Source: Patiria pectinifera (taxonomy: Eukaryota > Echinodermata > Asteroidea > Valvatida > Asterinidae). From it: 64,000 bases of DNA. Positions within the stretch are counted from its first letter, which is position 1; each line of letters opens with the position of its first letter. The translations under genes and the position numbers were made by a program. The stretch is from positions 17,374,197 through 17,438,196 of the forward strand of contig CM057149.1 in assembly GCA_029964075.1 (NCBI GenBank), given 5' to 3'. The notes under the pieces were generated by a model, which saw nothing but the letters and a program-made list of their open reading frames with translations, was not told the DNA's origin and did no database searches. This document shows, piece after piece, positions 1-64,000 of the stretch.

Positions 1-905
1 TACAGGAGCTTCACAGAAGGAACCCCATCCCTGACATGGAACTCATTAACATCCCGCTGGCGATGGTCCTTTCTCTTGAGTTCTCTGTCTAGAGAGGTTT
101 CCTGAGATCAAGACGTAGAATCAAACACCTACAGGAGCTTCACAGAAGGAACTCCATCCCTAACATGGAGCTCTGTAACATCTCCAGCGTGGGTGATGGA
201 CCTTTCTCTTGAGTCCTCTGTCTTGAGATGTTTCTGCAAATCAGACGCAGAATCAGAGATATATTGGAGCTTTACAGAAGGGTCTCCATCCCTAACGTGA
301 AGCTCATTAACATATCCAGTGTGGACGATGGTCCTTTCTGTTGAGTCTTCTGTCTAGAGAGGTTTCCTGAGATCAAGACGTAGAATCAAACACCTACAGG
401 AGCTTCACAGAAGGAACCCCATCCCTGACATGGCACTCATTAGCATCCCGCTGGCGATGGTCCTTTCTCTTGAGTCCTCTGTCTAGAGAGTTTCCTGAGA
501 TCAAGACGTAGAATCAAACACCTACAGGAGCTTCACAGAAGGAACTCCATCCCTAACATGGAGCTCTGTAACATCTCCAGCGTGGACGATAGACCTTTCT
601 CTTGAGTCCTCTGTCTAGAGACGTTTCCTGAGATCAAGACGTAGAATCAAATGCCTACAGGAGCTTCACAGACGAGCATCCATCTCTAATGTGGAGCTCA
701 TTAAGATCTCCAGTATGGGTGATGGTCCTTTCTCTTTGAGTCCTGTCTTGAGATGTTTCCTCAGATCAGACGCAGAATCAAAGACGCAGAATCAAAGACA
801 TATTGGAGCCTTACAGAAGGACCCCCATCCCTAACGTGGAGCTCTTTAACATCTCCAGCTAAGCCATGGACCTTTCTCCTGAGTTGAGAATCTTGGTCTA
901 GGAAA
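1..905. repeat. Tandem repeat, ~130-bp units in a ~393-bp higher-order pattern
   Basis: Seven units start near 1, 130, 262, 395, 523, 656 and 801, each opening with a form of TACAGGAGCTTCACAGAAGG. Unit 1 nearly matches unit 4, and unit 2 matches unit 5 in its first half, so three-unit blocks were duplicated. The array may extend left of the window. No sustained reading frame was found. Confidence 0.85.
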
Positions 906-1507
906 TTCCTTGATGAGATTTTTTTTGCAGTACGGAAGACTGAGAGCCTTGTGGAAGAGCTTAGGCATCAACTCTGTCATCGCGAGAGATTCAAGAATCT
1001 TGTGAGCACTAGAAGGGTGGGCGGTTCACTTTTTGCTAATGTTTTTGGAAGGACCTTGGAGCTCGATCAATTCAGAGCCTGAGAAGGTTAGTCTAGGAGG
1101 TGTTTGGTGCTTCCCAGTTAACCAGTTAACTCATATATTTGTGAGACAAAACCACCATGAAGAGCCTCAAAGATGGTTATCCATACCCAATTGGAGGTTA
1201 TGAAAATGTGTGAAATACCATACAGGTCTCTAAACTCAACAAAAAGTCCCAGAGAATCAAGTTAAAAACGGTAGACATTCATGTGAAGGTGTGTGGGAAA
1301 GGTACAAGCCAAAATTTGCACATTGATATGACTGTTGAAGTCGAGTCCATCACTAGTCTTCAAAAGTCCATCACAAGTCCTCCAGTCTCAATTCAAGTCG
1401 CAAGCTATTCCGATGAACTGTAACGAATGCATTCCTTTACTATTGTTCACGCCCTTTTACTTGTGACTGGACTTGTGAAAGGACTTGTGATTTACTAATG
1501 GTGGACT
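906..1507. other. Gene-free spacer
   Basis: No exon, RNA gene or clear element is visible. Near 1440-1490 there is a short run of ACTTGTGA-type words like the minisatellite found in ITIH intron 2. Confidence 0.5.
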
Positions 1508-1892
1508 CGACATAATAATAATAATGATAATAAAAATAATAATAAAGCAGGTTCTTATATAGCGCTTTTAACAAAGATCAAAGCGCTTTACATTATTATT
1601 ACCCCCTGATCATTGGGCCAATTAAACATTCCAAATACCGTCTCAGCTCCCTAGGAGTATACAGCTCGATGCAGCCATTTCAGCGCAAAGCAGCTATAAT
1701 CAATCACAATAACCATCTCTGCCCTCACAGGTACCCATTTACTCCTGGGTGGAGAAGAGCAATGAGTGACAAAGTGCCTTGCCCAAGGGCACACGCGCCA
1801 TGACCCCGGGCTGGACTCGAACCCACAACCTGCAGCTTTACCCACAGACCACAAATCCAGTGCCCTTATCCACGAGGCCACAGCACTCCCCG
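1508..1892 (-). mobile_element. tRNA-derived SINE with target-site duplication
   Basis: On the minus strand a tRNA-like head has a box A-like stretch (GTGGCCTCGTGGATAAGG) and a box B (GGGTTCGAGTCC). A body follows, ending in AGCGCTATATAAGAACC and an ATT-rich tail. CGACATAA lies at both ends (1508-1515 and 1893-1900) and is the likely target-site duplication. The open frames here are shadows of the SINE. Confidence 0.85.
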
Positions 1893-2160
1893 CGACATAA
1901 ACTCTAGTGATGTGATGAACTTGAGTGAGTGTGCATGAGGAACAGATCGCAAGAAAATGACAGAGAATTTCATAAGGTGGAAGGTCACTTGAAAAAAAGA
2001 ATTAAGGGAAGTGATGAATCCATTTGGAGACGGATTAGGGAGTGAAAAGGCCGATGGGGCCATTTGATATGAATTTGATGCTGTTTTATGTGATACATTG
2101 AGCTTTTAATCTTCGGCATGGTGGTGGGTGTTAGTGAAATAATGTGAAGTGAGATGCAAT

Positions 2161-2809
2161 TACAGGGTGGTTAAAAAAAAAAGGACACCCACATTTGACA
2201 GCAATTTTCACCTTTTTTTAAAACTATTTTGACTGTCGATTAGTAGCTATTAAAGTACTGGCCTTTAAGCAAATGTGAAGAAAAAATCGTTGCATTTGCA
2301 CATTTTTTCGTTGAGCTATGCTAATTTGAACATTTCATGTGCGAAACCTGTTTGTCCACGGAGGTAAACATACATGTACTCTCAACACAAAATGCACCGA
2401 TGCATGCTTGAACATTATCATTTGAAAAAAAACGTGCTAACAATGAAGCCCATCTTAACATTTGAAAGGGCATGACATTTGATTGTTATGTTATGTAATG
2501 TTATGCAACAATGAACTTAAGCCGACAGCTCATTGAGTAGATGATCTTAACACTGACATGAATTGTACAGCTTCAATAAAAGTTACCAGGACAAAATATA
2601 TTTTGGTGGGAAGGTTTTTTAATTTTTATGAACTACGAAAATGTCCAATTTACATAGAATAACCCGTGGACAAGACTGATTTTAATGACTTGTATTCAAA
2701 TTAGCATAATATCACTATTTTTGCGACTTTTACTAAGCTTTTTTCACCATGCATGGTTAAAGGCCTATACTTCACTGCTATGCGAACAAAATATTTTAAC
2801 CACCCTGTA
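2161..2809. mobile_element. Mariner-like TIR element (non-autonomous)
   Basis: The ends are a 16-bp inverted repeat, TACAGGGTGGTTAAAA and its complement. The outer TA can be read as the duplicated TA target, which is typical of Tc1/mariner. The 0.65-kb interior has no transposase frame. Confidence 0.75.
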
Positions 2810-3450
2810 TGATTGAAGAATGAATGACATGCTGAAGATGTGAGATAAATGTGCACGGTAAATGAATGCGTTACAGCTGTTGTAAAGGATGAATAAGTTT
2901 TGAAAGTATATGTCATAAGAATGTATGGCTGATAACAAAATCTTGGGAGGTTGGAAGAGTTTAACTGGAGAGCATTAAGATGTGCTTTTGAAGATTTCCA
3001 AACAAATTCTTCATTGCCCTTCAAAACGTGCCATTGATATTTGTAACGTACTTGACCAAACTTAAGATACTTTAATAATGGCTTTTTCATTTTTTTTCAA
3101 TTTGTTTGAGTTTACAAAACTTGATTGGTGCAAATGCTGATCTCACATTAAAACGTTTCTTTGAAGATCAAATAAATAATGAAATATAAATCGGTAGGCT
3201 ACAGAAACTACTGTAAGAATTTTTAAAATGACGTTTTAAGAGCAAGCAGCTGATAGGAGTTTGCAAAAGACGTTTATCATTCCTCAACTATTTCTTTGTG
3301 ACCGCCAAACAATATGCTTTTGAAGATTAGAGTTTTGAAGTTTTCTCTTTGCGTGTGTGATTTCTTTTACATTTTATTATTTAAAAATGTAGTTTTGGGG
3401 ATAAGTTTGCAATGGCTAGTAAAAAATGTGGCAAGCATTTAGAGAGTACA
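2810..3450. other. AT-rich gene-free spacer
   Basis: The 129-codon minus-strand frame crossing this area (2701-3090) overlaps the mariner-like terminus and shows no domain or splice context. I see no gene. Confidence 0.5.
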
Positions 3451-4425
3451 TTAAGGGGCCCATGCAATGTAATTTTTTTTACTACATCCTTAAAAATACA
3501 CCTGTTTGTCCTATTTAACCTCATTTTCAATTTTAATTTGCCATTTTCTAGGGTAGTTAAGTGCCTTTTTGGTTTTTATGCTGATGAAGATTTACATGGC
3601 ACGACCAAATGTGTGATGTCATTTCAGGCAGAAACCTCAGTGTAAGCTATTTCAGTACCAAAAGTTGCCAGAATTTTGATGTTTTGCTGTCATATCATAG
3701 TTTTGTTTTCTAACGGTGATTCGTTACGTCAGTATTCATGGCAGTAGGCCAATGAGCAAAGTTTTCTCACAACTGTGGGGCGCTGTGGTCCAATGGTTAC
3801 GGTGTTCGACTCGTGTGCCGTGGCACATGGGTTCGAATCGTGACCATGGGAACATGGTGCTTGTGCTCTTGAGCAAGGCACTATTATTGCTTCGTCCTTC
3901 GGATGGGACGTAAAGCCGTAGGTCCCGTGTGTTGTGTAATGCACGTTAAAGAACCCAGTAGGCCTAGCACTTATCGCTAAGAGAAGGGGTTTTGCCCCGG
4001 TGTTTCTGGCAGTGGCTGCAATATGCGCCGCAGCACCTTGTAAACCCTTATAAGGTGCTACATAATGGGTCTCATATTTCTCATAAACTTTATTTACCTT
4101 TCTTTAATAATTGAGATACTTTCCAGCGCCTTGAGTACCTAATTGTTGGTAGATACGTGCGCTATGTAAGATTCCGTTATTATTGTTATTGTTATTATTA
4201 TTATTTTTAATGAGCAGATTTGTAGCCTTTATTGTGAGTTTACAATGTGAACAGAATACTCCCCTGGCTAAACTGAAGTGTCTTCCTGAAATGACATCAC
4301 AGCGGGAAAGCACGGAAAATATCAATGATTAAAGAAGTGCGCTTTTGAACAAAATCAACCAACGAGGAGTAATAAATTGCACAACATTATGTTCCTTTGA
4401 AAAATTCATGTCATGGCCTCTTTAA
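3451..4425 (+). mobile_element. TTAA-flanked TIR element, copy 1, split by a SINE
   Basis: The left end TTAAGGGGCCCATGCAATG and right end CATGGCCTCTTTAA are inverted relatives bounded by TTAA. The same sequence recurs near 6852-7373, 22457-23040 (minus) and 31958-32427. Comparing copies shows that a SINE (about 3774-4206) interrupts this one. Confidence 0.7.
3774..4206 (+). mobile_element. tRNA-derived SINE, family 1
   Basis: Box A is TGGTCCAATGGTTA and box B is GGGTTCGAATCG. The body includes AAAGCCGTAGGTCCCGTGTG and ends with GTGCGCTATGTAAGATTCC plus an ATT/GTT tail. It closely matches the copy at 25530-25965. Confidence 0.88.
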
Positions 4426-4637
4426 TTAAAAACGAGGGAAGGGCAGGGGTTTAGTCAGAGAGTGTAAGTATATTGAAATCCGAGGCGGTTTGAATTTGAG
4501 ATTTACATCCCTTATTTCAAGTCGGCTAAACGTCCTTGTTTGTGGACAAACTTCAAACTAGCATGCAAGCCTCGATTTCGTTTATTAGCCAAACTTTGAC
4601 ATTTATAGACCAGTCACCTTTTAATTCTCATCACCAC

Positions 4638-5151
4638 CAACCTCGTCCCCAGTGCTTACTTTATTTCCAACCTGGTTTCCAATAGTAGGCCCTGGATAGG
4701 AAACTTTCTTCCTGTATGCTGATTCGATATCGCAATTTGCTAATAATGGATTTAAATCGTGTAGTTGGTGTTGTTATTTCCAACGTGCATTACGTGTTTT
4801 CACGATTATTATAATTATAACGTTCACGCCTTCTCAACAATACTCCTTTTCTTTCCAGTTTGCTCATATAAATATGAAATGTGATACTGCATATTGGCGG
4901 GCCAGATTGTAACATTTTAACTTCCAAAAATATCGCGTTTTTATAACTCACGGCGCGACGAATTGATGCTGTTTTTACCCCAGACACCGCATACAAAAAC
5001 GAACACTAATGTAACGCACATGCAGGCACCAGACTATTCCTCGTTTGCATATGTGTTCAAAAATCTTGCACATGCAAATAATCCAATACCAGGGTGAGAG
5101 AGAGGAGGTAGTGGTGGGCGCGTACTGCTCGACACCCTGGGGACGATGTTG
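4638..5151. mobile_element. Mutator-like MITE, copy A
   Basis: The ends are CAACCTCGTCCCCAG and CTGGGGACGATGTTG (inverted, one mismatch). The flanks carry the perfect 9-bp duplication CATCACCAC. An inverted copy at 58041-58552 has its own 9-bp duplication. TIRs with 9-bp duplications are the mark of Mutator-like elements; no transposase is inside. Confidence 0.85.
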
Positions 5152-5779
5152 CATCACCACAAAATAAGGCCCTGGATTTACAAGACCATTTGAAATTTTA
5201 TACAATCACTCCAATCAGTGTCCCATTTTAAGATGGATTAGTAGGCTTCCGAGTCACAGTGTTTAGGTACACTTAATTAATCCTGGCCAACATAATTTGG
5301 GTTTGTCTTGTTCATGTTTTTATCCTTTTTACATGTTCCACTAGTTTTGTTCTGTAAAGGATCATTGTCATATTCTCTGTATTGTTGTTTTTTTTGTATG
5401 AAATCTTGGCCGAATAAATAATAACAAATAATAATAATAACTTCACAAGTTCGGAGCAGTTCTCTATGGCATGTTAAATTAAGACAGTGTATACTTTGTA
5501 TACTTTTTTTATACAAATTATTTAAAGCTTTGTCACGGTAAAATTTTAAAAAGTCAAGACTTTATATTTATTTTGATACAGTTTGGTAACTGCTTTCTCC
5601 AACTTTGCCGCGTACATGTATTTGTATATATATTTGGTAAAGAAATAAATGTTTTATATGGGCTTGGTTTTTGATTTGGATTTTGTCTTTTGTTTATTTT
5701 TTTATTTGTTTTTGTTTCTTTGTTTTCTCATAACAATACAAGACAAGTGGTAAAACCGGTCCCATAATGTACACAATTA
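5152..5779. other. AT-rich gene-free spacer
   Basis: Low-complexity T- and A-rich sequence without a recognisable gene or element. Confidence 0.5.
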
Positions 5780-5789
5780 TATTCAGTTG

Positions 5790-5985
5790 ATTCAAAATGG
5801 CTGTTCACATGAAATCTTTTAATGCATCTGGTCTACACAATGGGCTGCAGCTTTATTAGCCCATCCGGCGTTTCTGGGTAATCCTATGCGATAGCACTGC
5901 CCGGCTGTCTTGACAGTCCGAGTCACGAGTGGCAGTCTGTCGGTCAATGTCCAGTCGGTCTGTCAGTCAGTCAGTCTGTGAGAGG
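5790..5985 (+). repeat. Interspersed repeat with (GTCA)n-like tail, copy 1
   Basis: The core contains CACAATGGGCTG, AGCCCAT and CCTATGCGATAGCACTGCCC, followed by a CAGT/GTCA-rich tail. Related copies lie at 25310-25500 (+) and 33690-33855 (-). Confidence 0.65.
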
Positions 5986-6141
5986 CCGACCTGCATTACC
6001 GTGTACCAGTCTGAGCTCAGTCTAATGTCTTTGTCATTGCTTGGAAAACAGTGACGTGACGTGAAGACCTTGGGTGTAATGTGGAACACCTGTTGTGAGC
6101 GTTGTATCGGGGACAGTTCAAATTTCGGTCTCACTCTCATA

Positions 6142-7751
6142 TAGGTTTTCCCGGCGAATTTCCGAATTTTTCTAATCAGTTTCATTATCTGCCATTCAAT
6201 TTCGCGTGAGTTTTGCACATGTGGTCCAATTGCGGTTTCTTTTTCATTTGGGGTTCATTCAATTTCATTTTTAGGCAGCCAAGATTTTGCTGTGAATGTT
6301 CGTTTTCGTTTTTTTCGAGCAACCTATTTCGTTTTGGTGCATTCAAGACTTAACTTGTAGCAGTCTTAAATTAAGTCTTTGCAACCTTTTGACGGTTGAC
6401 GCATTCAAATTAGCGAACATCTGTGCGCTTATAACGTATAACCATGCTTTTCGTTTCTTATTCGTTTATGGGCAATCGCTTTCATCGTTTGGTCATTTAA
6501 ATTAGTAAGATTTTTTAATCAATTTTCCCCCTATTTTTCTCCGAGGTTCATCCCCCCCCCCCAAATCTTGATGACTGTAAAATTTACAATGTTACAAATC
6601 AACTGATATGAGGGAAACAAGGTGCAACGAAATAATGAATTGAAAGGGACTAAGATAATTTCTTTTTCAATGTTGATCTTTTCTACTTGTTTAAACGTTT
6701 GATCAAGGGGCTCTTTTACGTTGACGATTTCTTGACGTGTAAGACATCGGGACACGTATGTTTGGCAATGGTTGTACCGTCGGGAACACTTCTCTTGCGT
6801 TATTTCTTAAACGTTTTCTTGCGTATGTCTGACCGAACACTTACCATATTCACAGGGCCCATGCAAAGATTTCAATGCAAATACATCTTTGTGTCACATT
6901 TAACCTTATTTGCAAGTTTTATTTTCCATTTTGATGGGTGTTTTGGGTGCCTTCTCCGTTTTCATGCTAATGCAAAGTTTTATATTCATTAGAAAACACG
7001 GCTATTTCAGCAAAAAAAGTTGCTAGAATTTTGGATATTTTTGCTGTCATCAATTTCTTTAATTTGGTGATTATATGATGTGTCAGTACATGGCATTAAG
7101 CCAATTACCAACCCTTTCCCACAAATGTTTTCAATTAGCAAATTGTGGATGAATAATTTGAAAGAAAAACCCTAAACTGAACAGTGTCTTCCTGAAATGA
7201 CATCACAGTAACAGCATTAGTCCGGAAAACATGGAAACTTTTAAATGTTTGAAGAAGTGGACATTTGCAATAAGATTAACCCAAAAAGTGTTGTCAAATG
7301 TGTACTTTTCTTACATTTCACAGAGTTGCGCAAAAAGAATTCATGAGAAACACTCCTTGCACATACCCTTTAATTAAGAAAGAAAGTCAATCTACGGTTT
7401 GAAGTCATTATGATTTACGCTAAGGAATACGGACACGTATGAAGTCTTAAAAGATGTTTGACAAAATGTAAAACATGTTTGCCCATTAATGAAAACGAAT
7501 GCCCGATCAATCCCTTACTAATGGTTTAGACGAAATTGAATGAACAACGCGAACGCGATACTTTTAATATGAATGCATCTTTGATAGGGACGAGTGAAGC
7601 TAAAAGGCGATAGAATGCTCGGATAGTGAAATTGAAGGATTCTTTTTGATTGTCGAATGCCGATCTGCACGATCTTTCAATTTCAATCTAAATCGAATGA
7701 GCCAGGCGTTAAATTGAATGAAAACTTGGTGAAATTGGCCGGGAAAACCTA
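6142..7751. mobile_element. TIR element ending TAGGTTTTCCCGGC, long copy
   Basis: The left end TAGGTTTTCCCGGCGAA and right end GCCGGGAAAACCTA are inverted. The 1.6-kb span includes an inserted TTAA-family copy (6852-7373). Sister copies lie at 13087-14324, 37560-38265 and 40341-40793. No transposase frame was seen. Confidence 0.65.
6852..7373 (+). mobile_element. TTAA-flanked TIR element, copy 2 (nested)
   Basis: It matches copy 1 from the GGGCCCATGCAA end through GTCTTCCTGAAATGACATCA to a terminal TTTAATTAAG, and lies inside the 6142-7751 element. Confidence 0.6.
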
Positions 7752-8960
7752 TATTAACAAGGACAATTGTAGGTCCCAAGTCTTTTGTTTTCTTTCTTTG
7801 TTTTCCATTACTGATAAACGTACATGATACATATTATAACAAGGTAACTTTTCCAGCCGTAGGTTTCTTCTGTTTTTTATTTAGATGCTAGAAATAGACC
7901 TAAGTCTTGCGCAAGGTTACGATTGAACCACTTACGGGCACCGCTGAGCCGCCGGGTACAGGACTTTTACGTGTGGTTGATTTTGCTTCCAATAATATTT
8001 TACGAAGATCTGAACCATGACGCGGCTATTGTAATGTGGAAACGTACATGTAGCCTATGTTATGGTCACACACGACTGTCCCGGCACTGAGGAAGTTGAT
8101 CACCTGGAGGCCTGAATGTCAATTCCAAAGGTGTGAAAGCAGGTTATCGTGTTTAACTTGGGGATTTTGTTTAGACCTCAAGCTGGGAGGGCAAGAGAAT
8201 CTCACACCTCGAATCGCCACCGTGCTCGTTCCCGTAATGGGTCCTTTGAGAACAGAAATAATGGATTCATTATTTGTATACGTTTTTAGAACATTTGCCA
8301 GTAATGGCAGTATCGACATGCACAAGTTACCATCGCGTTGTCCCGTGCACCAGCAGGAGGTCAACATACTTTATCATGTGTTTTATTGCTCCGTAAGATG
8401 GTACGATTATCGTTCACTCAGCGGACGTGCGGTGGTTTTGTTTTCTTAATTTTACCGTTGAGGTGCCTGCTGTGTTCATCATCCGGGCGCGGATCGCGGC
8501 AGGCTGTACCAGGCCGTCTCAGGGTGTGTTCTTATTCCTCCATGGTTCAAGGCAGCTGTATCGACCTCCAGCGACCCTGGTGGTGCTTGGTACGGGCATG
8601 GAAGTGTGTTCCTTCCTCCATGGTACGGGCTAGAGCCAGGAGCGACCCTGGAGCTAGGTACGAGTCAGAACCAGGAACGATCATGACCCGCAGGCCGAGG
8701 CCGATTTGTCCTTGCCATTGAGAAAACATACCTTAACACGTAAACTAGCAGATTGATATAAACATAAACAAGCAGGACTTTTGGGCGCTTTATCGCCCAA
8801 ACCGGCGCGGAGACCACGAGGAAGTAGCCTCGCTGCAACCTTATCTGTCGAAACATTTTGCGACGAAGCTCAGAAGTGAAGCTGTTGCACGCTACTAGAC
8901 TTCGCGTGTCAACGCTGCAGGTGACTGCTGTACTCCCCGTAGTTCTCGTACTTTGTTTTG
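7752..8960. other. Upstream flank of the ITIH gene
   Basis: No exon was recognised. Frames of 127-130 codons (8057-8721) show no domain and overlap one another on both strands. Near 8520-8680 a short GC-rich phrase with CTCCATGGT and GCGACCCTGG occurs twice, suggesting a local duplication. Confidence 0.45.
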
Positions 8961-8966
8961 TGGTAG

Positions 8967-8974
8967 TATATAAA
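8967..8974 (+). promoter_or_regulatory. Candidate TATA box of the ITIH gene
   Basis: TATATAAA lies about 280 bp before the chosen start codon, so transcription would start near 8995-9000. No other TATA box was noticed closer to the start. Prediction only. Confidence 0.5.
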
Positions 8975-9252
8975 TTGCTGACATTACCACCAGACTAGTT
9001 GCGAGAACAACGGTGAAGTTTTGGCGTATTTTTTTTCCGACCTTTTTGAATCTCTGTGAATCTCCATCACATCACTCCAAGTACCGATTGACCAAAGTTT
9101 TCTTGACTTTTCGCCTCAAAAACGATACATCTCGAAACGAATCGAAACAGCGGGGTCTTTCCAAGACCGGACTAGTTTCGACATCAAAGATTTCTGTCAA
9201 AAAAAAACACACTGGAAATCGAATCGCTTGGATAGAAGGAGCGACAGTGAGA

Positions 9253-9390
9253 ATGAGAATGGAATCCCGTCTGTTGAACGCCGTGCTCCTGTTGTTGGTG
9301 GTCGTTTCATCACCGATTGTACGCGCCGCTCCCCCGGCATTCGTAGCCGCTCCAGCCATACCAGACGACGATGAGGAGGCCATTATAAAT
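9253..9390 (+). CDS. ITIH: ITIH exon 1: signal peptide
   Basis: It encodes [20 protein letters not shown], a basic n-region and Leu/Val core, with likely cleavage after ...PIVRA at residue 25. An in-frame ATG at 9013 would put 80 residues ahead of the signal, so 9253 (or 9259) is preferred. The donor GTAAGT follows in phase 0. Confidence 0.88.
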
Positions 9391-12300
9391 GTAAGTTTTA
9401 AAAACAAATGCATTCCACTGGTGTTCGCAGGCTTGGAGATTCATGTATAGCTATTATTAATTTTACCATTGGTAACTTATGTAGGAGTCGGGGCGGATCT
9501 AGCTGTCAGGAAAGGGGGGTTGCAGGTCAACTCGGTCCCAAACCAACTCAGTCCGAGTCAACTCGCTCCCTGAGGAAAAAAATTAATGTACGCAAACAAA
9601 ATAATGTTGGATAATGTCTCTTGTATTAAAAAAAAAATGCAATTTTCCGTTTAGGCTTGCTGACAGAGTAGGTTTATAATAAAAGGAAAAGTAGTCCTAC
9701 AGATGTACTCAAGTATAGACTTCAAGAAGTGTTGCCAAAACAGAAAATGTTCATGTTAATCATTGTAAGGTGTTTAAAAAAAAAAGATGTTTCATGACCC
9801 TACTGCAGGATAAAACAGAAGACGTACGAGTTGTCAAGTTAATTAACTTAATTCAGATGTTGAGTTGTTCATCAGCAAACCAAATTGTGAGTCTATCGGA
9901 GGTTTCTTCTGAATTTCAGTGATTGAAAAACAGAGAAAAAGAGCGTGATAACAGATTAGAGGCGAGTAAAGCAATACATCCTGAACACTCATCGTTTAAG
10001 TTTGAAAAGAAGAATCGAAGACACATGGAGGATAGGTTTTGTATAAATATGTAAAAACAGGTTCGAATTTCAAAATAATTCAGCAGGGGTAATTATAGCT
10101 ATGTAGCCTGAACCAAAACTTCTAAAACTAGTTGTCCTTGTTCCATGATAGAAGCATGGGAAACAGTGTTGCAACCTGACGCTACTTCAGCGGTTGTGTA
10201 CAAAGTCTTTGGAGAGTCAAGCAATTTTTGTGTACAAAGTCTTTGGAGAATCAAGCAAATTTCTAAGTATTTCCTAACAAAATTGGAAATGTTTCTCAGT
10301 CCCGGATACATGTCTTATCATCATTTTTGCAATGACTGACCTTCATTGAGATGATTTATGAAGAAAAAAAGGAGCGCCAGGTTGCAACATTCTGATCCGA
10401 AGCATGTCTTCAGTACGTTTCCTGATGGGTTTTCAGATTTAATTGTGGGCGAAAGTTTCTGTTGCAAGTAAACGTACGTGATAGATACGATTATACAAAT
10501 GGAGACAAAAAGTGCATGTGTAGTTCATTGACTGGCCCTGAACACATTAATTTTCTCAATGCGCGGTTTCTTCCCGCTCACCAGCCACCGCTGTTAGGTG
10601 CAGGCTGCAACACTATAAAGTTGTTATTGTTGCAAGGTCGATGCATGTGCACGATAAATAACCTTTCTTACAGTGGAAAACCGCACCGATAAATCAAAAG
10701 AACAGCCTTTTCTCCCCCAACTCATCACTCGTCGGGTAGTTATAGACAAGATGTTTATACCAAGAGGTGAATTTCGGTGCCGTCAAACGTTGACGAAAAC
10801 GGCGGGTGGGAGTATCATAATTAAACTCTGGCATAAATTACGTGGAAGCTATAGGCCTAATCGCACACAATGTGACTTGTGGTTAACCTTTTTTAAAGCC
10901 TTGTTTATTGTTTCCCCGAAGTACTATCAACACAGGGTGGTCCCCCCCCCCCATAAAAAAAAAGGAACGGCATACTTCTAAACCACCTTGCACCATTGAT
11001 GGAGAATCCTTTTTTTTTAGTTTTAGAAGAATTATGATACCCAGATATCCTGATTCGGTCCAGTAGGTTTTTTTTGCTGCAGATCCTATTTTGTGAAACT
11101 TCTTTCACGTGGGTATTATTGCAAACAATCCCTCTATTAAAATACCGAATGTAAGTCAAATTCCCAGGCGCGGTTTAGAAATTCATTGGGACAAAAATGA
11201 CCCCACCTCTTGCATCACAAAGTGGGCTCTAGAACAAAAGCTACAGGACCGCGGAATCGGGCGATCTTGGTTTCATTTTCCTTCTAAAAAGAATTCTCCG
11301 TGCATCTGTAGGCCTATGTGGTAACTGCCATTCCTATTTTTGGGGGGGGGGGGGGTTCAGCCTGTATAGGCTGCGTGCAAGCTAGCCTTGACCAATGCTG
11401 TCTAGCCAAGCTTTTTACCCGGCAGCCGTTTGTCACAGCACACGTACCCCGCGCCGTTGCCAGTATACGTATACATGTACAGTACATTACAAGCGCACTT
11501 TGCCGGCACGTATACCCCTCCGTACGTACGTACGTACGTACGTACGTACGTACGCCCCATGCGGTAACCACAACGCGGCCGCAGTTGAGGCGAATGACTT
11601 CCATCCGGCACGGCTTGGATACTGTATTAAAACTGTACGTCCGTGTGTATATACAGTGCGGATTAGTGTCCGGGCCGGCGCGGGGCGTATCGCACAGCCA
11701 GGCAAAGCGGATCTAGCTAGGGGCTGCGCGCGGCGTATACGGCTGCCGTACCGTTCGGTTCAGATAAAAAGCTTGGCTAGACAGCATTGGTTAAGGCTAC
11801 GTGCAAGCCAGCTCTTGCATCGTTCTGATTTACGAGAACAAATTAACCATTGACTTGCAAGGTTGCTTTGAATTTGAATACAATTCGTTCGTGCGGTTGG
11901 TTTTACACGAAATGTAATTTATGTCGCCCGCACATGCAATGCGGTCAAAAACACATGCGGCGGGGAAAATACTGTGGCGCTGCTGGCACGTGAGATATGC
12001 TTGGTCATTTGGTTTGAGCCTGAAACACTTTTTTTTTTTTTTTGGCAGAAGGAAAAAAAAATACGATTGATATTGATATTGATAAATTACGATGCATATA
12101 TACAAGCAAACGACTCTGTCATTTACAGCTGGAGGCGTTTTGCTGAACTTAATATAATCTGATATGAATTTCCCATGCTGAAGAACTAAGGAAGGGAAAA
12201 AAATATCATTTTCTGTACTTCGCGTGAAAATTGATCCGAATTCAAATTTGAGACTTATCCATCTGTCAAAATGCAATGTCCCGAGTTCTGGTAACTTCGG

Positions 12301-15300
12301 GGGAAAACTTAGTCCGTGGAGTATCCCTTTGCACAGCAAGGGTCTATGATATGCGAGCAGATGCGACGATTCATTATGCAAAACAAGACTGCGTCTTGAC
12401 CTCGAGATTCTGACCAATCAGCGGGCGCCTTTATAGGGTCCTCGGCACCCGATGTTGTAATACAAAAACACCGCATCCAAATTGACCAATCAACAGCTTA
12501 GTCCACATTTCTGATCGAAATGGCATCACAAATTTTAAGGTCGACTCCGACTGGCTGGCGTGCGGGGCCGCATAATGTGCCTGAAAGGATATGACATCAG
12601 ACGTTCGACCATGGCTCTTCAAACTTGCATGCCAGACACTAAAACTAGGAAAAACTAGCCGTTCAGCGTGATTTTTGTTTTGTCATTTTTTGTCTTCGGT
12701 GTTTCGTATAGTTGCAAGTTTTAATCACATCTTAGTAAAGTCCTCGGCTTTTTTTTTTATCAGACTAAGTTTGTTTTATTGTGGGGCGTGGGCATGTCAA
12801 TAGCTGGCTAGATTTATTTTAATACCCCTATAGCCTACTACCCGTTAGAACAGTTTCATGAATAACAATTCAGCTATATTATTCCTAGCATCGAAGTTAA
12901 AGAGGTTACTGCGTAGCACTGACAAAATGTATGGAATAAAATCAAGATATTAAAGTGCTCAGCACTGCTCACTGATGATAAGAGGAAGCCCAATTTTCGG
13001 ACGGTCTGTCCTTCCTCTTAATCAAGATCTGATTTCCTCATGTCATCGGTCAGCTCTGTTATATTTTTTATTTTATTCAATAATTATAGGTTTTCCCGAG
13101 CATTAAAAAACTTTTTCATTCAAAGTCATAAACGGTGGACTTCAATTTCGTCTCGAGAAGACTGGCACGCGCAAATGCTACAATGAATTTAGTCGTCGGT
13201 CATTCCAAATGATCAGTGGTCAATCAATTTCAACATTTGTCAATTCGACGTCGTCAAATTTCATTGGAATTCATCTCACCTGATGACCTGTAACATAATG
13301 TAAGGATTGAATTCGTCTTTGTTCAATCGATTTTACGAAATTTTCGATCAAATTCATCAGACAGATGCGCACGCTTGTACAACCATTTAACATTTAACAC
13401 GGTGTATTGCAAGACAGGAAGTTGAAGGTTTAACAACCAACAAGAAGAAGAACTGAATTGACCGTTCCCGAAAGATGTGGAAATTTGAATGCATTTTGCT
13501 TTTCATAAGTACATATAAAGGCCTACTGCATAGCGCGCGAGGATATGGATATGCCGCCGATTGATTACCGCGTACGGGACGAATAACGAGAGCATTGTCC
13601 AAGGCTAGGGTATATACCTTATTTCTTTCAGTTGTTGACGCATAAAATTGTTGTCAAAGAACTATGGACACACAAATAACCGAGACTATGGGTACTTTTC
13701 CCATTTTAAGTCCAGTGCGGACAGCCTAGGACGTTTTCCTCTCGGTTACTTTTCCTGAGTCCAGCGGTTACTTTTACTGGCCAACTGCTGGCCAGGAAAA
13801 CTTCCCACGCGCCCAGGAAAACTGACCAGGTCCATTTTCCCGAGACGAATAGTCCAGTGCGGACAGTGCGAGTCGGTAAAAGCGGCTCAGAAAAGCGTAC
13901 ATCCGGCCCGACACACAAATAAGCATTGAATAAATTACAATTTTACATAATAATTATTACATGAAAAATGCTTATTTAAGGTTATAGACCTACGTTAAAC
14001 AAGGAGATACAGTAAAAAAAAACACGACAAAATAAAGTATAAAAAAAGTAGAAAAGAACAGTTGAAAACATAAAAATACCGAAGACAGCATACAATCATG
14101 AGACGAATTGAAATGAAATGCATGTAACATTGATTGCAAAATGACAAAATTGATTCATCTGTCGTGCGTTCGGCAATTGCAGAAATTGTTTGAACAAAGT
14201 GTGAAAATGAGCGACCAAAGACGAAATTTAACATGCGGTATGCGAGATCATGAATTTTCAAAACGAAATTGAAGTAAACCGTTGATGAATTTGAATGAAA
14301 TTTTAAACTGTGCGGGAAAACCTAAAATTAAAGTTCGCACCGATGATAAGAGGAGAAGCCCAATTTTCGGACGGTCTGCCCTTCCACTTAATCACGGTAC
14401 TGGCTTTCATACCGTGAGCACTGTTATAATTTTATTTTGTTCCATATTATTATTCCATTTTGTGTGATAATTATTTTTTAGCGACAGGAGCGATCCGCCG
14501 GTTCTGGTTCTGGGTCCAACCCGTACGGGTACGAGGATGACGAGGATTATGCTAACGTTAAAGTAAGCTTGTGATTCACTTGTGATTGATTTGTGATATG
14601 ACTTGTGATTGACTTGCTGGCGGATCCAGGCATTTTTGCAGGGGGGGGGTTCATCTGCAACTTGGCCACTTGGCCTCCGTAAAATCAATAGATTGCGGGT
14701 CACAGGTCAATCACAAGACAATCACAGGTCAATTCAAATCACAAATCAATTACAATTCAATTATAATTATTGGGGGGGGGGGTTGAACCCACCCACCCCC
14801 ATCCCACCCCCCATAATTATAATTGAATTGTAATTGATTTATGATTTGAATTGACCTGTGATTGTCTTGTGATTGACCTCTGATTCGACTTGTGATTAAC
14901 TTGTAATATTTTTTGTAAAAATGGACGGACATTGATTTGTTTTTTTTCAGTGACTTGTGATTTTCTTCTGATTGAAGTAAATGGCTTATGATTGACATGT
15001 TATCAGAATTGTGATTGACTGGTGCCAGACTTGTAATTGACTTGCGATATGGCTTGTGATTGACTGGTGCCAGACTTGTAATTGACTTGTGATATGGCTT
15101 GTGATTGTCTTGTGATTTACTTGTGATTTGACTTGTGATTTGACTTGTGATTTACTTCTGATTGATTTTTGATGTCAAGTAAAGTGTGTATGATTTACAT
15201 GTGATCGGGCTTGTGATTGACTGGTGCCAGACTTGTAATTGACTTGCGACATGGCTTGTGATTGTCTTGTGATTGACTAGAGCCCGACTTGTGATGTACT

Positions 15301-18300
15301 TACGATTGACGTGCGATTTGACTTGTTATTTACTTGTGGTTTGGCTTGTGATTTGACTCGTTATTTACTTGTGGTTTGACCTGTGATTTGACTTATGATT
15401 TACTTGTGATTTACTTGTGATTTGACTTGTGATTTGACCTGTGATTTGACTTGTAATCGACCCATGATTGTCTTGTGGTCTTTTTTTATGGTTGACCTGC
15501 CATTTGACTTGTGATTCGACTTGTGATTGACTTGTAATTTGCTTGTAATAACAAAGGACGGACATTGATCTCACTTGTGACTTGCTTCTGATTGATCTGT
15601 GATTGACTAGTATATGACTTGTGATTTGACCTATGATTGACTTGCGATTTGTCGTTGTCACTTGACCTGTGAACGACTTGTGATTGCCTTGTGGTCGAGT
15701 TGTCATTACCTTGTGATTCGACCTGATGACAAATCTCTACCCTTCTTTCCTGATCCTTTGCAGCCAACGCGAGTCTACAAACCAGAAATCCACCATTTCC
15801 ACGTCGACGCCTCCATCACGGCACGCTTTGCCAGCACGTTAATCAACAGCATGCTGGTCAACGTGGAGGAATACGCGCAAGAAGCAACCTTCTCCGTAGT
15901 CTTGCCTCAGGAGGCCTTCATCAGCAAGTTTGTCATGTAAATACAGTCTCCGTGTTTTCCGATAAAACATAGTTTGAGCAAAATGAGGGCGCTGTGACGA
16001 AGACAGTTAGCGGAACAAAACATACTTTAATCCAATGTGATGGACATCAGTTTCCAAAAAAACCCAATATGAGCGATGCCTGTGTGCTACAGACCTTTAC
16101 CATACTGCCACCATTTCAGTCATGTTCCCTATATCCATAACAGTACTGAATGATAATGTTTTTTGAGCAAAAAAGAACCAGACTATTTTTCCTTCCAGCC
16201 ACACTTTGGTTAATACGTTGATTGGAATGGGGGAAAATCAAGTTGGCAACATGATAATAGTCTCTTTCCCAGGTTGCAGCATTGCTAGTATCGTAGGTAG
16301 GCCTATATACAGGTTGATAACTTCTGACTTTAGCGCCCCTCGAACAAAGGTATTGACAAAATGGGGAAACCGCTAATATAGAGTTTGCTATATACATGTA
16401 TTTATAAATATGCAATAAATTCAGGATATGAGTTAAGGCCAAAAAAAAAAATACTCGGTCTCTGGTCAGACCAAAGTTCAGGAATTGCGGCGACGCTTTT
16501 TTTTTTCAAGCTTAGATTGCACAGACAACGTGGGGTACTATTTTGCTTTTTGTGTTCTCATGTACATGTACATTGGTGAGATAATTTGCCTTGGTGCCCT
16601 CGATCATTTGCCTTGGTGCAATTTCCCATTCCTTGGTGCTCCTTGGTGCAAAAATCTGAGGAGGTGCGGCAATAGAGGGCGCTGTTGGAGCTACCGCGGA
16701 AAATTTGGGGAAAAAAGATTGACGCGCATGATTAAAATCGACGCGCGCGCTGACCAGAGACTGACTATTTTTTATAGCTCTACAGAGATGTATCGAGCAC
16801 TGTCAATTGTGATAGAAGACGATTTATAAACATATATGTTTTTACTTATGTTGATTCTTTGACCGAAAAGATATTTATTCGAATGGGAATAAATTAATAT
16901 GTGCTTGGCCGGTATAAACAAGTCCGTTTAATACCGGCTGTGGGCCTGGTCGCTGATAACATCCCTCCCCTTCGGCTCGGGTTATTATCAGCGTTCATTC
17001 CCTCAGCTCGTCTTAGCAGACTTGTTTAAAAACCGGTCAAGCACATATAGGCCATCAGCCTGGTGTTTGGTCAGTATCAAATCAGGGCATAAATGGTTTT
17101 AGTGCGCATGCGTAAGGTATACCGCCCCTAGAGTGGGAACAAGCATTTTGATGGACAGTTTGAAGAAAAAAAAGGTGATAACACCCAAAAAGCTGCCACC
17201 GCTGCAATGCTATCACATATTTTCCATCTCTGGAGGTGTATACCTTGCCAAAAATCGCTGTGACGATTATTCCCCAACATTTTGGACCGAGGCTGGTGAC
17301 CTAATATTTATTCCGTTATTAATCTTCAATAGGGTGATCGACGGTGTTGCGTACGAGGCCGAGGTCAAGGAGAAAGAAAAGGCACAGAGAGAGTACGACG
17401 CGGCGAAGGAACGAGGCCAGACGGCCGGACAGGTTAAACAACAGTAAGTCCAGTTCTACCAAAACATTTGTAGATCATGAACATTTGGATTTAAACAAAA
17501 ATCTGGGTGGAAATTTGCACACATGAAGAACGCGGCTGGCTGTTGAAAGGCAAATGGGATCATTGAATTACATGTACATTTTGTATTCCCAAAAGTAACA
17601 AGCTTGTTTTGGATTAAAGATCGTAGGCCTACTGGTACTAAACACCTCGTGAAGTTATTCCGCCTGGCTTGCTGTCATTTAGAAGAAATCAAGTTAATGT
17701 AGGTGATTTCCAATTAATGATCAGTCAATTGACTGATGTTTTGGAAATAAAGAGTGTTATGGACAAAATCGTGTTTCGTGATCAAAAGGCTGCACAGCGT
17801 GGTGTGTATGTTTTCTCGAAAATTAAAAGTGTAATATCCACCGAGCTGAAACTTCAACAGGTTAGGTTTTGAACATTCTTCTTTAGATTTTGAGCGGTGT
17901 TATTATTTGAAATGAACAAAATGCATGTAAGGCAATTGATCTTATGTGCCTTTAAGGGGTTTATGTAATATTTGTGGCGTTCCTTTCCCATTTCATGATC
18001 AGGATTACGAGGTGTATATGGGAATAAAATATGATGCGGTGCATTGTGGGACATTTTGCTTCACACGCAATCCCCACACAGACTCTCAAAACGCAGGTTA
18101 AATTTGGTTGGTTAAAAAAGTGGGTTAAAACGGTAACCAAGATTTTCCAATTTTGCCCAACGAAATGCCCAACATTGGACAAAAATGTGCCTAGCGTTGG
18201 GTAAACGTTGGAAAAATGTTAAACTTTACCAATCAAATTGTAACCAACGTTTTGAGAGTGCAAGTGCAAACATATACTGCTGATTGTTCAGTAAAATGGT

Positions 18301-21300
18301 CTTTGGAATTGTAAGGTCAAGTTTGGGGCAAACTTTGAATGCTGTTAGATTGTCAGTTTTCACAGTTTGTCGAGAACGGTAAAGAAGAATATTGTTTTGA
18401 TAAATCCTTTCCAGCGAGACCAAACCCAACACATTCAGCGTCTCCGTCAACGTTGCGTCCTACTCGGCCGTGCTGTTCAACTTAACCTACCAAGAACTGC
18501 TACATCGCCGCCATGGTGTCATAGAATACAAACTTACTATCGACCCTGAACAGGTATGGACAGGCTTACAATTGCGTTCCCGCATGCTATTTTCGAGTTT
18601 CAGCCCGCCCCCCGCAAAAAAAATATATTGCCGTCTTTTAGCAATGCAAAAGTTCATCGATTTTAAATGAGACATCGGCCGAAAAAAAATCGGCCCATAT
18701 TACGCAGGGTTCGACCTTCACTTTTTTTCGCTAGCCAGCCGGGCTACTGGAACAGACTCTTAACTAGCCCGCATGGTTTTTTTTAGCTCAAATACAAACT
18801 GGCGTACTTTCAGGCTCAATTCTGAGGCAATTTTGTCAGTGTTTTCAAAAACAGATCTAATAATTTAACCCTTTAAAACAGTTGATAAAAATAGACCCAA
18901 ATTGATACAGGTTTGCTTTCTGAATTTCATGATTTATTTCTTCCTGTCCCTTCCTCTTGCCGTATCCCAATATGGTTTTGACTCGCCAGCCGGGCTACTT
19001 AAGGAATAGTTTGACTAGCCCGCCGCTGTTTTGACTAGCATTTGGCTAGCGGGCTATATATATACCGCTAACTTCAAACCCGGATTACGTAAATAATGCT
19101 TGCTGTAAAAGCTTTGTGAACAATTTCAGTGCCATGAAATTTAGTCCGAAATTCAGAAACGGTGGCGCCCGGAAATAGGGCACAAATTCGGCTGAGTGTG
19201 TACCCTAAACGTGGCGCACTTGAATAAATCTCGGAAAATCCCAAGAGTTAACATTTGAGAATTTCTTTATTTTGGATTACTTTTGCGGCAATGATTCGAA
19301 TTTTGTTTTCAAAAACTGTTCAATAAATAAACGTGGGTGGCATGTTTTTCTTCAATGTCTCATTCAAAAGTGAATAAATGTTTGTATTGTTCGCAAATCA
19401 TGACAATTTAAAAACAAAAACAAAATTTCAGGGTGTAACTCGAAAATAGCACGGGGGAATTTTGCATAGTTTGCTCAATATTTTTTTATGCATCGTTTTG
19501 TTGAAGCGTGCATCAGAGAGCGCTTTGTACTTAATTAACAAATCTGTCGGATTTTGTTCGTACTTTCCAGGTCGTTAGAAGTCTAAAAGTTGATGTCCAC
19601 ATCACAGAACCACAGGGTTTACTGAAAATGGACGCCATGTGGCAGTCCACTGCCGCAGGGGGCAGTTCCACCAATGACGTCAGCAGCCCGTTACAGGATG
19701 TGGTCTATCTGGAGAGGATGTCGCAATACCGCGCCCATATTAAGTTCCACCCAACTAAGGACCAGCAGAAAATGGAGCGCGCGAATGGAATCGTTGGTAA
19801 CCTGCTCCTGCAATACGACGTCTTGCACGACCTGAGTGCCGGGAGCCTGCAGGTATGTATTTTGAATTCAGTAACAGTTGGGCATCTTTCAATCTGGTCC
19901 CAATGGGTGCACACCGGTAGATAGGCTTAAACCCATCCGCCGAGCTCGTGAACAAAAGTTATACCCTCAAACTATTCTATATTAGGGAGTTCTGAGAGCC
20001 ATAAAACTGGGGAATTGAAGAGATATAGCAATGAACCTCTGGTCCGGACTTGGGCTTCCAATTCTGAGCATTTTGGATGCGATTGGGCTCGAAGGTGGCG
20101 CTATTTTGCCATGTTGTGAAGGGATCGTTTTTCAAGATGGCTACTTTTCCGCTTTGGGAAAAATAGGGGTCATCTTCTTTGAGTGAGAATTCCTCGAAAA
20201 GTCAATGATCGACCCTCAAAAAAAATGAAAAGAAAATGAAAGATAACATGTTGATCATCATTTTACTGTGCAGCTAAATTACCTGTGAGAGTTCTGAGTA
20301 TTTTTAAAAGAATTTTAAAGTATGGGCATTTAGCACTAGTGTCTATGGGAATTTTATTGCACTGTTGCGCCCCCATGGGGATGCATACCTGCAAATAAAC
20401 TCCCATAGACACTAGTGCTAAATGCCCATACTTCAAAATTATTTTTAAAATACTCAAAACTCTCACAGGTATTCAAGCTGCACAGAAAAATGATGATCAA
20501 TGTGTCATCTTTCATTTTCTTTTCAATTTTTGGTGGGTTGACCATTGACTTTTCGAGATATTTTCACGCAAAGAAGACGACCCCTATTTTCCCCAAAGCG
20601 GAAAAGTAGCCATCTTGAAAAACGATCCCTCCACAGCATGGCAAAATAGCGCCACTTTTGAGCCCAATAGCATCCAAAATGCTCAGAATTGGAAGCCCCA
20701 AGTCCGGGCCAGAGGTTTATTACCATATCTCTTCAATTCCCCAATTTTACGGCGCTCAGAACTCTCTAATATGGAATATTTTGAGGGTATAACTTTTATT
20801 CATGAGCTTGGCGGATCGATTACCGGAGCGCCCCCATGGATACGATCTTGCTGCGCCATGTTGTTTCCCTCCATGCTTTGCGCGATCGTGAAGGAACCCG
20901 TGGGTGGGTGCGTTCGAGCGTGTTACTCGTGTTAACACGAGTGCTACTCCTCAGAGCGCCCGAACGGCAGGATACGACCAGCGGGTTAGCAATCAGAGCA
21001 TACTCTCAGTGAAATATACTCTTGCATATGCAGGAAGAGTAATGCGCACGCAACAGTTTCCGGAACTATTGGGAGTAGCAAGAGTAACACGCTCAAACGC
21101 ACCCATGGAGTCGAGAATGGGCATCTTGTTTTTGTTTTTTTTCTCCTCATGAAATGTGAAATTCCTGTATTCTTTTCCTGTCGATTTGGAAAAGCCCTCT
21201 TTATACTCAACGCTTCATTTTCTTCACAATGGTTGCACATTTTGTGGCCTTTTTTCTCTCGAAAAGATGGGCACATCTGTAATCGTGTTAATATTGTGTT

Positions 21301-24300
21301 AGTTTCAAACGCGTCAAAAAACACAATTAATTTAAAACAAAAATCACATATTTTTGTTAGCTCAAAATTCACACATCTTGTCTCACAACACATCAATCAC
21401 GCAGAAAACGAAAATTGGAATGACAATTTATACTTTTATATCTCTTTCCTGCTCAAAAACATCACGATTTCTGTGAAATATTCGGGAAAATTGTGAGGAC
21501 AGACATAGTCTGAACAATATAATTTTGATATAAATTATTTTTGTGTGATAACCACTTTTCAGTCATACTCAAATACATTGCAATCCTTTTCGTAAATTGG
21601 GAAAAAGTAATTTACCTCCATAGTTAGCGTCCAGTAATATAACACACAATTACCCGTCTTTTCACAATGGTTGCACGGTTTGTCAACGTTTTGTTTTCAA
21701 AAAGACGAGCATAATTCTGTAATCGTGTTAATATTGTGTTAGTATAAGCCATCATTACAGAAAACTTAAAATTTAAATTTCAAATGAACCACGCTCAATT
21801 TCCAAAAAAAAAAGTGTCACCGTAAAAACACACATTTGTTATCTCAGATTTCCACATCTGGTCCGACATGCACATAAATATGTGCATAACTAACGTAATG
21901 TTATATAACTAACCCCAATACAAATCAATCACTCAGAAAACTAAAATTGAAATGTTGATTATAATTCTATGTCTAGTTTTGTTTGTTGTAAACATAATCA
22001 CGATTTCTAATACTTGGAAATGTCGTGAAAAAAACACACATTTTGGACACTATTATTTTGATATATTTTGTGTGTGATCGCCACTTTTCAAGTTATATTC
22101 AAGCAATCATTTTCGTAAATTCGGGGGAAATTTTTTTTATTTCCATGGTCAACGTCAACTAATATTACATAAAATACCTGTCATTCACACTACTGCTATT
22201 TCGGCTCGCATAAGATCCAATTACTGTTTATTAACGTTGTAAAGAAAAACATCTGTCACCACAATTGAGAAACTGTACAAGGCGAAAAATGTCGGGACTA
22301 TTGTTTTAGGGAAGTTCTGCATGTAGCACTTTAAAAATCTAGCATATGAAAGCCCAATTCATAAGCTTTCTTTTAGTACAAGAATCATTCAAATCACTCA
22401 TGTAATTTCAAGTTACGGAATTTTAAACACAACCACCGTTTGCTAAATAAGCACAGAAAGGGTCCATGCGATGAATGTTTCTTAGGAACACATTTTGCAC
22501 ACATTGTCCTACTCCTCTTAAATGTATGAGAACTATTTGAAATCCCTTTTTGGTTAATTTTATTTAAAGTGCACTTTTTTTTAAACATTTAAAAATGTCC
22601 ATGCTTTTTCCGCACAACTGAGGGTGCTATTGCTGTGATGTCATTTCAGGAAGAGACTGCTCAGTTTAGGGGTTTTCCGTTCAAATAGTGAACCAAGACT
22701 TTGCTTGTTGAAAACATTTGTGAGAAAGGTTTGCTCATTAGCTAACTGCGGTCTGTACTGACACAACAACGAATCACCAAAGAAAAGGACATGAACGAAA
22801 GCATACCACGCCAACTTCTGGCAACTTTTTGTGCTGAAAGTAACATTGAGGTGTCTGCCCATATAATGACATCACGGGGTTGCTCATGAATATGTAAATT
22901 CTGATTAGCATAGAAACAAAAAAAGGCATCAAAATACCCTTGAAAAAGGCAAAACGGAATTGAAAATAAGGTAAAGTTCGACACAGAAATGCATTTTCAA
23001 GAATTGCGTTACAAAAATTACATTGCATGGGCCATTTAAAAAAAAAAATGCATGAGCTCTTTAAGCAGGGAAAAAACTCGTTCAGCAAAAACCGTAACCG
23101 TGTCATTTGAAATTGTGAGTCCTGCGAAATTTGGCTTCTTTTACCGTATGATGGACCCTGCCACGTTAGTGACTGTCACAGTTGTTATTATTCTCACATA
23201 ATAGCATGCGCAATACAAACAATGAGTCTGCATTTCATAGAGTCCAAATTTCATATCACACCGGCCAAAGGCCAACATGTCACGCGCTATTGCTTTTGAT
23301 CCGACTATGCGTTTGTTTTTTAGTAGGCTGACTTCTTACTTGATATAATTTGGCAATTTGCCGAGCAACAGCTGGTTTCTTCCCGCTAGCTCTTTGTAAT
23401 TGGGCCACATGGAAATGGAATGAAGCATATTATATACATGTAACCGATACACTGGCCAAAGTCCCGCCAAACCCTCCAACTAACACACTTTCAATTTATG
23501 ACATTATTTAGCTTTACATGGAAAACCCATAAAAATATTTTGTTACGATTTCAAATATAAAAATGCAATCATTGATATCTCAGAAATTCAGCCCTTCGGT
23601 GCCTTCACTTTAATATGCATCAAGGCCTCAAAATTGTTGAATATCACTTTGAATACACATTTCAGATATTTCAGAGCAACGGAGACCATGACATTCGTTT
23701 AAACTAAATAAGGATTTGTAGCAACAACAAGAATTGACAGCAACATTTCGACAAGTTTAATATTTCATAGTTCATTAAAACATTCCTTATTAAATACTCC
23801 ATAAATTTTAAATTGGGCACCCCAATACAGCTGTATTACAAACGACGTGGAAGTTAATTTTTTTCGCAAAACTCGCTATTAAAAGGCATCCACGATTACT
23901 GGATTTGAAATAATAATGCATCAGGGCCAACTATCATGGGGATGCAAAGCACACAATATTGCTTAAAAGATTTATGTGCTAAACAAAAATGCTCCGCACT
24001 AGACGTCAAAAATGGCGAATCTTTCACCGTTCACGTAATAAGGTCACGTGAACGCAAAACCGCAATATCCATGCTAAGCATATCTATGAAAGTTGCCCTT
24101 TTTACCGCTCCCTGTTTAGCTTGTCCAGTACTTCTCTTCTCGTTGGATTGGTTCGCTGGGGTCCTTCTGATGCGCTCGGTAGTCGAGGAAAACCGACCGT
24201 TTCAGATGGAGTTCCTTCGAGTCCAATCCGTCGGGTAGAACACCGGTGTGGATGCGCACAGTGGTGTAGTACTTGGGACTCAAGTTACTGCAAACAACAA

Positions 24301-27300
24301 TAAAAGTTTTTCCTTTTTTTTAATTTTCAATTTTCGTAATATAAATTAAACATTTGTTATTGTTTTTGTGTTAAGTTAATTTAATTTCTGTGTTGTATTT
24401 CGTCAGTGTTTGTATGTGTATCTTGGTGTTTAAATTTGTTCTTATTTTTGTATTCACACCCCTATATTTTACATATTTGCATTTTTGTTTCTTCATTCTA
24501 GTTTTTACTTTTACTAAATTTTCTTAGTGATTTTACATAATATTTTTCTTTTATTTCACTTTATTCTTATCATTTTATACAGGGCCCTCAGTAATAGCAG
24601 TTTTTAACTGATGAGGCTACCCTGTCTAAATAAAACTATAAATAAATAAATAAATAAAACAAGCTCGAAATGGTCTCGGGAGCTGCGGGCAAATGCATGA
24701 GTGTTCATGCACGTGTGCCGCGATTGTCCCATGTAATTTTTTGGAAGGAGGAGTGTTTTCAGTACAAACATCAGGTTTTTACCCTAGTGACTTAATTTTC
24801 CAGGACTGCATAATTATTGGTAGGCGGTCAGTGGAGACCCATTAGGGGCCTTTGGCATGAGGTGATTAATACTCATGCAAGGCTGTTGGTGACGTTTGTT
24901 ACTAACCAACGAACCAACTAACGGAGAGACACAACCATTTGTTGAGCTGCTCAGCCGCAGCTAAAAAAAAGCAAGACAATTCGGCAAGCATAGCTAGGAG
25001 TGGGGGGGGGGCAGTGTGAATAATCAGAGGGGTCAGGGGTTCGAATCAGCTGCAGGTCATAATGTTGTGCCCCTGTGCAAGCCACTTTACTCCCACTGGC
25101 CTCTCTCCACCCTAAATGTGTAACCGGCATTAGCTGGGGAGTAACCTGCGATGGACTAGCATCCCATCCAAGAGGAACAGAACTAGTCTCATCAGTGGTT
25201 TCATGCCACTGAAACCAAAGATAAACGCCGGCCTGATGGGCCGGCCACGTTGGCTGGTGTGACAGACTTTACTTTTACAAACCTACTAAAGCGGGTCCTA
25301 GAGCGCGCAAAATTGAATTCAATCGATTTATAATGGCTAATCACTGAAAGTCTTTTCATGCAAATGGTTGACACAATGGGCTGGATTTAGCCCATTCATT
25401 GCGGGACAATTCTATGCAATAGAACTGCCCAGCTCTTATTCTAATTCACAAGTGACAGTCAGAAAGAGAGTCAGTCAGTGAGTCAGGCACAGAGAGAACA
25501 CTGGTTGGTTGGCCATCTGGAAGCAGCAAAAAGGAATGGGGTGATGTGGTCCAATGGTTACGGTGTTCGACTCGTGCCGTGGTACATGGGTTCGAATCCT
25601 GACCATGGGAACATGGTGCTTGTGTTCTTGAGCAAGGCACTTTACCATTATTGCTTCGTCCTTCGGATCAGACTGCTTCGGATGGGACGTAAAGCCGTAG
25701 GTCCCGTGTGTTGTGTAATGCACGTTAAAGAACCCAGTAACACTTATCGCTAAGAGAAGGGGGTTGCCCCGGTGTTTCTGGCAGTGGCTGTAATATGCGC
25801 CGCAGCACCTTGTACACCCTTATAAGGTGCTACATAATGGGTCTCATATCTCTCATAAACTTGATTTACCTTTCTTTAATAATTGACAAATTTCCAGCGC
25901 CTTGAGTACCTAATAGCTGGTAGATACGTGCGCTATATAAGACTCCATTATTATTATTATTAAGTTGATCTTTAAGTAACAGAAAGGAGCAATGGAGTAC
26001 GGACCATTGCGGATTCGTCCATAAGCTCTGCTCACTTTTGATTTGAATACATTTTCTCGCAGTTTACAGGGCCGAGTTTGACCGAGCCAGCGCGGTCACC
26101 TGACCAAATGTCGAAATGTGGTACCCAAACCACTTGGATGTCCATGGTTGCCATGGAAACCGACCTAAAACATCGGTTGTCATATTTTTTGTTATTTTTT
26201 TTTTTTACAACTAAACATGGAAATATGCAAACTTGCGATTTGTTTTAAATCATGCATGCATACAACAATTCCCATCGGCGTCATGTACCAGTACAACATA
26301 GGCACTCGTTTTTAAAATGTTTATAAATAAAACTATTGTAATTCTTCATACGCTTCAACTTTTAAATGTTACTGTGAAACGTGTTGTTTTTATTTTTTAG
26401 CAATGGGAAAAGCTTGATCTTTTAACAGATGTGCATTAACGACAACTGATCAATATTAACGAAAGTAACTTCAAAATAATGCTTCAAAATAATTGTAGAC
26501 CTCAAGTTTTAATGGACGTTCCTCAACGTTCATCGTCTGTTACTTGGGATTTAACTTGTGATAGACTTATGAATTATGAAGATGACATATGAATGACTTG
26601 TGATTGACTTGATTCCAACGGTGTAAAAAAAATACGCGACCAGTATAGGCCTATGTGTACACCGTCTTTGCGTAATATTTCCATACTCGAGGTCAAATCT
26701 ATTGTGTATTGTACGCATTTGCCTTTTACGTTATCCTGTGGTGAAAAGACCTCTCCCTATCGATGTGAAAGGTAAACATGTATTTTGGTGCAAGACCGAA
26801 CGAGCTGGTCCATCTAGCCGCCATTCAAATACCAGTTGGGTCAATTCTTTCGTATTCCTCCATGGTCCCATATGTTCCATGGGATCCCATTGATTTCCAT
26901 TGTGTTCCAATGGGAATGTGGCACACATTCAATTGGGAACTTGCTAATTTATCCACGGGATCATCAGCCGGATTCGATTTATTCCCTTTGGTATTGATGG
27001 TGTCCCATAAAGTCCCACTGAACATGCTGAAAACTGTATTTTCCTGGGTTATTTCAGGATAAGCGAGTGTACATTGACTGATAATAATTGCCTACTGCAT
27101 TAAATTTTAATAGTCGTAGCACACAGCGATAATGTTAGGCGTGTCCAAATAGGCGGATGCAATGGGGGTGCTTGGGTGGTTAACCACCTCCCCGGCCCCC
27201 GCCCCTTCCGTTTGACCAATTATTTACACAATGGGAAACAAATCTCAAATTTCTTTAAGTTTCCTGAATTTTTTTTAATTGGCCTAATCTATCTTCCAGA

Positions 27301-30300
27301 GACCCATGTTCTTGAAACTCAATGGTTCTTGAGTCTGCAGTGCCGAATGGTAACATACATGTCCATGATGTATTGCAATCCATGAAATCTGCCGAAGTGC
27401 TAAAAGTAACACATAGCAACCGACGACAATGGACGTCACTCCGTCCCGATCTTGATCGATTCATTGCTTGAGGCCTCTGGTGTTTTTACGTGTTGGCCTA
27501 GCTGCAACACCTCAGGAAATCCACCCCCTTGACCAAGCTTGGACTTCTACCCCCCCCCCCCCTCTCAGCCCCATGCACTCCCTTCTGAAAATCCTGGATC
27601 CGCCACCTTGTGTCCTGTACCCACTTACTTGATCGCTTCCCGCCTATGCAGCTCCCCCTCCTCCCTCATCCCCCATGCACTCCCTTCTGAAAATCCTGGA
27701 TCCGCCACCTTGTGTCCTGTACCCACTTACTTGATCGCTTCCCGCCTATGCAGCTCCCCCTCCTTCCATGTCTTCCCCGCCTCTTCATTCCGGATCACAA
27801 CCAAGTTGTAGTGGTTGGGATCCTCGGCCGACCAGGCCCCGGTCCCGTACAGCAGAATGTCGGGCTGCCCGCACATCAGCTCCTGCAGGCCTTCCACGAT
27901 CTCGTCTGCCCGCGACATCAGCTCCGGGGCACGGTCGGAACGCCTCCCCAAAAACCCAACAAAGTTTAGCTTCTTGTCCGGCCGTGACGAGGGCCGGTCG
28001 CCAGTAGTTGCTGCCGGGTGCCGCTCTGGGTAGAGGCGACCCACGGTATCGGCATGCCCGTGCGGAAACTGAGTCAGACAATACCTGCCGTCGTCCAGCC
28101 TTCGTTCCCACCCTTTGGCAGGATCGTAACCCCCTTCCAAAAACTCCCGTCGACCTTCTAAATAATCCAGGCATTCCTTACGGAAAAAGCCCAGCATTTC
28201 CCCCAAATGGGCAGCATCTTCCGAGTATGTTTCCACACGAGGAGTGAAATCCATGATTCCGTGACTAGTTGAATATGTTTGTTTTGGTACCGCGTCGCAG
28301 AATAAACAGGTACATGTACATGTACATTGTACATGTACACTGTATGTACATGTATGTACATGTACTGTATACATGTGGTTCAAAGGCTACGTAAATGCGT
28401 GACCTCTGATTCTGTGCAAATCCGTTTGTCAAGGATAAGTATGGAAGGCCAAAAAGGACAACACGAACATATAAAATGTTTAATATGAATCAAAAATGTC
28501 ACAGCCATCGACAACTTTTAAAAACAAAAGAGAAAAAGAAAATAAATCACCAGGGGCAATATTACTTTGCCCTTTAGAAACCTGCGAAATAAAGTAGTCA
28601 AATTTGTATTTATTTATTTTATTCGTTTTTGAACTAATTTGCCGCTTGCTGCACGTATGTATGTACATGTACATGTACATACATGTGCACGTGCATGTAC
28701 ATGTACATGTACGTGTACATGAACAGTATTATACACTAGTACATGTACATTTTGTACATGTACATATTCATGATATTCAAATCGTTTTACATGCATGCGT
28801 GTCTAAAACTCTGGTAGGATCTACATGGCACTTGGTGGTCGGTCGGTCGGTCTGTCTGTCTGTCTGTCCCCGAAAATTGACCAAAAATAAGCCCCCTGAG
28901 TTTCCCATAAAACATAACTACCAAATTGAAATTAAAAAAGGAAAAAGAAAATTATTAGTAATCAACAAAAATTGGTGCCGCAAGTAATTCGATATATTTT
29001 GGTCGATGTCTCATTCAAAAGTAAATAGGGGCCAAACCTTTCTTTTGCTAGGAAAAAAACACCAGAAAATTGAAAGCACTGGAAGGAGGCCTCTAGCTGT
29101 CGTCACTGTGTCCAAAGGTTCTGGAAAAATCAGATCCCTAAACGGGCAAGATATCAGCCTTTTTTTCTCACCATGCGCAATATTCCGAATGCCTGATCAA
29201 TCAACAACCCATGTTCGGTGGATAATAAAGGTTTTATTCCCGTCCAATTTCAGCAAAAAAAAACAAAACAAAAAAAACCATTCATTTTATCAACACGCAT
29301 ACAGAGTAATGTTTTACACGTGCATCGGGTCGACTCGGAGTTGATGAGCAGGCCAACCGACCCGAAACATTAAAGATATCAACCGAATCCGAACCGAAAC
29401 CAACCTGAACTCCATTTTATTCCGGGCGGTCGGTTGGTCGGTCCATATAGGTCGGTCGGTCGGTCGGTCAGTCAGTCAGGTACATGGACCATTAAAGAGA
29501 CACTAGAAAAAAGCACGGATATTGAATTGTAGACCTTTTATAAAGTCGAATCGAATCGGTACTTCGATCAGACAGGTGTCACAGTGGAATGAAAAAGGTG
29601 AAGTCCTTTCAATCAAAGTACAGTTCCACGTGATATTTGCACTACGTTTAGAGGTTCCTTGCCCGTTCTATAATGAGCTATCCGTACCCCTCCATAAAAA
29701 AGAATTGTTGAGAATTGTCCTTGTATTAAAGATGGTTTTGTTTAGGCAGAGGAGGGAGGGTGTTACTAATATGTTTACTCACTTGATAGCCTCATGTAGA
29801 TGCAGAGGTTCCTCTTTCCACTTCTGACCAGTCGAATCATGTCTCGTGACCGCCAAGTTGTAATAATTACTGTCCTTCTCCTTCATCTCGGCATATGCAT
29901 ACAAGATCATGTCCGGGTTATCGGACAAACCGGCCATCAAATCACGAGTGAGTCTGGCCATATAGTCGACCAGGTGTTGTTCAAGATTAGCCCGTTTAAT
30001 TCCGAAGAATCCCACGAAGTGTAGTTCCCTCGGCGGCTGTTCCGTGTGCCGGCTGCCCTCCATATCGTGGGGCGGTTGCTGTAGAAGATACTGAGCTGTC
30101 GCCGCGTGACCGTGGGGGAACTGGGTGACACAGTCCCGACCGTCCTCCAGTTGTCTATGCCAACCTTTAGCGTTGTCGTATCCCTCCGAGAAACCACCTC
30201 GGCCCACTAAGAAATCCGAACATTCTCTCTTGAAAAAGGCCAGCATTTCCCCCAGGTAAGCTGCATCTGTTGAATACTTTTCCACGCGGGGAAAAAACTC

Positions 30301-33300
30301 CATGTTTTACCCTATAGCTGACACGGCCTGCTATTCTCCACGGTCAAGTACGAAACATGCGTACGTATTATTGTTATTTTTTGTTAGAATGCACTTTGAC
30401 CTTCGTGTTCATTGTTACAACCATGAACGAATGCAGGTCATGTTTGATTTCTCCATATATTACAACCAGCTGCATATGGTAAAAATAACTATTCATTGGC
30501 TCGACAGCTGCTTAGTCGGGCATGACAGGGTCGCCAAAGCCGAATGAAAAAAAAGGGATTTGCTGTAGTATAAATTGCAAAACCTATAGTGTTTATTTCG
30601 TTTTTTAACTCATTATAAACGTTTATTTTTCGCAATATTATTTTTGTCACGTTTAAGGAGAGACGCAGTTATATACGGGCCTATGCTCAATATCGAGTCG
30701 GATTCATAAAAAAAACACCTTCAAACAGTCGGTTAACATGTGCAACTGTTTGTAACTAAATTTGACTTTTAGGAAAACAAATTACAAACGTTCCTACACC
30801 CCGACAAAAAAAGGTCTCCGGTTTCTGGTATGCGCGCGCGTCGCCGTAGCCATGCGCGTCGGCAAAATGAAAACGTTTTTTTTTCAATGAAAGATGATGT
30901 CTCAAAACCGCCAAACTCACTGGTTTGACTGGAATCCTGCTGCTGCACAATTTTAAAGTGTTTTTAGATTGGGTTATGGTCGAGAATAAGCTTTATGTGG
31001 CCTCTCTGGACTCCCATATATTTGCACTAAATTTAGTCGGGCACCATTTGCAGTCATCAGCCGACATTTGAAGCAAAACAAATCAGGTAAAAAAAAAAAA
31101 ATACTCGTCGCCGCACCACTTTTTGGGCAAGCTCCATACCAGAAACCGGAGACTTTTTTTTTTGGCCTTATAAAAGCCTGGTGAATGGTTCTGTGTATAG
31201 AGAACTAAACATTGTGTTTAGCTTCTAGAAACGCTTATGTTTTTGTAGTGTTTAAAAGTTTAATGTCATATCCATTCAATTTTTAAACACTGTTAAAACA
31301 TAAGCGTTTATAAGTTAAACACGACGTTTAGCTAGTGTCCCTAAAGAGAACCGTTCGCGAAACGTTTATAAGTTAAACACGATGTTTAGAGTTCCTAATA
31401 AGAACCGTTCACGAAACAGTTATAAGTTAAACACGGTGTTTATTATCCCTATAAATCAGAACCGTTTATAAGTTAAACACGTTGTTAAGTGGTCCTAAAC
31501 AGAACCATTCACGAGGTGTTCACAAAGTAATCGGCGGTGTGTAATGTTTCCTGGAGGTCGAATTTCAGTTTAAGTAGTTCATCTGCAAAACCTTCGAAAT
31601 TGTAGACGTGGGCTGTTTAGCCCACAAAATTACCGTTTTTGTTGATACACCAAAACTTGAAAACAAAATAATAGCCCGCGTTCGTACCGGAGGACCAACT
31701 TGGGGACCTAGGATCCACCCTCGCTTCTTAATTGCTGTACAGTCAAAATAAATCATGACCCGCAGAGGGACAAGTAATGGCATCAACTTCAGGCTGTTCC
31801 AAAAATAACCAAGAAACAAGTTCCAGTCGTAAGAAGTATAATACTTTCCTTAATTATAGACCAATAACAAGGGGCCCACAGTGGTACAATCCGGACCATA
31901 CAGTAAACTTATTATGAATATTGTGCCCCGCCTTTTTCACGCGTAGGACTCACTTTATTAAGGGCCATGCAATGCCATTTTTTTTAATACAGTCCTTGAA
32001 AATGCACCCGTGTTCCCATTTAACCTTATTTTCACTTTTCATTTTGCCATTTTCAAGGGTATTTTGGTGCTAATGAAAATGTGCATATTCGTGGGCAAAA
32101 CTGTGACGTCAATTCGGGCAGAAACCTCAATGTTACAGCTATTTCAGCACACAAAAAAGTTGCTAAAATTTTGGATATTTTGCTTTCTTAAGTTTGTTTT
32201 TCTTGGGTGAGCTGTTGTTGCGTCAGTAGATGGCAGTAAGCCAATGAGCAAACCATTCTCACAAAATGTTTCAATGAGCAAATGTTTGGGTTCGCAATTT
32301 GAATAGAAAACTCGTAAACTAAACAGTGTCTTCCTGAAATGACATCACAGCAAGAGCGCCCTCTGTTGTCCGGAAAAGCATGGGAAAAGATTAAATGTTT
32401 AAAGAAGTTCACTTTTCAACAAAAAAAGTTTGTACCCACGTATATAGTTCTAATGGGCGAAGACCTTGGCATTAGATATAGACACGAGATTCGAAGGCGA
32501 CCTAATACATGAAGTACTTTTCTTATCATCTACAATCATGTTTGTTTCTCTCTATAGGTGATGAATGGCTACTTCGTGCACTACTTTTCGCCAGAGGGAC
32601 TGTCGCCGGCACGCAAAAATGTCGTCTTCGTCATCGACGTCAGCGGCTCCATGGGTGGCTCCAAGATCGAGCAGACCAGGGAGGCGATGAGGACAATCCT
32701 GGCAGACATCCGCGAGGGAGACAGGTAAAGGGCCACTTTTAAACTTTACGATCAATATTCTTCTATCTGTGTCTGTGACAAAAAGCCATAAAACGGCAAT
32801 ATAATAATCTGCGGCTGTTTTTCCCGAGCCATATACGTACTTCGCAAGAGCATCATTCCTTCCGCCAAGGCGGTTATGTTTTCTCCGGCGTTGGTTTGTG
32901 TGTGTGTGTTGGTTGGTTAGTTAGTGTGTTTGTCTGTGAACAGGATAACTCACAAAAGTTCTGGGCGGATTCTCATGAAATTTTATTTTAGGGGTTGTAT
33001 CGATTATATTTTGGAAGTGATCGGGAACTGCGTGTGGATGCAGAATGGTTTTTCACCCAAATGCATGTAAAACATTCACCAGATCGCTCTGTGCATAGGT
33101 ATACGTTTATGTGCGTGGCACTGACCCGGTGACCCTGTATGCATTGTATGTAACCCGCCTAATCTAACCACACAGGTCAATGGACTATACCATTTTATAG
33201 AATGGGGGAGTGGAAAAGTAGACCAAGACAGGCATAATACATACACAATGTTTGAGTTTAAGGATTTTTTAATGTGCAACAAAATATGGAAATCCAATGG

Positions 33301-36300
33301 ATATGCAATGCTATGTGGGTGTGCTAACAATATGGCACATAAAGTTCAACCCTTGGCGGAGGTACAGGTACGTGTGCGCTCTCTGAGTGCTTTCAAGTTT
33401 CTAATGGTCCATATTCACTGCAGATTGAACATTGTGACTTTTACGGATGACATCGAGGTATGGGAACAGGGAAAGATGGTGGAGCGAACGGACACATCCA
33501 TCAGTCAGGCTCTGGAGTTTGTGGACGGACTTCGCGCATTGTACGGTAAGACGACTTGCACAATTAAGTGCTGACCAATTTAATGAATTATAATTGGGCA
33601 TGAAATAGATGTTACGATATGTTCATTTCAAATAGTGCAAATTTGATTAACCATAAGATACTTTTTTAGCTGGGGCGGGAGGGCAGCCTATAGTGTCCGC
33701 TCATCTCACACACTGACTGAGTCCCTGACTGACTGACTTAAACTTGTCAGCCGGGCAGTGCAATTGTATAGGATTACCCCTTGACGCCAATGAATGGGCT
33801 ACATACAGCCCATTGTGGAGGCCGCATGCACGACAAAGACCGTGAATATCCACTCTGAATAGAGTTATGGGAGCAGTTTTATTGGACTTTGTTTTGGTCT
33901 TGTCACAGGCACCAACCTTCATGGTGGGCTGATGGCGGCTATTGATCTGCTTAATGTGGCTGCCTTAGAGGACAGGCACGACGAGAGAGATGCGTTCTCC
34001 ATGATCATCATGCTGACGGACGGACTGCCTTCATCGGGAGTAACCAATCTCAACCAGGTCCGTATTAAATTCATGCGCACATATACGGTCGCAGAATGAA
34101 CCAAATAATCTACTCGTGTGACTATTAATGAAAATGTTATTAATGAAAAAAAAACAGAAGACACGTCTATTATGTTTGTATGGTGAAACAAATGATGGTG
34201 GTTTCCTATACCGTCATGATCCTATGGTAGCAGACCAGTGAATAAACTTCCATAGACCCCAATGGTAAATGCTCCCACTTTAGAAATTCGTGAAAACACT
34301 CACAACTCTCCAAGGTGTTCGAGACACACATCAAATTAAAGCTTATTTCATCATCTTTCATTTATTTTTCAATTTTCGGGGGGTCAGCTGATGACTTTTA
34401 GGAGAAATTTCCATCTGAAGATGATCACCCCTGAATATAGTCCTGAAGCCCATCGCCATTTTGAAAAACGATGCCTACACTCCATTGCAAAATAGAGCGA
34501 TTTTAGGGTCCAAATTACATCCAAATTACACAGAACTGCAAGCTCCCAGTCCCGTGCACGGCTTCCACCCGTATTTTTTACAAACCCTCAAGTTCATGGC
34601 CCACAGCATGCTCAAATACTGAAGATTTTGAGGGCATGCAAATCGTGATTTGGCCGGCGTAGGCAATTTCGGACCGATTTACTGGTCTGCACCCCTATAT
34701 CGCCGTTGCACACAATGTCAGATCTGGAAAGTGCTATACATGCGGAATTTCTTTACAAAATGGGGGACGCCATTTGGGATTTCTTTTTTTTATTTACTCA
34801 CCCTGTAGGCTATATATGAGTATAGCTCCCAACCCTCTTTCGAACTTTCCGCTGACGAAAAAAATAGGATTGTTCGCTTTATGACACCACATCATGTAGT
34901 GGACGATTGATGTATTAGAATTCGAAATGGGTCGCAAGTCAGCGCAATACATAAGAAGAAAATGTCATATAGTTATGTCGATTTGCCACTAAATCGTAAT
35001 CAATAAGATCTGAGTGTTTGTTTGAATGTTCTGGCAGGCAGTTCCATATAGTCGCGCTGAACGAAATTATTTCTACACACGCATGAAACAGTAAAAGGAG
35101 CGACTACCTAAACAATATCGATTGTTGCAGTCTTGAAACGAATCCAGAGTCTGTATTTAATGGGAAATTAATACATTAATTTGAAACTATTAATTTGGAT
35201 CGACATGAGTATCGATCCCAAATCATTTAGGATCAGCGCGGTACTGCTACAGGGTGAGTAAAAAAAAAGCGGAACCCAAACCAAATATATTTCATATTTA
35301 AAAAAAAAATATGTAGCACCAAAAATAATAATGACTGGAAAGCTAGTTTCGTAAACTATATACTTTCAGATGAAAAAAATGACTGAAATTGCTCAATCCG
35401 TTCAAAGAATATCACCATTTATTAAAACACAATGAGCCTAAAACTTTCGTCGTCGCAAGAATCGTCGTCACAAGTGTCTTCAAACATCACCAGCGATAAT
35501 CCTGAGTCAGTTTAAAAGTCAAACATATTCCACAAAAGTATTTTTATTTTGAAGGCCCAATCTTTTGGGGAAAAAAGTGAATTACATGTAAGTCGTACTG
35601 TTTGCCTAAGCAGGGTTGGTAATAAATGTATTTTGTACTACAGTTGTTGACAGTTGTTGAAACAAGTACTCTGTGTCATTCTCTTTATTGTTTTAAATAG
35701 TCAGAACACACAATACATTGCATTTTTTGGACGAAACAGGTCATTGCGTTTAAATGGTGATATATTCTTTGAAAGGATTAAGCAATTTCAGTAATTTTTT
35801 CATCTAAAAGTAGTTTCTGAAATTAGCTTTCCAGTCATTATTATTTTTGGTGCTGCACATTTTTTTAAATATGAAATATATTTGTTGTACTATAGTCTGA
35901 AACGGCTATGATTTTTTTGCTATGTTTTGAGGATGTGAAGCGTTTTAAGATACATCTCTTTAGCGGACTTCCTTTCCGAATATTTCTTGCACACCCCAAA
36001 GATACGTGACGACGTGCTTCGGACCATCGATGGTCAGTTCTCCCTCTTCTGCCTGGGCTTTGGTTCCGATCTTGACCACAACTTCCTGGACAATCTGGCC
36101 ACCGAGAACCAAGGCGTGGCCCGCAAGATCTACACCGACAGCAGCGCCTCCCTCCAGCTCAAGGGCTTCTACAACGAGGTGGCAACCCCACTGCTCTTCA
36201 ACATCAACATTGAATACAACAACGTGGAGTCCAGCACACAGACTAGCTTCCTCAGCTACTTCGAGGGGACGGAGATCATTGTGGCCGGCCAGCTGGCCAA

Positions 36301-39300
36301 CGAGCTCACGGTAGTGGAGGGCGGAGTTGCGGAATTAGTGGCGACAGTGTCGGCAAACTCTATGGACACGTTTATACAGCTGGACACCAAGGTGGATGTA
36401 CAGGTATGTCTCTAATGCCGACAAAACGAGTTTACTGAAACATCACGGTACATGTATATGGTTTGGTTATGTAAAGGTGAACTCGCTTTTTGAATGAGGA
36501 CCTAATAGGAATCCAGTGGTTGATGCAGGATTTTTAGGGTTAGTGGAGGTCTTGAATTAAGCCTAGGATTTTCAAGGTCGTTGAACATTGATACGATATT
36601 GGTAGTATTGTGTGGCGTAATTTTAAGACAAGAACAGTACATTTTGTGCTGTCTTCAGTACTTTGTCGGTTAGACAAAAGGGAGGTGTAGTTAAACAACC
36701 CAAAGCATGCTCTACAATAATCTGCCCTTAAAGAGAATTTCTAACGATGGATAAAATAACAATTTGGGTAAAAAAAAAAAATGATATTTTAATCTTATCA
36801 AGAGTAGCTTTCATTTTAAATTCACAAATTATTTGGTAACTCATAAACACCACAGGGCCTTTCGGTATTTTTGTTGACTTTTCTTTTCTTTTATTCACGC
36901 TCGTATAGACTCCTCCCCCAGCCGTCCTCAGCCGGCACTCCGTGGATGATTTCTGTCAGCGCCTGTGGGCCTACCTGACTATCAAGTCGCTTCTGAAATC
37001 TCGCAAGATCTCGAGAAATAACAACGAGAAAGAGGCATTAAAATCCAGAGCTTTGGAGCTGTCCCTGAGGGTGAGGTTTAGAATGTCGAGTTGTTTCGAT
37101 GTCAACAACTCGGGTGTTCAACTTTGTTTGCGGAGATGTTGTCATGTCATTACACTGTAAAAAGAAAACGTTGGGAGGAATACTGTTGGGCAATGTTATT
37201 TACCGATCTTAAGTATGAAATTAGTTGTTGTAAAAACAAAGTGTAATAAAACACATTAGTGAACAAAGTTACTTGCGCGACATTTAGTATGAAATTACCT
37301 CACTTGTTGGTTACCACCGGTAAAATTATTCGACCAATATTTGTGAAGAATTACCTCAAGAGTGTCGGCAGTTGGTATATTGTAACATTGCGGAAAATAC
37401 CAACCAATTTTGTGAAAATTTATTAAGCAAGGAATAAGAATTTGATATTTCAATTCAGTTCAATTCTGTGTTTTTCAAACGCAACCACCAAATAAGAAGT
37501 CAGCTACCAATACTTTTACATTTAAAGTACAAGAGAAGTCAGGGGCGGATCTGGCTTCCGAATGGTAGCACTCGGAGATCGATCGAATTCATCTTATATA
37601 AATCAATAAGACGAATTTGATATCTAAATAGCAAGGTTTAGCGTAGACGAGACAAAGTCGAATACCCCCCCCCCGACGAAAACGTGTGATCATTGTAGAA
37701 TTTGTTTGAACTGAATTTGAAATTGTCCGAGAAATAGACGAAATTAAACATTGAAAGTGCACTAAATCGATGTAGATTGACAAATTTGAATATAGGTTTT
37801 CCCCGGCTTTTTTAAAACATTTTTCGTTCGAATTCACCGATTCTTATATTCAATTTCGTCCATCAACATCGACTTAGTGCACTTTCAATGTTTAATTTCG
37901 TCTTGTGTCAGACAATTTCAGATTTAGTCCAAACAAATTCAAACAATGAGCACAGGTTTTCGACCCGGTGTATTCGATTTCGTCTCGTCCACGCCGAATC
38001 GTGTTATTCAGAAATCTGATTCGTCTAATCGATTTATATAAGACGAATTTGATCTCTGAATGCTGCCATTCGGCAACAGCTTAGACGAATTTGATCTGTA
38101 ATGACGAATAGTCTAGACCCGGTGACTAAAGAGGGTGACCAAACTTCAATGGTAAATGACTAAATTGGTTTTGTTAAAAGCGTGTGAAATTTGTCGTGGA
38201 CGAAATTGAATGATAGAGTTGGTAAATTTGAATGAAAAGTCTTTTAAAATAGCTGGGAAAACTTATAAATCCGCCACTGGAAATGATCTCATAAATACTG
38301 CACTGCATCCATTCCACAGTACCATTTCGTCACGCCATTGACATCCCTGTTGGTGGTGCGACCGGAGGAAGTGGATGAGGTCCCGGCGCCGATCGATGGC
38401 GAAGCCCCAGTGGCTGAGGCAAACGAGGCGACTCAGGGTCAAGGGCCGGCACCCCCCCAAGGACACCCACCCCCGAGAAAGCAATCCTCACCGCAAAACA
38501 ACCCATCAGGTATTCTGTCAAATAATGCGACCCTTTGGCACAAAACCGGTCACCTGGACCAATTTCTGAAAACTGGTGTTTTGATCTCATTTGGAAAGGA
38601 TATTGAATGAGTTTTCCAGTGATGTATAGAATATGGCAATCGGACAAAATCTGACGGAGTTATAGGTTATTTCCGGTTCCAAATTTTCGGGCCTCGCAAA
38701 ATAAATTTAAAAAAACCCGAGAAATTTGTCGTTCGAGTTTCCAAATGAACTCCTTATACACCAGCACATTACAACAGCCATACAAACAATCTGTATTAAA
38801 ATTTGGAGTTTACATTCATCACCTGTCCTAATTCATACACATTTAAATTCATCAATACACTGCGTCCATGCAATTTCCGACTGGTTTTGTGCTGCGTGGT
38901 CACAAAATGGATTGCCGTTTTCCTTTCCTAAAAAAACAGATCTGATTGTTTACGGTGTTTTTTTTATTGACCAGAGCATTAAATGTTGAGAGTTGTTATC
39001 CGTCCAGGGGGATGAGTGCCATGGTTTGGTGGGCCATCAGATCAGTCAGAAAAGATTCTGCGAGTTGGTTGGTCAATTTCGAGCGTATTTTCATATCCCC
39101 GTCAGTGCCCTCCACATAGCTATTTGATGACAAGAGAACATTTTCATGGGGCCTATAATAGGGTATGCGTTTCACTCCCAAAATCCTATAGGTAGCTCCG
39201 GTGGTCAACAGACAGGACACAGTGGAGGTGGCGGTGGGGGTCGCGGTGGGGGCGGCGGTGGGGGCGGCGGTGGAGGAGGATTTGGTAAGCATGGCTTATG

Positions 39301-42300
39301 TCAGAAAAGACATTTTTTTAAGCTGGTGTAATTTGCTTGATCACCTATTAGAGGAGGGGGTGTGGCCTTTAGGGTTTGTGACTCATGATCAGAGGGTCAG
39401 GGGTTCAAATCCAGCTGCTGGCCATTTACTGTGTCCTTGTGCATGGCACTTCATCCCCACTTGCCTCTCTCCACCCAGGAGTATAAATGGGTACCGGCAT
39501 TAGCTGGGAGTAACCTGCAATGGATCCCGTCCAAAGGGAAAAGAAATATTGTCAGTAGTTTCATGCTACTGAAACCGGAGATAAACGCCGGCCTGATGGG
39601 CCACATCGGCTCCTGACAGACTTTACATTTTGTTTAACTTTAAATATTTTTGCGTAGAATTGTTTATTTTTGTGTAAGGTTTTTTTTTTTTGGTTGTATT
39701 TATTTTCTCCAGCGGATAGTGATCCCCACTTCGTGGTGCATGTCCCGGCGAGTGACGTCACCGTCTGTTTCGACATCTTGGGCCAGGCCGGCGAAGTCTA
39801 CAACCTACTGACAGACGAGACATTGGGTAAAGCACGACGCAGTCGTCATTCCTCCATTTTTCATTTGATAACGTTATATTGTAATTAATAGAATTGAGTT
39901 TTTGAGAGAAAAATGAACAACCACACAGTTATTCTATTACGATTCGAATGATCTTTGCATAATGCATTAAGATCCTAAAATTACCCAACAGTTTCGGGTC
40001 ATCTGTTCTTTTCTGTTACATTTTGTTATGACGTTAATTTTATCAGCTGGTAACTTTTTGAAAATAAAAGTAGGCTAGTAAGCTAATAACTTTTATGCAA
40101 AATACAAAGAGAAATTACCGGATGTTTCGCAAAAGACCAGCGAACTTTGGGGAACATTTTTGAACCCAACTCTGAAGCGATTGTGGGCTAGGGCCCTACA
40201 CTGTGACACGAGAGCTAACAATGACACATCACTTCAATACGCGCACTGATGCACCCATTTTAAAGAATACGACGCAAGAATAGGTGATTAAAAAAGTTTG
40301 TTTTTCCCGAATCGCATATACGTATCCCGTACGCGTACTGTAGGATTTCCCGGTTATTTTAAAAGATTTTCTTTCAAAGTCACCAACTCAAACATTCAAT
40401 TTCGTCCACAAAAAAATTCACACGCTTTTACTAAGACCAGTTTCGTCATTTACCATTCAGTTTTAAAGTTTCGTCACCCTCTTTTGTCACAGGTCGAAAA
40501 TATTCCTCATTTCATATCAAATTCCCTAAGCTGTTCTCGAATGGCAGCATTCAGAGATCGAATTTGTCTTGATTTCTGAACAACAAGGTTTCGCGTAGAC
40601 GAGACGAAATCGAATACTCCGGGACGAAAACGTGTGCTTACTGTTTGAATTTGCTTGAACTGAATTTGAAATTGTCTGGCACTAGACGAAAATAAACATT
40701 GGAAGTGCACTAAATTGATGGTGATGGACGAATTTGAATGTTAGAAACGGTGAATTCGAATGATGAACGTTTTAAAATAGCCGGGAAAACCTACATTTAA
40801 ATTGGTCCTAACGCCCGAAGGTCGATATACGTAACCTTTCTGTTACATTAATCTTGCCAGGTATCCATGTCATGGGCTTCATCGTAGCAGCACCCAAGCC
40901 CGTGCCAGGGACGCTCCGTACCCGTACGTACTTCGGCCGCATTGCGGTGCAACTCGGAAGACATACCGTAAAACTCTCCACCGGTGATATTGTCTTTGAC
41001 AATAATATGGTGCTGTCTTGGAACAACGCTGTAACTGTACACAGAGGTAATTCAAACGGAACGTTTGTCTTGTCCCGTTTTCGTTTTTCACTTGTGAGTA
41101 TGTTTCATTGTTTATTTATTATATTTATCTGTTGTAATATTTTGCCTCCATCTGCATTCAAGGGCAAATAGTATAGGCCTAAAGTTGCCTCGTTGTGGTG
41201 GTCCAGAAAATGAAGAGAAAAAAAAAACACAACGTAAAATTAGTTTTACTCACCTTAACTTACACTTTCGCAAAAGGTCTTTTCATACAATCGAAAACTG
41301 TATTCAGAACCAGAACCATATTCAAAACGCAAACGTAAAAGTAAATTTGTTATTTCGATGAGCAAATCCAGAACCATCCCAGCTCACCATTACTTCCGTA
41401 TACCCTGTACGTAACTCACTCTTTCACAAACATTTTCACACACACTCACACTAAAGCACGTTTTTGCAAAGCCACACAAACGTAACAAAACAAATTAAAT
41501 GTATAATTTTGCGACTGCAAATCCCTTGTAAGTATTCCCAGCACTAGCACCTTCATATCTAAACGTTTTATAGTGGGGCAGATAGGGGAAATATTTTGGA
41601 GAATTGTGCCTTTAATGATGCAGGCATGGCAATTTGCACAAAGTCACACTATATCTTAAAAAAAGTGTTTGGTAAAATAAGACAAACATATAATATAGGT
41701 AGAATAACAAGCAATTTTCCAAATGATTGCCATTGCTTGTTATTTCACCTGTATTTTTTTCAAGGGACAAATCTGCGATGGCCCATTAACCAAATATCTT
41801 TCTTACATCATACTCTGACTGTGAGCCAAATGCCATGCTTGTATCATCAAAGGCACAATCCCATCACCTATCTATACCGTGCTAGAACTCTGATCGAACG
41901 GATCTTTTCCCCCAATCATTTTTTTTAAGGTAATTGGTCTCTGGCTGTCCACGACAAGCAAGTAGAGATTACCAATACCGATGGTGGTATCAGTCTTGCC
42001 TTCATGCTGCATCGTATGAACCCAGACAATACCTTCAAAGTGGACCACTTGGGATTCTACATCGTCAACCACGAGGGGCTTACGGACCAAGTCCATGGAT
42101 TGATAGGTAAGTGGCGGATTCGGGGTGCGCCGTCGGCACTCTCTAAATTCCGAAGAGTGAAAATTCACGCCATTCGAGCGAAGATTCACTCCCACAGTCG
42201 GAAACTAGGGACTATAGACGTTTTAGAGTGAAATTTCTTCAATCGTAAAAATCGAGTTTTCTATAAGTTGAGCTTCGACTGAAGTGGTTCTTTTTTCAGA

Positions 42301-43620
42301 CAATTTCAATCGAAAATTAGAGTGATTTTCACTCTAAAATGTCTAGTCCCTAATTTCACTCTTTGGAATTTAGAGAGCACCAGTTCACAATAACCATCTG
42401 TACTAATGACGTCACACTTTGTTTACATGTGCATCCCCCTCTATGGGGCCAGTGGGCCGGGGCCCACGGTCCACTGAGCACCATAGGAAAGCACACACGT
42501 AAACAAAGTGTGACGTCATTAGTACAGAGGGTTATATTGACCCTCCCCAAGTAAAACTCAAATCCGCTCTTATCTTCAAAGTTGAACGATATAAACAAGA
42601 AACGATTTACAGACAGTGACCGTAAGAAAGTGACCGAATTAGAGAAAATATTTTTTAAAAATTTGACTCTCGCCAGCCATTTTCAATAAAAGCCACCATT
42701 GTCATTAGTACATGTTATTGACTAGTAACTGTGCAAATTTCACGTCATTTGCATACTCTATTCCGTATTTACATCTATTTTAATGTGAAGATCACAAAAT
42801 TGAGCTGTCCACCACTGATCCTAATACCGTCATATACGAACTGACGAATACCCATTAAATGCAATGAAACATGAACGTTTTCCCACCTCGATGATTGGAG
42901 GAGGAGAACTCGCAATGGAAAATGTACCAAAATCGTCATTTATATTTCAGACAGAAATAGATGACTTGTTCCCTCGTATTCAAAACACAAATATGCCCAA
43001 AAAAATATATTTCAGTCTTTATTCAATTGATTAAAATCTCCGTTGTGTTTGAATACCTGTGTGTAATCTGTCATTCTCACTGCTTCCAATGGCATTCCAT
43101 GGACAGCCATAAAAATTGGTCCTTTTAGTAAAACGTGCATAACATTGGATAGCATGGATCTATTTCAGTATTTTTTTTAAATGAGTGGAAGAAAATGTTC
43201 TTTTAAGATATAGTTCATTGGTGTTTCAAATTTGATGTTTTTAAGAAGAAAAAAAATCATTAATTCTAGTCACATTCTTTTTGACTCGCACTGTATTCCA
43301 GTCATTAAATAAAAAAGTCACAGTAGATTGACTGTGTCGCCTACCAAAACAGAAAAAGATCTTATGCCAAATTTTACCGTTGGTATATTGCAGGACAATT
43401 TCAGCGCAGACAGGTACGCGTCAAGCCGCAGAGCGAGCCCAAGGATGGAGTGATGGGTGAACTTACCGTCATGGACCGGCGAGTCGACGTGATGCAAAGG
43501 TCGCGGATGAACTCGCTCGTCGGTCACAAACAACCCTGCTGGTTCGCGGCCGGCAACGCCCACGGCCTGATAGACGGCTCGCATGCCGATTACTTGGTGC
43601 CACTGGAGATGATGCCGTGA
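9253..43620 (+). CDS. ITIH: Inter-alpha-trypsin inhibitor heavy chain (ITIH), 17 coding exons, complete
   Basis: The joined exons (listed separately) give 970 residues, close to the 900-950 of vertebrate heavy chains, with no frame break. Order: signal peptide 1-25; acidic propeptide to about 73; VIT domain about 74-210; vWA about 330-510 with MIDAS residues D335-V-S-G-S339, T406 and D442; heavy-chain middle part ending with the [11 protein letters not shown]-like helix in exon 11; Pro/Gln- and Gly-rich linker 660-737; D740-P-H-F743; C-terminal domain to the stop. In known ITIHs the Asp-Pro bond is cleaved and the Asp is esterified to chondroitin sulphate, then moved to hyaluronan; the conserved site suggests the same chemistry here (inference). 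The protein would be secreted. Intron 6 hosts an antisense gene. The family call is secure; which vertebrate paralogue it corresponds to cannot be said. Confidence 0.95.
9391..11368 (+). other. ITIH intron 1, 5' part
   Basis: No exon is seen. A GGGGCGGATCTAG-type repeat end with a G-run lies near 9490, and an imperfect 30-bp direct duplication (GTACAAAGTCTTTGGAGA) at 10198-10256. Confidence 0.45.
11369..11809. mobile_element. CpG-rich foldback element with central (CGTA)n
   Basis: Arms of about 45 bp (GGCTGCGTGCAAGCTAGCC... to ...AGCCAAGCTTTTTA, near 11369-11419 and 11762-11809) are inverted. The interior is much richer in CG and GC than the flanks. The frames here on both strands are shadows. 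Confidence 0.7.
11523..11554. repeat. (CGTA)n microsatellite
   Basis: About eight perfect copies of a self-complementary tetranucleotide sit in the loop of the foldback. Confidence 0.9.
12971..13085 (+). repeat. Direct repeat left of the TIR element
   Basis: GATGATAAGAGG...CAATTTTCGGACGGTCTG through a T/A-rich end. It is repeated with mismatches at 14340-14455, on the other side of the 13087-14324 element. Confidence 0.8.
13087..14324. mobile_element. TIR element ending TAGGTTTTCCCG, copy in intron 1
   Basis: The left end TAGGTTTTCCCGAGCATT and right end GTGCGGGAAAACCTA belong to the family at 6142-7751. It has no long frame and lies 157 bp upstream of ITIH exon 2. Confidence 0.65.
14340..14455 (+). 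repeat. Direct repeat right of the TIR element
   Basis: Second copy of the 115-bp sequence at 12971-13085. Its right edge lies 26 bp before exon 2, so the exon 2 acceptor region borders repeat-derived DNA. Confidence 0.8.
14482..14562 (+). CDS. ITIH: ITIH exon 2: acidic propeptide
   Basis: Twenty-seven codons, phase 0 at both ends, between TTTTTTAG and GTAAGC. It begins RQERSAG, which holds an R-x-x-R motif a furin-type protease could cut, and continues to a Tyr/Asp/Glu-rich run ([13 protein letters not shown]). Confidence 0.82.
14563..15725 (+). repeat. ACTTGTGATT-type minisatellite filling ITIH intron 2
   Basis: Imperfect 10-14-bp words of the form GACTTGTGATT(T/G) repeat across most of the intron, interrupted by a palindromic G-rich block at 14697-14885. 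Frames in it are low-complexity shadows rich in N, H, K, S and Q. Confidence 0.88.
14697..14885. repeat. Hairpin inside the minisatellite with G/C-run loop
   Basis: Arms 14697-14772 and 14812-14885 are near-perfect complements (AATTACAATTCAATTATAATT against AATTATAATTGAATTGTAATT is the core). The loop has a run of ten G and C-rich tracts. Confidence 0.85.
15764..15936 (+). CDS. ITIH: ITIH exon 3: start of VIT domain
   Basis: It follows TTTGCAG. Encodes the beginning of the VIT (vault protein/inter-alpha-trypsin) domain: [16 protein letters not shown], then [10 protein letters not shown]-like text ([13 protein letters not shown]) and EAFISKFVM. Phase 2 donor GTAAAT. Confidence 0.92.
16091..16263. 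mobile_element. ~175-bp MITE ending ATAGACCTTTATCATG, copy 1
   Basis: The termini AGACCTTTACCAT and ATGATAATAGTCT are inverted. Fuller copies lie at 43809-43986 and 53662-53837 (minus), and a broken one around 61281-61974. Confidence 0.75.
16440..16782. mobile_element. TIR element with GTCTCTGGTCAG ends
   Basis: AAAAAATACTCGGTCTCTGG near 16446 is inverted at CTGACCAGAGACTGACTATT (16750-16770). A CGCGCGCG run lies next to the right TIR, as in the element at 30804-31163. Confidence 0.65.
16885..17052. mobile_element. ~165-bp TIR element (GTGCTTGGCCGG / CCGGTCAAGCAC)
   Basis: The inverted ends enclose ACCGGC and CTTGTTTAA words; flanking text with ACCGAAAAG and TATTCGAATGGGAATAAA also belongs to it. 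An inverted relative lies at 48045-48240. Confidence 0.65.
17333..17443 (+). CDS. ITIH: ITIH exon 4: VIT domain
   Basis: Encodes [20 protein letters not shown] then [14 protein letters not shown], the signature VIT stretch (I-D-G-x-x-Y...K-E-K-x-x-A...A-x-x-x-G-x-T-A-G). Phase 2 in and out; donor GTAAGT. Confidence 0.95.
17444..18414 (+). other. ITIH intron 4
   Basis: No exon; contains the short MITE at 18080-18261. Confidence 0.6.
18080..18261. mobile_element. ~180-bp MITE ending GACTCTCAAAACG
   Basis: GACTCTCAAAACG and CGTTTTGAGAGTG are inverted ends. The interior repeats GTTGGT/CCCAAC words. Confidence 0.75.
18415..18553 (+). CDS. ITIH: ITIH exon 5: end of VIT domain
   Basis: Encodes [20 protein letters not shown] then [16 protein letters not shown], matching the V-x-V-x-x-x-x-x-x-F-x-L-x-Y-x-E-L-L-x-R end of VIT domains. 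Phase 2 to 0. Confidence 0.95.
18708..19085. repeat. Interspersed repeat with GCTAGCC/TAGCCCGC words
   Basis: AGGGTTCGACCTTCACTTTT at the left and CCGCTAACTTCAAACCC at the right look like degenerate inverted ends; the inside repeats CCAGCCGGGCTACT and ACTAGCCCGC. Non-coding. Confidence 0.5.
19571..19852 (+). CDS. ITIH: ITIH exon 6: VIT to vWA linker
   Basis: Ninety-four codons, phase 0 both sides. Contains [17 protein letters not shown] and, near the end, [19 protein letters not shown], equivalent to the G-x-x-x-V-x-Y-D-V stretch before the vWA domain in ITIH proteins. Confidence 0.94.
19912..20826. mobile_element. Large foldback element with ~415-bp arms
   Basis: Arms of about 19934-20350 and 20400-20817 are inverted along their full length with scattered mismatches (CATTTAGCACTAGTGTCTAT near the centre is matched exactly). 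The loop is about 50 bp. A diverged one-arm relative lies at 34229-34691. No transposase. Confidence 0.88.
20905..21105. mobile_element. 201-bp MITE with 24-bp TIRs
   Basis: TGGGTGCGTTCGAGCGTGTT at the left is inverted at the right end (AACACGCTCAAACGCACCCA) with one mismatch. Confidence 0.85.
21215..22180 (+). repeat. Two tandem diverged ~440-bp units
   Basis: Units begin near 21215 and 21657. Both open with CACAATGGTTGCAC and share GTAATCGTGTTAATATTGTG, AATCACGATTTCT-type text and TTTTCGTAAATT in the same order. Non-coding. Confidence 0.8.
22457..23040 (-). mobile_element. TTAA-flanked TIR element, copy 3
   Basis: Minus-strand copy of the 3451-4425 family: ATTGCATGGGCCATTTAA at the right, GTGATGTCATTTCAGGAAGA inside, AAGGGTCCATG at the left. 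Confidence 0.7.
23041..24115. other. ITIH intron 6 interval, 3' flank of the antisense gene
   Basis: No element or exon is recognised. This should hold the 3' untranslated region of the minus-strand gene; I found no convincing AATAAA close to its stop. Confidence 0.4.
24116..24287 (-). CDS. Antisense gene terminal exon
   Basis: 172 nt: one base completing the split codon, 56 sense codons and TAA. The acceptor TTTGCAG is strong. It is the only terminal exon I could find for the two upstream exons. Confidence 0.75.
24116..28254 (-). CDS. Unnamed 231-residue protein, two exons, antisense in ITIH intron 6
   Basis: Exon 1 (28254-27731) ends ATC-AA before GTAAGT, phase 2; exon 2 (24287-24116) follows TTTGCAG and completes the codon. 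The junction reads ...[19 protein letters not shown] and ends ...REEKYWTS. Visible landmarks: [19 protein letters not shown] near the N-terminus, a [14 protein letters not shown] block, an NFVGFLGR strand, NHYNLVVIR, and the C-terminal [13 protein letters not shown]. No signal peptide or membrane segment, so probably cytosolic. I recall uncharacterised bacterial proteins with the same YYxxVRxHxG ending, but cannot name a family or reaction, and this memory is unverified. A second 5' exon (30303-29783) could replace exon 1. Confidence 0.75.
24300..24660 (+). mobile_element. 3' tail of a CR1/L2-type LINE
   Basis: An A/T-rich untranslated stretch ends with GAGGCTACCCTGTCTAAATA and an (ATAA)n tail, the usual terminus of CR1/L2-like non-LTR retrotransposons. 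No reverse transcriptase remains. Confidence 0.6.
24990..25290 (+). mobile_element. tRNA-derived SINE, family 2, copy 1
   Basis: Contains a box B-like GGGGTTCGAATCAGC, then TCTCTCCACCC, GGCATTAGCTGGGGAGTAAC and ATAAACGCCGGCCTGATGGG. Matches 39345-39640. Confidence 0.75.
25310..25500 (+). repeat. Interspersed repeat with (GTCA)n-like tail, copy 2
   Basis: Shares CACAATGGGCTG, AGCCCATT and CTATGCAATAGAACTGCCC with 5790-5985 and again ends in an AGTCAGTCAGTGAGTCAGG tail. Confidence 0.7.
25530..25965 (+). mobile_element. tRNA-derived SINE, family 1, second copy
   Basis: Box A TGGTCCAATGGTTA, box B GGGTTCGAATCC, body and (ATT)n tail as at 3774-4206; this copy keeps an additional GACTGCTTC segment. 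Confidence 0.88.
25966..27560. other. ITIH intron 6 interval
   Basis: No exon on either strand. 26860-26940 is rich in TTCCATGGGA/CCAATGGGA words; 27530-27560 holds a C-run. Confidence 0.45.
27567..27745 (-). repeat. ~110-bp tandem duplication carrying a splice donor
   Basis: The segment ATGCACTCCCTTCTGAAAAT ... CCACTTACTTGATCGCTTCC ... GCAGCTCCCCCTCC occurs twice. It includes the last ~30 bases of antisense exon 1 and its GTAAGT donor, so a spare donor sits at about 27628. Confidence 0.85.
27731..28254 (-). CDS. Antisense gene 5' exon B
   Basis: Codes for 174 residues from [15 protein letters not shown] to HRREAI plus two bases. The start is chosen because the paralogous exon A begins at the equivalent Met ([15 protein letters not shown]); the frame stays open upstream only through a low-complexity TGTACA stretch. 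Confidence 0.78.
28308..28380. repeat. TGTACA/ACATGT microsatellite
   Basis: Self-complementary hexanucleotide repeats just upstream of exon B of the antisense gene. Confidence 0.9.
28655..28770. repeat. ACATGT microsatellite, second block
   Basis: Same self-complementary words as 28308-28380; open frames here are low-complexity artefacts. Confidence 0.9.
28837..28869 (+). repeat. (GGTC)n(TGTC)n microsatellite
   Basis: GGTCGGTCGGTCGGTC then TGTC repeats. A related array lies at 29425-29480. Confidence 0.9.
29425..29480 (+). repeat. (GGTC)n(AGTC)n microsatellite
   Basis: Tetranucleotide array between antisense exons A and B. Confidence 0.85.
29783..30303 (-). CDS. Antisense gene 5' exon A (paralogue of exon B)
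   Basis: Codes for 173 residues from [15 protein letters not shown] to LHLHEAI plus two bases, then GTGAGT. Roughly half the residues match exon B, with the same [21 protein letters not shown] and YYNLAVTR landmarks and the same phase-2 end. No terminal exon of its own was found between here and exon B, so it may splice to 24287-24116 as an alternative first exon, or be a gene fragment. The frame is intact, arguing for use. Confidence 0.7.
30804..31163. mobile_element. TIR element with GGTCTCCGGTTTCTGGTATG ends
   Basis: The left end is inverted at CATACCAGAAACCGGAGACT (about 31135). A GCGCGCGCGTCG run next to the left TIR relates it to 16440-16782. Confidence 0.8.
31200..31530 (+). repeat. 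~60-bp minisatellite with TATAAGTTAAACACG
   Basis: Four main units near 31304, 31367, 31429 and 31466 share TTATAAGTTAAACACG, a variable part and AGAACCGTTC. Confidence 0.8.
31958..32427 (+). mobile_element. TTAA-flanked TIR element, copy 4, 3'-truncated
   Basis: Starts TTAAGGGCCATGCAATG and runs through CTTCCTGAAATGACATCACA, but the far terminus is missing. It ends about 130 bp before ITIH exon 7. Confidence 0.7.
32558..32724 (+). CDS. ITIH: ITIH exon 7: start of vWA domain
   Basis: Encodes [20 protein letters not shown] then [22 protein letters not shown] is the first MIDAS motif of the metal-binding vWA domain. Phase 0 to 2, donor GTAAAG. Confidence 0.97.
32853..33403. mobile_element. 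Element bounded by CCGCCAAGG / CCTTGGCGGAGG
   Basis: Begins CCTTCCGCCAAGGCGG, has GTGAACAGGATAACTCA and GAAGTGATCGGGAACTGCGT inside, and ends CCTTGGCGGAGGTA plus GTGCGCTCTCTGAGTGCTTT. I recall this as a very widespread element in marine invertebrates (memory, unchecked). It stops about 20 bp short of ITIH exon 8. Confidence 0.7.
33424..33545 (+). CDS. ITIH: ITIH exon 8: vWA domain
   Basis: Follows CACTGCAG. Encodes [19 protein letters not shown] and the helix up to LRALYG. With exon 7 it gives the usual G-D-R-x-N-I-V-x-F strand of ITIH vWA domains. Phase 2 to 1. Confidence 0.96.
33690..33855 (-). repeat. Interspersed repeat with (GTCA)n-like tail, copy 3
   Basis: Minus-strand relative of 5790-5985 and 25310-25500, with TGACTGACTGACT at its tail and GGGCTACATACAGCCCATTG in the core; 50 bp from exon 9. 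Confidence 0.65.
33909..34057 (+). CDS. ITIH: ITIH exon 9: vWA MIDAS Thr and Asp
   Basis: Encodes [15 protein letters not shown] (MIDAS Thr406) and [13 protein letters not shown] (Asp442). Both remaining metal-coordinating residues are kept. Phase 1 to 0, donor GTCCGT. Confidence 0.96.
34229..34691. mobile_element. TIR element ending GCAGACCAGT, related to the 19912-20826 foldback
   Basis: GCAGACCAGTGAATAAA and TTTACTGGTCTGC are inverted ends. The interior follows the right arm of the large foldback (TTTTCAATTTT, GAAAAACGAT, CAAAATAG) at low identity. Confidence 0.6.
35248..35889. mobile_element. Foldback TIR element next to ITIH exon 10
   Basis: Arms 35275-35440 and 35735-35889 are inverted (AACCAAATATATTTCATATT against AATATGAAATATATTTG). 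The left end is CTACAGGGTGAGTAAAA, mariner-like; the matching right terminus is missing. A separate inverted end of the same type lies at 34795-34809. Confidence 0.75.
36002..36403 (+). CDS. ITIH: ITIH exon 10: end of vWA and middle domain
   Basis: Encodes [20 protein letters not shown], then a stretch with [20 protein letters not shown] and [12 protein letters not shown], typical of the part after vWA in heavy chains. The acceptor is CCCCAAAG; the better-looking TTTAG at 35963 would shift the frame and is rejected. Phase 0 both sides. Confidence 0.93.
36909..37070 (+). CDS. ITIH: ITIH exon 11
   Basis: Encodes [19 protein letters not shown] and ...ALELSLR. The LWAYLTIK..L helix and the L-S-L-R/K end are ITIH hallmarks. 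Phase 0 both sides. Confidence 0.95.
37560..38265. mobile_element. TIR element family TAGGTTTTCCC, composite copy
   Basis: 37560-37792 matches the right half of the 40341-40793 copy; 37793-38265 is a further copy in opposite arms (GTGCACTAAATCGATG against CATCGACTTAGTGCAC). It ends 54 bp before exon 12. Confidence 0.7.
38320..38509 (+). CDS. ITIH: ITIH exon 12: end of middle part and Pro/Gln-rich linker
   Basis: Starts [17 protein letters not shown], matching the conserved Y-x-F-V-T-P-L-T-S end of the heavy-chain middle part, then an acidic and Pro/Gln-rich tail. Phase 0 to 1, donor GTATTC. Confidence 0.93.
39192..39284 (+). CDS. ITIH: ITIH exon 13: glycine-rich linker
   Basis: Thirty-one codons that are almost all GGN after the first ten (Gly-rich with one Arg, ending Gly-Phe). 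Phase 1 in and out, so it can be skipped without breaking the frame. The GGT/GGC repetition suggests growth by slippage. Confidence 0.82.
39345..39640 (+). mobile_element. tRNA-derived SINE, family 2, copy 2
   Basis: Same order of blocks as 24990-25290 (AGGGGTTCAAATCCAGC, GGCATTAGCTGGGAGTAACC, ATAAACGCCGGCCTGATGGG), lying between exons 13 and 14. Confidence 0.75.
39713..39826 (+). CDS. ITIH: ITIH exon 14: Asp-Pro-His-Phe maturation site
   Basis: Encodes [19 protein letters not shown] then [18 protein letters not shown]. In known ITIHs, D-P-H-F is where the propeptide is released and Asp is esterified to chondroitin sulphate. Phase 1 to 1. Confidence 0.96.
40341..40793. mobile_element. TIR element TAGGATTTCCCGG, compact copy
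   Basis: TAGGATTTCCCGGTTATTTT is inverted at AAAATAGCCGGGAAAACCTA, giving a clean 453-bp MITE. It ends 67 bp before exon 15. Confidence 0.85.
40861..41046 (+). CDS. ITIH: ITIH exon 15: C-terminal domain
   Basis: Encodes [19 protein letters not shown] then [14 protein letters not shown], part of the C-terminal heavy-chain domain. Phase 1 to 1. Confidence 0.93.
41930..42106 (+). CDS. ITIH: ITIH exon 16: C-terminal domain
   Basis: Encodes [17 protein letters not shown] and [19 protein letters not shown], then TDQVHGLIG. The acceptor TTTTTTAAG is short but the phase (1 to 1) and domain fit are exact. Confidence 0.92.
42138..42377. mobile_element. 240-bp MITE just after exon 16
   Basis: CTCTCTAAATTCCGAAGAGTG and CACTCTTTGGAATTTAGAGAG are inverted ends. 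It starts 31 bp after the exon 16 donor. Confidence 0.85.
42389..42535. repeat. Palindrome with two TGACGTCA sites
   Basis: CTGTACTAATGACGTCACAC through TTTGTTTAC is inverted exactly after a 70-bp CG-rich loop. Each arm holds TGACGTCA, a CREB/ATF-type octamer. Probably a small mobile hairpin. Confidence 0.85.
43394..43620 (+). CDS. ITIH: ITIH exon 17: C-terminus and stop
   Basis: Encodes [40 protein letters not shown] and VPLEMMP-stop. CWF...G.I.G...DY.VP is the typical ITIH ending. Confidence 0.96.
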
Positions 43621-43644
43621 ACCAGCGTAGCTTTGTTTGTTTAT

Positions 43645-43650
43645 AATAAA
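43645..43650 (+). promoter_or_regulatory. Candidate poly(A) signal of the ITIH gene
   Basis: AATAAA 25 bp after the stop codon. Very short 3' UTR if used; a later site is possible. Confidence 0.4.
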
Positions 43651-43808
43651 ACAACAATAAGTTGTTCTTTTCTAGAAGGAACTCAACAAGTGCTACATTC
43701 CTCAAAATTATACTCCATTTAGGCTACTATTAATAGCTCTTTGAAGTTGGCCTCCGTTTTCTACTGTAAAGCTACCTTTGTTAGCTCTCCTCTTCAGCTG
43801 AAGAGACA

Positions 43809-43986
43809 ATAGACCTTGATCATGCTGCCACCATTTCAGTCATGTTTCCTGTATCCCATGACAGCACTTAATGATAACGGTTTTTGTGCAAAAAGGAACC
43901 AGACTATTTTTTTCTTCCAGCCTCACTTTGGTTACGTTGACTTGAATGGGAAAAATCAAGATGGCCGCAACATGATAATGGTCTAT
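43809..43986. mobile_element. ~175-bp MITE ATAGACC, copy 2
   Basis: ATAGACCTTGATCATGCTGC and AACATGATAATGGTCTAT are inverted. Best-preserved copy of the family. Confidence 0.85.
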
Positions 43987-44654
43987 AAGGAAAATGTAAG
44001 ATATTGCCAGGCCATATTTTGTTTATACATCTAACCTGCTTTTTAGTGCATGTTTGTTAACAGCGCTGGTACAGAAGAAATTATGTCTATGCATCAGTCT
44101 TTGTTGCGTTTAGCATTTAAGTATCATTTCTATGCTAATAATGTAATGTCAAAATATATTGTATATGACATAAAGTAAGCTTTTGTATGCACTTTTACGA
44201 TACTTTGTGAGACAAATGGACGAGTGTTCATTCATAATAAGTACGAATATTTTCTGCCCCATTCTGCAGTCGTATACCAACTGGGCGTCCTTATGAAAAA
44301 TTGTGAAAAGGTAGTTTAGGCAACTAGTTACAAGAACTCGTGTAAGTTATTCTGACACTCGTTGCCAACCCCCCAAAACCCACAATTTGTGTGTGGAACA
44401 TCCAACAGAAACAGGGTGCAGCGCCCCCATCCGAAAACAGAAGTCCAGCCAAATGACGTCATTCCAACAGCATCTCTGCCACTGACAATTTCGACATGCC
44501 TCGAATTGGCCACAACAAGTCAATCCTGTTTCCTGTAAAATTTGTGTTGTGCATTAAAAAACATAATTTCAGTTTTTTAAAGAGCTTGTATCGAGTCGTA
44601 AGGTTTTTTTCCATCGTAATAAATGATCTATGCCCCTTCAACTACTGAAAGCAT

Positions 44655-45240
44655 TATTATTATTATTATTTATTTGGCCTTCAACAACAGGTACAAAGTA
44701 CAACATGTAGGCCTACATGAACAACATACAATTCCAAAATACACTAAAATTAGAGACTAAAACAACCCTATCAAAGTTGGCCAGGACTGACAAAAGTATA
44801 ATGAAACACTTTGACTGGAAAGCCTGCCGATCCTAACTTGAATAGGTTACACATAGAATAGAAATAAAAATATATAAAATAATGCATAAATTATACATGA
44901 TTAAAATTTGCTGAGAAAAACAGTGAATTAAAAAAAGTTATTAAAAACATTATTTTATAATAACATAAAAACAAAAAACAAAACAAAAAAACCCAAAAAA
45001 CCAAATCCCCTTCTGCAATCGCCCTCCCTATTTAAGTCACTCCTTCATAACCCCCCCAACCCACACCAAATACATGCAAGCTGTCTATTTTCAAGAGAAA
45101 AATCAGAACAATGAATAGGAAAATAATTGAATGAGCTGCAAAAATTTAAGAAGTAATTCAAATCAAAGAACAAGGCAAGAAATATCAAAAATAAAAATAC
45201 ATGTAGAAAAGGAAAACGAACTAACAAATAAATTTAAAGC
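44655..45240 (-). mobile_element. LINE 3'-end remnant
   Basis: On the minus strand TTGTACCTGTTGTTGAAGGC is followed by an (AAT)n tail, a CR1/L2-like 3' end. The A-rich 44870-45240 may be its untranslated part. Confidence 0.5.
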
Positions 45241-45259
45241 AATGCATATTCTCAATTTA

Positions 45260-45475
45260 TCTCCTTTTTTTGTGAGGATGGGCGGGGAAACATTTGCCCA
45301 CCCCACCCTCAGTGACACCCCTGCGGACGCCCATGTCGTTGCATTATATTATAAACAAGCAATATGACTTCGCACCTCGTCTTCTTTTTGTTTGTTCTCT
45401 TTTTTGCTTTTCCGGGGTCCCCCATCCCCACCCCACCCCACCCCTCGCGACGCCCATGACATTGCACCAAAATAG
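45260..45475. repeat. C-rich repeat with GACGCCCATG ends
   Basis: GCGGACGCCCATGTCGTTGC and GCGACGCCCATGACATTGC recur in the same orientation, each before a C-rich and T-rich block. The same ending occurs at 61225-61245. Confidence 0.6.
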
Positions 45476-46075
45476 AAGAAAATCCCGCTTTCTTGGTGGA
45501 ATGATTACTTGGTTGCATTATCACTTCATCTACGAGTACCACATAAAAAATAGAAGTGAGACTAGGGCCTACTCATTATTTTTTTTTTTATAGAAATGCA
45601 AAGACCACAAACGGAACTCCCAATCGACGTGGCGTAGTATCAAGAATCGTTGCTAATTATCGCACGCGCCGTCACCCCTGGGAACAGCCTATTGTCATGC
45701 CCGTCAACTGCAATATATTGCTCGCCCAAAGTCATTAAGGTAAAAGTCACCTTGAATGGTATAGCACATACAGCGCGCAATATACCAAGGTAAAATTTGT
45801 GCATGCGCAAGTGGTATGACACTCCTTCCACAGGTGTTGCGATCACACGAACGCTACGCGTTGAAAGTATGCGCTCTGCCTTTCTTTTTTTTATTGCGCC
45901 ACAGTTCTTGTCGATTTATTTTTAGTTTCTGGAGCGCACGTCTCATAGAGGAGACCCATCTTTAGACGTATTATCGCACTTTTGGTAGAGGAAGGATTAC
46001 TTACTGAATTCGGATAATCCAGGGGAGAGGATTTTGATTTGTTTCTGGGAACGTTTTTGAGAATTTTTCTTCACC
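45476..46075. other. Upstream flank of the second + strand gene
   Basis: It should include the promoter and 5' UTR. I see no clear TATA box. Confidence 0.4.
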
Positions 46076-46142
46076 ATGCGGTTAGCCATGACGCAGGTCC
46101 GTTTGTGTCTTCTGTGCTGCGTGGCATCGCTTGTTCATGGAG
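46076..46142 (+). CDS. Second gene exon 1: signal peptide
   Basis: MRLAMTQVRLCLLCCVASLV then H-G-G, preceded by TTCACC before the ATG. Hydrophobic Leu/Cys/Val core. Donor GTAAGG in phase 1. Confidence 0.82.
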
Positions 46143-49100
46143 GTAAGGATATTTTTTTCTTGCTTAATTTATTCTTTTCATTAGACTCCAATTTGTTTTT
46201 AAAGAGATACCATTGTTTCACTGATAACTAGACCTGTCTTAACTTGATCTCGTACGTGGTTCTCCGAGAGATTTTTTAGAACTCTTGGGATTTTTCATTC
46301 CCCATCCGCGCGATGCACCTTTTCCATCTTATCTGAATCCAAGGGATTCTTGGATAGATTGATAGAAATATTTTCTAATTGAAATGTTGTCTCATTTCCA
46401 TAAAACAATGAATAAAAGTAATTGACATAATGTGTAATATAGTAAGACTGAAGAAACCTTCAGCAGGAACCTTCAGCAGGAACCATATGAAGAGATCATT
46501 CTTTATCTTGCACCAAAAGAATGTGCAAGATGAAATTTAGTAAGCAGGGATATTTTTGTTATTTTTTTTTGTTGGGGGGGGGCGGGTTCAGCTCGTTCTA
46601 TAATAAAGCGCTAGTTCTGTCAAAATTTAATGTCAAAGCTTTTCAATAATTATGCAAGTTGTTTAATATTGAATGATTCATAAATATTGAATACGTATAG
46701 AAATTATGCGCGAGGCCGTATACTGTGAAAAAAAATTACCGTCAAAAAACAGTTCAGGCCTGTGTCCACTAAACCTAATGAAAATTTCAACAGCTTTATG
46801 GATTATTAACGGTTTAATTTAAGCGACTCGCTGCAAGTGTCAAAATATATTTTTGTTCTCTCTTCTGACTGCGAAAACATGGATTATAATAGTGCTGTCG
46901 AAATTTTTAGAGATAGTGTCACAGTGTCATTGAGGACATCTTAAAGAATTAATTTTGACCATTTATGAATGCAATACCTATAAGTGCTGCTTGGCGTAAA
47001 TTATTCCGTAACTAAATTTCCGTATTTCTGTAATGGCAAAACTATATATGCGATACTTAAATCCGAAGAAAATTTACATTGTCCTCATATTTTATCTCGA
47101 GAATATTAAATTCAACTGTTTTTAATTTCACCAAAAAAAACCCCCAAAATTGTTAATAACCACACCAAAACCTCTGTCAACTCGGAGTGATAGAATTCCT
47201 CAAAGAGACTATTGTGGCGAGAATAAAGAACTTCCTGTTGCTTTTATTTTGCATATTTGCGTCTTCAAGTAGCTTAATTGTGAGGGTAAACAACTCTTCG
47301 TACGCGTGGTTATTGGGGTTCATCTTTTTAATTAAATCTGATCGCTAGCTATAAATTGACTTTATAGCCACGGTTCCTCCGACTGTTACAACAAGCCTAT
47401 CGGTTGCACACGAGTAGTTAAGATCATGTGTATCAAACTTACAATATTTACTTAAATAGTGTCAGAATTAATATTGCTGCCATTTTCAATCAGTATATTA
47501 AATTCTAAAAGAGCCTCAAAATATACGGCACGGTATAGCCGGAAACACAGTTAAATTGTTTGATTAAAGGGGATATACAACATTTGCCTTTGCCGTAATG
47601 TCCTGAAATATATGGATTTTGGGGGTTAATTTAAAAAAAAACACGTCATTACGCCAAATTGGTTGGAGTATTGTGTTCGTATAGATGTTGTAAAAACCAA
47701 GAAAAACAATCGTGTTCGTGCAGTCTGGTTCCCTGACCCCAGTTAAATTTAAATGCAGCGATTTATAGACGTCGTGGAATTTTAAGATCAGGGTACTTGT
47801 GTATTTGGTTTGTACCCGTTCATATAGGTGTGAAATTGATTAAAAATGATATTCAGACTAACTCAATAATGGTAAATTGGGGCAATATTTGAAAATAGCC
47901 AGTTTTTGTCCAACGCAATTTTCTTGAAAAATGTTATATAGCACACCAGGTGCCATGAGAGTACTCTGTCGTTCACTTTCAGTCCAGTAAGTTTTTTAAT
48001 AATAATTTTGCAAATTTTGTGTATTCCCTTAAAATAAATAAATAATGTGCGTAACCGGTTTCACAGAAGTATACGTTTAAAACCGGCTAAGGGGCGCACA
48101 TGGACGTGGAAAATGGTCCGAACCAAAGGCGAGGACATCGGCAACCAGCAGGCCCCTAGCCGGTTTTAAACGTACTTGTTTAAAACCAGCCAAGCACATA
48201 TTTATTCCCATTCATAAATACCTTTCGGTCAAAAAGTCAAAGCAAGTCAAAAATTCACAACGTTCCATAATTGGAATACGTTACGTTTTGTGAACCACCC
48301 CTCTGGCATGTCTATGGCGTGTGACTTGCGCGTGTAGTGCTAAACATTTCCTTTTATGGATATTGGCGCGCGCGGCGCGTACTGCGAGATGTTGCGCAGA
48401 ACGCAGTGTTTTATCGGCGGCTTGAAACCAACCACGTGACTGGCTCTTGACTAATAGAAATTGGTGAACTGTCTTAGGTATTTATGAAAAACAATGGTTT
48501 TATGGCAAGGGTTGTTTTATTCACTTGGAAAGTGCTTGTCATGTATTTTGAACCCAACACAAGAAAATGCATTATGCGGCTAACCGTTTTCTTTTAATTT
48601 GCTGGAGCCTTACATGAAGAGCTCTCTAGTTGGTTCGCTATAGCGAGTTCAGTTCAAGCAACCATATTATCGCCACACACAAAAATATAAAAACGAATAA
48701 GATAAATGAACTAAATGAAATTAAACTTAAACAGAATATCTGTTACTTGGTGTCGGATCTCATTCATTGGATGATTAAATCGATTCTTAATTCGAACATG
48801 AAGACCGAATAAAAAAACCCCACAATTATCATGTCTCCTATAGCGACGAATCACCCATAAATTAGGTTATAAATTAATTGTCAATACCTTGCGCGCAACA
48901 CGTACAAGGAGTCAAGACTGCATGACATAAAGAATCGGATAGGCCTATTTTCCATACAATATATTTGGAGGACCTCCATCTTTACAATGCGTAAATTAAT
49001 TCCCCAAAAATCGATACTGACAGTAATTAAGACCAGGCTGCGTCTTTGAGTTGTAAGAGAACAAAAGAATTATTGTGTGACGTCAACACCAGAGTATCGA

Positions 49101-52100
49101 TTTGGATTGTATTTTTCTTCATGAGAAAATCCGGCATCACCATGACAACAAAACGACCTGAGAATCAATTCATCCACATTGTTTTTTTTGGAGAAGGGAA
49201 ATATTGCACAAGGATGTAACAATTCCAAGCTAAAAATCGATTGAATCTCTTTGCGGTATATTTTTACATTTTTTTTTTTAAAAACAACTCTCCAATGATA
49301 TTCATGATATTCAGAACAATTGGCATTCGATGAAGTAAACTATTACTAGGTTACTGTTTAAGATTGAGTGCATCAATGGCTATGTAAAGAATAACCAGGG
49401 AACAACAGTGCTGCCAATTTCATGAGGAAAACACGAAGAGGTTTTTATACCATTTAATTCGCGTGAGGAGGAGCACTTATTTTTTAAAGGCCAGTTTTCC
49501 ACGAGACAGGCACAATAATGTTGTGGGCGGGGCACTAAAAAATTGTGCTTTCGAGGGGCAGTTGTACATCTCGAGAAGTTATCGCGAGAAGAACACTATT
49601 GTTTTGGATGGCCAATTTGCCATCTCGAGAGGGGCACAATTTTTTTTTTGCGAGAGGGGTATTTGTGCTTTCGAGGGGTAGTATTCCATCTCGAGAAGGT
49701 GCCCAACTTGTAAATACGAGAGGTGCACTTGTGTTTTTGAGGGGCAGTTTTTCCATTACAAGAGAGGAAACAATTTTATTTGTAGTGCGATCATTATGCT
49801 TTCATCCGTGTGCGTTTGAGGGGCAGTTTTTTGTTTTCATCTCGAGGGGGTACATTTACATCCGCGAGAGGGGCCTTGGAAAATCTGGGGGGGGGGGGGA
49901 CAAGTGCCCCCCCCCTCCCGGTTCAGCCGCCCCTGTTTGAATCCACGACATGTTTTGTCACCGTATACAAAAGCTAATAATTAGTACCATCAATATTGTA
50001 AAAGTAATACAAATGATTTGTTGGGTTGAAGTCAGATGATTATCATCTCATTCTCTCTCAGAAAAACGAACATTAAAATTTAAATTTGACCTTTTTTTAA
50101 AAGTTATAATTGCACTATATCAGGCTTTAATACTATGCATAATGCTAAACATGTCTTAGACTTAACATGTGAAACAAGTGGGTACCAAAAATGTTTAAAC
50201 TCTGAGAACTATTTTTACGGTGTAAGCTTGTCACAGACATCCACGTCTATTCGTGTCGTAGATTCCAACGTGAAAAAAGTGGGTACAATACTAAGGGTGT
50301 GTACAGACATTACATTCACTGTGTGGACCTCCGAACAAAAGATGTCCACATAAACCAGGTTGTGTGGACTTGCCCACGTCCACACAATGTTTCCCCCCTC
50401 TCTGGAAAATAGGTTTAGAGGCATTTTGGGGTTATGTTTATATCCGTGCAAAATGATGAGAAACACTAAAGGGAATCATAGAAAAAAAACTTTGGGTTGA
50501 AAGAGTTTTCATAGTGTGAGTAAAATGAGGGTTTTTTACAGGTTTTTCTTGACTACACGAAAACAAAAGAATCTCGACACCAAATATGTAACGTAAACAG
50601 GTGTGTTTAGAAATGTGTTTAAACTCTAGACACAGTTTTTACAGTGTATACCGCTAATCAGAAATAAATAAAGACACAGTCAATGAATAGTCAATCCTTT
50701 TGTTCATCTTTTTTTCCCTTCAAATTCAAAATCATTGGGGATAAATATTAGCAGATTGCAAACGAGGACTTAGTTTTCTTCAGGTTTTGTTCAGTATCCC
50801 TTAAAAATTCAAAATTTGAATTGCAAAGTTTGAGGATTAAAAAAAAACCAATGCCTGCTCTTCCCATAAACTGACGGAATTAGTTTCTCTGTTGTTTTGA
50901 ATGTAAATTTCACATTATGATGTGTATATTTTTGGCAGACTTTGGTGAAGAGTCGCTAGAATCCCCACAGTTCTGCCACAAGACAATTAAAGACGAACCC
51001 TGCATGCTGCCAGACTGTACGAGGTATGTCAATAATATTAAAAAGAATAATAAAGTACCAAAACATACATCTATCTACTTATTACAAATAACATACGAAT
51101 AATAATAATCAATTGTATAATACACATACAAGGCTAAAAACAGTGAAATTATGATACACTTAATTTACAAAAACAACTTCATTTTGCCCCAGGTTCAGTC
51201 AAGTAGCGTTGCAATTAAGAAAATTGGTAAATTAGACTCCTGGATTTACCAGATCGATCCAGCAGGAAAAAAATGCTAGCTGGAGCGATAATCAGCGAAC
51301 AAAATAAACGTTGAAATATAACAACATGAAGGGCCTATATTAACAGTAGCCTGGCTGATTTGAAGTGTATGCAAGGGCCAAATTCATTCAGTGTTTTCAA
51401 TGCAGGATTTCCTTTCATACAGGAATCGCATTTTGTTGACCAAAAGAAGTGTATGAGCCCAGGCGGACATTCATTATAGATATTGATCAAGATATAAGGC
51501 CTTGCAAAAAGTAATCTACCGTAAACTCATTTAGCAACGCGTTGTCGGTTGCCATGACAATCTGTTATTTTGTAAGGCCACCAAAACAGCAGTCTAAACG
51601 TAGTCTGCCGGTTGAACGGTGGACGATGCAGTTTTTGGCGAGCGCGCTGCCGTATTTGTACACAGTTGTTTTCAAGTGTTAAAGCAAGGGTGTAAATCCG
51701 AGGGGGGGGGGGGAGGTTGGAGAGAATAAATCCCCTCATTTTTAAACCGGGGAGATTGGCCATTGGGTCGTTCCCCAATTTTAACGTCATTTTCTATTTT
51801 TCCAACATCACAAATGTATCAAATAGAATGCACTGAATAATGCAGAATAAAAGTAGAAATTAAAGCTTTACATTATATAGCCTATACGTCCTTTTCTTGT
51901 ACGGTCACCCATAAGCTCTCCAGTTTGCATGGGCCTAAAATGTACATAGGCCTAATCATGAAGAGCGCCCCTTGTGCAGTGCCTTGTGGTGTCCAGCCTT
52001 CCCCCACGCCCCGCCCCAAACTTTTCTCGAATTTTGCTTTGCAATTAACGAAATTGCGATGCTATGTGGGCGAATTTGCAGTTAGCTATAATTACCATGA

Positions 52101-55100
52101 CAACGTGTTGAATTTGACCGCCAATCTACCTAAAAGCAGTCGCAGCAGCACAGCGCCTTGTTCGATAGAGTGCCTTTTTAGTTGTTTACATGTACAAAAC
52201 AAAACAACTTTTTTTGTAAACAGACGGAGGCCTTTACATCTCGTAATTATTACATTGTTGCTGAACAATAAGGCAACTTACAACCGGTCTTCGGCCATCG
52301 ATAATACTTGTCTATTCTCTCCCGTTTTGACAGATAGCGTTAAACCCTTCTATTATGTTTACCTCAACCTGTGACAAAATAATTACAACTATTTGACTAA
52401 ATCTTCATTTATAATAGGGATCGATATTGGTGCAACGCATCAATGCAACTTCAGGCAACACATTTGATGTTTTCAAACCTTATTCGTCTGATCTAGGACT
52501 GAGACAAAAACAAACATTTCGTCTGAAAATTTTCATGTTTTTAAGTAATACCCAAAGACAAATTTGTTGATAATATTCAAAGCTATTTAGGAAAACTAAT
52601 AAGTGTTTTTTTTTAGTTTACTAGGTTATCATTCTTATTCTTATTATTTAAAAAAAAGTAAAGGCCTTACTTTTTATTTTTACAAATCCGAATAACAAAA
52701 ATTTTCTATTGGTGTTGGTTTTGTTTTCTTAGCCAGCTGGTCTGACTCAGCCTATTTATGCCAATACCGAAGAAAATATACCGGTAACCAAGAAAATATG
52801 TTCATTCAACTGTACATTCACTGTGGATTCAAGCCAAACGTGTACGTGTATTCGCGATATTTAGTCGTAGAAAATTGTTGATGTGCTTGACGTTGATGCT
52901 CCATCATTTTCATCTTCATGTATATGACTTGACAAAGGACGAGCAGGGAGGTCTGTTACCATGGTGATTGCTCCGACACGGGTGATTGCGTGTGCGCACC
53001 ATGCTGGCGAGGTCCTTCGTGCGATCAACCAGGTTGGTACGCCAGTTTGGTATTATACAATGTGTTCCTATATTCGTGTGCGCATCAATATTTGAGGGCT
53101 TGTCATACAACAGGAAAACAAAAAAAGATATGCATGAACAGTGGCGGTTCTACAGGAGGGGCTGGGGGGGGGGGGCTTTAGCTTTTGTCTACCCCCTCCC
53201 CCCAAAAAAAAATCCATAAAAAAAAATGCACTAGCAAAATGTAAGAATTTGACATACATGGGAACGGTCTCCCCCCTAAATGAAAAAGGTGCATTTGTAT
53301 ACACTTTTAGTTAATATAGTGTGCCTAATTGTAGGATTGTATCAGCGTTCCCCATTAAAAATATGGCACGACCCCCACCCCCCCCCCCCCCCACCCCACG
53401 TATTGATTTTCAGAGGCATAAGTGCCCGGAGAAAATAACCTGTCTACATTTCAGCACGCCTCCCTGAACAAAATATGGGATCCACCTTGCTAGCCCCCCC
53501 CCCCCAAATACTGGCCCGAAGAACCGCGCCTACATGAACATGGACCTTCTTTTGCAGTGGGGATCCAGGATTCTCCAAGGGGTGGCTGGGGGGTTGGAGT
53601 CCAAGACTATTATGTTTGTCAGGGGAGATGAGATGTTCAAGGCAGTCAACGCAAAGGCCTCTAGACCATTATCTTGTTGCGGCCATCTTGATTTTTTCCC
53701 CATTTAAATCAACGCAACCAAAGCGAGACTGGAAGGAAAAATAGTCAAGTTCTTTTTTGCACAAAAAAGTTATCATTCAGTATTGGATATAGGGAACATT
53801 TCATGACTGAAATGGTGGCAGCATGATAAAGGTGTTAGACCAAAGGCCTGAAGAACGCATTTAATCAAGTTTTGAATTTTTTTGTGTGGATTATGTTATT
53901 TTGGGAACTAAATTTGAGAGTTTTGATTAACATTTGCCAGTCGGAGGGGTGGTCGTTGACGGAGGGGATGGTCAGCAACCCCAACACTCCTTGGGTTCAC
54001 TCTTGTCGTCTTGTTGCAAAATTCGTCACATCTTGATGTACTATGTGCACATGCGCGTTTGGAAAACCGAACGTGTGCATTATTTTGAGTGCGCTCTTCT
54101 GTTTTACCTTTTACGTGTGTGTGAGTTTCTGGTCCTCCAATTCCTGAAGGTCCCCACTTTGGCGATCGTGTACAAAACATATATGAGAGGTCTTCCTAAA
54201 AAATTAGAGTACAAACAAAAGAGGGACATAAGGGGTACCCGATTGCAGGCAAATACGCGCTTCTGTGTGCGTCAATTTTTAGTATTCAATTACCTATTCA
54301 CCAAGCATACATGAGGCGGTTCGGGCTGGATGTGAGACAATCAATTTTTGTTGCAAATAAATGCAAAACATAATTATTTTATAGTACTTTCAATAAAATC
54401 TATAGCCACATATTGATATGCATTGGCCGTTATTATTTTCTTAAGATCGAAATTAAAAACATAATTATAATTAGTTACTTTTTTTAAAACAGAATACGAG
54501 CATTCATTTGCTAATATAATTTCTACTGTCGATTTTGCCATTGTTTCTTCTGAAATACATTGTTTTTCTTCTAAAATATCACTTTCAGTTTTATTTGTTC
54601 CTAAAAAAATAAGTAGCAGTTGATTATAGAGCTCTCCAATGATCTTGCTGATGAGCTGTTCCACAAACAAAGTTATTGCTGCTATAGTGACACAAAATCA
54701 GTCTTCAAAACTCATTTGTTATAGGCCTATGAGACTTGAGGGTTTGCATGGTGGAAAGATCAATAAGTGACAGGTTTGCGGTAACACCATGTAACTATCT
54801 CTTTTGTGAGTATGTGTGGTTCTGAAGAGAACCAGTAGGATTAACTCGACGTTTCGAACAGTATGCTCTTGTTCGTCATCAGGAGAAACGTCGAGTTAAT
54901 CCAACTGGTTCGCTTCAGAACCACACATACTCACAAAGGAGATAGTTCCTCATTTGTTATAGCTTCATCCCGCCTCGTTGATTTTTTTTTCTGACCTCAC
55001 CCCTTGCTCTATGGTTTTTAGTAAACGAACACACGCCAGTGTTTACCCAGACGTTCTACGAGGAGTACATCTCGCCCGACGAGCCCAAGGACTCTCCTTT

Positions 55101-58100
55101 CATGTACATCCGGGCAACCGACGAAGACGAAGCGACCTGCGGCGCGTCTAGCGCGCGCCGCTGCCCATGCTCAGAAGTGCTGTACTCATTGGACGACGAG
55201 GGAGACGAAAATGGCGCAAAATACGCGACCTTCGTAATCGACCCCCAAACGGGTGGTATCAGCGTGGCGCTGGGGGCCGGTGCAACACTGACCCCCAACA
55301 CCAAGCACAGGCTGAAGGCTTACGCTAGGAATCCAGACGATGATCGCAAACAGGGAACGGTGCTGATTGTCGTCATTGTCAGTGATGTGCTTCTCAGTGA
55401 GCAATCGGTCAAACTAAGAAGATTGCAGGCTGTGCCCGAGGTACGACTTTTTTTAAATTCAGAAACAGTTCTGATAAATGACGAAAAGCAAGCCCAAGTT
55501 TCGGGGGAAATATAAGGCCAGTTTCTAAGAGTGATGGAATGAATATCAACGGTCGGAGGTGACGTCACTTTTCACCATCTGACAAAATAATGAAAATATC
55601 CACCTTAGTAGCTAGGGGCGGATCCAGAACCAAACAGACTGATCGATTAAGCACCGCCCACTGCGCCGTGGTGACAAAAAAAACAAAACGTGACCACAAT
55701 GACGCGCGCCGCATTTACAAGTAATCACGCATCATGTCGGATTCAAAGGGCGGGGCTCGGTCAGTGTCTCAGTCTAGTAACTAGGACTCTACGAATCGCC
55801 GTTTTTAACATTTGGACATGTTAAAAAAGGTGAATCGTAGAGTCCTAGTAACTCGGACTAGTCTCAGTCTATTTTTTTTTTGGGAGGGGGAGGACCAACA
55901 ATAAAAACAGGAGTAAGGCTATACCTGATTTGACGTATTACGTCACAAAATAGAGGAAAGGGATATAAATGAGTAGTATAAAAAAATCGTCTTCACTCTT
56001 TTTTGGGGGGTTTACTTAATACTGAAAAATAAACTATTAGTTTTCCCAATCCGTCTATGACCTCAGTGATGGTCAAGTCATTCAAATTGTTTATAAACAA
56101 ATTTTCTTGGATTAGTTTTTTTTCACGACTTCCCGTAATGCCTTACACTCTTACTCAACCAATAAAGAATGTTGCATTTGTCCTCAATTTCTCCATATCA
56201 GATAACCGTTCTTGGCGAAAATCACACCCTGGACATCAGCTTCTTACCGTCCAGCGAGGACGTCGGCGTGGGCTCTCTGACCATCGGATCCCGGGTGGAC
56301 TGCGTGCTGACAATCAACATCCCCGAGGCTGTTGTCGTATCGGACATCAACGTCGAGATCTTCACGGACGATGAGAATAATACCTTGTCGGTGATGTGTC
56401 CGCCCTCCGTCAGCAAGGGAGTGGAGCTTGAGTTTACGCCGGATACCACCAAGCAACAAACGTCCTACAAACAGGGAGGAGATAACCCGTTTTTGGTAAA
56501 GTATATGTGAGATATGCTAGCCAACTAGGCCGATGTGAAGTAGCACTCTACATGTTAATAGCGGTTTGTTTGGTTTAAATCTGGTATCTTTAACTTGTCA
56601 TCATTATAGTCATGTTGCTTTTAGTGTTAGTCTTCGTGTCCGCGCATCTTGTTTTGTCTTGTGAAGTGTCTTTGAGGTATATTTGAAGTATATGTGAAAG
56701 TATTGAGGTGAATGTGAATATATTTATGTGAAAGGCTATATTATTGAGGTATTACGTGAAAGGGTGACTGCTCTATGCTCTGACATCCCTATGTTCCGAC
56801 AACCCGCACATAAGATTGTGTTACTCCCTGTTAGGGTTAGGGTTAGGAATAGGAATAGGAATATTATGCAGTCGGAACATAGGGATGTCGGAACATACAG
56901 GTGTAACCATGTGGAAGCATATATATGTGAAATATATGAGAGGTATATGATCAGATTTATATGTGAAAGCATTTATGTGAGGAGGGGCTAGGGACGCAAA
57001 GGGACGAAAAGGCTACGGCATCGTGGTTTGGGGCCGTGGAGGGACAGGTCTGCCATCGCCACCGTGGAAAGAAGGGGAGGGGGTTCCAGGCAAAGGACCC
57101 GCAGGTTCTAGTGGTTTACACCTGCACCCAAAATAGTCAGGGCAGGCAGAAAAAACAGGCAGCTACCCAAATGAACGAACCAACAATAGAGCCGGTATCT
57201 ATTTTTTTGGTTTTATGGCGCACAGCGTCAAACACTAGTAAAATACACAACAGTCAAAATTCCATCTTATGAAAAGTTAATGCGGTACCCGATGCTATGT
57301 ACATCTGATTCGAACCAGCCAATCGATCCCGTTAGCTTGGTGGTCGAGTGGTAACACATCTGCACGAGCAAGCAGGATGACGTGGGTTCGAGTCCCACCC
57401 TAGTGATTTTTCCAACTTTCGCTCGGAAGGTAACACACTGAGTATACAGTTTTTATACGTCGGTGAAGGGCAAAAAGCTAATATGATTTACATCACCCAA
57501 CGCAAAATTCAATCTTATGAGCAATATCACCTGTAGTCATTTATGATTGGACAGGGTACCTCGCAGGCCGTTTGGCGAGTCAGTTATCAGCAGTTGAGAA
57601 GGCATGGGATTCCGTGATTTGTTTTGGCAGACTGGGACATTGAGTGCTGAAAACAAACAAACATGCAAAGCGAAATCAGGCCAAGTTTACTCACTCTTTC
57701 GCTGACAAAATTCTCCAAAATGTTTAAGAGGCAAAGACACGTACGGTCCTCATTGTTTCACCAACAAAGTTTGAAGTCTCAATTCAATTTTTAAAGGAGA
57801 CTTTTCTTCAAAATTTTGCATCTGAGAGTCCAAAGACTTGACTGGTACATGTCCAACCATGGTCTAACTGTTTGAAAGACGGACCTCTTCATTAGTGGCT
57901 GACTGTCGAGAAACGTGTAGCAATAGAGACCATTCAGTACCAGACATGCCAGATGTTTCTTACGGTTGCCGTAGCGATAGCCACTACGTTATCTTAACCC
58001 TGCGCAGAGTGACCTGCTACCCTTTGGGCCCCAGGTAACCCAACCTCGTCCCCAGGGTGTCGAGCAGTACGCACCCACCACTACCTGCTCTCTCACCCTG

Positions 58101-61100
58101 GTATTGGATCATTTGCATGTGCAAGATTTTTGAACACGTATGCAAATTAGGAGTAGTCTGGAGCCTGCCTGTGCGTTACATTTGCGTTTGTTTTTGTTTG
58201 CGGTGTCTGGGGTAAAAACAGAATCAATTCGTCGCAGCGCGAGCATGGCGTGAGTTACGAAAACATGATTTTATTTTAATTAAACTGTTACGATCTTAAC
58301 GAGACAACATGCAGCATCACATTTCATATTAATATTAACAAACTGGAAAGGAAATGAATATTTTCGAGAAGGCGTGGACGAATGATCGCGAAAACACGTA
58401 CTGCACGTTGTGAATAACAACACAAGTACACGATATAAATCCATTTCTAGCCAATTGCGGTATCGAATCAGGATGCAGGAAGGAAGTTTCCTATCCAGGG
58501 TTTACTATTGGAAACAACGTTGGAAATAAAGTAAGCACTGGGGACGAGGTTGCAGGTAACCGAATTTTTTGGAAAAAAAATATTGAGGGCCAATGACGGT
58601 CACCTTCCATCTAAATCCTCATTAGTCGACCCTTGCCAAATAAGCTGGTTCAATGAACTTTGCCGCCAGGGCTACATGCACCCAGGCCGTGTCAACAAAC
58701 TTTCGACCAGGCCTCCTGCCAAGTCTCATTGAAAATCAACAAAGACCTGTAACTTGACACAGTCATCTCCCTTCATACCTGCATACCACAGCCGCCAGTC
58801 AATTATCTTTCCAGCGCACTGTCTGGCAACTGTCTGGACACTGTCTGGCACGTGGCTTTTTGTTGTATTGCTATGAATAGGGTCTTGCGCAGTGCGGAAA
58901 GTACCTGCTGCCCAGAGGGCAGCAGTTGACGAGTTGTAAAGTTTTTTTTGTAAACGCTGCGCAGGGTTAATCATAATCTTTGTGCCCATTTTTTTTTGTC
59001 TTCCTTGTTTTTTACCTTCGCCTTCTTCCTCTTTTGCGAATTTGTTTCCAGTTCTTTATAGTCAAGTTTCCAGTCTTTTATTTATTGTTTCCTGCTATTG
59101 TCTTTGGTTTTCAGCTGGACACTGTCACCTTTGGCTTCGGCAACGTGACCAACCTTAACACCTCGACAAACGCCCAGGATTCCAAGATCGTCATCACGTT
59201 CTCCATCACCTTGAAGGAGGACCAAGGCGTTGCCGTCGACGAGAGGTACTGGGTCAGCGCCGGCGTGGAGTACAACGGGGAGTCCAAACTATGGATCGGT
59301 CAGATTGGTTTCCTAATCGGCCAAGTACCCCAGGTAGGCCGAGAGCCAGATTGGCTCGGACCTTGAGTGTAGAAAAATATGCAAAAGAAAACCAGGCCAA
59401 CTTTGCTCACTCTTATGCTCTTAGCAGACAAATTCTCCAAAATTGTCATGAGGCAAAGACAAAGTCCTCATATCAGTATTTCACCAGCCAAGTTTGAGGG
59501 TCTCAATTCAATTTTTATTTAAAGGAGACTTTTCTTCAACATTTTGCACCTGAGAGTGAAGCCAAGACAGGGCAAGAGATTTTAATTTGAAGTCTAAGAC
59601 ATGTCCAACTTTTTGAGAAGGTTGACAGTTCAGTAGTCTGGTGGCATGACTATGGAAATATGCAGAAAAAGAGATTGGTACCGGTACCAGATGTTTCTTT
59701 TGACACACAGTTGTTTGATTCAGTACTAAAGGGTATTTTGAAGTCTAAAACCTGATCTTTTGTGGGGTCGGGTCGGGTGGGATTCGCGACCCATTTTGAG
59801 GTCCTGACGAAACACTGTTAGTTTAACTACTGCTACTGTCTGAAAAATTTATATCATTCAACACAATCAAATTTCAATTTCTTTTCCTCTAACGAATTTG
59901 ATTTTTTTATTTGAATGACCATTTTTTTTCCATTTAGGCATCTCTGAAGTGCAAACCTCTAAAAAGTCCTTTATTTTCAGTTGCTGGTGCACCTTTTTTG
60001 GACAAAAAGATCTGCCTGGCTGCAAATATTTCAAAATTTGTAGGGTACGGTAACTAATTTCTACCTAAACAATGGCTGGTTTTTGTTTCGCTCAATGTCT
60101 CATTCATTATTGACCAATTTTTGTATTGGAAGAAAATTAGCCATTTTTGGGGGGGGGGGCCACTTGAAAAATAGCACAGAAAAGTATCTCTTTGACAGAA
60201 AATCATCAAGCATTGGCTTATAACAAAAAAATTCACTGCGAACCTTATATTTTCTTTCAGATATTTTATTTCAGATATTTTATTTCAGATAACAGGTCAT
60301 TGAGGAAGAAACATAAGGCCAAGTTAAAAAAAAATTCTCATCTGGACTTTTTGAAAAAAGGAGAAGCCTTTTTTCCCCCTTTTTTTTTAAACATGGTGGA
60401 ATTTCAAAGATGGTTTTCTTTGCTGATCATTTTGTGTCCAATGAGCCGTAACGCCTTAAAACAGCTTCTAAACTTGCATACAATAGGCCTAGTCCAAAAC
60501 TTTTGGACTCTCAATTCTGTGTACGAGAGTCCACTGGCACCTGAAACAACCAGTCCAATACTGCTTCAGTACTGCATCAATCAACTGTGCCAAAAGAAAC
60601 ATCTGGCATGTCTGGTTGTAGTCTCTATTTCTACACATTTCTCCACAGTCAACTACCAGACTATATAATGACAATATAATGAAGAGGTCAGTCTTTTTAA
60701 ATAGTTGGACTATGGTTGGTTGGACATGTACCAGTCTAGTCTTTAGCCTCATTTTGAAATCACTTGACTTCCCTCTCATGTGCAAAATATTAAAGAAAAG
60801 TCTCCTTTAAAATTGAATTGAGTCTTCAAGCTTGGTTGGTGAAATACTGAGGACCTTTTCTTTGCCCAATGAAAATTTAGGAGAATTTTGCTGGCTAAAT
60901 AGTGAGTAAAAATTGGCCTGATTTCGTTTTGCATTTGTTTAGCACTCAAGGTCCCAGTCTGGCATGGGCCTAGCTAACAAATCATGGGCGTCGCCAGAAT
61001 TTTTTCTAGAGGGGGGCAAAAAAAAATTTTGCCAAAAAATGCTTGTATTTCTCAACACATTCTCGACTTATCAGTTTTAGAGGGGGGCAGGGACATTTTG

Positions 61101-63263
61101 CCCCCCCCCCAACTCATTAAATTTACACCACTTTGTCTTCGCGCCTCTTTTTCTTTCTTTTTTTCCTTCTTTTTTTTTTTTTTTTTTTTTGCTTTTCCAG
61201 GGGGGGGGCAAGTGCCCCCCCTTGCCCCCCCCTCGCGACGCCCATGTAACAAATTTAATATTGCAAATGATTAAAAAAAAAATCAGTACTGTTATTGGAT
61301 ACAGGGAACATGACTGAAATGGTGGCAGCATGATACAGAGTTGTAATGACTCGAGTCAATAACTCGACTCGAGTCCGTCTCGAGTCACAATTTTTGGTGA
61401 GTCGACTTGACTTGAGTCCCTAAGGGCAAATGACTCGACTCTACTCCAGTCTCTCATCTGAATGACTCGACTCGACTTGAGGAAGGCTAACTTGAGTCCC
61501 AAAAATAAAAGCAAAACTATGCGAAAATATTTGCAATGACTTACGCCGGTGCCGGTTTTTGTTCACGTCACGCTAGAATGATTGCGAAATGTTCATATAC
61601 ATAGTGGGTTGATCAGTGTCCTCATTAGTTGAATGGGGAACAGCTAGCACCCCCTTTTTATTTTCATTAAGAGTCAAATGTGGTGTCACCGCATGTAGAA
61701 GATCGAATGTAAAATTTAAAAATTCAAAAAATGACTGTCTCTCTTGTGTTTATTTATTGTATAGTCAAATATATGTGACTCAAATTGACTCAAGCTAAAT
61801 ACTTAACTCGACTTGACTCGACTGGACTCGACTACACAATGTGACTAGACTCGACTTGACCTTCCTGACCTAATGACTTGACTCGACTCAAGTCACTTCT
61901 TTAAAATGACTCGACTCGACTTGAGTCACAAAACTCAGCGACTCGTTACAGATCTGGCAATGATAAAGGTCTATAGCAATGATATGTTGATAATTGGTCA
62001 TAAACTTGTCCCCTCTCAGTATGGGCCAGACACAAACGTCACAGCTGAGGGCCCCTCGGATTTCCACAAAGGCGAAGTGGAGGTCTTCAATGTGGATCTG
62101 AATGTCTACAAGAGCGTAGCTAACCTCACTGTACGCGCAACCGGTAAGACTTATAACTTTTGTAAGATTGCTATCTAAACATTGTTTTATTATATGGTTG
62201 GCCCATCACCAGTGTCATTTCATATGCACAGTTCACTCATGCTGTTTAAAAGATTGTGAGAAATATGAACATCTTCATCCCTTAAAAATTCGTTAAAGAG
62301 CCTTTTTTTCGTTGAAATTACAGTTAACTAAATTTTCACGGATTTTTCAACATATTAAAAAGCCAGATTAGGAGTCCGTGAAAACATCCTTAAGAAAGTC
62401 CTTTGTTTACCCATGGAGGTAGACCCAGTGTACCATTATGTATAACCATTATTAACCAATTATAATTCTCAGTGGCCAGGGTCATTAAAAAAACATGAAA
62501 ATACTCTTACAGGATTAGTCCTATATAAGCCCCATGTAAATGTCCCTGAAACATCTCTTAAAAGATTCTTTTCACGGAGAAATGGACTTTTAATGAAAAG
62601 TTAAGGGATCAGATGTTCATATGCGACCCTCCAGCACACAACCAGTCACTTGGATACATTTTTGAAAATTTGGACTCAAGTTGGGACCCAGTGGAATGGA
62701 CATGGAATTAGCATGATGCAAAGGTTTCTTCCAAAAATTAGTCAGTTGACTGATTCTTGGAAATCAGCTGTGTTTCTTTTAAATGACAGCAAGCCAGACG
62801 GAATAATTTCACGGGGTGTTTAGTGGCAGTAGGATCTTTAATCCAAGTAAGCTTTTAGATAATAATTTGGCAGGTAACTTTTGGGATACAATACAAATGA
62901 CAGGCCTCTAACCCGTTGGTAACAAAATAACTGATACTGTTTATTGTAACTACCCAATTAGAGTGTTTTTTCGCTCTTATGAAGTAATCATTTCTCAACC
63001 GGCACTGTTTTGACAAAGCTAGATTTGACCATCAGTTAACAGTTTTTTTAAATACTTTTTTCCCAAACCTACCGTCACTTTTTGTTTCATTGCAGCCGGG
63101 TCGACCGCCAAAGAGTACCTGTTAATCTGTGAGTTGCAGCTGTGCAATACCGGCACCGGCTTCTGTTTGGATGTCAACAAAGACTTGGCCACGTTCCAAG
63201 TAGACATGGTATCCCAGAATGCTTACGAGTCTGTCTTTGGCTTTGGGAACATCGTCAATGGAG
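46076..63263 (+). CDS. Secreted/surface protein with EGF-like, cadherin-like and FGFGN repeats (5' part, 8 exons)
   Basis: Eight exons (listed separately) join in phase to 487 residues and continue past the window. Order: signal peptide 1-22; Cys-rich segment 23-50; EGF-like 51-79; cadherin-like domain about 80-205 (starts V-N-E-H-T-P-V-F-T-Q, has A-T-D-E-D and ends V-L-I-V-V-I-V-S-D-V); then beta-rich sequence to 487 in which F-G-F-G-N-(V/I) appears twice (about 323 and 479), spaced about 156 residues. The part after the cadherin-like domain contains N-x-S/T sites and few cysteines, suggesting a chain of extracellular beta-sandwich repeats (inference). I do not recognise this repeat as a named family. 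The role could be adhesion or matrix; there is no evidence for a membrane anchor in the part seen. Confidence 0.8.
48045..48240. mobile_element. TIR element with ACCGGC/GCCGGT words, copy 2
   Basis: ATGTGCGTAACCGGTTT at the left and AAAACCAGCCAAGCACATAT at the right, plus CTTTCGGTCAAA flank shared (inverted) with 16850-17052. Confidence 0.65.
49460..49905 (+). repeat. Minisatellite with CATCTCGAGA and TTCGAGGGGCAG
   Basis: Five to six diverged ~60-70-bp units alternate TTTCGAGGGGCAGT, CATCTCGAGAGGGG and a T-run. Ends in G- and C-runs at 49888-49918. Confidence 0.75.
50939..51023 (+). CDS. Second gene exon 2: Cys-rich segment
   Basis: After TTTGGCAG: DFGEESLESPQFCHKTIKDE then PCMLPDCT. Three Cys. 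Phase 1 to 2, donor GTATGT. Confidence 0.75.
51024..52946 (+). other. Second gene intron 2
   Basis: No exon found. The 149-codon frame at 51925-52374 lacks splice context and any domain. A run of ten G lies near 51702. Confidence 0.45.
52947..53032 (+). CDS. Second gene exon 3: EGF-like
   Basis: Encodes EVCYHGDCSDTGDCVCAPCW then RGPSCDQ, an EGF-like spacing C-x4-C-x5-C-x-C...G-x-x-C. Phase 2 to 1. Confidence 0.78.
53130..53560. mobile_element. Repeat with G-rich ends, copy 1
   Basis: Starts GTGGCGGTTCTACAGGAGGG with a G-run, ends AAGAACCGCGCC after C-runs. Shares TTGCTAGTGC/GCACTAGCAA and TTTAGTTAATATAGTGTGCC (inverted) with 63395-63745. Confidence 0.7.
53662..53837 (-). mobile_element. ~175-bp MITE ATAGACC, copy 3
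   Basis: TAGACCATTATCTTGTTGC to GCAGCATGATAAAGG; inverted relative to 43809-43986. Confidence 0.8.
54793..54947 (-). repeat. Long hairpin with hammerhead-like core
   Basis: Arms AACTATCTC...GGATTAACTCGACGTTTC and complement pair across about 60 bp. The loop, on the minus strand, has CTGATGA (54882-54876), a 6-bp stem CGAACA/TGTTCG, and GAAAC (54855-54851). This layout recalls the hammerhead motifs of Penelope-like retroelements. Confidence 0.6.
55022..55440 (+). CDS. Second gene exon 4: cadherin-like domain
   Basis: Starts VNEHTPVFTQTFYEEYISPD, then MYIRATDEDEATC, an insert with CGASSARRCPC, ATFVIDPQTGGISV and LKAYARNPDDDRKQGTVLIV. Strand order fits a cadherin repeat with an extra Cys pair. 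Phase 1 to 0. Confidence 0.85.
55775..55853. repeat. ~35-bp-arm hairpin
   Basis: TAGTAACTAGGACTCTACGA through GTTTTTAACAT is inverted after an 8-bp loop, with small mismatches. Confidence 0.85.
56202..56495 (+). CDS. Second gene exon 5: first half of novel repeat
   Basis: Encodes ITVLGENHTLDISFLPSSED, GSLTIGSRVDCVLTINIPEA and VMCPPSVSKGVELEFTP. Phase 0 both sides; acceptor ATATCAG. Confidence 0.82.
56779..56893. repeat. Hairpin enclosing telomere-like (TTAGGG)n
   Basis: TGACATCCCTATGTTCCGACA and GTCGGAACATAGGGATGTC are inverted. Between them TTAGGGTTAGGGTTAGG lies at 56831-56847, followed by AATAGG repeats. Confidence 0.8.
57328..57480 (+). mobile_element. tRNA-derived SINE head
   Basis: TGGTGGTCGAGTGGTAACAC (box A) and GTGGGTTCGAGTCCCACCC (box B), but the acceptor arms do not pair, so not a tRNA gene. 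A short body follows. Confidence 0.6.
57640..57975 (+). repeat. Interspersed repeat R, copy 1
   Basis: Contains AAATCAGGCCAAGTTTACTC, AATTCTCCAAAAT, TTAAAGGAGACTTTTCTTCA and CAGATGTTTCTT. Copies at 59383-59725 (+) and 60450-60965 (-). Confidence 0.75.
57994..58970. mobile_element. PiggyBac-like TTAA element (non-autonomous)
   Basis: TTAA-CCCTGCGCAG and CTGCGCAGGG-TTAA bound 977 bp. CCC ends and TTAA targets are the piggyBac signature. It holds the MITE at 58041-58552. Confidence 0.75.
58041..58552. mobile_element. Mutator-like MITE, copy B (nested)
   Basis: CAACCTCGTCCCCAG and CTGGGGACGAGGTTG are perfect TIRs, flanked by the 9-bp duplication CAGGTAACC. It is inverted relative to 4638-5151. 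Confidence 0.88.
59115..59333 (+). CDS. Second gene exon 6: FGFGN segment
   Basis: Encodes LDTVTFGFGNVTNLNTSTNA, SKIVITFSITL and YWVSAGVEYNGESKLWIGQI. Phase 0 both sides; acceptor GTTTTCAG. Confidence 0.83.
59383..59725 (+). repeat. Interspersed repeat R, copy 2
   Basis: Starts 50 bp after exon 6. Same block order as 57640-57975. Confidence 0.75.
60450..60965 (-). repeat. Interspersed repeat R, copy 3
   Basis: Minus-strand copy ending with GGCCTGATTTCGTTTTGCAT and ACTCAAGGTCCCAGTCTGGC, the complement of the start of copy 1. Confidence 0.75.
60984..61246. mobile_element. TIR element ATGGGCGTCGCCAG with G/C-runs
   Basis: ATGGGCGTCGCCAG at the left and CGCGACGCCCAT at the right are inverted. 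The interior is G-, C- and T-runs. Confidence 0.7.
61281..61974 (-). mobile_element. ~175-bp MITE ATAGACC, copy 4, split
   Basis: 61281-61334 and 61957-61974 are two ends of the same MITE fragment, separated by the hAT-like insertion. Confidence 0.7.
61335..61956. mobile_element. hAT-like MITE rich in GACTCGA words
   Basis: CAGAGTTGTAATGACTCG and CGACTCGTTACAGATCTG are inverted ends starting CAG. Flanks GCATGATA and GCAATGAT(A) look like an imperfect 8-bp duplication. Arms are GACTCGACTTGAGTC repeats. Confidence 0.75.
62020..62143 (+). CDS. Second gene exon 7
   Basis: Encodes YGPDTNVTAEGPSDFHKGEV then EVFNVDLNVYKSVANLTVRA. Phase 0 to 1; likely start of the next repeat unit. Confidence 0.8.
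62144..63095 (+). other. Second gene intron 7
   Basis: No exon or clear element. ATCAGTTAACAG/CAGTTGACTGATT words recall the 17700 region. Confidence 0.45.
63096..63263 (+). CDS. Second gene exon 8 (last in window)
   Basis: Encodes AGSTAKEYLLICELQLCNTG, TGFCLDVN and VFGFGNIVNG. Phase 1 to 1, donor GTAATC; no stop, so the gene continues. Confidence 0.8.
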
Positions 63264-63394
63264 GTAATCCTTTACGGGGAAAACAAACAAGTAACGATTT
63301 TGTGATTATCCAGGAAAAAGGTCCACTTTTGCAGTATGACTCGATCCAGAACTTAGTCAGTGGAAAAGTAACACACTGGCATAAAGTTTGCTAT

Positions 63395-63745
63395 TTGCAG
63401 GCGCGGTTCTAAAGCCGATATTTTTTGGGGGGGGGGGCTAGCAGGGTGGATCCAGATTTTTTTTCAGGGAGGCATGCTGAAATGTAGACCGGTTATTTTC
63501 TCCGGACACTTAGGCCTCCAAAAATAAAATATTACAATAAAATCCTACAATCAGGCACACTATATTAACTAAAAGTGTACAAATGCACCCTTCTCATGAC
63601 TACTGTTCGCATGTACGTCACATTCTTACAATTTGCTAGTGCAATTTTTTTTATTATTGACTTTTTTTGGGGGGGGGGGTAAGACAACATTTTGAGGGTG
63701 CTAAAGCCCCCCCCCCCCCCAGCCCCCCGGTAAAACCGGCAATGC
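63395..63745. mobile_element. Repeat with G-rich ends, copy 2 (inverted)
   Basis: GGCGCGGTTCT plus G-runs at the left, C-runs at the right. Interior matches the complement of 53130-53560. Confidence 0.7.
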
Positions 63746-64000
63746 CTGTCTGAAACTAATATGGCTGCATAAGATAGCTCTTGATGTTTTTGGTTGGGCA
63801 AGAGTCTGGAATGCTTGACTGAAGCGGTGATCGGTTCAACTGGTATTATTGTGGCTTGAAATACAAAATCTGTGGATCAATCCACGGTCACATATCGATT
63901 CTATCACGAAGGCCCCTTTGTACAAAAAATTCACAGTGTTTACAATGAAGGGGGCGTAGAGTTGTGAGTGTTTTACAGAGTCAATGAGCCTGGATTTGTC
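63746..64000 (+). other. Right edge of window, intronic
   Basis: No exon recognised; presumably intron 8 of the second gene. Confidence 0.4.

Follow-up and report, generated by a model that had tools for sequence, protein, structure and literature searches.

The 64,000-nt stretch of Patiria pectinifera DNA analysed here (hereafter, the window) appears to host a minus-strand gene nested antisense within another gene, and organized in the manner of UGT1, with two alternative first coding exons, A and B, and one shared last coding exon, T. Judged from its sequence, this organization has a probability of roughly three in four. Exons A and B are tandem paralogous first exons lying on one strand, 1.5 kb apart, and are followed by a single constant exon in phase with both, as in UGT1-like arrays; one T was found. 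Since two old, intact first exons face one last exon, it is probable that two related proteins ending in the same tail are made. The whole gene is contained in a single intron of ~12.7 kb (about 19856-32560) of a plus-strand gene encoding an inter-alpha-trypsin inhibitor heavy chain (ITIH). The host was identified by the order of its domains, VIT followed by VWA, and by an unbroken ITIH match. The exons flanking the intron match residues 163-254 and 255-307 of ITIH4 with no residue missing in between, hence the location in an ITIH intron, proposed by the first-pass annotation, is confirmed. The coding match upstream of the intron ends near 19855, within an open frame having no Pfam match above cut-off. 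Overall, PF08487 was found above cut-off in two of the six host ORFs scanned and PF00092 in one, the other three having none. Coordinates are reported in Table 1.

Table 1. Features of the nested gene and of its host, in window coordinates
Feature	Position	Strand	Details
Exon A, variable first coding exon	29783..30303	-	521 nt, 173 codons + 2 nt; donor ATCAA/GTGAGT
Exon B, variable first coding exon	27731..28254	-	524 nt, 174 codons + 2 nt; donor ATCAA/GTAAGT
Exon T, shared terminal coding exon	24116..24287	-	stop TAA; motif YxxxRxHxGxxPxGL
Predicted intron A-to-T, exon B skipped	24288..29782	-	5.5 kb; donor/acceptor scores, in-frame product
Predicted intron B-to-T	24288..27730	-	3.4 kb; donor/acceptor scores, in-frame product
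Two perfect 94-bp copies, period 102, repeating the last part of exon B together with its donor	27569..27764	-	
ITIH VIT domain, first part	open frame 15641..15937	+	PF08487, E 1.1e-7
ITIH VIT domain, second part	open frame 17103..17444	+	PF08487, E 2.5e-8
ITIH exon 5' of host intron	open frame 19535..19921	+	ITIH4 163-254, E 2.9e-7
ITIH exon 3' of host intron, start of VWA	open frame 32558..32725	+	PF00092, E 8.2e-6; ITIH4 255-307, E 2.7e-17

The limits given to the three exons in the first-pass annotation proved correct, A and B being open from the ATG to the donor. Both exons end, as previously noted, with ATCAA followed by a consensus donor (GTGAGT in A, GTAAGT in B) in phase 2, and either can be joined in frame to T at 24287. 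Joining yields proteins of 230 (A-T) and 231 (B-T) amino acids, the last 57 of which are identical. The codon split across the junction takes AA from A or B and its last base from the start of T, and reads N. The sequence TTGTTTGCAG is found immediately 5' of exon T (24287-24116). Splice sites on the minus strand of the 23000-33000 interval were ranked by a simple weight matrix of general splice-site frequencies. Among 567 GT sites the donor of B ranks first, its tandem copy second, and the donor of A third; the acceptor of T ranks second among 509 AG sites. Both introns hold other high-scoring AG sites, those at 25516 (rank 1) and 24960 (rank 3), and this counts against the gene model. The second B donor, at 27629, scores the same as the first, and its use would end the protein at ...EAIK*. 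No good acceptor is found at the start of B, fair AG sites lying 260-330 nt upstream (28514, 28581). Polyadenylation-like hexamers follow A, B and T alike, and are not discriminating. GC3 is 0.58 in A, 0.67 in B and 0.68 in T.

Whether T belongs to the gene was the least secure point of the first reading, since the frames of A and B each stop one codon past the donor (AAG TGA and AAG TAA, respectively). Models of Pfam and NCBIfam did not decide the point, but bacterial sequences proved informative in this regard. A DNA pattern, hand-made from the T motif, was scanned through a collection of prokaryote genome contigs (84,980 species by its description). The pattern matched 15 stretches, and none in viral contigs. 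Thirteen (L004-L017 except L006) were kept as relatives, ten from Chloroflexota and three from Acidimicrobiia; L006, matching over 23 residues with E about 1, was discarded as chance. L018, 48% identical over 42 residues, was left out because it runs off the end of the locus. The 13 ORFs, 208-246 amino acids long with the starts chosen, show similarity to both A+T and B+T before and after the exon junction (tblastn E down to 1e-12). Bacterial relatives are 24-37% identical to the animal proteins over the matched part, the best tblastn E being 6e-15 (L029).

Profiles made of bacterial sequences only were run over the 3308 six-frame ORFs of the window. With the profile of the 13 relatives, T (E 8.8e-12, model positions 158-201), A (8.1e-10, 84-159) and B (4.6e-7, 83-159) are the only matches, the next ORF having E 1.7. 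The match of T is partly expected, the pattern having been made from T, but the adjoining matches of A and B are not. Similarly, T keeps all eight columns invariant in the 13 bacteria in this region, yet this is weak support, as seven of the eight had been wholly or partly fixed by the search pattern. Since the pattern dictated much of T, the junction was examined again with five pattern-free relatives (L025, L026, L029, L030 and L031), retrieved from whole genomes when these were searched with A3, an alignment of the family. L027 and L028, copies of loci already found by the pattern, and L032, an ordinary ABM protein, were left out of this set. The five are not wholly independent either, because two of the 15 rows of A3 are animal sequences. 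Again T (1.2e-10, model positions 175-218), A (1.2e-10, 95-174) and B (9e-7, 96-174) alone match, the next ORF having E 7.4. YxxxRxHxG is present in all five, and the PxGL end is not kept. In both sets the exon junction corresponds to one continuous point of an uninterrupted bacterial protein, and because both profiles place A/B and T end to end, these are to be regarded as two parts of one protein. The gene model put forward at first pass, two first exons and one terminal exon, is thus sustained by bacterial relatives running unbroken across the A/B-T junction at the same place.

A, B, T, A+T and B+T do not match the Pfam ABM family (PF03992) at E up to 10, nor do, at E up to 1, the seven of the 13 bacterial relatives that were scanned. 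DUF6917 (PF21891) was hit by B (12 bits) and B+T (11.4 bits), not by A, the gathering score being 27. The Npun_R2821/R2822 family (NF045582) was hit by A (20.4 bits, E 3e-4) and A+T (20 bits), not by B, nor by the seven bacterial relatives scanned, and its curated score is 250. Both were dropped because the scores are below cut-off, and the hits are not common to A and B. Searching the PDB by sequence gave nothing convincing, either with B alone (best E 1.1) or with the A3 profile (best E 0.15). An AlphaFold model of exon B alone had pLDDT 37.3 and was not used. The predicted model of a bacterial relative is confident, and appears to be an ABM-like alpha+beta barrel, in which the exon junction falls within the last helix, before strand 4, T supplying the fourth strand. 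By this model A and B would make up the N-terminal region, the first three strands and one half of the last helix, and T strand 4 plus the YxxxRxHxGxxPxGL motif; the animal proteins may share the ABM-like fold. As the junction is inside the last helix, a protein made from A by itself would have an incomplete core. Foldseek gave 1396 matches, none at E<=0.001. ABM-like dimeric alpha+beta barrel proteins (LsrG, Rv0793, SnoaB, olivetolic acid cyclase and others) give 3-16% identity in the 50 VIA matches listed. In contrast to these proteins, the present family has an extra N-terminal part and C-terminal strands, and the YxxxRxHxGxxPxGL motif. For the members scanned it is a family without a name in Pfam and NCBIfam, bacterial, with an animal member. 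The animal protein may have an enzymatic role.

Exons A and B are paralogous over their full length, as first proposed, their alignment showing 47% identity (82 of 175 positions, E 3e-54). The value of pS is 0.77, which means saturation, and that of pN 0.34; identity by codon position is 67% at the first, 63% at the second and 38% at the third. In neutral, substitution-only simulations carried to the A/B distance, 8 of 5000 sequences stayed open, and none of the 5000 reached the protein identity observed (48% over 172 compared codons; simulation maximum 41%). As far as can be read from the two exons, this shows that constraint has acted long on both A and B; saturated dS denotes past constraint, and is silent on the present use of A. 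At 50 columns the bacterial majority residue is kept in both A and B in 16 instances, in A only in two, in B only in four, in neither in 28. A and B thus appear to retain the residues of the family about equally, and neither clearly departs more. Against the gene model, both A and B have lost three of the nine columns that are invariant in the 13 bacteria within the A/B part. The notion that one exon decayed faster (end branch in the tree 0.15 for A, 1.02 for B) was dropped: placement against bacteria is weak (74/91), direct residue counts show no clear difference, and no claim of unequal decay is therefore made. Also counting against the gene model, the regions 5' of A and B showed nothing alignable apart from simple repeats and short matches due to chance.

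Whether A has a partner of its own is a crucial point. A search of the 613.5-Mb genome of the species with B+T gave, at E<=0.001, three matches out of six first-look candidates, and these are B itself, A (48% identity) and T. The initial remark that A lacks a visible terminal exon of its own therefore holds, at the sensitivity used, for both the window and the genome, although a strongly diverged copy far away could have escaped detection. Such a result is also what one would expect if A were the relic of a once complete paralogous gene, the terminal exon of which was recently deleted, and made no working protein. This explanation is unlikely, as start, frame, donor and phase of A are all intact despite the saturated synonymous distance, and family residues are kept in A about as well as in B. 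Moreover, any transcript of A starting from a promoter would meet the strong acceptor of T in frame regardless.

Even less probable is that A and B represent separate genes, A having its own terminal exon that escapes recognition because it is very diverged or very short. The A-to-B interval does hold fair-scoring AG sites (29047, 28581) and polyadenylation-like hexamers. Yet, when a T-part profile made of the 13 bacterial rows plus the animal T was run on the window, no other ORF of at least 12 amino acids matched (best other E 3.1). An unrecognisable second T would be odd, since YxxxRxHxG occurs in all five relatives that had not been selected by the motif.

A and B might also be joined in one longer protein ahead of T. 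Of the 62 AG sites examined from A to 28100, two (28339 and 28264) would preserve the open frame of A and its phase with B, but both are weak: 28339 scores -4.0 and ranks 154 out of 509, and 28264 is absent among the six best AG sites listed for the 28254-28600 interval. In addition, the first copy would be without strand 4 of its domain, if the fold is that predicted. The probability of this arrangement is accordingly very low. Lowest of all is that of A and B being two intronless genes ending at ...EAIK*, with T unrelated: their frames do stop one codon past the donor, but this is a by-product of a GTRAGT donor following AA in phase 2, and the bacterial-family match of T begins exactly where that of A/B ends, also with the pattern-free profile.

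The preferred reading thus remains that of alternative first exons sharing T. An old partial tandem duplication would have copied the promoter and the first exon of the gene, leaving the last exon uncopied. Each first exon would have a separate promoter, and the phase-2 donor of either A or B would be spliced to the sole acceptor of T. Transcripts from A would skip B, as B, itself a first exon, lacks a good acceptor at its 5' end. The predicted products, 230 and 231 amino acids long, would differ in the first 173-174 residues and have the last 57 in common. Transcription of A and its splicing to T are predictions, and the promoters of A and B, as well as the choice of splice sites, are putative. 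Mutual exclusivity of A and B most likely means alternative promoters, because the AG sites permitting an in-frame A-B join are only two of 62, and both weak.

The bacterial relatives are homologous to the animal gene across the junction, but each consists of one continuous ORF, with neither introns nor variable exons. The family looks rare and patchy in the samples of the two phyla searched with A3 at E<=0.001. Matches were found in two of the 296 genomes sampled from Actinomycetota, the phylum of L012, and in seven of the 201 sampled from Chloroflexota, the phylum of L011, the genomes of L012 and L011 being included. As one of the seven matches is the ABM protein L032, the family proper is present in six of the 201 Chloroflexota genomes, two of which are re-finds of loci already identified by the pattern. 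Scans with automatically chosen patterns confirmed relatives in none of 36, 59 and 2 candidate stretches, respectively. L011 had no match to plasmids and phages at E<=0.001. A separate search of plasmids yielded a single match, attributable to chance (E 7). The animal gene may have come from bacteria or be old in animals. A possible, rather doubtful scenario is that an ABM-like gene was taken from bacteria, gained a spliceosomal intron before its conserved 3' part, and then had the first exon only copied, T supplying strand 4 and the conserved motif to two proteins that differ in their N-terminal parts.

In UGT1 (PMC3325998), each first exon is driven by a separate promoter and joined to a common 3' part. 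The present locus is similar in having paralogous first exons in tandem, all in one phase, and a single constant 3' part. It differs from UGT1 in having just two variable exons and a lone constant one; in addition, the protein is unrelated, and the gene is nested antisense in the intron of another gene. Clustered protocadherins also feature variable first exons in tandem and constant 3' exons in common. The likeness to the starfish gene is in this general plan; unlike protocadherins, one small domain is here split across the junction, and the copies are only two.

If correct, the model would define a minimal variable-first-exon arrangement of the UGT1 type, with a pair of variable exons and a single constant one, in which the splice point sits within the last helix of one small domain. 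It would also imply that partial duplication of a gene can yield two proteins, the conserved end remaining uncopied. The locus also draws attention to a bacterial family that has a member in an animal, unrecognised by Pfam or NCBIfam in the members scanned.

The bacterial relatives of the nested gene, each a single continuous reading frame, would adopt an ABM-like fold according to structural modelling, and the seven members scanned against Pfam and NCBIfam gave no match above the cut-off. In two Chloroflexota the family gene is adjoined by genes resembling, by eye from their N-terminal sequence, FAD-dependent oxidases. In three Ktedonobacteria a similar-looking gene, 274-286 aa in length, lies close downstream of the family gene; judged likewise by eye, its start looks like that of a substrate-binding protein.

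Features of the window and of the bacterial loci (L)
Feature	Location	Positions	Strand
Bacterial protein family, ~210 aa	L004, L005, L007-L017, L025, L026, L029-L031
FAD-dependent oxidase-like gene (by eye)	L011	5078-6409	-
FAD-dependent oxidase-like gene (by eye)	L015	2788-3948	+
Gene close downstream of family gene	L013	2258-3085	-
Gene close downstream of family gene	L016	4810-5670	+
Gene close downstream of family gene	L017	3535-4359	+
ITIH host intron, long, ~12.7 kb	window	19856-32560
Perfect tandem repeat, 94 bp, period 102	window	27764-27671 and 27662-27569

Within the ITIH host intron, simple repeats (CATGTA runs) are found near 28300-28780. The end of exon B, one of the two paralogous first coding exons, is present twice together with its donor owing to the tandem repeat, and the two donors score equally. 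The second, if used, would yield a truncated B protein.
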